From: Isoetes taiwanensis
Taxonomy: Eukaryota > Streptophyta > Lycopodiopsida > Isoetales > Isoetaceae
Assembly (NCBI GenBank): GCA_021234155.1
Contig: JAJEKV010000053.1
Coordinates: 1,747,307 to 1,811,306, forward strand
DNA: 64,000 nt
Direction of reading: 5' to 3'
This document shows, piece by piece, positions 1 through 64,000 of this stretch (the first letter of the stretch is position 1; every line of letters starts with the position of its first letter). The position numbers and the translations under genes are program-made. Below the pieces are notes generated by a model. The model did no database searches. It saw only the letters and a list, made by a program, of their open reading frames with translations, and was not told where the DNA came from.

Positions 1-917
1 GAACATCAGATTCATCAGATTGGAGCTGCCAGTTACCCGGTCCAGAACATCCTTGATCCACAACGCAACTGACCTAACATTTACAGGGAACAAAGGGTTT
101 TTAGCAGTCATCAACATATACTGAGTATATTCCAGCATATACTCAGTATATCCCACAAACCCCACATAAACGAGGGTTTGCCCCCCTAGGGGCAACCCAA
201 AAATTACAAAAGCAAATAAGATCTATTCTTACAAATATCAAGATGTGCTCTTGATGGAAGTTGCAGAGTAAAAACATAGGGCACACATTTACTAGTTAGG
301 GTCTTAAATTTGAAGTTACATTTATACCTATTCCAGCCCCGAACCCTAAAACCCTTGTACGCTGATGCGAAGTCCGACCATTTGGAATCAAGGCGGAAAC
401 TGGTAGGGCCATACATTGGTGTTTTGTCGTGTTTTTGTTTGTCCTTTTGTTTGTGGGGATTCAAAGGGGATGGAGGAATCTCAGACCGAAACTGCGCACA
501 GCTCATAACGTATAAGTGGATCACATTTGGAGTTTTTAAGCTGAATGCCCATAACTTTGGCAAAAAGTTGAAATCATCGGGGATAGTTTCTGCAGCTTTG
601 ATTGGGCGACATTGAATACTTCATTGGGTTGTCTTATGCTGGTGTGTGTACAGACTGATGATTTTAGAAGCAAGGAATACAAAAATAGATGCTCTTTAAC
701 AATGAAACTACGAGATATGAGCCATTTTTTGGTGCACACGATGTGCACCAAATCATCTTTTCAACATTAAATAGGCTTGTAAAATATAGATAACCGTTAG
801 GAAGGATCAATATCGTCAAAATATATGTCTGCAAAACAGAAATATTGGAATCATTTACTTTGAAAACAAAGGAATATATATTGTAGAAAGTTTTGCACGT
901 ATTATGAAACAGTAGTT
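1..917. other. Intergenic, no gene supported
   Basis: No recognisable protein, RNA or transposon end was found. Positions 115-150 carry two near-identical inverted ACTCAGTATAT motifs. Short overlapping open frames on both strands (204-615) have no family resemblance and no splice context. Confidence 0.5.
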
Positions 918-940
918 ACTTCAGAAAAACTGAGGAAGGC

Positions 941-1087
941 CAAGTGCCAAGCTCTTTGGGAATCTCAAAAGCAAGGCCATTTCTTTTAAATCAAGGGCCT
1001 GCTGCCCCAACTGAGCAAGACCAAGTGACAAGCTCTTTGAGAATCTCAAAAGCAAGTCCATTTCTTTTAAATCAAAGGCCTGCTGCC
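941..1087. repeat. Tandem duplication, 81-bp unit, about 1.8 copies
   Basis: The segment starting CAAGTG at 941 is repeated at 1022 with few differences. The period of 81 bp is a multiple of three. On the minus strand both copies stay open and read as two near-identical 27-residue blocks containing the core DLKEM and LLLRF. It lies about 1 kb downstream of the COI1-like gene. No known domain is recognised. Confidence 0.7.
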
Positions 1088-2141
1088 TCTTGTACTTCCT
1101 GCAATTTATAAGACCAGATAACATTTTTCTATCACCAGATAACATTTTTTTATCCCAACATCAAAACATAGCAATGGTGATATCATGGTTCACATATACC
1201 AATGGTTTTCTGCTTTTCCTGTCATCGCCATTCTTTCCCTGTTCTCTGGAGCCATGTATTAGATTCCTTTAAATGATAATTTGGACTTCAAATTCAAATT
1301 CAAATTCCAGAATTGAATAAACAGTAGTATGCTATTTGTCACTCGATTTTTTGTCCGTTTGTTTTCCATATTGTTCTAATTTGCAATTGGCCTGTAGCAG
1401 ATTTTGGTTTGTCAACCTATGATTGCAGGCCTTAAAAGGGATGGGAAGCCTTTCACGTGCACTATTTATTGTATCGTGTCTGTGTATGCATCTGTGGTGG
1501 TATTGTAAGTTTATCCGACACTTGAAGGGCGGTATGGATTAGCAAATTATTATTGTGGGTGTGATGTAGATGTTCTGTGTTTATGCAATTAAGTACCTCT
1601 TACGGTAATGCAAGTCCTACGGTGCATTTTTTGGGTTTATTCAAGCATTTGTTTGTTTACATAGCAGAAGTAAGGCAGAAAGAGTCTCAGCTGTCTTATG
1701 TTGGGCAATAACGTCAATTTCATTTCTAAAGGAGTTTTGATGACTAGTTGTTATTTGATGACTAGTTGTTATTAACTTAAGACTATTATAGGAACAAAAC
1801 TATGCTCTAAGTAAATTGGGTGCGAATGGAGTGGCTGAAGAAGTGCGTGCCAGTCTGAATATTTGCATCTTTCTTCCAAATCAAAACATGCTATATTCGA
1901 TAAGTAGATTATGGAAAAATATATCATCGCTGTTGCATCACTGTTTGATATATTTCTACATGCCGTAACCACTAGTATTGCAATTGTTAAAAAAAAAGAT
2001 GGCTATTTTTGTCATATCGATTTACGTTTACTATAGCTTAGTGTACAAAATCAGTGGTACTGATACTGATATGCAGCTGTACCAAACAATTCAAAGGTGC
2101 AAGCATAAGTCAGAAACTGGCCAATTTGCCTGGGTAGAAAG
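1088..2141. other. Intergenic 3' flank of the COI1-like gene
   Basis: AT-rich sequence with a short TTCAAA repeat near 1290-1305. No coding or RNA feature is supported. The end nearest 2141 probably includes the 3' untranslated region of the minus-strand COI1-like gene, but no poly(A) signal could be fixed. Confidence 0.4.
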
Positions 2142-4302
2142 TCAGCACGCCACGTTTTTAGAGATAATGGGTATGACATCCTTAGGGTGATCTGTTCTTG
2201 GGCCTGCTAAGGAACGATAAGCAATAAGCTGGACAGGCAACTCATTTGATAAAGGGGAGTATTCTATGTTCCAATAAGGCCCCATTGCAAGAAAATCACT
2301 TGGATTTCTTGCTTCATATGGGGGCCCATATGTATCTCAACGATTGTAACGATCTAACTGTGGCTGCAATTCCAGCCTCAGTAATAGGACAATCCCTGAG
2401 TTCAAGCTTCCTAAGCTTCACACAACCAGACAAAGCTCTGAACCCCTCATTATTCTCTCCAACACAGCCCAAAAGAAGCCACCTAATCTTTCCACCATAT
2501 CTGCCAATGTGGGCTAAACCTTCATTTGTAAGTCCACCATGGCGTATATAAATAGCCAAACGAACCATATTTGAACATCCCTCTAGCAAATTCTTCACGC
2601 CATCATCAAATGAAGGTGTGGTTCTCATGTCACTCTCTAATAAAGCTATTCTGAAGTCCACCAAGTTTGGACATGACTCTCCGAATGCAGATAATGCTGA
2701 ACTGGTGATATCTGATGCATAAATTGCAACGGACTGTAAACATCTGCAGTTTTGAGCCAGATAAAGTAGCCCCCGATGTGATACAAAACCATGCTGGTCC
2801 TCTAAATTTTCAATCCGAAGACTCCTAAGCTTTTTACAATGGTTGCCAAGCACTTCAAGTCCTGCATCTCCAATAATGTTTCGCACCTATATAGAAACAT
2901 GAAATGAGAAACAGAATTAACTGAGGTACCTCATGCGTTGAAATAACTGCTATATGAAGCATATCATTAGACCCTGTAGATTTTTCACGAGATTCTACCA
3001 TATAATATGAGAAATAAAGAGTACAGATGCAGATGATGCCCAAGACTGAGTGGTTGGTTCACCTAGGAGAGGAATTGGATTGGCTACTTCACCCAGCTTG
3101 CAATACATTTTGTGTGGTTCAGTAACTGATGATTTAACACAAGGGCAGATAAGCAACATCAACAAGAAAGAAATAAACGAACAAATGAACAAGAACTTGC
3201 CTTTAAAATCTGAAGATTGGCACAGGACTTGATAAGCTCATTATGAACCTCTGCAGTCAACAAAGTGGATGTTGACATAAGATTCAGCTGGATAAGGTTC
3301 AATGCAATAGAAGAATCTATTGGCCATGGGATGTCACCAGAAAAAGAGACAAGACTTCTAGGCAACTCAAGCTGATTATTGATCTGGTCCTCTGTCGGAT
3401 AACACACTGCAAGCTCTTTGAGACATGTTGCTGATGTTATAACCTTCCTCATACTTCCTGCGTCAACTTCACTGAGCTTTAGAAAATCAATGACTTGCAA
3501 TTTCTTAAAAGCATTGCCAAATCGTCCATGTCAATTTGGAGCCCTGTTAATGAGAATTTTAGCACTTCCAGCTGCGAATTATGCAAGGCGAGCTCATGAA
3601 ACCATTCTCCATCCAGGTCTTCAATCAAACTTTCTTCCAGGTATAGCTCCTTTAACCCTCTGCACCATAAAAAGCTCTCAAAATTACTATGCATAGTATG
3701 TCACAGCAATGGCATAATAAAGAAGAAATGGCGAAAGCATACCTACAGCAATGGGCTACAGCATGGACACCCTTGTTTGTAAATCCAGTACACTTATCCA
3801 ATCTAAATACCTGCAATGAGCTAGAAAATGTGCGGGCTATGGATGTCAGGTCTTCATCAATAACTTCGAGGCGGCGAAGATGAATGGATTGAAGGGCAGG
3901 ATAAGCCTTAAATTGTATAGCCGCCTTGGTAATCTCCAGAATCCATGGCCGAGCAAACCCACCCCAATCTTTGGGAAGCAAAGCAAAATCATAGGGCCTA
4001 GGTTTTCCCTTAATCTTAATACTCTTAAGATTCTTGAAACGTCTTACAAGTACTGAAGGCTTGACAGCATAAGGAGAAACTACTGTAACATGTTTGCGTG
4101 TAATGCTATCAATTTTATGCCACTGCTTATTTACCTGAGAAATGGATTTTCGGTCTATTGGATCATCCAAATGATGGAAAACACATTCCAGGACATCATC
4201 TGAGAGAATCCCATCAAATCTCCTTGTAGACATTCGGCGACCCTTTGAAGCAGGCTTATACGGACCACATATACCTCTAATTGGGATAAACAGAGAGTCC
4301 AA
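2142..4302 (-). CDS. COI1: COI1-like F-box/LRR jasmonate receptor, two frameshifts
   Basis: This is a homologue of CORONATINE INSENSITIVE 1, the F-box subunit of the SCF ligase that binds jasmonoyl-isoleucine and targets JAZ repressors for degradation. Exons read 4302-3743, 3659-3201 and 2886-2142, giving about 587 residues against roughly 590 in the family. An F-box at about residues 30-70 is followed by leucine-rich repeats. Family blocks seen include KGKPR, PKDWGG, LRIE, IYASD, GGL and KLELR, which carry the positions known in Arabidopsis to contact the hormone (Arg85, Arg348, Tyr386, Tyr444, Arg496 equivalents). Intron 1 is GT-AG; intron 2 has a GC donor (GCAAGT). Two single-base shifts break the frame: one base missing at the A run 3483-3486 and one extra in the G/C run 2320-2327. 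Without correction the protein stops after TrpAlaProIle. Start 4302 is uncertain; 4233 is an alternative just before the F-box. Confidence 0.88.
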
Positions 4303-5425
4303 TCATGCAGGTGTGAATGGAAAACACTGTGCATCAAATTGAAGTGGATAATTTATGAATTATCTACTTCCAAAACGTACATGTATATCTTTTTTAAGCA
4401 TAAGTAGCTGGAAAAGAGCACTATGAAGACAGGCAGAAAAGACAGATTCTACCACTAGCACAGGATTTCCTGGGTTGGTTCACTAATCGTCCACAAAGCT
4501 AGAATCATTTTCTGTTGACTTGCCTGTGTGGGAACAGATTATACAGTTTGACGTACTGTGGACAAGGCTAAAATGCCATCTGTTTCCAACGGAGATATGC
4601 TGGCTGGAGGATCATCCGCCATAACCTCCTTTGGGTGTCTAGACAAAAGTTGAATTGGCCCCAAAAATCTCCACTGGAGTACGGGAAGGAAGTATCCCAA
4701 CGTAACGTTATGCCCCCTTGGATTTGGCACTTACCAAGATCCTCCATAAAGAATCACATAAACATCTCTTATCTTATTTTATTTTATTTTATTTGACCTT
4801 CAAGGGTAAGCCCTCGACTTGAACACGCGAGAATATGCCAAACATATTCCTTACCCACTGAGAAATGTTTGCCTACGCCTTACAGAAACAACTGTCGGCT
4901 GCGGAGCAAGTCGGGTGGAAGGTCGAGGTTATTTTTGCTCCATGTAATGGAGGAAATAGGGTTGGCATTGTTTTAGTACTCAACAGGTAAAAGCCAGTGC
5001 TTTTTAATATTTATCAGACTTGCTCATTGGATCTTATCTTAGACTTTCTTATTCTGTTTGTTAGACTTTGTCATGCAAAAAGAACTTGTTAGAAGACAAT
5101 ATTTATATACAAATGACAAGATCCACAACCACCAAAGGTCTCTTTCCCTTGTGCAAGGTCAATACATTCTACATTTCTATGACATGGTCCGACTTAATTT
5201 TGGTGCTCAGAATGAAACAATATCTATTAGCTTTAGTTGCCATCTGAAGCAAAGTTCAAAAGAAACAAGCTTTAGACATTAATGGATTGCCCTTTTACTG
5301 GATTACCTTTTTCATTATTATTAGCTACTAGTAACCATGCCCAATAATGCGCAAAATACCACGATTCTCAATTTGAGCACCTTCTAGTTCGCTCGTCGTC
5401 ACTAGAAAAATCTTCATTTGTCTTT
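4303..5425. other. 5' flank of the COI1-like gene
   Basis: This contains the presumed 5' untranslated region and promoter of the minus-strand gene, but no TATA box or other site can be assigned with support. A TTTTA microsatellite lies at about 4774-4795. Nothing else is recognised. Confidence 0.4.
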
Positions 5426-5430
5426 TTCTC

Positions 5431-5780
5431 TCCGCTTAATGATATGCTTAAACTCAGCATCTAGCTTTGCCTGATCTGAGGTCTCTTGGGTAGTGGCCAC
5501 ACAAGGAAATCAACTGACACCTTAGTGGTGAGCAACATATTGGCAGGTGGGGGCACCGCCTACGACTAGGCACAACCAGAAGTAAACGATAACCCTAACC
5601 AACCCCACCAGTCACGCGACACACTTAGTGTGCGACCGCCTTCCAATGCACTCCAACCAACCATGTGCTTGCCATGGGCAGCCAATTTGCGCTTTGTCGC
5701 TGGTGCGAGCGAGAACGACAACTAGATGCTTCTAGATATGCCCTCAGAAAAGCCTGGGCGCAAGTCGCATTCAAAGAAAT
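5431..5780 (-). pseudogene. Decayed rDNA piece: 5.8S 3' end, ITS2, 25S 5' end
   Basis: On the minus strand 5780-5738 resembles the 3' part of plant 5.8S rRNA (TTTGAATGCGACTTGCGCC against the usual TTTGAACGCAAGTTGCGCC). About 245 bp of ITS2-like sequence follow, then the start of 25S rRNA at 5490-5431, including the region complementary to the universal ITS4 primer (5431-5447) and the plant-type GAGTTTAAGC. Several differences are C to T or G to A (for example CTCAGATC for CCCAGGTC), as expected of a silenced, methylated copy. Only this short part of the rDNA unit is present, so it is a relic, not a working rRNA gene. Confidence 0.8.
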
Positions 5781-5785
5781 GTGTT

Positions 5786-6061
5786 CATCCTATTATATCA
5801 GATCTTGTTTGGATCTAGACAATGCATGATTATACCCTATTTACACTATATTTGAGTTGATAGAGTAGATTACAACTAAAGCTAAGTAGAATGCATCATT
5901 TACTATCCTTGTGAGACTTATAACTAGGGCTTATTAGAGCAATTTATATTTTTGTTTTTAATTCTGTACAATAATTTCTTTGGTTAATATAGAAAATCCA
6001 CCTTCTTCTCATAATAAGATACTATTCCACCTAATAGTCATTTTCATGCTAGAAGGGGCCA
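5786..6061. other. Short AT-rich stretch, nothing recognised
   Basis: No feature is seen between the rDNA relic and the left TSD of the next element. Confidence 0.4.
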
Positions 6062-6111
6062 TTATTCATGCTCACACTATCTCCCCAAGATTGGGATTAT
6101 TAAATAAATTA

Positions 6112-6205
6112 GTGGAACCCCTTCCGGGAAGCTATTTAAATTTCCAAAATTTGGAAGGGTTTCCACATCTTGAAGCACGGAAGGGTTTCCATGAAAAAAT
6201 CTTAT
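6112..6205. repeat. Left subterminal repeats of element A
   Basis: Copies of GGAACCCCTTCC and GGAAGGGTTTCCA occur in both orientations, matching the larger cluster at the right end of the same element. Confidence 0.55.
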
Positions 6206-6356
6206 ATTATAATGTTATAGCGTGTGTCTTCAATGGAGCCCTGGGATCGGACGATCAAGATTTGATTGACCAACTAGCGGAGATGATGTGTGTGTTCTTC
6301 AACTAAAAGTTTCATCTTGACCATGGCTCCAATATGATTCACCAATCCGGACAAAC

Positions 6357-7095
6357 CGTGAAAAGGAAAAGGGAAGGAAAAGGAGAGAAGGAAAAGGAAA
6401 AGTGAGAGAGAAAAGGACAAAAGGAAAAGGAAAAGGAAAAGGAAAAAATAAGAATATGAAAAAATAAAAATGGAAAAGGAAAAATAGAAAAGGGGAAGAA
6501 GGAAAAGGAACAAAAGGGTAAGGAAGGGGAAAACAAAAGAGAAGGAGAAAAGGGGGGAAAAAAATGGAAGATAAAATTAACTGATGGCCAAAATTGAATC
6601 AACTGAAACGGGAAAAGGAAACGGAAAGGAAGGAAGGAAAAGGAATGGAAGGAATGGAAGGCTGGGACAAATGAAGATGGGGAATGGAAAGGAAAGAGGA
6701 AGGAACGAGGAAAGGGAAGAGGAAGGAAGAAAGGAGGGAAGGAATGGACAGTGGAAGGAAGGGGAAGAGGAAATGGAAGGACAGCATACAACACAAAGCC
6801 TGATAGCCGAACAGAAAGACATGAAAGAAAGGAAAAGGAAAGGAAAGGAAAGGAAAAGGAAAAGGAAGGAAAGGAAGGAAAGGACATGGAAGGAAGGAAT
6901 GAAGGAATGGAAAAAGATGGAAGGGAATGGAGGAAAAAGAATGGAAGAAAATGGAAAGAAATGGAGGGTGGAAAAGAAAGGAAAAGCCCATCGGAAAAGA
7001 GAAAGGGAAAAGGGGAAGGGGGAAAGGAAAGGTAAAGGAGGGACAAGAGGATTAAAAAAAAAAAAAAAAGAGAATGAAAAAATGGTAGAATGAAT
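6357..7095 (+). repeat. Homopurine tract, about 740 bp
   Basis: The plus strand is almost only G and A, built from drifting GGAAA, GGAAG and GAAAAG units with few pyrimidines. Long open frames on both strands are a by-product, since stop codons need a T on the plus strand and the complement is nearly only C and T. Mirror-symmetric purine tracts of this kind can form triplex (H-DNA) structures. No gene is proposed. Confidence 0.9.
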
Positions 7096-8945
7096 AGGTT
7101 TTTGGTCCAAGACAGATTTTAATTTATGCTCAAAGAAGGTGCCGGGCACCATTACTAGTATAAATAGATTATTTTTGGGGAAGAGATATCCACTAAGCTA
7201 ATAATTTTTGCATATTAATTCCTACTCGCTATTCTTAAAAAGCTTTTTAGAGAAAGGAGAAAGGGATTTTTCTTACTCTTGTTCCGGGCGATTTTTTCCC
7301 AAGAAGTGAGAATTAAGGGCCAATCTTGGTCGATCCAGAGGGCCCTCCTCATGATCCTCAGAAGTTGTGTAAGGGATCATCCTTCTAGATATTATGATCT
7401 TTCACATCCAATCTAAGTTTGATGCATCCAAGAACATCTTGGACTCCATCTTTCTATTGTCGCCTTTTTATTCTATTTTACAACACCGTAACATTACCAT
7501 AGATTGGCCATACCAAACGTAAGGAGCTCAACGATTTGGTGTCCGGATCGAGAAATGGAGCGCGTATTACAAAATTTTACTCTTAATTGCTTTCACATCT
7601 CCACCGTGATAACAAAGCTTGTAGAATATTTCCGTGCAAGCCCCTAACCCTAAAGATGATTCTTTCATTTTGGGCTGCTCGGCTCAAGGGCTAGGGTCGT
7701 ATAAGATATTGTGCCCAGTTTTCTATCCCTCGACTTTAAGGAGCCCTTCGATTTTTTAACAGATATGGTTCGTAAAGCATTTAACTTGATGTTTAAATAT
7801 TATTAAGCATGTATCTGCGGGCGTATGCCCTGAACTGTTATACATGCATATCTTTTGTTTGCTATTGGAACTCTAGAAGAAATGGAAATTTCAACAGGGG
7901 ATAGACATGTCTTAACCAAAGATGTATCAGCAGGTGGGGCTAAAGAGCTAAGTTTTGAGTATCATCATGCTAATCATTTAGAGAAATTAGTTAGATGTGC
8001 TTGTATCTTCTAATTGCAAAGCAATCATGTTTATTGATCTGCCACTTTGCTTGCCTTTGTGTTGCTCATTAAAAAATCGCGAAATCGTGCACGATATCGT
8101 AAATAATGTGTTTATAAAACTTCCCTAGTTTTCTTTAAACTCACAACAGGCAAACCCAAGTATTTCTCGAAAATATTCTTCTTTTTCTTGTTGTTCCCTT
8201 CAATAGCGATTTAGTTAATCCGTAAGTTGGTGCTCTAACTTGTTGGATCTTCCCTTTCAGCAATTTTACTTTAATCAAGCATAAATATCTCATTCTCAGA
8301 ATTTATTATGACCAGCATTTTAGCTACTAAAACACTCTTGCCGCCAACACTACGAGATATTTAGCTCAAGAATGCTTTCCTAGTATTAAGTTCTTTTTGA
8401 TTCTTTACTGAAAATATGAAATGCGTTGATGAACAATTTGAAGCACCATGCACGGGGTTTCACCTAGGCATATGGGGATACCACATATGTGTGCAGGGGT
8501 CCAGGAGAAACCCCGGTGATAATAACTTTTTTGAGGTGGAAAACCCCTACATAATGTTAAATAGAAAAGCCGCCTCCAAGCCCCTTCTTTCAGATGTACT
8601 TTCGGACGATCCTAGTTTTACATACCCCTACCCGATCTTGTACTTGAGTTTGTGTTTGTGCACCCCTACCCCTATGTACGTAATAAATAAAAATTTCAAA
8701 ATGTTTTTAATTGACATTTCTCATCTATTTCTCGCATTTCCATGGGTTCTTACATGCATGCGACATTACAAGGGTAATTCTAAGGAGCATTTGCAATTTT
8801 GAACACGATTTAGGAGGCCTTGCCCCTAATAATGGGACAATAATGGACAATACATGGTAATAACAATACATGAAATTCATGCTAAGGAGAATAACATCAT
8901 GGTTTATACATCTATAATAGACTACACCCATAGGGCACCCATATA
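7096..8945. other. Interior of element A, no gene recognised
   Basis: AT-rich sequence without a recognisable protein. Positions 8447-8466 carry CACCATGCACGGGGTTTCAC, which is similar, in inverted form, to sequence at 12584-12625 and may be one end of a nested element. Confidence 0.35.
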
Positions 8946-8948
8946 GAT

Positions 8949-9041
8949 GAATGTTCTAAGACTATTATTGAATGTTCTAAACTATTATGTTCTAAGACTA
9001 TTACTGGCCTATGGTAAGAAATGAATAATCTAAAACTATTA
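8949..9041. repeat. Short minisatellite with ATGTTCTAAGACTATTA units
   Basis: Units of about 20-30 bp containing TTCTAAGACTATTA or TTCTAAACTATTA repeat four to five times just upstream of a TATA-like box at 9116. No function is evident. Confidence 0.6.
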
Positions 9042-9115
9042 TGGTTGGCTCGACTTTTGAGGCATGCAGCATAATTCCAACCATAATGGTTGATTCGACC
9101 CATAGCAACCGGCCC

Positions 9116-9720
9116 TATATATAGTCCCTTCATTTTTCCTTGGCCATTCGTCTTCCACTCCAAATTCCGCTCCACCGCTTCCAAAATTTCATCCTTCAAA
9201 ATTCGCTCCCATTCCGTTGTCTTTCTTCTATTTCGATATGGCGAGGTTGAAATACACTAACAAGAAGCCCCGGCTGAAGAGTCATCCTCTTCTAGCCATC
9301 CCAGCATGCACCGGATGACTTGTGTTGCCAAGTTCTCTTGCTTGGAGGTAGTCGCGATTAATGGAGCAAGGAGCTACGGTTTGAGAAAGTCCAAGTGGAT
9401 TGATCGAAAGGTATGGTATCGATGAGGCTTTCTTATGCTGACAATGGAGGCTGATTGCATTTACCTCCTTGTGGACCTGAAAATGCCCCCTGCTGATTAC
9501 ACTACTCTTAATGCAGTGAATCTGGCTCTTAAGTAGCTCTTACTCTTGTCTCGGCTGTATATCGGCTGCAAGGAATGTAAAGTTCAAGTTTTTGTCTTAA
9601 AAACTCAAAGCTTTTTTGTAAACAGATGCAAGCTTTGATGTAAACAGGTTTTTTTTGTAAAACTCCAGCTTTTATGAATATGTAATAGTGCTTTTTCATA
9701 ATATATGAAGTCTATTGATC
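9116..9720 (+). pseudogene. Broken single-exon gene with a promoter-like start
   Basis: TATATATAG at 9116-9124 lies 114 bp upstream of an ATG at 9238. The frame begins with a basic stretch (MARLKYTNKKPRLKSH) but stops after 26 codons at 9318. Open pieces continue in another frame to about 9530, and a T- and A-rich 3'-UTR-like stretch follows to about 9720. The arrangement looks like a small decayed transcription unit, perhaps belonging to the surrounding element. The family is not recognised. Confidence 0.3.
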
Positions 9721-14119
<4,399 letters not shown>

Positions 14120-14582
14120 AGAAATTTTTTGATCGGTGTGGAAACCCTTCCTATTTTCCCCATTTGTGAAACCCTTCCTATTTTCCAATGCCATGGATAA
14201 TAGGAAGGGTTTCCATTTGAATTAAATTTTGAATTCTTGGGTGGAGTGCATATTTATGAGCATGCCCCATTAATGGGCGGCGGCCCGTCTTGAAAGGCGT
14301 GGTCCATAAAGGGCGTCCACGGTCAAAATAAAAAATATTAAAAAATCATGGAAACCTTTCCCCATTTTCCATGGAAACCCTTCCGGTTTTCAAAATAGGA
14401 AACCGTCCGGTTTTCCATGGAGACCCTTCCTATTTTCCAAACATGGAAATTGGGAAGGGCTTCCATGGAAATTAGAAGGGTTTCAATGAAAGTTTGAAGG
14501 GTTTCCATGGAAAACCGGAAGGGTTTCCATGGAAATTTGAAGGGTTTCCACGGAGGCCAACCCAAATCCAGTGCCAAAACCA
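14120..14582. repeat. Right subterminal inverted repeats of element A
   Basis: About a dozen copies of AAACCCTTCC or its complement GGAAGGGTTT, many centred on the palindrome TTTCCATGGAAA, are arranged first in one orientation and then in the other (14128-14215 and 14345-14565). This gives strong fold-back potential. Such arrays at transposon ends usually act as transposase-binding sites; that role is inferred here. Confidence 0.8.
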
Positions 14583-14594
14583 TCGTTATTCATG

Positions 14595-16082
14595 GGACAT
14601 GAGAACAGGAACAAGAAGAGAATAAGAAGAACTAAAAGGATGCCACCTCTTATGCAATGAAATCATATGTCATTCAAACAAAAATAAAATGACCTTTTTA
14701 AATTTTTGCCTTGTTTAAATACTACGATAAGTACAAAAGAGTTGTGCTCCCAGGTGTGTATTTGGCTCTCGAAAAGGTAGCCCAACAAGTCGAGAAAAAA
14801 TCCCATCCAAAATGCCAACACTTTGAATTATTAAAGGGGCTTCCGGATCTAGTCTCGAGATCCGCCTTTGCGGGCCATTTTCATCTTCGCCCGGATTTCG
14901 GCCATGCCATTGTTCAGCTGCCTCACCTTGAATTAGGTTAAGGATTTGAGGCTTGGATTACCTTGTAATTTAAGGCTTGGATTAGGTCAATTAATTGAAT
15001 CACATGTTCAAAAACAAAAAGAATAGGCATCATTCTGGTTTATAGTACATGCGGAGAGGAAAAAGTAAGAAATACTTTTCCATTCTTCTTACTGAGGTCG
15101 AAATAGAAATCCTCCATCAAAACTTATGGCAGAATATGCTACCAAGGATGAAACAGAAATGCTTATGGTAGAAGATGTATGCAGATGGAGCATTATTGTT
15201 ATAAAAGCGAAGATATATGCAGATGGAACATAAAACCCTAACCTCTACTTTTGCCAGTTGATTTTGAAGCAACGATAATGACGGAAAAACCAGCACAAGA
15301 CTCCTAATGGATCATTACAATCTGTGATGCTGAGGACCATGATCTTGAACATGATCTTGATTTCTGTTAAGCATTTGCTTTTGAAGAATCCTTGTGCCTA
15401 GACACATGAGAGCATTTCGAGCCAATAATTCCTGCTTCACAATAGCATTAATAGGCCTGAAATTGAAGGAAGTTATGCAAATTCCTTCAGCCTCATAGCA
15501 GGTATAACCAATATTCGACCCCTAAGTTGTGTAGCAAATTTTCAATGGTACCAACAAGACCCCTGCACATGTCTTTGTTTTGAAACTTCGAGGATCTCAG
15601 AGCAACAAAAAGGCATCTCTCAGAGAATAGTTACCATGTACTCTTCGAATTGCAACCGATGCAACTTTTCCCCTTGTTCCAAAATCACCGCATAAAATGC
15701 ACTTCGGTTTGTGCCATCTTTCCATAAATCTAAAAAATGGAAAATAGGTCTCGCATCAATTTCATTGCAAATGGTCGCTTTGAAATCTTAAGGTCGACTT
15801 TTTGCCCTTTTTAGGATGTTTGAGGAGAATCCCGACTTAGGTTTTACCAACAACGATGGTATTTCTTTTGCCCGCCACTTTCTCTAGTTTCTTAAAAATA
15901 GATCCGCGATTCGGGCATAAAAATAACCGTTGATGATCTAACACAAGAAGTATGAATCTTGCAATGGCACCGCTTGCACTACATTGCCTAATAGATTTTG
16001 AAATATAAGATTTACAAATAACGCGCGAAACAACACAGGGCAAAACCACTTACTTAGGAGACAATCGCTCCAGATTAACACA
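14595..16082. other. Intergenic, no gene supported
   Basis: No recognisable coding, RNA or element boundary. Open frames at 14711-14941 (plus) and 15837-16049 (minus) are short and without family resemblance. Confidence 0.4.
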
Positions 16083-16091
16083 TTCAAAATG

Positions 16092-18032
16092 GGGTGAAAA
16101 TAGCTTTACCCCGGTTTTGATGATTCCATCAGCGGTGACTACTCTCCCACGGAATCACTAACCCTCCAAAACGGGATCCATTCCAGAGGCCTGGATTATT
16201 ACCGTGCGACCGCGTCGGTGTACCCTTCTCGATGGATCCCAACCATTCGCTCAGTAGGGTCCATCCCGCCGCCCGTTTTATACCTTCCTTGAGAATCACA
16301 TCCGCAAAAATACCGGGCCGATCTTAATCACCCTACCAAGTTATTCCATCGCGGAATCACCATCCGAATATTGCGATTAAAATTCAAATTTCGACTCGCT
16401 CTTGGGAGGTGAGGTGTTTTTTAGTCTTGCGGGCTATGACTAAACACTCCGTGATAGATGGCGATTGAACAGTTGGGATCAAGGGGAGATCTTCCTTCTT
16501 TTCTTGTTCTTGTTGGCGAAGAAAAACTCAATGGGTAACTTGCCGTGGCAAAATATTCATATTTTAAGCTTATCTAATTTGCTTTGATATATATTACGAT
16601 CTTGCTGCGGAAGACTGCCATTTTATCTTGCCTGTTTTGCAACCATTAGTGCGAAATAAAAGGAAAGGAATCGAAGTGATCAGGCATTATTAGGGCAAAG
16701 CATTTATTTCATCACGAGTTAGATATTAGGCGTATTTGAGAGATGGATAACTAATTTTTATGCCCAATCCAAAAAGCCCAAATTGATTTGCCTTGCTATT
16801 GGATTAGATTTAAGTGCGAGTTTGAGCTTTGAAGAAGGAATGGCTATGGCGAGGTTCTTCTCCGCCACTCAGACATAGGCGAGGTAAAGAGAAAAAAGCT
16901 GCAATGAGAGAGAAAAATTTAAGCATCGAACGAAGAAGTAAATCGTTTTGGAGGAGAAACCCGATTCTTCCAATACAATCCCGCCAAATTTTGGCATCGA
17001 ATATTCTTCAAATAAGGCCTCAAACCTGTAGAAAAAGGGTATTTTTTGATGAGATTCGGATCTTCTAGATGCCGCATATGTTTGAATTTGTCATATCGAA
17101 AAATAAACAAGTATGGGATCTATTTCGAGTCCTAGGCTACAAATATGACTGACTATAACTAAGAAAACATATCGATCAATCTCATAAAATTTTAAGACAT
17201 GGGTTCTGCGGTTTTTTCGGGTTTTGGTTCTGTCTCCGGGGGGAATGAAGCTTGCTTATGGAGTTTCAACATTCTTCTTGAAAAAGACAAAAAAGCAAGC
17301 TTGGACAAAGGCTTGGCTTTACTACGAGTTTCACTCATTTCTCTCGAAAAAAATAGCAAAAAGCAAGCTTGGACAAAGGTTGATGATCCCGTTCCTTGTT
17401 TCTTATTCTTGTTTTAAAGCGTTCCCATGGCATTGCCGATATTGGCAAGGGGTTCAAATCCCCATCCATAAAAATTATGGGCGGTCCGGAGAATAACAAT
17501 GGACGAGCACGAAAATGGCAAACATTACCTAGTGATTCCGTCCCAGAATATGCCACCCGAATATTCCACGGAGAGAATATTATGATATGTGATTCCATCA
17601 AGGTGATCAATTACGAGCGGTGATTCCATTTGGTGGAATCTATCACGGGTGATTCCACCAAGGGGGATCAATTCTGAATGGTGATTCCATCTGATGGAAT
17701 CTGTCATGGGTGATTCCACGGAGGTGAATACTACGATAAAGTGATTCCATCCGGCAGATCAATTCCCGGTGTGATTCGTCGCGTGGAATAACAGAGTGGT
17801 GATTCCGTCCGGCGGTATTTTGCGGATGTGATTCTGCCGAAAGGTATAAAACGAACGGCCAAGATGGACCCTGACGGACGATTGGGATCCATCAAAAGGT
17901 ACATCTGACGCTGTCAGGTACGGATAATGGGGCCCGAAACGGATCCATTTTCGGAGGATTAGTGATTCATTCCGGGGAGAGTAGTCACCGCTTGATGGAA
18001 TCACCAAAACCAGTAAAAAACTATTTTCACCC
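16092..18032. mobile_element. MULE-like element with long TIRs (C), 1.94 kb
   Basis: A perfect 9-bp TSD TTCAAAATG lies at 16083-16091 and 18033-18041. The ends are inverted copies starting GGGTGAAAATAG. Similarity continues for roughly 280 bp inward on each side, with shared blocks GATTCCATCA, GCGGTGACTACTCTCC, GATGGATCCCAA, GTTTTATACCTT and GAATCACATCCGCAAAA. A 9-bp TSD and long TIRs are hallmarks of Mutator-like elements. No transposase is present, so the element is non-autonomous. Short frames inside at 16829-17500 have no recognised family. Confidence 0.88.
17589..17860 (+). repeat. Regular array of nine GTGATTCC sites, about 30-bp period
   Basis: GTGATTCC (or GTGATTCT/GTGATTCG) starts at 17589, 17620, 17649, 17681, 17710, 17741, 17771, 17799 and 17828, with spacings of 28-32 bp. 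The sequence between sites varies much more than the sites do. It forms the inner part of the right arm of element C. A transposase-binding array is the likely explanation. Confidence 0.8.
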
Positions 18033-18041
18033 TTCAAAATG

Positions 18042-21000
18042 ATACAAAAAGCGGGCGATAACCACGGTAATCAGTCCGCACATCATCAATGAGATAGCAC
18101 AACAATTTTCATTGGTGTCGTTTTCCGAAATTTTGGAAGGGTTGGTTGGGGATGCGGAAGACCCTTCTGAAAGGACATGAGAAGATAGTTTTTAAGGCAC
18201 GATATAGAAGGGTACAAGTCATTTTTTTAGATAAATGGATAGGCTAGGCTTCAAGATAATGTGACGTCCAAGGTTAGATTTTTGCGCTAAAAAAAGAAAG
18301 CGAAAACGAAAACAAAAACAAAAACACAAATAAAAACAAAACAAAAACTTTTGGTTTTTTTTTTTTCGATACAAAGTGTGGCCACGATAACATATCTTTT
18401 CAATATCTTCATAAAAGCTTACTGCACTATAATGATACATGACAAAAGACATGAGCCGAATGATCAGCTGAACAGGGAGTATGATTTGCTATTCTGCAAA
18501 TGATGTTTTAATCAAGTGTGAAACCTTACCAAATCCACCTGGAAATTTGATGTTTTGACTTAGAAAACTTAATTAAATATCAACATATCATATATCACCA
18601 TAAAGATCCCAGAGAGAGCTCTCCAACACAATAAAAAACACACAAAATGGAGTCCATATTCAAAAGTTATGATAAAACGCATATTATCATCAAATCTGCA
18701 TTTTGGAAGAAAGTATTCAGATTGAAAAGTACAAAAAGCAGGTATCTGTCTTGATAGATCTGGATCAAATCACATGCCAATGAAAAACTATCTATATAAG
18801 CTTTCCAATAAACCCAAGATCATCTGAGTCTGGCCTCTGTAGCTCAAGTTATGAGCGCAGAAACAATGATGACATTCTCTCTCTAGTGCTTCTCTTCTTT
18901 ATCTATTTTTTGTGATTTAGATATTACATACAATGATTTGGTAAAAAATAACCTCTCATAAAACTCTTATTTTTTATTAAAACCTTTCTTTCTCAGCCAA
19001 AAATTTGTAACGGGTTCAAATCCCATGTGTTCTCAAGTTAATACATGTTAATCGTCATCTTATACTTATAATGCAACTAGAAAAAGTGCCCAGCATTGCT
19101 GGGCTTTTTATTGGTATTTAAAATTATATCTTTGTCCATTATAAGTTACTGTTTAAAATTGTCCTCCTAAAATATTCTCCAGATTAAGCTTAAAGTTTGA
19201 ACATAACACATGAAGTGTTTTTTTTTTTTTTTTTTTTTTAGCACACCAGCCCTATCGGGCCTACAGCCTTTCCTCAAATTCTAGCCTATCCACGTGTAAT
19301 TTCCACCTCATCAAAATCTGAAGTGGCATCAATCTACACCATTGAATCTCTAGTTTCATAAATCAAGGGTCGAAGAAATTAGAAAATGGCCAAGAAAATA
19401 GAACGGAGATGGGAGAAGTCGCAACCCCAGGTAATGGATCATCGTATTCGATCTCTTCCGCGCAGAGCAGTTAGCCGTCTTGGGTTGAAGCATGGTGATA
19501 GCCTATTCCGGTCCAGCAGTTAGCTATTTGTATCTTCCTGCTTAAATTTTGTCCTCTATCTTACTTGCCTTCTCATTTCTTGCTTTCCTATTTTCCGTTT
19601 CATACCAGTCTCTGGCTGTTGAATCTGAACCTGCTTCACTTTTAAGATTTATTTGATGCAAGGCTCTGCACCGACAGATAAACCAATTTTGGCCATGGCA
19701 AATGTTGGTGTTCTACGTTTGATGGGTTGATGAATTGGATGAAAAGGCCTCTGAGAATAGGCCATAATTTATGGCCTGTAAAACAAAAATTTTCTGTCCG
19801 AGACGCTTTATGAGTGGGATGCCATAGATTGGTGTTGATGGGCTTCTTCAAATTGGGCTTCCAATGCTAACGAGTGCCATTAAGCCAGCAAGAAACGTTG
19901 ATTTTATCATTTCTAGCTTCGCAACAAAATCCCTGACCACATTGATTTTAAATCCCCTGTTTCAATAGCTTCAAGCCATGTTCCTGGTATAGAAATATGG
20001 ACTATCTATTCACAGGCAAATGCATCCATTGGTCCCATTGACATCCCTTCAGCAAGAATCTCTGATCTTGCCTCACCCCATTTTTCCATGATAGCCCAGA
20101 TCATTTCCAGATTGCATCTCAGGAACATCTCATCTTGGCCACCACTGCAAGTGGCAAGTTTATTTCACTTTGTCATTTTTGTGCCAAGGCTTCATAGCAC
20201 ACCTAATCCATATGCTACTTCTCCTCTGTTCTTACATTTTCCTAACACATAGAGATCTCCCCTTCAATAGCCAACACACTCGGATACTGTATTACATAGA
20301 GAGAAAAGTCAAGAAAGCCAACACACTCTGACATAGAGAGAAAAGTCAAGAACACACTCGGGCGTCTATACTACATAAAGAAAGGACACATTTGGTAGGA
20401 AGCGAACTATCTGATTCTTCATTCTCAAGCTTTTGACATAGTTCTAGATAGATGATAGCTCAGAATCTCAGAGATCTTTGCTACAAAAATAAAAATAAAA
20501 ATCCAAAATTGCCATGCCTGTGAAGCCGAATTCAGTGTTTTGCGATATCCATTTTCATTTTCTTAGTTTTTTATCGAAGCAAATCTATTCTTTGTAGCTA
20601 ACCAGCTTTAATATTTTTTTCGTAGATATTTCTCAAGTGGCATCGATTTGTTGCAGAATGTTTAACAAGACATACTGAAAGCAAAAGCCAAGATTACATG
20701 GCATAAGGTATGTTTTACTTTTCACTAGTTTAGGCCTAATCCTTCAGCCATAACTTGGTATAGTTTGAACAGGCAGAGCAGGGATGCAAATATCCTACGC
20801 TAGAGCCATTAAGCTTAAACTTTCACACTATCTCCTTGCATAACTGTGCAAGTCTGAAAGGGTTGAATGCTAGTAAGAGGTTTTATGCCCATTTGCCTAT
20901 ACAGTCATAGTGGCGAGTGCGTATCTAAAGTTTAGATGGAAAGCTATATTATTCTTAGTTCCTGCACACATCATATATTAAAAGCAATTGTTTAAAAGGT

Positions 21001-22745
21001 GGATATGTAGCGCATACATGCACTGAAGCCTTGCTAGATGTGGCTACCTTTTCTTTCAAACTAGGGTGCAAGTCTGAGAATTTAGTTTAGCTAGAATGAA
21101 GAAACAGTTGTATGTCCATGATCCCTTTGCATAACAGGTATGAATTACACATGCATGTTGAAACGAATGTATGCATCCTAGATTTATCTATCCTACAATG
21201 GTAATTGGTAACCTGGTCTCATGCATATCAGAGATGTAAATAATACTGTCTCTTTGAATGCATCATACTGTTTAGTGATATAACTAATGGAAGGAGATTT
21301 TGGGTTATTCTTGTGCCTTATGCCTTCTGCAGGATTTTTATTTTTAGTGGCCGCATGCTAGGTGCATGCTAATACTTTAACGTTTTAGACATGCTAGCTA
21401 TTGGTTCAAGAAGTAATAAACCTTAGATAGAGCCTATGGGCATATATATATTGCTGTCGCTTGGCATGCAGCACCTCCATTTTTAGATCCCATGGACATT
21501 AGCTTGCTTTGGAGTGATAAGCCCTAACAAGGTGTTGTGGCTCCATGCTTCATTAGCTTATTGTATATGAGAATGACTAATGGCCTGAGGTGAAAATGAC
21601 GTCGTCATGTAACTTTAGATGAATCTTGCATGATGCTTGGATAGCTTTGCTAAAGCAGACTGTCTTGGCATTGTTTGGTAAATCTGCACTTAGATACATG
21701 TGATAATAAAATGTTGCTTCTTCCATCTCTAAGTAAATGGCCTGTTTTGTTGAATCCTGAGCATGCATGGAAAAGCCCAAATTTTGATGTCCATTGACCT
21801 GACATTTATTAGCATATTGACTGCATGTAGCGCTGGCCTTATTGCAAAAGGCTGTCACCATTTCATTTCCATGAGCCCACAATATGACATCCAACAGGTT
21901 TCAAAGCATTATAACTGTATTTTGAACCTTCTAAGACGAGCTTCCTGACTTGATAAATCACATGACTTATTTGATATTGCGTTAGATCCTGGTGGGGACG
22001 TGTACTTACAACTCCAGTTGATGCTAGCAGTGTACTTCTATGATAATGCAATTCTCTTGCTTTTGTGGACATTGAATTACTATTTATGTAAATAGCTTAT
22101 AAAGTTGTGCAAAGTTATGAAACTAAGAGGCTTACAACATTGTTTCAGTTGCAGGCAAGATCTGCTCTGTGAAACCTGATATATGGTCTAGAGAACTTTC
22201 TGATTCTAACAGATTTATAGGTCAGTGCAGTCACATCCCTACTTACCTCTGAAAACAGTCGTATTAGCCTTTGCAGCTTGCTACCTTCACCGTGGAAGTC
22301 TTGTTGATGGTTGATTCCCCATATGGTATATTGAGAGAAAGATTGAAATGGCTTATTTCAGGTTCCAGTCTCTGATGGATATCTCAAGTCTTAAGATCCT
22401 TTGCACATTGATAATTTGTTTCATATGTCATAAACTTCATAGGCAGTTGTATGATATGATGATTTAGATTTTAGAAGCCACAGCATTGTCCACAATGTGC
22501 AGAAGTTCACTGCATTTCTCTAAGCTGCTACCACAGGAAATATTTTCCTTATATATAAGATCTATCATGTTTTGATAGTGAAGAAGCACTCATTGAGTTT
22601 TGCATATTCCTCCTCATTCTATGCTAATGAGGAGTACAAAAGATTTGATGATATTGCTTTACTTGCTCGGGTAGTTTTATTCTTGGCTTGCTATTGAATA
22701 ACAACTATCACAATAAGGTTATGGCAGGCAGGTGATCAACATGTC
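18042..22745. other. Long AT-rich stretch, no gene established
   Basis: An A-rich AAAAC-repeat stretch lies at 18285-18350 and a T run at 19218-19239. A G-box CACGTG at 19291-19296 precedes an ATG at 19385 that opens a 15-codon frame ending at a GTAATG donor-like site, which could be a first exon or leader of the plus-strand TPS-like relic downstream. This is weak. No other gene or element is recognised. Confidence 0.3.
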
Positions 22746-23240
22746 TGTTTTGGCAATCTAAAGAGGAGGATAAAATAGCCCTTGTTTGGCATTATCGAGA
22801 TGCAGACCCAGACTTTGGATCCTGGCAAGCAAAAGAACTTGTTGATCATCTAGAGATTGTTCTTGCAAGTGAGCCAGTGGCACTGAAAACTGGTCAGCAC
22901 ATTATTGAAATAAAGCTGCAGGTATTATATAATTTTATGGAAGCTGATAGTGTTTTGATAATAGTCATAATCACGATGTTGCTTGGTGCAGGGAGTCATT
23001 TAAGGTGTTATTGTGGAGCAAATTTAACGAACATTGGTGGACAAAGACGAAGATGTAGATTTTGTTTTATGATAGGTCTGATGAAGAAATGTTTGAAGCC
23101 ATTGCAAAAAATATCTCCTCTTATTCACTGCCCCACATGGCTGAGGTATTTGCATGTACAGTAGGGCAGAAACCTAGCAAGGCAAAGTATTATTTGGATG
23201 ATATCACGGATGTCCTTTGAATGCTGCGTGGTTTGAAAAT
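22746..23240 (+). pseudogene. Trehalose-6-phosphate synthase class II, C-terminal relic
   Basis: Two exons match the C-terminal phosphatase-like domain of plant class II TPS proteins, which act in sugar signalling. Exon 22746-22921 contains ALVWHYRDADPDFGS, QAKEL and GQHIIEIK, and ends at a GT donor. The next exon starts at 22992 after an AG acceptor and contains DFVL, DRSDEEMF, EVFACTVGQKPSKAKYYLDD. In-frame stops follow the acceptor (GlyValIle-stop, then GlnIle-stop). About 11 bp are missing where the family has a CysIleGlyAsp motif before DRSDE, and a TGA interrupts the end (DVL-stop-MLRGL). The N-terminal synthase domain is not visible upstream. This is a decayed fragment. Confidence 0.82.
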
Positions 23241-24589
23241 TGTACATCACAACAAATACCCAGAAAGCATATATTTATCTGAAGGGCTCCATGTTCTGAT
23301 CCATGAAGTCGTTCCTCTTTTTATGCTTGTCATTTACGTCATCTTCATGATCTGCATCTTTCCTTACAATTTTCTATATCGTGACTTGCTTGGATTCAAG
23401 AAATATAATAATTTTCTTTGATTATCTAACCATTACTTTTGGTCTGGCACATAACCTTTGTGTATGCGTGCTTGGAGTTCCATGCCCATTTCCTCACAAC
23501 ATGCCCTTGTGCAAAACTGATGTTGCCTATGAAACATACTTCTTTTATGTGGATGCTTCAACTGCCCGTTGAGGGCCATTCAATCTAGGATCAGAAGGAA
23601 TATTCTCTATCCGTACAGATGAGATTCCCTCATTAAGAGTACATTTTTGAATGATAAAAGAAAAAGCCGAAGCCTTGAAATGTTATAAAAAGTGGTGTTG
23701 TATTTCTTGGTTTGGGCAAATGCTTGTTTTTGGCTATTTTCTAATGGTGACTTTTCTTTTAGCACAAGAATACGAGATTTTCTATGGGTTAGCAATATTT
23801 TTATTTAGGGTTTCACATCAACAATGCGAAGGTTAAGAGTTGCTTCAATGCTATTCAACATTTGTCATATGTTTATTGGGGAAAATTTTGGTTGAAACAT
23901 TGGCTCCGCTTTTGGGGTTGGATTCGAAAAAATTGTGAGTCGAATACATTGCTTGTCTCATACACCCAAGCAACTACGGCTTCTTATGGCAATACCTCGA
24001 TCAACTACGATACCTCACTAAGGATTATAAAGTATAGTTCCTACATACAAAACCATAGCTTTGTATAAGAATTTTCACACATTATACTCCTTAACCTGAA
24101 TTGCTAAAGTATAAATTTACTATTGTCTATATTTAGATATTCTCTCTTTCTTAAAAAGATGTCATTGCACTCACAAACTCCCATTATCTCAAACATGGAT
24201 TCGTAGAACTTGCCATTCAAAATAGACGGTTTGAGATTATTAAACCTCCACACCTCCCTGTTTTGAGAATCCTTTTGATAGCTTTTTGCATGAACGAGTT
24301 CTCTTCTCAATTGTTTAAACATGTCTTCTGTTCAAACTTGGACAAGCGTGAGAATTCTTCATCCTCATATTGTGCCACTCCCATCATTCTTTCTCCACTC
24401 CTTGTGCTATTGAGTCTCCTCATTTCTCCCCGTAAGACATCATCAAAAGCATTTAAGTTAGTAAGAAAGAAATCAAAACCGCCATGGAATCTACCAATTT
24501 TATCCCATGATCGTCATAATTCTTTCCTCTAACCATTTTATGGAGCCCTTTCTTTTGTATCTGTAATTAAATATATGAATTCTTTTTGA
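23241..24589. other. No gene supported
   Basis: Short open frames without family resemblance. The part from about 24110 may be the decayed 3' portion of the LINE that follows on the minus strand, but no poly(A) tail or target-site repeat could be fixed. Confidence 0.35.
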
Positions 24590-25690
24590 CTCAAATCAAT
24601 GATGGATTCTTTCCCTCTATCCGGTTCGGTTTCTATGTTTCCACAAAATCCAACATGCCAATCGTACGAGTGTGTTCAGAAATCTGCTATTAGTATCCAT
24701 GAAACTGAGAATGTTATTTTCTGTAATGGAACCCTGGTTTATTTGTGCTGCCCAACTCCAAAACTCAGAAAGTCTCTGGCATGTAAAGACATGATTAGAA
24801 GTTTCTCTTTGGCCACAATGTAAAGGGCAAAGAGGTGAAACTGCATTGTCAAATTTCGCCCTTTTCTCATTGGTTTGCAAGCTCTGATGCAATAAAAGCC
24901 ACCTGAATGTTTTCAGTTTATTGGCAGAATACATTTTCCAACTTTTTGCATTAATTTTGGCCAAAGTTTTTTCATCACAGTGCCACATTGCATTTGCTTT
25001 GGATGGCTTGTGTACAATTATCTGCTTATACACCTCCTTTACTGAGTATATTTCCTTCCCCTGCAGTGTCCATTGGTTATAATTTTTACTGAAATCATCC
25101 TGTGAGGCAACTATATCCATAACTTTCCTATAGATCTCCCTATCAACTTTGTGATCCTTTGGTTTTACGCTTTGCAATTTCCTCCCAAGTTTTCCATCTA
25201 TTCAAGACCCTTAGATCCCCAAATTTCACGAGACACGCATCATGCCATTGCATATATACTTACGTGGATGTTTGAAGGCAAGACACCCTTCTTCCTCTCG
25301 CAGGCAAAGATCCGGATGCCAAAAGAAATTGTTTTCCAAACACCTTGCATCAATAATTGGTGGCTTATAACATAGACTAACCTCATTCCAAGCTTCAAAG
25401 ATCCTTTTCAATGTTTTAGATGTTCCTGATCCTGCTTTAATCTTGAAGAAAACAGAATCCGGCAATTGGTGTGTAATTGTAGGACTTCCCACAATCTTAG
25501 ATTTTTGAAGCCAATATTTAATTAACCTCAGAGCTGGTGATGGTCTTTCACAATAGATGGCACTCCACACCAATTTAGCTGACAATGCCTGTGCCTGAAT
25601 AAATAAATCCTTACACCCTAAACCACCATTCTTTTTATCCTTGACTAAATCAGACCAAGCCACCTTATGACTGCCCTGCCAGATGAACTT
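24590..25690 (-). mobile_element. 5'-truncated L1-type LINE (non-LTR retrotransposon)
   Basis: On the minus strand the open pieces 25663-25226 and 25177-24617 contain the end of a plant LINE reverse transcriptase (KDKKNGGLGCKDL, the usual KGGLG block) and the reverse-transcriptase zinc-binding domain (KTFRWLLLHQSL, CPLHC, HVFTC). A frame change lies between them near 25180-25226, and the RT palm is missing because the copy is truncated at about 25690. Truncation at the 5' end is typical of LINE insertions. The copy is inactive. Confidence 0.85.
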
Positions 25691-27152
25691 CCTGATAGTG
25701 TTAAATTGTTATTAAGCAAATTATTTTTGTTGTTCCTTTAGGTTGTTAGATGAAAATGCTTATCGTGATAAGCATCTTAGGTAAACAAATTTGACATCAT
25801 AGAGTCATTCTCCCCAATCTTTCAATTTCTTTCCGTTGATAGCATGAAGTAGGTTTTCCTATTACTTTAACCATCTAAGAATGATTTACATGAAAATAAA
25901 TTTTTCTCTCATACACATCTATGAGGATTGTACCTCAATATAAAAGAAGACTTGGATTTTGGCTTTTCATCATAGTAGCGTAGTCTATTCTACTTATTTG
26001 CTCATGTAATGAATGAGGATACTATTGAATAATCAAGCTAAGACATGTTCAAGGTGATAAGGTGTACCATCAGCGGATGTCTTAGCCCCTAGTTGAAATG
26101 ATTAGCCCCCACCATTTGCTCTAATAAGCGTGTGCCGGGCGTTGCAAGATAAGTGAGGTTGTGTGTTTCTATAGACATTCTAAAGGCACCCGATTATATG
26201 GGGTTGGTAACATTTTTAACTCTAACATGAATCTGCCATAGCAATTTTCGTCATAGACCCTATGTAGCCTTCTTCTTATCCATGTAATTCTAACAAACCA
26301 CATAGTTTTGTATAATATTTTTGCTCTTTTTGTATATCAAGGAAAGTTCATATACTTCGGTCGAATATAAGTCATACGCAATTACGGTCAAGGGAAGTTT
26401 TGCTTATTTGCCGACCTAAAACAGTCCATCCTTCAACTTGAGGTATTTATTCCACATAACTAAACTCCAATACATGTACTAAAGGTTGCATAATAAGCCA
26501 ATATCTCGTGTTAAATTGACTGTTTATATCTATTAGCAACTATATCTTGAAGCCATTAACTGATCAAACCTATAGCCACCATAGTGGATGCCATCTAATG
26601 GATATGGTATCCATATGAAATTTTATAAAGACATTTCTTGAGGGCTGAAGAGGATTTGGAGCCTAAAGAGATTTGAAGCCTAAGGTTAAATGTTGTGGGG
26701 TAATGGACCATGATCTCCTTTTTGGTTTGAAAGGGATTTGTTCCCATTTAACGCTCAAGGGATCCCCTCCAAACTGGAATGGAATCCCATGTTCCATTTC
26801 CCAGCATCAAGCATGTTACTTGGCATTTGCTTAGGGGTGCATGAAAACGAACTTCAGTCTCATAGATTTATATTGTAGACCCTACAATCGTTTTGCTCTT
26901 ATTTCATAGTTGCATAGTTACAATTTGAGTTGTTGGCAATTTTGAGTTGGTAATAGATACTTCAATATCCTCCAACACACAGGAAAACCCCATCTCCAGA
27001 ATCATTCACATATCAAAGAATCTATATATTATCATACAATGAAGAAGAAAAGCCAGAAGTACTTCTGGTGTTGCAATACATTCATAGTTCTTTGTTTAAC
27101 ATCTTCCATTTTGTAGCATGTTGCAGATTTCATTTTCAGTAGTTTAGAAGTT
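25691..27152. other. Intergenic, no gene supported
   Basis: AT-rich sequence without a recognisable feature. Only very short open frames are present. Confidence 0.4.
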
Positions 27153-27379
27153 TAAGGGTGCCTTCGCACCCGCCGTTAGGTTAGGAATAAGTTAATTTTT
27201 TTTAACTGCCAGTTAAATTTATAAGAGACTCTTATGTTCGCACCAAGACTAAGTTAACTTTCCGTTAAGATTTTAACCTAACAGAAACTAGTTAAATCCT
27301 TTCAGACTAGAACAAGTTAGGTTATTTTTTTTTAACTTAACGATAAAATAATAATGTGTTCGCACTTGCCTTAGTTATG

Positions 27380-27535
27380 TTAGTGCTAACTTAATGCTAA
27401 CGACAATGTCTTCGCATAGGTGCCTATTAAGTTAGTCTAACTTAATGCTAACGGCAATGGCTTCGCACATTCGTCCATTAGGTTTTTTTTTTTTTTTTAA
27501 CTTAATGGTAATGGCAATACCTTCGCACATACCTC
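27380..27535. repeat. Subterminal tandem units ending in CTTCGCA
   Basis: Three units of about 50 bp read roughly CTTAATG(C/G)TAA(C/T)GGCAAT followed by CTTCGCA(C/T), at 27390-27416, 27440-27470 and 27499-27531. The CTTCGCA core is the same as in the terminal inverted repeats. Confidence 0.7.
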
Positions 27536-28041
27536 CAAAATATATGATATTCATAGAAGAAAGCAAAGCACAATATAAAAGAATGATTTTCGAGTTTCAA
27601 ACTTTGAGCTTGAGAATTGATCCGAGTGACTTGCTTTGCCATCTCTTCACAAATTTATAGAGTTTATAGTCTATAGTCTATGCATTACGCTCCAGGGGGT
27701 AGATTCAGTTGATATAGGCAAGTATATAGAGAGCTAGCATGAGATTGGCTTGCGGCATTCAAGCTCGCGCCACCTAACCCTAAGCAAGGGACCAATGTTA
27801 CTATGTTGAACACCGGCATAATCGTAAGGTAGATTCTCCGGCCTTCTCAAGGTGTTACACAAATTTTCCAAAGGCATCCCAAAGTATCTGTTACCTTTAT
27901 CGTAGCTCTGATTTAAATAAAGATAGCGAGGTTTAACTAGCTTTTCATCGCATATACTCAAGCGAATAGTTTGGCTTAAAGAGGCTGCAAAACTTAAACT
28001 TTATGCTCAAGATATTTAAACCTTTGTAGATTATATTTGAA

Positions 28042-28104
28042 CAGGCATTGTCTTCTACCATATCAAAAAATCCGGGCATTGTCTTCTACCATATCAAAAA
28101 ATCC
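28042..28104. repeat. Perfect direct duplication of about 31 bp
   Basis: GGCATTGTCTTCTACCATAT continuing to AAAAAATCC occurs twice back to back inside the Harbinger-like element. Confidence 0.8.
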
Positions 28105-28888
28105 AAACAAGAAGATGGTGAGTTGTGTCGGGCCGAAAAGGTATCATTCAAGATAATTTGAACTTGGTGTACAAGTTGGTAAAAAGGCCATGACACTTGC
28201 AAGGGTGTAAAGGATTATGCCAAACATATTGTCTCAAAAGCAAAGATTGTCAAAGGTCTTTGCTACAAGTCTTTATTTCCACTGTCTAGAAGCTTTGGCA
28301 AACCGAACTTCACAAATTTGTTTGTAGCTTCCTCTGATATCCTTTTGAATTCCAAGGATAATATCATTCTAAAGATTGCCAAGCTGTTTCCTTGAAACAT
28401 AATAATAATTCTTGTTGTTCGGTTCGTCTTTGTTTTAAGCCCACTTGATATTGTAACATGCAAATCTCTCCACTTTTTGTTGTCTCAAGATAAAGCTATA
28501 CAAAAAAGGAAACTATAAGTTCAATTGCTCAAGAAAATATGGGAAAAAGGGGAAGCATATGAATGACATTTATGAACCACGTCTCAACTTCAACTTTTGG
28601 TGAGGGCCGACATAAAATTACATCACACCTATTGTGTGGCTACATAAATTCCACACCAGATTCATAAATCCTATTACAAACATGTTTGTTATACATAAAT
28701 GGCTTATCTCATCCTACCCTGTAAACTTTTTTTATAGGATTTTTGAAATTGTGAGTTAATGATATGATCATGGCTTCCAAAATGAATGTTGCGCGCGCAT
28801 GTTTGGTCTTAATTTTAAGTTTTTTCAGGTGTGCTAGAAGCAAAAGGATCATTTTATTCAAGGGCTTCAGCTAACAAGGGATGCCACA

Positions 28889-29227
28889 ATGGCTCCAACT
28901 ATTGACACAATAGATATAAGCAAGTATGTAGAAACTTGGTATGAAATAGGCACCGGTCAGCGACATTCAAACCGCTGCAAGAAAGTGGAAAAATTTGTGA
29001 CCAAGCCTTGTATGGCCCTAACCGGTACGCCACTCAAGATAGAGGAGCTAATATTACTGTTTTTGAGCGGTGCCACGAGTCATAGATTCTCATCATCACT
29101 TGGTGTCACGCGAGAATCTCTCTTTCATCCCGAGTGTCGCTCTAATGCGCAAAAAATTTACACTTTTTTGACGAGAGATGGCAAAGCAAGTCTTGCACTC
29201 ACTTTCGAGATCAATTCTAAAGCTTAA
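28889..29227 (+). CDS. Hypothetical 112-residue frame inside the element
   Basis: The longest open frame of the Harbinger-like element. It has a WYEI motif after SKYVET and several cysteines, but the rest matches no family I know and codon use gives no support. It may be chance or a decayed transposon gene. Confidence 0.2.
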   Translation: MAPTIDTIDISKYVETWYEIGTGQRHSNRCKKVEKFVTKPCMALTGTPLKIEELILLFLSGATSHRFSSSLGVTRESLFHPECRSNAQKIYTFLTRDGKASLALTFEINSKA

Positions 29228-29604
29228 TGAAAGTCTAAAACAAGAGGGACACATTAGCTTTACGTGGCCGGAAGTTCAAGATCATGGTTTTGGCTGAAGT
29301 AATATTTCAGTCATGCATTCAAAATTCTAGGATGAAGCATTGCTAGATTGGTTAAAGACTGTGCAATTAGGTAAAGCAAGCATCCGATAGACTGCCCCCA
29401 AACACCCCTATAGACTAGAAAGCAGACCCGTAGACCTAGGCTGAAAGCAGGGGATGAATCGAGAACTACATAGCGAGAAAAATAAGTCGAATCACTTTTC
29501 CCTAGATGTCGGGTTTTTGGGTAAGATACTAGAGCTTGCATTAATACCTGACATGCTTCCCGATTTCATAAAATTTGATTCTTAAACATGACAACATTCC
29601 TTAC

Positions 29605-29718
29605 CTGCTGGGGATCCTCATCCTCGTCCTGTTGTTCTGTTGCAGCTTGTGACGAAGCAGACGAACTATTGCGACCACCTCCAGCCATGGCCCGCCCACG
29701 ACCAGTCCAGTCCGACAT
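29605..29718 (-). CDS. Possible first exon of an element-borne gene
   Basis: From an ATG at 29718 a 38-codon frame runs to a good donor (CAG/GTAAGG) at 29605-29604. It encodes a Gly-, Ser- and Gln/Asp/Glu-rich stretch starting MSDWTGRGR and ending DEDEDPQQ, a composition common in N-terminal tails of plant transposon regulatory proteins. The next exon was not found. Confidence 0.3.
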
Positions 29719-30044
29719 GCCTTCGACCTGCTCCAGCATTTCGACCTCGAGTTGTGAACTCCGACATTTCGACAGAACTACGCCGTTAAAAAGTTAAAGT
29801 GACCTCGAAAGGTCACTTTAATTTTCAGTGTAATTTTTATTTTCAGTTAACTTTGGGTTTAAATTACTAACTTAACATAAATTAGTGTGAAGTCAATCCA
29901 AGTTAACACTTTTAGGTTAAAAAATTTAACGGAATGCTAAATAAAAAAATTAAGGCAAACCTAACCTAACTACTGGTGTGAAGGCAAATGCGGTTAAAAT
30001 CCTAACGGAATCCTAACTTAACGGCTGGTGCGAAGGTACCCTAA

Positions 30045-30727
30045 ACAATATATTTATTTGAGAAGGTTATAAACTCAATTGTCAAGTGAACCACTTACTT
30101 CCCTCAAAAATTGTTTCGCTTGCAACAAATCATGTGCATAACAACAACAATTAATAAACAACATAGAAGGTCTACATGCATAGCAAGGGAATCAATTGTT
30201 GCAAATGAAGGATTGCAGGATATAACAATAAACTTTATCGCCCAGACATGGCATTTGCCATATTTCCCAGCAATGATAAGACAGATCCATATCAATGCTA
30301 TTTCTCGCTTGAAGGACTGGAGACAAAAATTTGTAAAATTTTGATAATAAGATATATTACAACATTAAGAAACATTTTTATTAGAAATTAGAAATTCCCA
30401 ATATTGTCTTGCATCACTTTGCAACTGATGTTATTGTAGGAATTTAATAAGACAATTATTTGGAATGTGGTTGCTTGGACTGCTGTAATTGCAGTGTTGT
30501 TCAGTCTGGGAAGTAATAGGTAGCTTTGCGGGTTTGTAATTCAATACCCACTGTTTCAATTAGTTATTACACATGAAGTTATATATTTCTGCTTGAATGA
30601 TAGCATGGTAGTTGGATGACCGTATGCAATTTCTGCATATTCTGTTTATTGATATTTTGTAGCTTCAACATGGTTAGTACGTTTGGCTTCTATATTTGGC
30701 TTGAACAGATTGATTACTTGCTTCCAG
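30045..30727. other. Host sequence between two elements
   Basis: AT-rich sequence with no recognised gene. It ends with a pyrimidine-poor acceptor-like site (TTGCTTCCAG) at 30718-30727 that precedes the open stretch below. Confidence 0.35.
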
Positions 30728-30784
30728 GTTTAGAAGAGCATGGCCTGAGACAACTTTATCCAAAGGGTCCTAATATAGGTATGG
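30728..30784 (+). other. Exon-like open stretch interrupted by the gypsy element
   Basis: After the acceptor-like CAG at 30725-30727 a frame reads LEEHGLRQLYPKGPNIG and, with the retrotransposon and one TSD removed, continues at 40093 as ALDVKRNLAI before a stop at about 40122. The family is not recognised. The reading is only suggestive, since the open run is about 33 codons. Confidence 0.25.
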
Positions 30785-32627
30785 TGTTGGCCACCATTCT
30801 GGTGCCCAACAGAAAACATGCATTTAGTTAGAGCATTTTGTTCAGCATATGCTAAAACCATCAATGCATCCATCTCACCTTGCATTCACCCATAACTCTC
30901 CACTGTCCACAGCATTCTCTATTTCTGTTCTCAAGCATGTTGCATAAGGGACACAGCTTTAGCAATCTGCTAAATACTCCAAGCATTCTGCTAAATACCT
31001 TTCAGAGCATTGCAGTTACAACCGCGGCCGACCGTGGGTGCATGACACGGAGATTACGTAGATGGGAGCAAATATTTGGAGCGCACATTTGAAGGAAATT
31101 GGAGCATGGATCTGACATTTAAAGGATGCTGCACATAAGTTGAGGACGTGGTACATTAATGGAGACAAAGTTGGTAAGCATTATTTAGTTGCTATTTCTA
31201 AATTCCCCACAGGTTGTTAAACTCTCCGCTTGTTCCACCATCTTCGTGCCTATAAAATCCCAATTGAGAACCATTGCCATATTTTCATACGACCTCACTA
31301 GTTCTGCCTACTCGTCAATTAGTTTGATCTCATATTCGTCATCCAGCTATTAAAAAAAAAAAAAAAAAAAAAAGAAAAGAAAAAGAAAAAAAAAAGAGAG
31401 TTCTGAATACCATGCCATGTGAGCACATCTATGCCACAGATATCACACTTGTTGCTTCTGTCTTTCCAATAGGGGGTATCCTATGCCCAAATGGCCCAAA
31501 AAAGGAAAAAAAAAAGAAAAAATAGAAGTACAAGAGAACATATATACAGGCGTAACCAAGTTTTCATTTTTTTCACCAACACATTTATCTTCGTTCACAC
31601 TTTCGTTTCTTGTTTCCAAGCCCTAGACCATTACCTTTGCTTTTTTGCCAATACCATGCCGTTCCTTTCCAAGACCTAAGACCTAGACCTGTGGGAATTC
31701 CGAAATTGCAAGGATGCATGCCAAGAACAGAGCTAAGGGATTCGGCCAGCAAATGATGCAATCTTACAGGTATAACAGAAGATCTACAGAGGATTTGCGG
31801 GCAAGGAAGCGATCTGTTAAAGGGGCAGGCAGGAAAAGAAAAAGGGAGGCTCTCATTCGGGACGGTTCTGGAATCACTGGAGTTCTTGTCTACGAAGAAG
31901 GGAAGTCGCCAAATGGCTCTGGTGCTTGCTTGATCAGGGCGAAGTGTGGTATCATCTGGTTCCGTTGTCTTCCTTGATAGTATTTGGAGCTGGTTGCAGT
32001 CAACACAATCAGCTGTTTATGGTTCGAAAGTTCTGATGCAATTTGTTATGTTCATCATTGCCACGTATTTTACAGAAAACGTTGCTTCCTAGCACTAGTT
32101 TATGTTGTAACCCTTTGATCAATCGATCTTGTAAACTCTGATAATGCAGTTGATTTTTTTCTGTGTCCCAAAATGTGCAGGCTACTTTTGTAAGTTGTCA
32201 ATTGATGGTTTTGCTTCCATTTCATTTGGTTCTAGTCAGTTGTTATCTTAATTGTCATCTTTCACGCACTCCTTATTTGTTTGCCATATTCAAAACCAGC
32301 TACTAAGATCTTCCATTAATCACGAGACCTTTCTTCCTATTGTGTACTCTCATATTTGGAAAAAAAAGAAAAAGAAAAACCACATTCTCGTTGAATTGCT
32401 TGGACCTTTCCTCTATCAATCACGGTGCCTTGTTCTTTTGTAGCCTCCTTGTCGCCTCTTTTCATATCTTGCAAATTCCGTTTTGTTTTAAAAAAAGGAA
32501 AACAAGATAATATTATTTCCATTGACCCCGCCTAAAGGATTCGCAAAGGTGTAGACACCACCGTATGTCTTGAGGTCCGCATCATCTCCTTCGTGACTTG
32601 CTCTTTGAACCAGCAGTAGAGCAATCA
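30785..32627 (+). repeat. 5' LTR of the gypsy element
   Basis: Begins TG and ends CA (AGAGCAATCA), directly after TSD TATGG. It matches 37957-39754 over its length. It contains a long A run at 31350-31372 and A-rich microsatellite sequence around it. Confidence 0.9.
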
Positions 32628-32629
32628 TT

Positions 32630-32647
32630 TGGAGGTCCTACCGAGAT
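32630..32647 (+). other. Primer-binding site matching tRNA-Gln
   Basis: TGGAGGTCCTACCGAGAT starts 2 nt after the LTR end. It complements the 3' end of plant tRNA-Gln (…CCCGGTAGGACCT plus CCA) with one mismatch, judged from memory of that tRNA. Confidence 0.7.
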
Positions 32648-32758
32648 AAGTTTTCCTGAAAGTCATTGTCTTTCTTGTTGCATTTTAAGAAATGGTAAGA
32701 AGGGTTGAGGAGGTGGGCGATAGTCGGCCGCCTACCAACCAAGGGCCACTACCGTAAG

Positions 32759-34108
32759 ATGTGGGGCGGGGGAATGCGAGGGCAAGGGAATGCAGGGTTT
32801 TATCCACCAGAACTTGGAATGCTTTTAGCACCACTTGCACCATTGCCTCCTGTATTTGATGGTTCTTGGAATCCTACTGAGTTCCTGCACACCTTTGAAG
32901 ACTACTATGAGTTACATGGCAGGAGGAGAGGAGATAAAATTTCCATGTTCGGAAAATGCATGAAAGGGAAAGCCAAGCTGTGGTATGAGCATTTCACTAT
33001 GCATGAAGAACTAACTTGGGATTCTTTGTGTAACTCTTTTATTACAAGGTTCGGTGTAGCACTCAGCACAGGAACCTTGGTCCACGAGCTGCATACCTTC
33101 CAACTTCAAGCTGGAGAGGAGGTAATTGATTACATAGAGAGATTTTCACATTATCTCAAGGTATGCCAGGAAAGACATATAGAGAATGCTCTTCCAACAG
33201 TGATTCACTTTTTTATATATGGTCTGAGGATGAAACCAAGAATAAGCTATAAACTCACTAAGATGTTTGAAGCTGGTGAATTCACTACCATCTCGCAGGT
33301 ATTTAACAAAGCAAAATCATTGAGTCTTTCAACTGCAGAATTACCAAAGCCTGAATATAGAACTACTGGATATTGGGTAGAAGGCATCAATCAGAAGTAT
33401 CCTAACAATTCTGCTTCAGTTTATGCAGTGAGAATAGAAAGGGAGACTGCGGATTTGAAGGAGCAATTGAGGCTTACTCAAGAAGAACTGAAAAAGCAGC
33501 AGGAAGAAATGAAGATACAGTTTGCTAAGCAACAGGAACAGTTTAGTGAGCAAATGAAGACTATGATGGAAGAAATGCAAAGGAATATGAGGGAAATAAC
33601 TAAGGGCCCAGCTGCCAGTGTTTGCAACCATTGCAAGAGAACGGGTCACACAGAAGAGACATGCTACAGGAGGCCTTGTCCACGATGCGATAAAATTGGA
33701 CACTATGGTAAAGACTGCCCTGTGTGTTCATACTGTAATCTAACAGGGCATGATGTTAAATTCTGCCAAGTAATGGCATATGAGAAAGCTAAGGGAGCTA
33801 AGAAAGTGGCTGAGGTTAACACATGCCTTATTGAAACGTGTGATGACAATTTAACATCTGTGATGGCTGTGACTAGGTTACAGGAGGGGAGGTCAAAAAG
33901 AGTTTTAAAGAGCGGACTAACAAACAAGACCAGCCCCGATGGACTAAATGTGCCGGCAGCTCCCATCCCCAAAATCAGTAGAGTGGGCAATGACAAAAAC
34001 CTTGACGGCCAAGTTGAACACACTGCTAAAAACACCAAGGTAAGCATAGGCCTGTTATCATTGTTCAAAGAGTCTCCTTCTTATAAAAAATGTGTTTTCT
34101 TAGGTTGA
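32759..34108 (+). CDS. Gypsy gag polyprotein with three zinc knuckles
   Basis: An open frame of about 449 codons. The retrotransposon capsid domain spans roughly residues 15-190 (FDGSWNPTEFLHTFEDYY, AKLWYEHF, TWDSL, FITRFG). A glutamine- and glutamate-rich coiled coil follows (about 225-285, KEQLRLTQEELKKQQEEMK). Then come three CX2CX4HX4C zinc knuckles in a row (CNHCKRTGHTEETC, CPRCDKIGHYGKDC, CSYCNLTGHDVKFC), which bind the genomic RNA. Three knuckles are more than the usual one or two of plant gypsy Gag. The start at 32759 is the first ATG of the frame. The frame stops just before the protease, so pol would need a frame change or is simply broken. Confidence 0.88.
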   Translation: MWGGGMRGQGNAGFYPPELGMLLAPLAPLPPVFDGSWNPTEFLHTFEDYYELHGRRRGDKISMFGKCMKGKAKLWYEHFTMHEELTWDSLCNSFITRFGVALSTGTLVHELHTFQLQAGEEVIDYIERFSHYLKVCQERHIENALPTVIHFFIYGLRMKPRISYKLTKMFEAGEFTTISQVFNKAKSLSLSTAELPKPEYRTTGYWVEGINQKYPNNSASVYAVRIERETADLKEQLRLTQEELKKQQEEMKIQFAKQQEQFSEQMKTMMEEMQRNMREITKGPAASVCNHCKRTGHTEETCYRRPCPRCDKIGHYGKDCPVCSYCNLTGHDVKFCQVMAYEKAKGAKKVAEVNTCLIETCDDNLTSVMAVTRLQEGRSKRVLKSGLTNKTSPDGLNVPAAPIPKISRVGNDKNLDGQVEHTAKNTKVSIGLLSLFKESPSYKKCVFLG

Positions 34109-34129
34109 TAGGGTCATGAAGGTTCCACT

Positions 34130-34400
34130 AATGAGAGTGCAAACACTTTGTTAGTTAGTGAGGCAAATTTTGAAGATCCCGGGGTACTAACTTGCTCTGC
34201 TCAAATAGGAGATTTTTTTATATCAAATGTCATTATTGACGGGGGATCCGGTGTAAATGTCATGCCATATCACATTATGTCAAGGTTAGGTCCGCAGGTC
34301 ACATCATCCTCACCGCTAATTATCAAGGGGTTCAACCAACGGTCGGTCGACCAATAGGGATGGTCGAGAATGTCAAACCCAATATCCTAGGTGTCAAGTC
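34130..34400 (+). pseudogene. Gypsy aspartic protease remnant
   Basis: The frame 34148-34357 contains the retropepsin-like active-site region IIDGGSGVNVMP. The catalytic Asp is followed by GlyGlySer in place of the common Thr/Ser-Gly, a variant seen in some plant gypsy lineages. The frame stops soon after. Confidence 0.75.
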
Positions 34401-35024
34401 GAGCAAGTTTCATGGTGATAGCATTTGCGCACAATTCACAAAATGCGTAGCTATGATTTGCTTTTAGGTAGGACCTCGCTCCTGAGTAGAAGATGCTAGG
34501 CCTATTTGGAGCAAAGGAGAGTGTCATATATCGACGGCATAATAGAGCAAGAATCTATACACGAAAACATCCCAAAAGTCTTGAGTTGCCGCCTATCTAG
34601 CGTAAGTAGAAGAGGCAGCCACCAAGTTTGTGCTGGTCAATATGAACTCACACTTGAACCAAAAAAGTTACCAACCAACCAAACCTTGTAGAGTCCATTA
34701 ATGCACAAGCTTATCAGGTTTGATGGTGGGGTCTCCAAGAAAATAGGTTTAGCGCCTATAGGTATCATCATGAGAGGAACCCAACACCAATTGATATTGC
34801 AACACGGCCAGTCCATTCCCCTATGTACAAATAACATGGCGAGTATGCGAACTGACGATTACGGGGTTAAGCCTAGCCTTGAATAAACAAATTGACCACT
34901 TGCGTGTTTTTTTGGATTCTGAGCTGGTATGCAATCAAATCGAGCAAATTTATCAGTGAAGAGTGCCCACTTAGAGCAGCCCGAGATCAACGGTCATGGA
35001 ATTGCTTGGGAAGTTTAAAGAAGT
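34401..35024 (+). pseudogene. Decayed spacer between protease and RT
   Basis: Several short frames in different phases, consistent with a frameshifted pol linker; no domain is recognisable. Confidence 0.5.
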
Positions 35025-36170
35025 ATGCATCACACATGTACCGAGGGCAATGAATGGCGGCCGCATGCTCTTTGCAAAAGAATAATAATGGAAGCACTCA
35101 CTGAAGGGGCAGTCAAGGAAGAGGAGTTACCACAAGGGGCAGACAGACATATGTGTGAGATTTTCACCATAAGTACTAGTGATTGTGCTGATGCTTGTGA
35201 AGTTACAGTCCAAAAGAATGGCAAGCTGAGAACACTGCAAGTAGGATTAATGGCAACTGATCAAGAAAAGGAGGAGTTATCCAGAATGTTTGCTGAATTT
35301 GCAGACTGCTTTGCTTGGGATTATGGTGAGTTAAAAGGGATACCTCCTGAAATTTGTGAATTTCACATCAATCTAAAGGAGGGAGCCAAACCAGTGAAGC
35401 ATAAGATGAGAAGAATAAATCCACATTTGCTGAACATGGTGAAGGAGGAGATAGATAAATTACTGCAGGTCGGTTTTATATTTGAAATTGAAAATCCCAC
35501 ATGGGTTTCTTGCATTGTACCGGTGCTTAAGAAGAACAAAAAGGTAAGAGTATGTGTGGATTATCAGGATCTTAATAAGGCGACATTAAAAGATCATTAC
35601 CCATTACCATTCCAAGAGGAATTGTTGTATCAAGCGAAGACTAAGGAAGTATTTTCATTTATGGATCCGGTTTTAGTGGCTTCAACCCGGATATCTGTTT
35701 TGTCAAAAGGACATGCCTAAGACTGCATTTATTACGCCATGGGGAACATATGCGATGAAGGTAATGCCATTCGGTTTAATGAACGCGCCAGCAACATTCC
35801 AGAGATGCATGGCAATGGTCTATGGTTCCATGTTAAACAAAGGGCTTGGAATTTTTTGGACGACCTATGCTTGGCTAATACAAGGGAGGAGCATTTGTGC
35901 GGGTTGAAGGAGGTCTTGAGCTTAGCGAAAAATCTATGGTGTGTTTGAACCCTAGTAAGTGCCATTTCTTTAAGGAGGGAGGAGTGCTTTTGGGGCATTA
36001 CCTCTCAACTAGAGGCATTCAAATCTCCCAAGATAAAACTGAAATTATTCAAAAGCTGCCAATTCCGAGGACAGTGAAGGAGGTAAGAAAGCTAATTGGC
36101 ATGATGTCTTTTCTGAGAATACATATACCAAACTTCTCCCATTTATTGGGTCCAATTAGTAAACTCACGC
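35025..36170 (+). pseudogene. Gypsy reverse transcriptase, frameshifted
   Basis: Frame 35025-35720 carries the RT fingers (HKMRRINPHLL, VCVDYQDLNKAT, DHYPLPF). Frame 35713-35907 carries KTAFITPWGTYA and VMPFGLMNAPATFQR. The catalytic strand appears in yet another phase as FLDD (about 35852-35865), where the family has YxDD, followed by TREEH and then ECHFFK-like sequence at 35940-36010. At least three frame changes separate these blocks. Confidence 0.85.
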
Positions 36171-36700
36171 TGGTTGGCAATTTACAAAGGGGCCAAGACA
36201 CCGATGTATGGAATACCGAAAGCCAAACATCATTTGAGAGAATTCCCCGCAGCTCATGAAAAGCGAAAACGATTGCTTGTACCACCTAAACTCAACATGC
36301 CGTTCACTGCCTTTCTTACAGTGACAAGATGGGCCGTTGGAGTAGCACTCTGCCAGAAAAGGGAGCAGAAGGGATATGATGTGATATGCTATTCGGGAAA
36401 GCAACTCAAAGACTTGGAGATCAGGTACCCTGTTTTGGAAAAGTATGCATATGCTTTAATATTCTTATTCCAGAAGCACGAGCATCTACTTGTGAAGGCT
36501 CACACTGATGTCGTAATGAAGAAGAATCCAATGGCCCTGCTGGGAAGTAAGTGCTTGAAGAAGGCAAAATATCATAAGTGGTTGTCTTATTTGGCCCAAT
36601 TTGATTTTGCCATCAAACCTATTAATATTCTCGAAACAATCCCAAAGAGCTTACTTACCATATGCATTTATGGAAGAAGATATAACCTCTGATGAGGATG
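36171..36700 (+). pseudogene. Gypsy RNase H domain
   Basis: The open frame 36174-36692 has the RT-linked RNase H pattern (GVALCQKREQKGYDVICYSGKQL, read in two parts GVALCQKRE and VICYSGKQL, then RYPVLEKYAYAL and AHTDV). The end (SKCLKKAKYHKWLSYLAQFDF) matches the usual transition toward integrase. Confidence 0.8.
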
Positions 36701-36739
36701 TGGCAGTGGTGAAGGTAAATTATACATTTGTGCATGATT

Positions 36740-37956
36740 CATGGATGATGCCATATATATACATGTTGCAGGGATTGGACTTGCCGACCCCATGTATCTA
36801 ACTTGGAGAAAAGGAGAGTAAAGCATCACCTTCCAAAGTTTGTGTTGGTGGATGGTATTTTATGCGTAAAAGGGGTCAAGGAATTTTACAACGATGCTTG
36901 AATGAAGAAGAACAAGCATATGCACTTGAGATGTGTCACAATGGTTCTTGTTCGGGCATTTTGCTTTGGTCAAGCTACACCCCGTTTTATCCTAAGAGCG
37001 GGGTATTTTTGGCCTACCCTATTTAAAGATGCTCACAACTATGTTCAAAAATGCAAAGCTTGTCAATATTATGCACCCAAGAAAACTAGTCTAGCCGAGC
37101 TTGCAACAATCCCAACCTTTGCTCCATTCCACACCGGGGTTTAGACTTCATAGGTCCAAGACCATCATCCGCCCGCCATACCTACATACTTATGGCAACC
37201 GATTATTTCACAAAATGGGTGGAAGCAATACCATCAAGATCTAAGAATCCACATCGGTAGTTTGTAACTTTGTGTATCGCCAGATCTGCTGCAGTTTTGG
37301 TGTTCCGCAAGTTTTGATTAGTGATAGGGTTCTCATTTTATGAACGAGATGATGCAGAGTTAACCCGCAGTTCTGCGATGAAGCATGTTCTTTCCACTCA
37401 TACTATCCGCAAGGCAACCGCAAGCCGAGAGTTCCAATAAGCGTGTGATATGCATACTAAGTAAAATGATTTATGAACAAGGCGGTTGGCACACACATTT
37501 GGATGCAACACTATGGGCGATAGAACAAATGAGAGAGTTTCCACAAAAGTTACACACCTTCCAATTGGTTTATGGAAGAGAGGCTGTATTACCCATTGAA
37601 TTAGAAGTACCATCTCTTAGAATTGGTGTTGAAATGTCCATTGGAAGGGTGGCGGATGTAAAACACAAAATTGGAAGAACTGGAGGAGCTTGAAGAAGAC
37701 AGGTACAATGCTTATCTCTCCATCCAACTCAAGAAGAATAGGGATAGATTGCGTGATTTTATGAAGCATGGAGCTGCCGCTATGTTCTCTGTGGGTGACC
37801 TCGTGCTTAAATGGGATAAAGCCATGGAGGGCAAAAAGAAGAAATTTCAGACTTGCTGGAAAGGTCCATACATCATCGACAAAATAGCAGGGCATCATAC
37901 TTATGTGCTTAAGATGATAAAATGGCATCTACTTGAAAAATTTGAGGGGACCAGCC
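36740..37956 (+). pseudogene. Gypsy integrase, fragmented
   Basis: Frame 36902-37144 contains the zinc-binding region (CKACQYYAPKK). Around 37145-37240 the core reads DFIGPRP and MATDYFTKWVEAIP, with the first catalytic Asp, then breaks. C-terminal parts at 37385-37693 and 37671-37956 show the usual YGREAVLPIE and LVLKWDKAMEGKKKKF plus WKGPYII motifs. Stops and phase changes are frequent. Confidence 0.82.
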
Positions 37957-38512
37957 TGCCCACCATTCGGTGCCCAACGTAAAACATGCATTTAGTTAGA
38001 GCATTTTGTTCAAAGATATGCTAAAACCATCAATGCATCCATCTCACCTTGCATTCACCCATAACTCTCCACCGCCCACGGATTCTCTATTTCGTTCTCA
38101 AGCATGTTGCATAAGGGACACGCCTTTTAGCAATCGCTAAATACTCCAAGCATTCTCACTAAATACCTTCCTTGCATTGCAGTTACAACACGCTGACCAG
38201 GGTGCATGACACGGAGATTACGTAGATGGGAGCAAATATTTGGAGCGCACATTTGAAGGAAATTGGAGCATGGATCTGACATTTAAAGGATGCTGCGCAT
38301 AAGTTGAGGACGTGGTACATTAATGGAGACAAAGTTGGTAAGCATTATTTAGTTGCTATTTCTGAATTCCCCACAGGTTGTTAAACTCTCCGCTTGTTCC
38401 ACCATCTTCGTGCCTATAAAATCCCAATTGAGAACCATTGCCATATTTTCATACGACCTCACTACTTCTGCCTACTCGTCAATTAGTTTGATCTCATATT
38501 CGCTCATCCGCC

Positions 38513-38556
<44 letters not shown>

Positions 38557-40087
38557 AGTTCTCAATACCATGCCATGTGAGCACATCTATGCCACGATAT
38601 ATCACACTTGTTGCTTCGCTTTCCAATAGGGGTATCCTATGCCCAAATGGCCCAAAAAAGGAAAAAAAAAAAAAATAGAAGTACAAGAGAACATATATAC
38701 AGTATGTAACTGTTTTCATTTTTCACCAACACATTTATCTTCTGCTCACATTTTCGTTTCTTGTTTCCAAGCCCTAGACCATTACCTTTGCTTTTTGCCA
38801 ATACCATGCCGTTCCTTTCCAAGACCTAAGACCTAGACCTGTGGGAATTCCGAAATTGCAAGGATGCATGCCAAGAACAGAGCTAAGGGATTCGGCCAGC
38901 AAATGATGCAATCTTACAGGTATAACAAAGATCTACGAGGGATTTGGGGCGTGGAAGCGATCCGTTAAAGGGGCGCAGGTGAAAAGAAAAAGGGGGCTCT
39001 CATTCGGACCCGCTCTCGAATCACCGAGTTCTTGTCTACGAAAGAAGGGAAGTCGCCAAATGGCTCGTGCTTGCTTGATCGTATGGAAGTGTGGTATCAT
39101 CCGTTCCGTTGTCTTCCTTGATGGTATTTGGAGCTGGTTGCAGTCAACACAATCAGCTGTTTATGGTTCGAAAGTTCTGATGCAATTTGTTATGTTCATC
39201 ATTGCCACGTATTTTACAGAAAACGTTGCTTCCTAGCACTAGTTTATGTTGTAACCCTTTGATCAATCGATCTTGTAAACTCTGATAATGCAGTGCTTTT
39301 GCTGTGGTCCCAAAATGTGCAGGCTACTTTTGTAAGTTGTCAATTGATGGTTTTGCTTCCATTTCATTTGGTTCTAGTGAGTTGTTATCTTAATTGTCAT
39401 CTTTCTGCACTCCTTATTTGTTTGCCATATTCAAAACCAGCTACTAAGATCTTCCATTAATACGAGACCTTTCTTCCTATTGTGTACTCTCATATTTGGA
39501 AAAAAAGAAAAAGAAAAAACCACATTCTGTTGAATTGCTTGGACCTTTCCTCTATCAATCACACTTTGTAGCCTCCTTGTCGCCTTTTCATATCTTGCAA
39601 ATTCCGCTTTTGTTTTAAAAAGGGAAAAACAAGATAATATTATTGCCATTGGCCCCGCCTAAAGGATTCGCAAAGGTGTAGACACCACCAAGTGTCTTGG
39701 AGGTCCGCACCAATTCCTTCTGTGACTTGCTCTTTGAACCAGGCAGAGAGCAATCATATGGCACTAAGATCTTCCATTAATACAGACCTTTCTTCCTATT
39801 GTGTACTCTCATATTTGGAAAAAAAAAAAAAAAAGAAAAACCACATTCTGAATTGCTTGGACCTTTCCTCTATCAATCACGAAAGCCTTGTTCTTTGTAG
39901 CCTCCTTTGTCGCTCTTTTCATATCTTGCAAATTCCGCTTTGTTTTAAAAGGGAAAACAGTATAATATTATTGCCATTGGCCCTGCCTAAAGGATTCGCA
40001 AGGTGTAGACACCACCAGAAGTGTCTTGGAGGTCCAGACCGCATCTCCTTCTGTGACTTGCTCTTTGAACCAGGCAGAGAGCAATCA
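37957..40087 (+). repeat. 3' LTR of the gypsy element, with internal duplication
   Basis: Starts TGCCCACCATTC and matches the 5' LTR to 39754 (AGAGCAATCA). About 333 bp then repeat the last part of the LTR (39446-39754 region again at 39764-40087). The junction carries the 3' flank TATGGCACT (39755-39763), so the duplication came after insertion, or is an assembly effect. A 34-nt A run lies at 38518-38552. Confidence 0.85.
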
Positions 40088-40092
40088 TATGG

Positions 40093-41799
40093 CACTTGAC
40101 GTCAAAAGAAATCTTGCAATATGTTGAATACAAGTTTGGCAAAGGATACCACATTTCAGGAGTGCCTTTATTATTGACAAATCCAGATGGCAGTTGCTAA
40201 ATTGCAATGTGCCCACCAGGATTTTATGTTTCATGTCATACTTCCACTTGCAACACCTTGTAAATGCCGGTAGGTTATCTATCATGCTCAAAATAGTTAT
40301 GTTTATAATGGCAATGATAATAGAGTTGGAGCACTAACAAAAAAGGATGAAGCACTTAGAAAGCTTACCAGTTGCTTGAAGTCATGCATTATAGGCCGTA
40401 GTCTCTAATGGGTAACCTGCACTCTTATCCGAGTGACAATCAGATTGGGACAACTAATGGGCTGCTCAGAACAATAACCAACATTGCAGAACTTAAAAGA
40501 GTAAAGAAATCAAGGTGTAGCTTCTACTTTCTGTTTGACACAATAGATCCAAATCACTAATTTTGCAAGGCCAGACGTGTTGCTTTCTCAAGGCCTAGGG
40601 AAGCAAACGATTACAACTACCTTTTGGTCATTTGACAATGACATGTTTACCTCGTGAAAGCACGACCTAAGAATCTCCACAATTAGCAACAATGACATAA
40701 AAACAGTTCACAATGGCTATTATTGCTGTTGATCCCGCTGTCTCATCAGCCTTTGGCATCATGCATCCAATTCTCACATTTTCCGCCTTCAAGATAAAGA
40801 CCTCTAATAGTTGCATCTACCTTTAAGAAACAATCAACTATTCCCTTTCCCCAGGAGTGATGGTGCCTTTAGCTCTTGATAGAAGCAAGATAAAGACAAA
40901 GTTTAAAAATCAGATAAAAATAAGTTAAGCAACTATTATCTCTACACTCAAGCTGTCCAAATAATTGTGTCCATGGTACAACGGTATGACTTGCACAAAT
41001 TAGGACCACAAATTTCTTCTGCTCCTACTGAATAACAAAGATATTTGGCCCAAAGGTATTACTTTAGAAATAATGCAGCCTTCTACAAAGCCTTGTTACC
41101 TGCTAGAAACTTAAGGAAAATGCTGGTACATGCTTAATGGATGAAGAGTCCAAATAACATCCTCAGTCTAAGCTGGTACCAGCCATGAGCTTATGATTTG
41201 CAGTTGCCATTGTCCAGCAATACATCCTATGCACTAGCTTAAAACTTGTATCATACATAGCACAAAAAGTCTTCTTTTAAGTTACTTGGTCTGTTTCTTA
41301 TTCAGCCAATCATGGTTCTTTGCTCAGTTAATTAATTTCTCTATGTTACAATGCATGACTTTATTCACGCGGCAGTTTACTTATCTTTTCAGATTTTACA
41401 TTGATAGCTTCGAGATAATACCAATTAGTATTATCTAATTGGCATACATAAACCAATTAGTATTAGTATTAGCACATTATGGTGCAACTATAATCAAATA
41501 ATAGGGTAGGTGAGGATTTTCTCGAACACACAGATAGCTGGCCCAAGTCAATCATGTACCATGAGAATTTAATTGGTGGCAAAACCCCCACCCCACCTTC
41601 AACATCATATTCCATAATTCCAAAAGCCACCTGACCACAAAGGTTTGGTAACTGCTGATCTTTTGTCATCCCAAGCATGAGAAAGCTCTCCTATTTTGCA
41701 TAAGTAACTCACAGTGTCCAGTTGCACTGTCAAAATTTGATACCTTCATGCAAAATTCCTAGAAGCCTTTTATCTATAGTCACCTCATTCTCTGATCAA
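40093..41799. other. Host intergenic sequence, no gene supported
   Basis: Sequence downstream of the retrotransposon and 3' of the minus-strand gene. No recognised feature apart from TATTAG repeats near 41425-41470. Confidence 0.4.
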
Positions 41800-43977
41800 T
41801 TAAAAACCAACTTTGAAATATGTTCGTTGTAAATCCCTCCATTTCATTGCATGTGATGGCTCCAAGTTGTAGAGCTTGCAGATAGATGCAATAGAAGGGT
41901 CACTTAAAGAAGCTTTCAATGCACTTGATGGAACTGCTAATTCCTCAAGCTTCTGTGAAGCCGTTAGCTTGAAGACAATAAATGTCAGAAAAATATTGTA
42001 CAAAACTTACTGGCTAAAAAGGGACACTTACCCAAGTTTGATATTTAGGCTTGTGTTCTCCCTGGCAGCTGTCGCTTAGAAGAATTTCAAGTTTTTTGCT
42101 GCCCTGCAATATCAACCCAAAGGCAGCACGACTGATTGGCAAATTTCATTGCTTGTAATTAAATAGCGGAACAGTAATACTCTGTATAATACCTGAAGTG
42201 CTTTCCAATGTCCATATGCTCGAAAGAGATTCCAAAACAGAAAAACATTCGGAAAAGGAAGCAGCTGATAAGAGCATAACATATTGAATTACAAGGGGCC
42301 AATTTACTAGATCAGAAACTATTCCAATAAATAACAAAAGATGCAAAACAGGAGAAAACTGAGACAAGCATCCCAACATCAAAGCAAAGGGAAATTAAAA
42401 AGGAAATTACTCCTACGACTTACTCCAATGAGTAATGTAAAAGGCAAGAAGCCAATGGAACCATAGAATAGCCTCTGATGATACACTGCACCACTGCACA
42501 ATGGCAAAAATGTTCCAAAATCAGGCTGCCAACCATTTTTATACTAAATTTCTATAGCTTCTCTTTTATTGCAATATTAGCCTGCAATTTAAGTTAATCA
42601 TACTATATTTTTCGCATTGCCTTTTGAAGAATGAAAAAACCAAAGCAGTAAATGGAATTTCTTCACTCACATAACAGTGATATGTCTCAATAATAGTACA
42701 TTATTAAGCACGTGGAAATTTTCGTTAGTATATGTGCTGTTGATGTATCAGGCTTAGCGTCTATTGCAAATTAAAGAATGATTTTCATCCAATGGCAAGT
42801 GCATTAATATCGATTAAAAAAAAAGTTATTATTAGATCGCAAACAGTTATCACTTTTGGGGAAACTTATGCAGTAGAAGTGGAGGAATAAAAAATCCTAC
42901 CACTCCAGGGACAGTTAACAACACAGAATAGCTTGATTCTAACTAAGACAAATGGAACGCGGTAACTCATATGTAATGCTGTGGCACCACCCTATCCATC
43001 TGATGACACATCCAGTCATTTGCTTGTATAGAATTAGAGTTAAGCATCCTACTTTGCAACCTTAGGATATAATAATTCCGCAGCACTTTGAAAAACCTAG
43101 TAATTAAATTATACAATTTAATGGCATCCTGAAATATGCATACAGAAGGGCTAACCTGATAGCAAGGTGTCTCACCCTTCTCCGGACAAGCCGAGGATTG
43201 ATGCTGTTATCAGGCAAATGGAATAAGAGGCATTGTAATAAATATGTAACTCATTACAAGTGTTTGAAAGGTACCTGGCTGGAAATATTAATTCCACTAT
43301 GCCGGCATCTGCTGGTATGGTCTTGAAAAGGTGTTCGATGGTTCTATACGTGAAAGAAGCTTCTGTCCCATGCTACAAACATAACTTTGTTATGACATAC
43401 AGGAGCAGCAGGTATACAATTTATCTGAATAGACAACACAACTAAATATTTCTAGCTTATAAATGCATTGATGAAGTACCTGTGTATCCGCTGACGAATT
43501 GTGCCTTCAGGGGCAGATTGTAGAGAAACCCATTTTTCATGCATCTGCACTGAAGAGAAATTATGTGAAGGAAAGCCTGCACTATAGCGACATTATTGTT
43601 CAATGGAAAGCAGATGGCTTAGCAGAAAAAGTTCGTCGACTCTACACAATAATACCACAAGAATGTTGAAGAACCATGTACTTATAAAGCATACAAATTT
43701 TGAAGATAATCTATCTGAGCATTTTCTGTAAACAAAAGAAAGGCTACATTCTTTACAACTTGGAATGGGTTCTCACTTTATCAGCCGCATAATGTGTGAC
43801 AAGCTCCACTCGATGGCGACCTGCAGCTGCACGAACTTGGGCCCATAAATCCAGAATGCCTTTGGACGCAGACGTTGAAGAGGTGCCGGAACGAGGAGGA
43901 GGTATGCAGTCGAAACACCATCTTCGACTTCCTCGAACAGGGTATGCCACGATCCTAGCCGCTTTGGCTGAGGCCAT
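41800..43977 (-). CDS. Mitochondrial K+/H+ exchange-related protein, 8 exons
   Basis: Matches the plant family annotated as mitochondrial K+-H+ exchange-related (Mit_KHE1 type), whose exact role in plants is poorly known. Exons are 43977-43777, 43544-43480, 43372-43275, 43203-43156, 42493-42424, 42264-42193, 42103-42032 and 41967-41800, all GT-AG with consistent phases, giving 264 residues. Family blocks in order: RHRVELVTHYAADK, SAPEGTIRQRIH, LLSRIEPS, INPRLVRRRVRHLA, RLFYGSIGFLPF, NVFLFWNLFRAYGHWKALQ, SIASICKLYNLE. The N terminus is basic and serine-rich, fitting an organelle presequence. The hydrophobic stretches around FLPFTLLIGLLPFP and VFLFWNLF may be membrane segments. One base is missing in exon 3 at about 43336 (ThrCysGly-type run CCATCGAAC), which shifts the frame unless corrected. 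Start is the only upstream ATG in frame. Confidence 0.82.
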
Positions 43978-44113
43978 CGTCCCCCCTCACTAAAGAAAAA
44001 GGGCGCAGTTTTCCAGTCAAAATCAAGTCAACCACAACTGCAAAAAGTTAAAGCGCTCACTAACTTTATCGCGGGCGCTGTGTGCCGAATCATCCTACAT
44101 CTTAAATCCCAAA
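43978..44113 (-). promoter_or_regulatory. Presumed 5' UTR/promoter of the K+/H+ exchange-related gene
   Basis: Only 145 bp separate the start codon from the MULE insertion at 44123. No TATA box is evident here, so the original promoter is probably split by the insertion. This is inferred from position alone. Confidence 0.35.
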
Positions 44114-44122
44114 AATTTTCAA

Positions 44123-44854
44123 GGGAAAACTACCAAAATGCCCTATGAGTTTATGTAATTACTAAAATGTCTCTATGAGTTTCAAAATTACCAAAATGCC
44201 TCCTGACTCCAATAAATATACAAATAAATTATCAATTTGCCCTTAGACATCAAACTTAATTATTAAAATACCCCTACACACTAAACTTAATTACCAAAAT
44301 GGCATTACATACCAATTTTGATCAATCTACACCAAATTTAATTATCAAAATGCCCTATACATCAAACTTAATTACCAAAATACCCCTACACGGCCTTATT
44401 GTGACACTTACAAGGAGACAGTGTTTCTTGTGGTTTTAGCGCACAATGATGCTATTGGAGGCGTGTTACCATGAGCCACACGCAGACCTCTTGAACGTCC
44501 AAAACCTAAACGCATGTGCATAGGAGAAGAAGATGTAGAGAAGAGGGATATCTTTATGGAAGGTGTAATGGAAGAGGTTGTATGGGCTTCAATTCGGTGA
44601 TGATTGTGACTTCTGTAATCTCTTTGTTGAATTTAAATTTCAATTCTTGAGGCATTTAGTATAGATTGAGTAGAATAAGTATGTAAGGGCATTTTGGTAA
44701 TTAAGTTTGGTGTGTAGGGGCAAATTGGTAATTTGTTTGTATGTTTATTTTATACAGTGTATTTATTTGAGCCAGGGCATTTTGGTAATTTTGAAACTCA
44801 TAAGGGCATTTTGGTAATTACATAAACTCATAGGGGTACTTTGGTAGTTTTCCC
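44123..44854. mobile_element. Non-autonomous MULE-like fold-back element (D), 732 bp
   Basis: A perfect 9-bp TSD AATTTTCAA lies at 44114-44122 and 44855-44863. Long inverted repeats begin GGGAAAACTACCAAA and run about 150 bp. They consist of tandem units around TTACCAAAATGCCCC and CTCATAGGG. The centre (about 44400-44690) is unique sequence without a recognised gene. Confidence 0.9.
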
Positions 44855-45026
44855 AATTTTCAATGGTAAGGCGTGCTTGGGGGCTTAGGAAATGGTGTAG
44901 TGAACACGGGGATATTCTACGCAAGTTCCAACTAAGGTAGGCTTAGGGATGGTGTAATGAACACGTGGATGTATAAGGGAATCTACCCCAACAGAACGTT
45001 TCTGGAAGAAACTTGGTGGCGGCGCT

Positions 45027-45049
45027 GAAGGTTTCTTCTAGAAACCTTC
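45027..45049. promoter_or_regulatory. Heat-shock-element-like palindrome
   Basis: GAAGGTTTCT and AGAAACCTTC form a perfect 10-bp inverted repeat with a TCT spacer. It contains TTCTAGAA, the core of a heat-shock element, and GAACGTTTC plus GGAAGAAAC lie just upstream (44994-45012). It could serve either flanking direction. No downstream gene is identified. Confidence 0.35.
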
Positions 45050-45150
45050 TGCTAGCATAGGTTCCCATACGTGGCCTTCATCACCTCCCGATTACCTCAA
45101 ATCCCTACAAATCCATCGCTAAGCCCGAAAAATCCATTGAAACCCCTGCA

Positions 45151-45245
45151 AATCTGTGTTTTTCTTGTGAAAAATGCAACCGGAAAGATTTCCTATGGCT
45201 AAATCTGTGTTTTTCTTGTGAAAAGCAATTGGAAAGGGTTTCTTG
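45151..45245. repeat. 51-bp direct duplication
   Basis: AATCTGTGTTTTTCTTGTGA with the following bases recurs 51 bp later, inside the unassigned stretch between elements D and B. Confidence 0.65.
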
Positions 45246-45733
45246 TGGTTATGGTGTCTAGAAAAGATCCCGTGGCTATGGCATCTAAGAAGCTCCTTAT
45301 GTAGAGCCGTTTCCGGCTATCAAACATATTTGCGAGATCCTTGTGCCATCGCTCCTCACCTGTTGGCTCTTCAGTCGTTGGCGATTCTTCCGAGGGCACA
45401 AGAAATGCAATGGGGCGCGCTCCAAATCGTATTATAGAACAAAGAAACTACTCTGTTGAGGGCTGCCCCAAATCGCAGAATAGAGAAAAAAAATTGTTGG
45501 CCCCGCCAAAGAGGGGAGCCCAAAAATTACCTAAAGAAAACCCCCGATAATCTTAAGTAATCGGGGGTTGATGAAGGTTATGTTCTATGCAAGTTCTAAC
45601 TAGCAACTGAAGATGATTCTCTTTACCTGATGTTGTCTCTGAATACCAACATTAGGACACATCTCTAAAATAATAATCACCACCATGTTTCAAGCGGTAG
45701 TTTTATCTATGCTCAATTTGGGTTGGACTTCAA

Positions 45734-45965
45734 TGGAAACCTCCCATCTTTCCACGTAAAACCTCTCCAACTTTCCCCGAAACCTCCCCATTTTCCTCGA
45801 AACCTCCAACTTTCCATGGAAACCTCCTTTTCCATGGAAACCAACCTCAATCTTCCATGGAAACCTCCCCACCTTTCCATGGAAACCTCCCCAACTTTCT
45901 GGGCATGACCTGGGGAGGTTTTCAATTAAGAAAACAGGGGAGGTTTCCACGGAAAGGTGGGGCGG
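45734..45965. repeat. Left subterminal array of element B, about 20-bp units
   Basis: About eight units of the type GAAACCTCCCCAACTTTCCAT repeat every 18-23 bp, followed by two units in the opposite orientation (GGGGAGGTTTCCAC). TTTCCATGGAAA palindromes join neighbouring units. Single copies lie at 46118-46165, 47504-47540, 49012-49024 and 49986-50025. Confidence 0.85.
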
Positions 45966-47544
45966 TTTCCATAAAAATAAAAAAAGAAGCCCATCTCTAA
46001 ATTTGCACGAAGACCAAGATTTGCCCTCCCATGTATCTCTCGATCCTCATGCCTTAATGAGGAGGCTTCATCCCTCGGTGGTTGCAAAATTAATTACTAT
46101 TTTTTTTTATAAATATTTTATGGAAACCTCCCCAACTTTCCAAAGAAATTAGGGGAGGCTTCCATAAAATGTCCATAAAAGCTAACAAGTTTATCCTCGT
46201 AGAGAGCTATTTCTTCAAGTGAATCGTCCTTACGAGTTATTTCTTCATCCACGATTCATTCGTTCGTTGTGATTCTCATCTGCCATTTCATCTTTTGTTC
46301 CTTTGATGTTGCTATTTATCTCATGGATTTGGAGCGTAACATGTATGGAGGAGTTGAAGATGATATCTCCACTGATTCGTCTCTATATGATTCAGAAGCA
46401 ACTGTAAGTGATTTTGCTTTTGAGAATGTTGACCATGCTGCAGGTTTTGAGGACCTAGATGATGAAAACCACGTAACACCGAGTGGTGATTATGATAATT
46501 GATTGAATGAGGGAGCTCCGCTGGATCATATCCACCTATACCTTCAATCAACTAAAGGGAAGGTTACATTTTCATGGAAGCATTCTAGTTTTTTATGGTG
46601 CAATGCATCAAAACTCATGTCCAACCCTCTATCGAAGATATCTTAGGCGCTGATCCAAGTTTCCCTGCTAGGTATGTTCGGCAGTCGCAGAAGCCACAAA
46701 GCACACAGATAATCAAAAGGTGGTTGAGTTTCCAAAAAAAAACTAGAAGTTGATCCATAAACTAATCTTCTCATATACATGACTTCCGGGAAGTGGCTCT
46801 ATATCCCCTCGTCATGGATGTGGAAGGAGATTATTTTTAAAGATGATACAAAATATTAAACAAGAGTATAATACGCTATAAAGGATTTCCAAGAGACTCA
46901 AGTAAAGTAGATGTATATGTACCAGTTTGGCCATCTTCCATCGTAGGCATCGTCTAGAAAGTTACTCGTGATCTCTCCTGATGATTGTGGGCAGAGGCTA
47001 GATCTAGTATGCACTCCCATCCCCATGTGCCTTCAACTGGTATCCCAAAGATACTTCGTTCGCAACCCTCCAAAACCAATCATCGAGCCTAAGATCACTA
47101 GGAATGTTCAACCAAAGTGGTGCACGGGCTTCTCGTCCTCTCTCACTTGCCCATCTATGGAAGAGAACAAAAATTTCGCTGGTAAAGAAAACACCTCGCA
47201 TATGAAGCCATGTCCTCGGGGGCTGTCAAACACCCACTCCTCCTCTATGCGCTCTGCCCAATCCTCTGTCGCGGGGGGATATGGCTTGACAAAGTCCATG
47301 CCTGCTCATATGATGCTCCAAGTCACTTGGGGTCCGCATGCATCTCTGCTCTACCTCCACTTCTCCTGTTCATGACCTGCCCCTACCCCTGCTTTGCGTG
47401 GGTCCAAGATTCGGGCATTAAATTCACGTCAACCAAGATTAATGCACGCCTACAACCAATATTCATGCTTGCCTCCGGAGTAACAGCGTCATTCTAGTTC
47501 ATGGAAACCTCCCAAATCTTCCATGGAAACCTCCCATTTTCTTG

Positions 47545-47712
47545 GAGCAATTTGTTTATGGGACAACTTTGAAACAATTTGTTTATGAACAATTTTGAGA
47601 CAACTTGTTTATGTATAACAATCATGGTTGATTGTTTTATGGAACAATTTGTTTTATTGTTTTTGAGACAATTTGTTTATGGAACAATTTTGAGAAATTT
47701 GTTTATGGAATA
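47545..47712. repeat. Minisatellite of ACAATTTGTTTATGG units
   Basis: Seven or more degenerate units of 15-25 bp within element B. Confidence 0.75.
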
Positions 47713-50078
47713 AATCCAATTCCAAAATCCAGTATGGAAGGCTCTTGACAACAATGTAATGCTCATAATATTCAACAACAAGAGTACAACAAAACATGTG
47801 CTACTAGGCACAATGCCAAATAAGAGAAGCAAAAGTAGCGAAGACAGGTGGCACTATGGTCATCGACGTCTGCTATGACAAAGACACAATGCATACAACA
47901 AAGCAATAGCACAAGAAATAACGGATCGCTCCCGGGGAACCAAAATGTCAGTTTGGAACCAGTCCTCCCCAACCTACTAAGCAAAATAGAAGACGTTGTT
48001 ATAGCGATTGTTTTTAACCAAATTGAATAGTTACTCATTTTACCTGAATTGCCATGTTCCCTGCATCTCGAATGGGACTCGAGCCAAAGAGAGCATGAGC
48101 CAACATGCGCAACGTCAAAGCCATAACTATCTGAATCTCTCTGCCGTGGTGCGTCCATGTCACGAATGAAAAGGGGGGTCATCGCCCCTCTCACATCCTC
48201 CGGTGCTCCTTTAATCTGTATGTAAAGCCTGTACATCCTGCATATTGAACAAGCACTAAGAGCCCCATGACAATTCAAGTTCATGTGGATGGTGAAGGTG
48301 GTCGACATACCTATTTAGCTCTACTATGCTAGGCCACTCGCCACGGGCACCCTAGTCCATGGAATCAAAATGCAACCAAGATGTGCTTACATCCTCCTCG
48401 ACCCCAGGTGCTGGGAAATATCCACGTCTAGCATAAAGAGGTACAACCACCAATGTCTACTGTAACCCTAACCCTTAAACAAAGTCTTGAGTTGTGCCCT
48501 CCCTATCCATATCTAATATAAGACGTAAAAAGAAGAAGCGTTAATATTTTAAAGTATTTATATAAATATGTGCATGAACGATTTCTAAAAGTTGGAACAT
48601 ATGCATGATACATACCATAAAAAAGTAATCAAAGATCAATAAAACATAAAGTTATATCTCATAGATCATAAAACATACAATGGAATGGGAAATCCTCATG
48701 CGTCATAAATTTGCAACTATGAATTTAGAAATATTGGACAAAAAAAAAGATTTCTTTTGGACCCCTAGGTAAATGGCGCTAAAATGGTACTTTCGAGCAA
48801 AACACAAAAAGAAAAAGAAAGGCAATAACCATTGGAAGAGAGTAACATAAACACTATTCATTTATAACCATTGGAACAAAATCATAGAAAACACTATTCA
48901 TTTGGGATTGAAAAAACACTTTTCATTTGGGATTGAGAAAAACATTGTAGCAAATAGCAAAGTATAACGGATTGTCTTATTCAAAAAAAGCTAATTTTTT
49001 GTAGTATAATTTGGGGAGGTTTCTCAATAAAAAAATTCCCTCCAAACGTATTAAATTATTTCCAAATCCAAATCAGAGGCTCGCGGAAAACAAACAGTAT
49101 TAACAAATCCAAATTAGATTGGATGGCATTAACAAATCCTGAAGCATGTGGGTTTGATTTAGAACCATTTGTACAATCTGATCTGTAAGAAAGTTTCAAA
49201 AACAAAATCATTCCATATTCCTTACTGCTCGCTCGCTTGGCAAGTAGTTGTATTTAAGGGAAGAGGTGAATCTGGTGACTCTTGTAAACTAGCCAGTAAA
49301 ATCTAGAATGCGATTGTTCCTAAAAAACCAAGATGCATTGTGAATATCCATTAAAACATACATAATAGGATAGCGACCCATATGAAACATTGCAAAGGAC
49401 TAAAATCAGATAAGTATGAAGAAAATTCTTCTAATAACATGCCACGAAGTATCTCTAAATTTGCAGTCTACATCATTTCGACCTAGAATACAGGTCTGTA
49501 AACTAAGAAAGCACCCGCTTCCCAAAACTGCATGATGTGTGTTCATGCTGCATTAGATAGGATATGTGGTCCTCATCAGAACTGCAAATGCAAAAAGCCC
49601 TGACATGGTTTTACTCCCGATTCATAGTCCTGTGATCTACCACAAGTGCTCCACCATTTCTAATGACATAAATTGGCAGTACAAGCAAGATTGAAGAACA
49701 GATCGAGGGCAGGAATGGAGCTCTGTTTTCTATAGCCGTAGGCGGCAAATACAATCGCCCATAGGGCTTGGTCACATGAACATGTTGGCAGGGATTCTTC
49801 CCTGTCAATCATAAAAAACGGAAGGGTAATGGCCAAAAATTCATACCAAATCACGGCCTTCCTTGTCTTGCCCTCTGTTAACAGGTCTCAATCCTGCTTT
49901 TGTTGATCCTTACTTCAAATTTCCTTCAGCAAATCGTGCTTCAACTCTGTCGCATCAAAATCGCCTCAAATGGCTTGGCCGAAAGCTGGGGAGGTTTCCA
50001 TGGGAAGAAAATTGGGGAGGTTTCCATTCTTGGGATCCTAACCCAAATCGAGCATATATAATTTGAACATGTTTCAAG

Positions 50079-50399
50079 TGTTAAACAAAACCCACAATCA
50101 TAATTCCATTCCCTCGAGCTATATTGTTTCTAAAGGGACATCAAAGACCATATTGTGACACATGAATATTGGAACATAGTGATGTCAAGAAGCTGGAAGA
50201 GAAGAAGGGATCCAATTCAAGAATGGCAAAAAATAAAATGAACTCGGACATAATAAGCAAAGAAATAATGGATTCATACATTCACATCTTCACACACCAA
50301 AGATGTAGTAAGGGGGCATTTTTGTATTTTTTATTTTTGGTCCAGCTAGACTAGTCTTGTCACTAGAATATCATCTTGTACAGACTAGCTAGAAATATC
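50079..50399. other. Short unassigned stretch
   Basis: Nothing recognised between element B and the SINE-like sequence. Confidence 0.35.
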
Positions 50400-50592
50400 C
50401 TACTGCCGGTCAAGGCAACCAAAGTGGAGGACACGTTTAGGCACAAGTTCTACCACGTCGGGGATCATGGCCGTATAACCCCAGTAACCAACTCCCAAAT
50501 ATAAACATACACTGGTCGGGTTTGAACCCCCGACCAAGTGCACATTTATTTTGGCATTACTAGGTCTATACCAACTCACCACACATCCGTTG
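50400..50592 (-). mobile_element. tRNA-derived SINE-like sequence
   Basis: On the minus strand an A-box-like TGGTGAGTTGGTA (about 50581) is followed some 45 nt later by a B-box GGTTCAAACCC (about 50526), the internal RNA polymerase III promoter of tRNA genes. The rest does not fold as a tRNA and continues as unrelated body sequence to about 50400. That is the usual layout of a plant SINE. No poly-T/A tail or TSD could be fixed. Confidence 0.45.
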
Positions 50593-50685
50593 GGCAAAAC
50601 TTTAGCCATACATTCTGCCTTGGACATCCCAGACACTTTACGTGCCTTGTCAGGGTTTCTACATTTGGCATACATATGTCTCCAA

Positions 50686-50756
50686 GGCAACATCTACTTC
50701 TAGTTCACTTTGCATCTCCAAGGCAACATCTACTTCTAGTCCAAACTCGTTTTGCA
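50686..50756. repeat. Direct duplication of about 38 bp
   Basis: TCTCCAAGGCAACATCTACT and neighbouring bases occur twice in tandem. Confidence 0.7.
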
Positions 50757-50840
50757 TCTTCCAAGCTTCCACATTTGGCATATGTGTCTAACTGAGTGCT
50801 GGCAAAAACAAAACCCAATTAAATTTTAGCAGTCATTATT

Positions 50841-51689
50841 TGTGACGCCTCCTGCCCATATACAATGCCCCGATCAGATATATCAATAGGAGATTGCCTC
50901 ATGTCGGACAACCCACCAACATGAGGTCATCTATCCGACATCAACTCTTGATGGTGAGCAAAACAACCGACGTGAGAAGAATAGGCGTGTGATTCATCCC
51001 CGCTCCCTTTGGGATCCTCTTAGGCGCCCCGCATAAATATAAGCATATAACATCACATGAAATACATAACCATCTCGAAGGGTGGAGTCACCATATCAAT
51101 ACCACATCAAGATATATACCATAACAATAGCAACAAGGGGAAATCCTACCCAGGCTTAGACTCATGGGGATAGACTGACGGCTTGAGTCTCCAGAGTTCA
51201 TTGCAGACAGGATTCATGGAAATGGATTTTGGCTAGTATAGGAACATTGTCATTGGGTAGTCCACTCCATCCGCCCCTCCTGTGCATACTTTGCAGATAG
51301 GCTGCAAAGTATTGGGACTTGACCATAGCCTACTAGGAATATAGCCGAGGGGGCTACTCTTGGGTTACATCTCCCTAGTCTTGATGAGACAGGCGCAGAT
51401 CACTCTCCTCCAAAAGTTCCATGCCAACTACAGGCAAGCTAGAGAGTCATGGTTTCCCATATCTGTACACGACTTGAACCCCACTGAGGCGACGCATCAC
51501 CTAGGAGGTGTCAAGCCCAGACCTTGCCCGTATGCAGTCGTAAGATATTAGGACTAGTCCACAACGTTCCTCTAGTAGACGTTACATGCCAGGGAACCAA
51601 GAGCCAGACATGCCTTCCTTTTCAGCCAGTCTAGCCCCGCCACCCATAGCCACGCGGGCTTGCTTGGCTGTCATCAACTATGAAGGCTC
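50841..51689. other. LTR-like or repeat-derived sequence
   Basis: Starts TGTGACGCCTCC, resembling the start of some plant gypsy LTRs, but no matching end or TSD was found. No gene is recognised. Confidence 0.25.
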
Positions 51690-52330
51690 TGGGTCTCTAC
51701 TCCCCTTTCCCAACACATAAGAGGTGTGCACAGAATGCAACATCATCAACACAAATCCAAATACAGAATGTATATCTAATCTACCTACTTTAATCAGACA
51801 TGATTAGGGTTCTTTAGTCAGTGTGCATACCGGCTAGGGTTCTTGGACTGTAGAGGTCGTCTAGAACTACAAATCTGATCTACTATCTATTGGGAAGCAT
51901 ACATTGGCTACCATAATCAACACTTACCGGATCTCTAGCTAGCTCCTACACCCTGGAAGGCGTCCAAGATGATGTCACAGTCGAATCTTGAGAAGGTGCC
52001 TTGAGATTCGAGCTTGGTTGCTTCTGCTAAGTTGGAATATGACAGGCGTTGATCCAAAAGCGTGCTCTAATGTTGAAATCCCCAAAGAGAAACTTCTAGC
52101 GTTCTTGCCTTTTTAAGGCCACGCTTTAGGGCATGCTTTTAATGCTAGGATCTAATGGGCCATAGGGCTCATTAGGGTGTTGCGAGGTGGTAACAAATGT
52201 TATATTCATATGTCCCCTTGGGCATGTGCAATCTGATGGTTACCAATGGTTGTATCCCATGATGCAACCCTTCACGATAAGGTGTACATGTCGGTTATGA
52301 CCATATGTACTAGTGATGTGGCAATATAAT
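51690..52330. repeat. Dispersed repeat family, copy 1
   Basis: Similar to 56697-57222 and, for its last third, to 55896-56200. Shared blocks include GGGTCTCTAC, CATAAGAGGTGTGCACA, AGGGTTCTTTAGTCAGT, TGTCACAGTCGAATCTTG and TAAGGCCA. The copies are diverged. The unit looks like part of an LTR, but its ends are not defined. Confidence 0.7.
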
Positions 52331-52859
52331 ATACATATTTATACCATATATTATCCTAAGGATGGATCCTATGACACGACCAAGTAAGTGTAGTGTTCTC
52401 ATTGAGCTTTCAAAAATACTGAGTACAAATTGGTGCCCCTTACTAGAGGTAGAAATACCTGAAAACTTGAAAACTAAAAAGTGCTCCGAAACTAGACAAT
52501 CATCGAGAGCATGATAAAGTTGAGAATACAAGATCAAAGATGAGCCATCCATCATGTAGGCTAACAAAACATGAGAAAACGGATGACTCAACGGATGAAA
52601 AACCTTGCCCTCTCGGGAATGAGAGAATGGTCGCCAATGCTCTCGAGAAATGACTATGGCGCTTGAATCAAAGTGGAGACAACTGAAATATGTCCCACCA
52701 AACAAGAAGTTGAAGCACCAAAAAAGGATGAAGTGCAACTCTATGCACCCCAAGAACCAAGAGCCCTCCAAAAATGACCTGCAAAGTCAAGGCAAAAAAG
52801 AAAAGAGAGAGGTCCATCAGGGAGTAAGACGCCTTGCGCATTAAAGTATCAGATATAAA

Positions 52860-53060
52860 ATAAAGCTCGACGGCTCCAGGGCCACGCCGAGAAAGAATCA
52901 ATAGACGACCAATCGGGAGCCATCCGCGGAATGACCATCGCGGGCAAAAACATCCAATTAGTGCTGCCTCGGAAGCTACAGCGCCACGCCGAGAAAGAAT
53001 GAACAAGAAGAATGTCCCGGTGGCTACATTGCTACACCAAGAAAGGATGAAATAATAACC
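52860..53060. repeat. Three diverged copies of a GCCACGCCGAGAAAGAAT unit
   Basis: Units at about 52866-52900, 52970-53000 and 53015-53050 share GCTAC/CTCC…GCCACGCCGAGAAAG. Confidence 0.6.
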
Positions 53061-53129
53061 TAGAAAAGAGACATGGAGGATATCAGAGGTTGCAGAGCGA
53101 TTCGAGAAGTATCCAAAAATAGACAAAAA

Positions 53130-54330
53130 CTAAAGATGGCCAACCGACCAAAAGCAATTGGAGCAACTTCAACAATGGAATGGAATGGAATGGAATAATG
53201 GACTGGTAGGAAGGAGGAGAAATCTAGCTAGAATGCCGATGAATGAAATAGGAGAAGAGGCAGAATAAATAGGAGATGTCCAGAGAATGTCGGGGAATCT
53301 ACTCCAAATAGGCTCACAGGAATAAAGAGGCAAAACAAATGAGGGAAGGAAATGGCAAATAGGATGGCTAGAATACAAGATATCAACAGAACAAACGAGA
53401 TAACAGAGAAAAAAGGGGAATAATGAGATAACAAGATAATAGAGCAATGGATGGAACAAATGAGACAAGGAGTTCCCGATTACTGGAGGAGATGGCTCAT
53501 TGAGAGTAGAAGAGCAACTAAGGCAACTAGATTAAATGGGAGGAAGAGGAGACCAAAAAAAATGGAGCAAAAGGGGACAAACAAAAGAGACAGACAATGG
53601 AGCAATGAAGAAAAAGCCAGAATTCAAATAATGGGATGTATAAAAATGAAAAACACAATTGAACAACGCAGAAGAGATGGAAAAGGAAAAAATGAAGGAC
53701 ACGATGGAACAACACATGAGATGGGGAAAGGAACTTATGGGATAACAATGGACAAAGCCACAAAAGTGACGACATCAACCAAGTAAAGATTTCAAATGAC
53801 TAATGTACTAGAAGACACTACACAAACAAAGATACTATATAACCGAACTAATTTAACTAGCACATAGGAAAGGAGCACGAAGAGAAAGAAACCAAAGAAG
53901 GAACTGACACAACTAAATAAGTAATACCGTCAACAAAGTTAAATGGAACAATAAGCCAAAAGAACTCAATGAAGGAAACAATTCAAACACACCAAAAAAG
54001 AGAAATGATATCAAATGGAGGTACTAAGATAGTGAAGACCATATAATAATTGGAGCGCAATAAACCCACAGTGAGGCAAGTCAGAGTGAATGGAGTGGAG
54101 AAATTGGCTCATCAACACCGCAACCAAAAAATGGCTAAACAATACTGAAGGGACAACTAAGTCATCAAATAAAAGGAGGAAAAATAAGACAAAAGCCAGA
54201 GAATAATGAAATTGACATAGATAAAGAACATGGACAAAATGACATCACATAGGGAACATGCTGAAATAAAGAAACATTGGTAGGCACGACTAGAATACAT
54301 GAAGAAATGGGATAGAGGGAAAACTAGACT
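53130..54330. repeat. A- and G-rich low-complexity stretch
   Basis: About 1.2 kb with very few T and C runs on the plus strand, containing GGAATGGAATGGAAT at 53177-53193. Open frames on both strands are explained by the base bias. No gene is proposed. Confidence 0.65.
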
Positions 54331-54399
54331 AGATCAACAAAAGTGCACGTGGGTATCAAACAACTATATTGCTAACCAATGTGCCTACTATGGATATAT

Positions 54400-55895
54400 A
54401 TAGCATGGTAACATAATAAAGGCACAAACCCTTGTCCTTAGCACCTTAATCAAAGTCCCAGCATCGTAGTATTCCTTGTATGCATCATGCATGGCCTTGT
54501 ATTTGGTGTACTTGGCCATCTTTTCCTTGTATTCCCGGACTTGCTTCGACGTATACACACTCTTCTTCTTCTCTTTCTTTGATCAGTCGGGCGACAACAT
54601 CTCGAGGTATAAGGGAGGGTTGGTCTACATCCCCTCGTGTCTCAAGTTCTTGCTCTTCAGCCTGGGTCTTGCTGCTATTCTTCTTTGGCTTCTGGGATCT
54701 TGAAGTCCACTCACCTCTAAGGATGTTATTGAGCATCTCAGCATACACGTCATCTCAGAGTTGATGATGCTACAAGGGTTTGACTGTCTGATGTTGATGC
54801 CCCTTCAGCTTTTTGTCGTCGTATGTCTTCCCTTTGGCTTTTCTGGGTTTCTGTGGCTTATCTCCTTTCTTTTTTGCTCGCAACTTCTTGTTGTGTTCTT
54901 TCTTTTGTCACTCTTCCATCTCCATCTGTTTTTAGTGCGAGCTCATTCTACTTTGGCTCGGTTTGATTTGCCGAAGTCTCTACCCTCGCGTTCTTGAGGC
55001 ATTTTGGAGGGTTTGTATTCGATCCAATGTAGTCATTGGTGTCAATATTCTCTAGAAACGGGGGTCAAGGGTTAAGCCTTGGGTTGCGAAATTGGTGTCT
55101 TGCTTTGTGTCCTGTTGGTTCTCTTCTTGATTCCGTTCTTGATTGTGTTCTTGATTCCCTTCGGTTTTGGACTTCATATTTGGCTTGTTGTCGCGAATAG
55201 TGTTTTCTTAGGTACTAGGTAATGGAGTTGGTCGTTTTGTTCTTGCTGTTTGCTTGGTCCTGGCCATGCTTGACATTAATTCGTATTGCCCCAGGAGTAC
55301 CTAAAAATCGATTTAGGGATCAACAGCAGCTTCAAAAAAATGTGAAAGTCTAAATAACGGAAGTTTGGGTGCCTTTTTATAAGCCCGGACCCTAGCGTTT
55401 TGGGTCAACTTTTTAAATTTGTCTGTTTCTCACATATAATTACACATTTAGATCTTATTTTGAGGACACAATTATGGTCTAAGATGGGGAAAACTCTCAT
55501 CGTGCACCAAATATGGTTGTGAGAAGCTCACAAGTGCAATTCACACACACTATGAGAGTCGCCGCCTAATCGAAGTTTTGGTTGCCAAACTACATACCGC
55601 CATGATGCAATTCGAAAGCTTATCACATGTTTCTTGAAATGGATTTGGTCTTTGGATTACCTGTTTGGGACGTGCAATTGACTGAACATGCGGGAGGAGC
55701 CAGGAGGGGTTGTGAGAAGCCCACAAGTCCTGTTCGAGCACCGTGAGAGTCGTTTGGCCCAATTTAGCATTTCTCTGGCTAATTTGATTAAATAAAACAA
55801 GCATATTTTTCCATTTTAAGCTAGATTGTTGCTTATTCCAGATCTCTGACTCCTCTAACAAGATAGACAACTCTCATCGTGCGTCAAAGAGGTGT
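54400..55895. other. Unassigned, possibly retroelement-derived
   Basis: The minus strand reads lysine-, glutamine- and glutamate-rich pieces (55262-54485) in changing frames, as in the 5' part of a degenerate retrotransposon gag. No zinc knuckle or RT is present. Diverged repeats with CTCTCATCGTGC and CACAAGT cores lie at 55495-55890. Confidence 0.3.
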
Positions 55896-56200
55896 CTGGA
55901 ATATGACAGACACTGATCCAAATGCATGCTCCAATGCTAGAATCTGAAAAGAAATTTTTTTAGGGTGCTTGCCATTTTAAGGCCACGCTGTAGGGTGTAC
56001 TTTTAGGGCTAGGATCCAATAGGTCATATGGCATTAAGATGTTGCCATGTTGCAACAAATGTTATATTCATATATCTGCTTGGGCATCTGCAATCTAATG
56101 GTCACTAATGGTTGTATCTTATGGTCCAACCCTTTACAATACAATGTACCTGTCAGTTACGACAACATGTACTAGTGATGTGCCAGCATAAATATGTAGC
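55896..56200. repeat. Dispersed repeat family, partial copy 2
   Basis: Matches the last third of the repeat at 51690-52330 (GCAACAAATGTTATATTCATAT, split as GCAACAAATGTT and ATATTCATAT). Confidence 0.65.
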
Positions 56201-56696
56201 AAAATAGCAGGAGGTTCCAGAGGGATTTGATATGGATGTAAAAATAACAATTCCTGAAACCTTAGACTATATATCCCTAAAACAATCGAATAGGTTGTTA
56301 TAAAAAAAACATAGATTCAAGATAAAAAATAATCGCATTAGCTCACTGGGTATATTGGTTAAAGTAGTCTTAGTTAGGACATTGAACTATTTTGGTAGAG
56401 GTTAGAGCTCCCATATTTCATATTCTAAAATCTTAGGTAAAGTCGTATAGAGGTTCGATATTCGCTCAAAACCTTAGGCAAAATCGTATTTCATATTTCA
56501 AAATCATAGATACCTCCAATCATAAATGACTATAAGCGAAACGAGAGGTGCCCAGGGGCCCCGACATACGATCTAGATCGTAGGATCGACGAATCCGACG
56601 ACCGTAGTAGTCCAGGGTGCACTTTGTTTATACCAGGTAGTATCCTAGAACGTCACATTATTAATTGGGAATTAACGAGGTAATCCACAATCATCA
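56201..56696. other. Unassigned stretch between repeat copies
   Basis: A weak tRNA-like A-box (TAGCTCACTGG at 56339) and GGTTCGATATTCG at 56453 are present, but no convincing SINE. The inverted TGTGACG-like end at 56650-56657 may be an LTR terminus on the minus strand. Confidence 0.25.
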
Positions 56697-57222
56697 ACTA
56701 AGAAGGTTGTGGGTCTCTACCCCCCTTCCCAATACATAAGAGGTGTGCACATAATGCAATATTATCAATACAATGACTCCAAATATGGAATGTAGATCTA
56801 ACCTACCTACTCTAATCAGACATGCTTAGGGTTCTTTAGTCAGTTTGGATACTGGTTAAGGTTCTTGGGCTCTAGAGATCGTCTAGGGCCAAGAATAGTT
56901 ACAAATCTAGCCTATTATCTACTGGGAAGCATACACCGGCTGTCATAACCAACACTTACCAAATCTTGGCTGCCTGCTACATCCTAGAAGGCATCTTTGA
57001 TGTTGTCACAGTCGAATCTTGCGCCTCGAGATTCGAGCTTGGCTCGCTTCGATAAACTAGATTATGATAGCCCTAGTCCAAATGCATGCTTCAAGACCGG
57101 AATTCGAAAGAGAAACTTTTAGGGTTCATGCCTTTCTAAGGCCAAGCTTTAGGCATGCTTTTAGGGTTGGGATCTAATGGGCCATATGGCTCATTATGGT
57201 GTTGCCATATGGCAACAAATGT
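56697..57222. repeat. Dispersed repeat family, copy 3
   Basis: Matches 51690-52200 and ends at GCAACAAATGTT, where the following sequence departs from copy 1. Confidence 0.7.
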
Positions 57223-59793
57223 TAAAGATGTCCAGAGATACCATGTCTTCTCTCCGTCCTCTCTTAATGTGGTCGACAAAGAACATCAACTCGGGATCTC
57301 CCGCATTACATATATGGTTTGTTCCAACCTCAATATGCGAAAGGTTTACCACAATGGAGATGACCTTATAGATGCATTAATAGGCTGTCGTTCTTTCTCC
57401 ACCCCTTACAACGGCAGCCACTGTCCAAAAATCACCAGATGCTATGAAGTGGTTACCTCCAAAAGGTCTATTGTTCTTTAGTGAATTGTTGCAATGGGTT
57501 ATTGACGCTCTCTATTACTACTTTATTAGCCATTGAAAACCCGTCCTATATTATGACCTTTGCCTCTACCAATAGTTGTGTTGCTCCTGAAACTGGCTCT
57601 AATAGCAGCAACCTCGTGTTGTTTCCAACCATGAAGATATGGAATAACAAGTGCATTTTCTTGTCCATTGTATAAAGCTGACATAAGAGGGTTGTTATGC
57701 CACATGGGAGTATCATGTTTTGTTTGCTTCGTTCTGGCAGGCATATGCTTATTTTTTTCTTGCACCATTATACCATTGACGAAATATATTGATTCAAACT
57801 TTGTTAAGGATCGTAGCTTAACTATTTACTCAAGTGGAAACCTAGAATCAAATATTTCAAACAACTATGATATTTGAAGTTTGAATGTGAATAGTATTTA
57901 CTGAACCACTATTCATATTCGTATGGGCGTCGATTCAAACACTGCTCACTATAGGATTGATAATTTGATGGTCCTGCACTTCGGAATCACCAATTAGGCC
58001 GGAGATCTCCTTGGATTATCCCATATTCAATTCATTGTATAGTTTCATCTATGTACATCGTTTCTATGTCATCAATTTCCACCGTTTCTCCAATGGAGCC
58101 GGAGATGGTTAACTATTATTCGCCACATCCCTCTTTCCAACCCTATACTTAACCAATCGATAATTATCTACATGTAAAACCTTATTTACGTGGTTCCATA
58201 TTTACATAGTTCATCAATCTTGAACTAGGTTTGAAGTCTCATAAGCGATCAACCTTGAATAACTTGAGATGATCTACTATCAAATTTTTCTCGTGACACC
58301 TTATGCCAAGACACATTGTGCCTAACCCTTGTCCAATTATACCATATGCTTAGACCTTGTGCAAGTTAGGATAAGTGTTAGTGCCATTAATTTTTTCTTC
58401 TAGTGCCTAGGCCCACTTGCTACGTTAGTGACATTTCTAGTGCCTAGACCATCTAGCAAGTATACAACTATTTGTGTATTGTTGCTCCATAGAGTATTAC
58501 CCTTAAGTGGTATTCAACATTTGGCATATTATGCCCAATCAAGTTAGCTACATGTTTTTCAAATAAGTTGGGTCTGCTACATGCTATTTCTTCAAGGCAG
58601 ATGCATGTTTTTACATTTCTCAACTCATGTCGGCCTACTAAGTCGACTCAAATATCTTTCCCAATAGCTTGGGTTTGCTTCATGCAAGTTATTCAAGGCA
58701 CATGCCTGTTTGCCTTATGTAGGCACAAGCACAAACACAAGGCACAAGTTTCTAATAAAAACGTGTTAAAATATGTACATGTACATAACATAAAAAAAAA
58801 GGGACATGATTGGGTTGCTTGAGCCCCAACTACTCATGTACTAGAACAAAACCTAAACTTTGAAAAATTAGGGTTTCGGCATGGAACCCTAACAACCTTT
58901 TAGGGTACATCTATCGTCTTGCTTCTACCAAAAGACACAAGGAGCTTACTCCTTTCCACTTCTCTTACTATTTTACATAGCCGTTTCCTGCACCTCGTCT
59001 AGTTCTATGGTGCCTACAAAGTTTGTTGAATAGTATCGCAACTTAGAGCACATCAAAGAGGCACCAATCGACTGGGTATTTCAAGTCTTTCAACATACCT
59101 TTGATCTTTATGAAACAACATCAAGGACACCATATTACCAAGATATCCTTGGTCAATACAATCAATCAAATCCAAGGCCGTGATGTGAGACTCTAAGGGC
59201 AAACGGAGCATGGATCTTTTTAACGCTATCACAACAGATCGAGTCGACACCAAAGAAGACAATCTGGAAAAGGGTTGAAAGAATGTCGAGTACATGACAT
59301 GTAGTCCAAAGGCATAAAAATATTTATCAAAGCACAAGTAGTCTTTGCAACCTTCTTCCATTATCTGGCAATAAACAAGATAGAGGAAAGGGACCGTAAA
59401 AAGGGAGTGCATCATGTCAAGAATATGAGCTTATAACATTTTGCCTTAGTGATAGAATTCCTGAGGATGTTTCAAGTTATCATAATGTAAAAATTGCTGA
59501 AACTATATAAATTAACAAAAAAAAAAAAACTATATAAATTGTATAAGAATGTGAATATAGCTTCACACTCATATTCATATTATTAATGCCTAGGAAGTTA
59601 TGGTTGTGATAAATTCCAAGTGTCGATGTGAATATTCTTCTTTTATATTGTGCAGGTCCGTTTCACCTTATGTAATCTTGAGGATAGCATTATCCGGGGG
59701 ATGTGGCGTTCTCCTAAAATATATGATATAAATACGTATATTTTATGGCCACATCACCATACAACTCTACATAAGTAGACTTGTATACACCTA
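57223..59793. other. No gene established
   Basis: Short frames only, for example 57155-57481 (plus), 57526-57768 (minus, ending in a Gly-Arg-Gly-Lys stretch) and 59053-59415 (minus). No family is recognised. The end nearest 59793 is probably internal sequence of a retrotransposon whose 3' LTR follows. Confidence 0.3.
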
Positions 59794-60350
59794 ATGTGGG
59801 GGAGATGACTAAGTTATCTACATAACTTAGCCAACCTAAGGTAAGAAGCTATTTCCACATGGCCTCATCTTATAGGCTTAACCGCCACATAGATGCACCT
59901 ATGGGAGCCAAGTGGCATTCATGTGAACCCTAACATATAAAAAGGCTAAACTCTAAACCCTAGCCACTTTTTGACTCTACCAACCTCGACCCACCCGGTT
60001 AGCCCATAGCTTCGATCCGGGGGATCGTCTTGACGACCCTAGGTTGCGGTAGCCATCCTGGGCGCTAAGCACGAAAGGAGGATCATCGACTCGAGTCACC
60101 TGCTAGAGATGGAAGGCAGCTCATTAGGAGCAGATATTTCAAGTAGATTCCAGTTGAGTTGCACCTTGTATCCTAGTAGAGCTATCCTAGAACCTATAGT
60201 TATGAACATGAACCCTAATCAATGAACCCTAACTGTAAATTAGATGTATGTGATTAGGATTAGTTGTTATTCTCCTTTATTATCAAGATTATGTTAATAT
60301 GATATTGGTTGATCTCATGTTTGCACCTCTTGTGTATTGGAAAGGGGGGT
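59794..60350 (+). repeat. Probable 3' LTR (copia-like) after a polypurine tract
   Basis: ATGTGGGGGAGA at 59794-59805 is a typical Ty1/copia polypurine tract and is followed directly by TG (59806). A TATAAAAA promoter box lies at 59936-59943, 130 bp into the LTR. The right end and a TSD could not be placed, and no 5' partner is in the window. Confidence 0.5.
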
Positions 60351-61603
60351 AGCGACCTAGTAGCCACTAGTAGATGATGCTCCTAGTTTAGACCCATTAG
60401 TTCCCATTATTATGCGACTTGTGCATAGAGCCCACCCAGGCTCACGGAGGCTATGGAGTGGTGAAAGCACCACACAAGGGGTCAGTGGCAAAGTGGAGGG
60501 AGGACCTGGCGGCGGCTACTAGGGTCCTATAGCGGCCTAGACTCATAGTCGGTCACTTCATGCGGGCAGTATGGGTCCCACACTTCCTTCTGGGTTAATG
60601 GTGTCGCCCTAACTCTCAAGAGTTGCAAGTGTCGGCTTGCTCTTGTTTTGGAAAGTTCGGTCCAGTGCGGACGTGTGTCGCCACCATCCTCTAGCCGCTC
60701 ATGGAGCCATTGCACTCGGGAAGGGAAATGCAACCCTTTCTACCTCATCGGGCCGGGAGATGCAACACAGAGTAGTCTCGTTGAGTGATACCATGGGATT
60801 ACGTCTCGGCGGATTTACAGTCATCTACAAGCCTAATTTAGCTTAGCCATGCGCAAAGCATGCAATGTGGAGGGGCGGATGGAGTGGTCAACCCTAGCCA
60901 TTGTCTATTGCCACCCCAAGTCATTGCCATAACTTCGATGCGATTTCTATCCGGAGGCCCCCATCCGCCGGGTCACAACTCCTCCTTGAGTCCGAGCCAC
61001 GGGTAGGAGCCTCTATTTGATGTATTCGATGTATTGTTGTATTCGGTGACATGGATGGATGGATTATCATTACCCTAAGGGGTAGTTTATTGTTGTTGTG
61101 TTATTGCTAGTGCTTATGTTTATATGTTTTGCTTCGGTGACATAGGGACCCCTAGAGGGCGGACGGAATGACACCTCTGTGTCCTCTACTTTCGATAGTC
61201 CGCCCACCTTAGATGCGAGTTAGGCGAGAGGGCCCATCACGACCGGATAGCCGTTGGATGGGGAAGGTTCTTCGTTGTATATTGCAGTCTGCCGGTATAT
61301 AAGCGCAAGGGCGTCCGCCATAGTGAATCCATCAATAGTCGCAAGGAAGATATGAAATAATCGGCAAAAAAGAAACAATGGCGAAGGTCGCCTATAGGTT
61401 ATATCTAAAGCAAACCTTGCAGGATCAATCTCACAGTAGAAGAGTATCTTGACCTGTCTATCATCCCCAAGAATCGCCTCTCCACATTTCACTATGGATC
61501 CGGAGGCAAGGTGAGGTGGGGTAGCCTGTCCTCTGCTACCGACCTAGCCGCTGCCATTTTGAAGCATTCCTAAAAATGCATGCCGCATGCGCATGCAAAA
61601 AGC
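60351..61603. other. GC-richer repeat-derived stretch, unassigned
   Basis: Higher GC than the surroundings and without a recognisable domain; probably LTR or other repeat sequence. No gene is supported. Confidence 0.3.
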
Positions 61604-61748
61604 TATAACAGACTTATGGAAGACCGCTCGAGTGGATCTTGTTGTCGCGTTCCCGAGACACTGGCATAATTGGATAGAAGCGGCTACTCATAAACGTCTA
61701 GACGGTTTTGCCTAGTTGGTTAAGGGCATGTCGGTTAGGAACGTTACA
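61604..61748 (+). repeat. TRIM LTR, forward, 145 bp
   Basis: Starts TATAACAGAC (TG changed to TA) and ends AACGTTACA. It is followed after TT by the PBS at 61751. Confidence 0.85.
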
Positions 61749-61750
61749 TT

Positions 61751-61762
61751 TGGTATCAGAGC
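61751..61762 (+). other. Primer-binding site for initiator tRNA-Met
   Basis: TGGTATCAGAGC is the standard plant LTR-element PBS complementary to the 3' end of initiator tRNA-Met. An inverted copy lies at 63043-63054. Confidence 0.85.
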
Positions 61763-61850
61763 AGGGCTCGAGTTCGAGTCTCCATAGGTGCAAGTATGAC
61801 CCAGAATCACCGTATTTTGCCCCGGTTGGTTAAGGGGCATGCTCGGTTGC

Positions 61851-61926
61851 TGATACGAGAAGATTAGCAAACGATCTGAGAGAAGATTAGCATGGCCCTG
61901 CGCCTCAAGGATGACACGCATAAATA
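61851..61926 (+). pseudogene. U6 snRNA pieces, duplicated
   Basis: TGATACGAGAAGATTAGC is followed by a second, longer piece ACGATCTGAGAGAAGATTAG running on to GATGACACGCATAAAT. Both match the middle of plant U6 (about nt 30-82). The first has CG where U6 has CAG in the ACAGAGA box. Confidence 0.85.
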
Positions 61927-62140
61927 ATATAGCGTTCCTAACCGACATGCCCTTGACCAACTGGGGAAAACCGTCTAGACGTTTATGAGTAGTCGCTTCT
62001 ACCAATTTATGCCGGACACCAAGATTCACTCGAGCGGTCTTCCATGGGTCCGTTACAATTTCTCCCACTAGAACTATGCTCGTCCTCGAGCATCAAAGAC
62101 CAAGTCATGACCTACCGTCCACCGGTATTCTGGGGGAGAT

Positions 62141-62285
62141 TGTAATAGACCCATGAGAGACCGCTCGAGTAGATCTTGGTATCGTGTTCCCGAGACACTG
62201 GCATAAATGAGTAGAAGCGACTACTCATAAATGTCTAGACGGTTTTGCCCAGTTGGTTAAGGGCATGTCGGTTAGGAACGTTACA
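62141..62285 (+). repeat. TRIM LTR, forward, 145 bp
   Basis: Preceded by the tract TGGGGGAGAT and ending GTTACA, directly abutting U6 sequence. Confidence 0.9.
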
Positions 62286-62329
62286 AACGATACAAAGAAG
62301 ATTAGCATGGCCCCTGCACAAGGATGACG
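62286..62329 (+). pseudogene. U6 snRNA piece between opposed LTRs
   Basis: AACGATACAAAGAAGATTAG continuing to CCCCTGCACAAGGATGACG matches U6 nt 30 to about 73 with two changes (ACAAAGA for ACAGAGA, CACAAGG for CGCAAGG). It starts at the first base after the LTR. Confidence 0.92.
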
Positions 62330-62458
62330 TCGGACACCAAGATCCACTCGAGCGGTCTTCCATGGGTCCGTTACAATCTCTGCCACTGAAACTATGCTCG
62401 TCCTCGAGCATCAGAGACCAAGTCATGACCTACCGTCCACCGGTATTCTGGGGGAGAT

Positions 62459-62603
62459 TGTAATGGACCCATGGGAGACCGCTCGAGTAGATCTTGGTGT
62501 CGCGTTCCCGAGACACTAACATAAATGGGTAGAAGCAACTACTCATAAATGTCTAGACGGTTTTGCCCAGTTAGTTAAGGGCATGTCGGTTAGGAACGTT
62601 ACA
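62459..62603 (+). repeat. TRIM LTR, forward, 145 bp
   Basis: Preceded by GGGGGAGAT, starts TGTAATGGACCC, ends GTTACA. Confidence 0.9.
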
Positions 62604-62657
62604 AATGATACAAAGAAGATTAGCATGGCCCTGGCGAAGGATCCTGCGTATAAATTA
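62604..62657 (+). pseudogene. U6 snRNA piece between opposed LTRs
   Basis: AATGATACAAAGAAGATTAG continuing to GTATAAATTA matches U6 nt 30-82, with changes in the loop. The next base begins a reverse LTR (TGTAACG). Confidence 0.92.
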
Positions 62658-62774
62658 TGTAACGTTCTAACCGGCATGCCCTTAACTAACCTGAAAAACT
62701 GTTTAGACGTTTATGAGTAGTCCTTTACCAATTTATGCCGGACACCAAGATCCATGTCGGTTAGGAACGTTACA

Positions 62775-62829
62775 AATGATACAAAGAAGATTAGCATGGC
62801 CCCTGCGCAAGGATCACACGTATAAATTA
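62775..62829 (+). pseudogene. U6 snRNA piece between opposed LTRs
   Basis: The best preserved copy: AATGATACAAAGAAGATTAG, then CATGGCCCCTGCGCAAGGAT and CACACGTATAAATTA. It lies exactly between a forward LTR tail (ending 62774) and a reverse LTR (starting 62830). Confidence 0.93.
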
Positions 62830-63201
62830 TGTAACGTTCCTAACCGACATGCCCTTAACCAACTGGGCAAAACTGTCTAGACGTTTATGAGTAGTCACTT
62901 CTACCAATTTATGCCGGACACCAAGATCCACTTCAGCAGTCTTTCATGGGTCCGTTACAATCTCTCCCACTAGAACTATGCTCGTCCTCGAGCCGGTATC
63001 CTGAGTCATACTTGCCCCCATGGAGACTCGAACTCGATCCCTGCTCTGATACCAAATGTAACGTTCCTAACCGACATGCCCCTAACCAACTGGGCAAAAC
63101 CGTCTAGACGTTTATGAGTAGTCACTTCTACCCATTTATATCAGTGTCTCGGGAACATGACACCAAGATCCATTTGAGCGGTCTTCCACGGGTCCGTTAC
63201 A
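62830..63201 (-). mobile_element. Complete TRIM copy, minus strand, 372 bp
   Basis: Read on the minus strand: 5' LTR 63201-63057 (145 bp), PBS 63054-63043, a 97-bp internal region with no coding capacity, purine tract GTGGGAGAGAT, and 3' LTR 62959-62830 (130 bp, net 15 bp shorter). This is among the smallest LTR-retrotransposon layouts and depends wholly on other elements for enzymes. Confidence 0.88.
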
Positions 63202-63390
63202 AAAGCGAACCTTAGAAACCAGGTCTATATGAATGAAATAAGCATGTTTGTCATTTTGGCCAAAAACAAACACCTAAATAATTCTTGAACCTTATCACTA
63301 ATTATATTCACATCACAAAGCATATATTCTAGTGAGAGATTTGTTTGGAAGGGGAAAACCCGAGCATTTGTCTTGTATGGCACGATTGGA

Positions 63391-63960
63391 ATACTACTTT
63401 CAACAACTTTCCTTCCTCCTTGTTTTACAATAAATTGTGCTAGAAAAACCATTAACTTAAGGAAAATCTGAAAGGTCACAGTTGAAATACTACCCTCAAC
63501 AACTTTCCTTCCTCCTGGTTTTACAATGGATTGTGCTAAAAAAAGCATTAACCTACAGGAACATCTTAAATGTCCATGTTGAAATACTACCCTCAACAAC
63601 TTTCCTCCTCCTGGTTTTACAAAGGATTGTGGTAAAAAAAGCATTAACCTACGAGAACATCTTAACTGTCAAGGTTGAAATACTTCCCCCAACAACTTTC
63701 CTCCTCCTGGTTTTACAAAGGATTGTGGTAAAAAAAGCATTAACCTACGAGAACATCTTAACTGTCAAGGTTGAAATACTTCCCCCAACAACTTTCCTTT
63801 CTCCCTAGTTTACAACGGATTGTGCTAAAAAAACCATTAACGCTAACCTAAGGGAACATCTTAAATGTCATGGTTGAAATACTAGCCTTACAACTTTCCT
63901 TCCTCCGACTTTACAATAGATTGTGCTAACAAGACCACTAACCTATAAAACTTTCATCCT
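63391..63960. repeat. 96-bp tandem repeat, about six units
   Basis: Units start at 63391, 63487, 63584, 63680, 63776 and 63879 (96-97 bp apart, 103 for the fifth). Each contains CAACAACTTTCC, TTTTACAA, GATTGTG(C/G)TAAAAAAA and AACATCTTAA blocks. Units three and four are nearly identical. 96 bp is a multiple of three, so frames stay open on both strands by chance. The last unit is partial. Confidence 0.88.
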
Positions 63961-64000
63961 ATAAACTTATGGCACGTGTCCTGGAGATTGCCAGCCAAGC

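Follow-up and report, generated by a model that had tools for sequence, protein, structure and literature searches.

Inverted pairs of miniature LTR retrotransposons (TRIMs) within a 5-bp target-site duplication (CTTCA) have already been published, and arrayed maize TRIMs have been PCR amplified and sequenced (PMC4717578). Cassandra, Helenus, and Ajax are described as TRIMs that carry 5S or tRNA sequence in their LTRs (PMC10886601), and Cassandra arrays have been published together with a search motif (PMC7215508). LTR-mediated retroposition by template switching, credited to Tan 2016 in PMC5408686, concerns mRNA retrocopies in the account given there. Giles 2004 is cited as having proposed that some snRNA copies are tied to LTR elements (PMC4476161, PMC4997597), and U6, tRNAs, and pre-tRNAs are reported to be present in retroviral particles (PMC4997597). 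In the U6-LINE chimaeras of mammals, U6 is described as captured by template switching, with a target duplication around the product (PMC4476161).

The locus studied here lies in the window, as we call the whole 64,000-nucleotide stretch of DNA that was analyzed. Like the published inverted TRIMs, it combines inverted TRIM copies with a 5-bp target duplication, but no small RNA between LTRs is reported for those pairs, and snRNA is absent from the main text of that article (PMC4717578). It shares with Cassandra, Helenus, and Ajax a TRIM-type element with Pol III small RNA sequence. In those families, as outlined in PMC10886601, the RNA gene sits in each LTR and is family-wide, whereas here it lies between opposed LTRs at single loci. 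As in LTR-mediated retroposition, a cellular RNA is joined to LTR-element cDNA, which in the summary of PMC5408686 occurs via short similarities; there the products are mRNA retrocopies, whereas the present palindrome holds a small Pol III RNA flanked by two U5 ends. An RNA copy with LTR sequence inside one target duplication, as expected of that process, is found with both U6 (AAAGC) and a tRNA-Glu-like piece (TCCAC). The snRNA pseudogenes attributed to retroviruses are likewise LTR-element-associated copies, and U6 and pre-tRNAs occur in the particles (PMC4997597), but they are called ancient in a paper on mammals whose account does not describe a U5-RNA-U5' layout (PMC4476161). The U6-LINE chimaeras resemble the present case in template-switch capture and target duplication and differ in their non-LTR machinery and in the joining of U6 to a 5'-truncated LINE; internal initiation is stated never to have been observed in U6/L1 chimaeras (PMC4476161), whereas U6 is truncated on both sides here. 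Among the literature matches listed (titles and abstract openings, with few subscription papers covered), none describes opposed LTRs with U6 or tRNA enclosed. Each component is known singly (TRIM pairs in inverted arrangement, template switching by LTR elements, and retroviral U6 packaging), and we did not find their combination in the literature searched.

The unit at 61604-63201 of the window (contig C1060) is a single insertion made from a TRIM. It is assembled from U6 pieces and the LTRs, primer-binding sites, and polypurine tracts of one TRIM family (Table 1). The LTRs on either side of the U6 pieces point toward one another with their inner (U5) ends. The unit terminates in a U3 end on both sides, with the left LTR forward and the right LTR reverse, and AAAGC lies directly outside both.

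Table 1. Parts of the insertion and its target-site duplication, in window coordinates.
Positions	Strand	Feature	Remark
61599-61603	.	AAAGC, left target-site duplication	identical to 63202-63206
61604-61748	+	outer forward LTR, starts TATAAC (changed TGTAAC), U3 end outward	
61749-61813	+	primer-binding site TTTGGTATCAGAGC and 5' part of TRIM internal region	
61814-61850	+	forward LTR tail remnant ahead of first U6	by eye; C1084 version shorter, clearer
61851-61925	+	U6: short duplicate (~nt 31-48), then ~nt 28-80 with errors	
61928-62057	-	reverse LTR with 16-nt deletion	
62058-62140	.	reverse internal region and reverse polypurine tract, then forward polypurine tract GGGGGAGAT	
62141-62285	+	forward LTR, end GTTACA	
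62286-62328	+	U6 piece from nt 28, 3' side cut short	
62331-62375	-	truncated reverse LTR with 16-nt deletion	
62376-62458	.	reverse internal region and forward polypurine tract, duplicate of 62058-62140	
62459-62603	+	forward LTR, end GTTACA	
62604-62655	+	diverged U6 piece	
62658-62752	-	truncated reverse LTR with 16-nt deletion	
62753-62774	+	forward LTR tail, 22 nt	
62775-62827	+	U6 piece nt 28-80, 49/53 identical to genomic U6	
62830-62959	-	reverse LTR with 16-nt deletion, 3' LTR of reverse TRIM	
62960-63056	-	short TRIM internal region reversed; polypurine tract AGTGGGAGAGAT, primer-binding site 63043-63054	
63057-63201	-	outer reverse LTR, U3 end outward, ends CCGTTACA	
63202-63206	.	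AAAGC, right target-site duplication	identical to 61599-61603

The genome assembly comprises 1,110 contigs (1.66 Gb). The LTR tail GTCGGTTAGGAACGTTACA, allowing two mismatches, occurs 1,492 + 1,569 times genome-wide (~3,000), compared with 13 + 10 for the reversed control; within the window, the tail GTTAGGAACGTTACA at the same stringency occurs 7 times, whereas 100 shuffles gave 0.09 on average. In ordinary copies, the LTRs are direct, measure ~145 to 158 bp, and run from TGTAAC to GTTACA, and by inspection, a primer site (TGGTATCAGAGC) follows the LTR and a purine tract (AGTGGGAGAGAT) precedes the other LTR. These features led us to reject a terminal-inverted-repeat DNA transposon (MITE). 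The copies are short (L009, 431 bp from LTR start to LTR end; L033, 454 bp; L006, 455 bp), which leaves little room for coding capacity. An exact 5-bp repeat flanks 5 of the 11 direct-orientation copies looked at: in the first set, five of seven (L006, L007, L011, L012, and L033, not L009 or L034), and in the second, none of four (L010, a solo LTR; L031, with a damaged end; L032, 4 bp; and L035). Ordinary copies at six loci gave no Rfam match to U6, tRNA, or 5S at E values up to 1, and ARAGORN found no tRNA in them either, so the family is neither Cassandra nor Helenus; the Cassandra search motif is also absent from all four copies tested. The LTRs of L006, L007, L009, and L033 are direct, whereas the outer LTRs of the window unit are inverted. 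The unit derives from a TRIM and is not a standard TRIM.

BLAST places U6 at four sites in the window (61879-61925, 62286-62328, 62604-62642, and 62775-62827), and Rfam reports U6 twice above its gathering cut-off of 44 bits (53.4 and 50.5 bits). The homologous contig C1084 contains two U6 pieces (BLAST; Rfam, 67.4 and 51.1 bits). Three U6 genes fetched from the genome share the same 101-nt U6 sequence, to which the first piece of C1084 (U6a) is identical at 53 of 53 positions, nt 28-80. The second piece (U6b) and the window piece at 62775 each match at 49/53. Ahead of U6a lie an LTR-tail fragment and a short additional stretch of U6 (~nt 31-48), and the first U6 of the window is full of small insertions. 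The 3' joint of U6a keeps the AA found between primer site and LTR, in place of which U6b has TTA. Even the longest pieces cover nt 28-80 only, with the 5' stem-loop and 3' end of a functional U6 missing, and by inspection, no upstream U6 promoter accompanies the captured pieces. For these reasons, and judging from sequence, we propose no function for the U6 piece.

The preliminary description placed U6 between opposed LTR ends at all four sites. U6 itself is confirmed at each by BLAST, and at three of the four it does begin at the base right after GTTACA (62285/6, 62603/4, and 62774/5). A full pair of opposed ends, however, is present at only two (~62604 and 62775). The right side of 62286-62328 joins the interior of a reverse LTR, and the left side of ~61870-61925 is a mere LTR-tail remnant. 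The expectation that a transcript would fold into a stem of LTR arms with U6 in the loop is correct as a prediction, yet trivial for any inverted repeat.

The four U6 places are also not independent. We aligned 13 LTR copies from the window contig and C1084 and found the same 16 nt missing from all six reverse LTRs that follow U6 (W_2, W_4, W_6, and W_7 in the window; B and D in C1084). These nucleotides are present in the five forward LTRs that cover the site and in the two outer reverse LTRs. A 300-nt block of the window unit is, moreover, repeated at 318-bp spacing with 95% identity. The common deletion and the local repeat together indicate that the U6 pieces represent a single capture multiplied in place, and a single capture followed by local duplication would fit all four places. 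Genome-wide, the 5' junction (up to three mismatches) occurs at five places, three in the window, one in C1084, and one in a pseudogene on C1027 that has no LTR by BLAST. The 3' junction occurs at four places, two each in the window and C1084. Amplification of a composite, as suggested earlier, thus holds locally as duplication in place, but the junction search revealed no dispersed family, and we discarded dispersed amplification. Apart from the C1027 pseudogene, the junctions matched by these patterns are confined to the window and its homologous contig.

Both flanks of the unit are shared with C1084 at 92.6 to 99.8% identity, and we therefore rejected C1084 as an independent insertion. Judged by this similarity, it is either the other haplotype or a segmental duplicate. 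Downstream, the two contigs agree at 99.8% over 900 bp and 98.3% over 4.1 kb. Identity is 95% over window positions 62753-64000 and 92.6% across 59261-62328 (92.6 to 95.0% across 59261-64000), and it is 97.7% over the 5.5 kb next upstream of 59261. Beyond this, still farther upstream, the match is broken: C1084 is ~28 kb longer between window positions ~37.7 and 53.8 kb; collinearity then resumes over 18 to 38 kb (95.4 to 99.5%, in a stretch that was partly sampled) with two more breaks. The right LTR end is damaged in C1084, where other bases precede AAAGC. The C1084 LTRs in the U6 locus differ pairwise by 9 to 17%, and the locus has inverted joints on the polypurine side too, so several templates or switches, or else much later change or rearrangement, are needed. 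The window copy is noisier than C1084 and carries signs of assembly noise, and its copy number of four may partly reflect assembly.

The match on C1027 (position 7607543; L028 ~1044-1097) is a degenerate U6 pseudogene whose first base corresponds to the U6 base at which the captured pieces begin. It is preceded by GGAACGGTACA, and no inverted repeat surrounds it. A retroviral switch does not explain this same-base break. Its source could be a U6 variant with a small duplication, or the site could be prone to breakage from another cause.

The cleanest example of a small RNA between inverted LTRs is a 391-bp palindrome on C1044 (9969234-9969624; L029 435-825), in which an LTR, a tRNA-Glu(UUC)-like piece, and an inverted LTR follow one another. 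Two 158-bp LTR arms face each other across 75 nt, with TCCAC on both sides. The 75-nt piece scores 32.3 bits against the Rfam tRNA model (cut-off, 29); ARAGORN calls no tRNA in it and calls tRNA-Glu(ttc) in a local duplicate of the palindrome. The piece is 95% identical to genomic tRNA-Glu genes over 66 nt and includes 3 nt of the 5' flank of the source gene, as a precursor might. Its 3' joint, like that of U6a, keeps the AA lying between primer site and LTR. The arms are identical at 155 of 158 positions. The best other LTRs of the 158-bp subfamily match the arms at 149 to 155, and since these are equally close, we dropped likeness of the arms as proof of origin from one molecule. One base is common to both arms and absent from each of the eight other 158-bp LTRs compared. 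The duplicate (C1044:9952053; L044) lies ~17 kb away and is noisier, with damaged ends and no exact 5-bp repeat; it shares flanks over ~1.3 kb with the palindrome, which excludes it as an independent insertion. The predicted hairpin of the palindrome reaches -334.6 kcal/mol versus a mean of -114.0 for 100 shuffles, and long hairpins of this kind could feed small-RNA pathways. Matches to the mir-2831, mir-3851, and MIR918 families fall below their own cut-offs, and we read them as matches to any long hairpin. Arrays of tRNA-Glu genes occur in C244, C1045, C715, and C1037 (e.g., L045 and L057-L059), where some intact-looking copies lie next to damaged ones; they are a possible source of the captured tRNA.

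A third inverted locus, on C1078 (20565097-20566321; L051, L030, and L052), is a 1,225-bp TRIM chain with CAAGT on both sides. Its two U5-to-U5 joints have spacers of ~17 to 18 nt with no recognized RNA gene, and one spacer contains TGCTCTGA, which we read as lying in the complement of the primer site. U5-to-U5 joints also occur on C1103 (1929300-1930900; L060), where the ~50-nt spacer has no Rfam match at E values up to 0.1, and on C1062 (2234600-2236000; L061), with a spacer of ~2 nt and no recognized RNA. Exact 5-bp repeats enclose all three inverted loci whose outer ends are both readable, namely, the window unit, C1044, and C1078; random 5-mer pairs in the window match with a frequency of 0.00135. 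This count leaves out C1084 and the C1044 duplicate, for their damaged ends, as well as C1062 and C1103, where the set of outer LTRs is incomplete.

Exact patterns for opposed LTR tails yielded no place genome-wide at spacers of 0 to 30 nt (reversed control, 3 and 3), the window and C1084 at 30 to 60 nt, and C1044 and C1029 at 61 to 91 nt. The C1029 match was taken as chance, as no LTR is visible there by eye. Pairing GGTTAGGAAC with its own complement gave five places at gaps of 60 to 90 (the window, C1084, C1044, C1062, and C1103) and none genome-wide at gaps of 91 to 121. Requiring exact ends, these patterns overlook diverged copies (e.g., C1078), so the counts are no measure of how frequent the class is. 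Only two of the loci found contain a captured RNA gene, one with U6 and one with the tRNA-Glu-like piece.

We consider it probable that the unit began as an aberrant TRIM cDNA that switched templates onto a small Pol III RNA and was inserted once. Any such account has to accommodate what is observed, namely, the architecture, the junctions, the target duplication, the second locus with a tRNA-Glu-like piece, and the common 16-nt deletion. The TRIM is non-autonomous, so the particle, reverse transcriptase, and integrase would have come from an autonomous LTR element. A DNA end at the boundary between U5 and the primer site would switch onto a packaged small Pol III RNA (U6 nt 28-80) and copy it, and a second switch would then lead from the copied RNA to a different LTR strand, at its U5 end. 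The resulting molecule would read U3-R-U5, small RNA, U5'-R'-U3', with U3 at both termini, and integrase would insert it by these two ends, producing the 5-bp duplication. The U3 and U5 termini of the LTR have the inverted sequence TGTAACG/CGTTACA in common, so integrase could use two U3 ends. We infer that packaging occurred, in what order the switches followed, and which strand was involved in each; by analogy with retroviruses, particles of plant LTR elements may contain small RNAs.

The U5-to-U5 joint coincides with the position that the primer RNA occupies while reverse transcription is under way. Ten of 11 bases of the LTR end GGAACGTTACA agree with U6 nt 26-36; this likeness, reached by 27 of 20,000 U6 shuffles, would favor switching there. 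It is a hint and not proof because the site was chosen after sight, and the actual U6 junction is offset by ~9 nt from the 11-nt similarity. Taken together, the U5-U5 layout, this likeness, the AA joints, and TGCTCTGA on C1078 favor a template switch onto small RNAs in the particle at the point where U5 meets the primer site. Reverse-transcriptional capture with subsequent integration, as first suggested in the preliminary description, is well supported by the 5-bp duplication around the whole unit and by the tRNA in the same position at C1044. The occurrence of U6 and a tRNA in that position suggests that small cellular RNAs can enter genomes by such capture, and a captured-RNA palindrome explains the structure better than an amplified family of composites does.

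Some LTR elements target Pol III genes, and two separate TRIMs or solo LTRs could have inserted in opposite orientations into a U6 gene or pseudogene, and likewise into a tRNA gene, so that its central part came to lie between the two. The 9 to 17% differences among the U6-locus LTRs of C1084 agree with such an origin, as do the C1044 arms, whose likeness to one another is roughly on a par with their likeness to other subfamily members. Two insertions are nevertheless unlikely, given that the 5-bp repeat lies outside the LTR pair and not around each LTR, that inspection reveals no remainder of U6 or tRNA beyond the LTRs, and that the C1044 arms share the base absent from 8/8 other LTRs of the same length. 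A chromosomal inverted TRIM pair could also have taken up U6 or tRNA through fork stalling, foldback repair, or gene conversion and then expanded; inverted repeats are susceptible to these processes. The clear local duplication in 300-nt blocks and the inverted joints on the polypurine side suit this DNA-level route. It does not predict small Pol III RNAs over random DNA at the U5 ends of two loci, and the only genomic source flank present is 3 bases at the tRNA; we therefore judge it rather improbable.

It is very unlikely that misassembly of an inverted-repeat region produced part of the array. The window contig does have four U6 copies against two in C1084, its first U6 is riddled with small insertions, and its identity to C1084 drops across 59261-64000 relative to either side. 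However, the joints recur in two contigs, and C1044 has the same design with an exact target duplication, so an artefact could account for the copy number, not for the joints.

Capture of a small RNA by an aberrant TRIM cDNA has broader implications. It is possible, though we hold this more tentatively than not, that palindromes with small Pol III RNAs between two U5 ends are a recurrent side product of LTR-element replication, and that integrase accepts two U3 ends and so generates a "U3-out" class of insertions in plant genomes. If so, such insertions would give rise to snRNA and tRNA pseudogenes and would also mark the first stage by which TRIMs gain Pol III promoters. The design points to a possible origin of TRIM families that carry Pol III promoters, and it suggests that a molecule ending in U3 on both sides is acceptable to integrase. 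It also offers genomic evidence, in what the TRIM, the U6, and an F-box gene suggest is a plant, for the retroviral proposal that LTR elements reverse-transcribe and insert packaged snRNAs. Because U6 and a tRNA occupy equivalent positions, each within an exact 5-bp duplication, the proposal is testable.

The window contains several other features. On the minus strand, 2314-4302 encodes F-box and Transp_inhibit domains, and matches to leucine-rich repeats in the next open reading frame stay below cut-off; this is probably an F-box gene of the auxin/jasmonate-receptor type. A Gag-like open reading frame of a Ty3-type LTR retrotransposon (Pfam Retrotrans_gag) lies at 32705-34108. Shortly after the TRIM array, a tandem repeat with a period of ~96 bp occupies 63356-63960.
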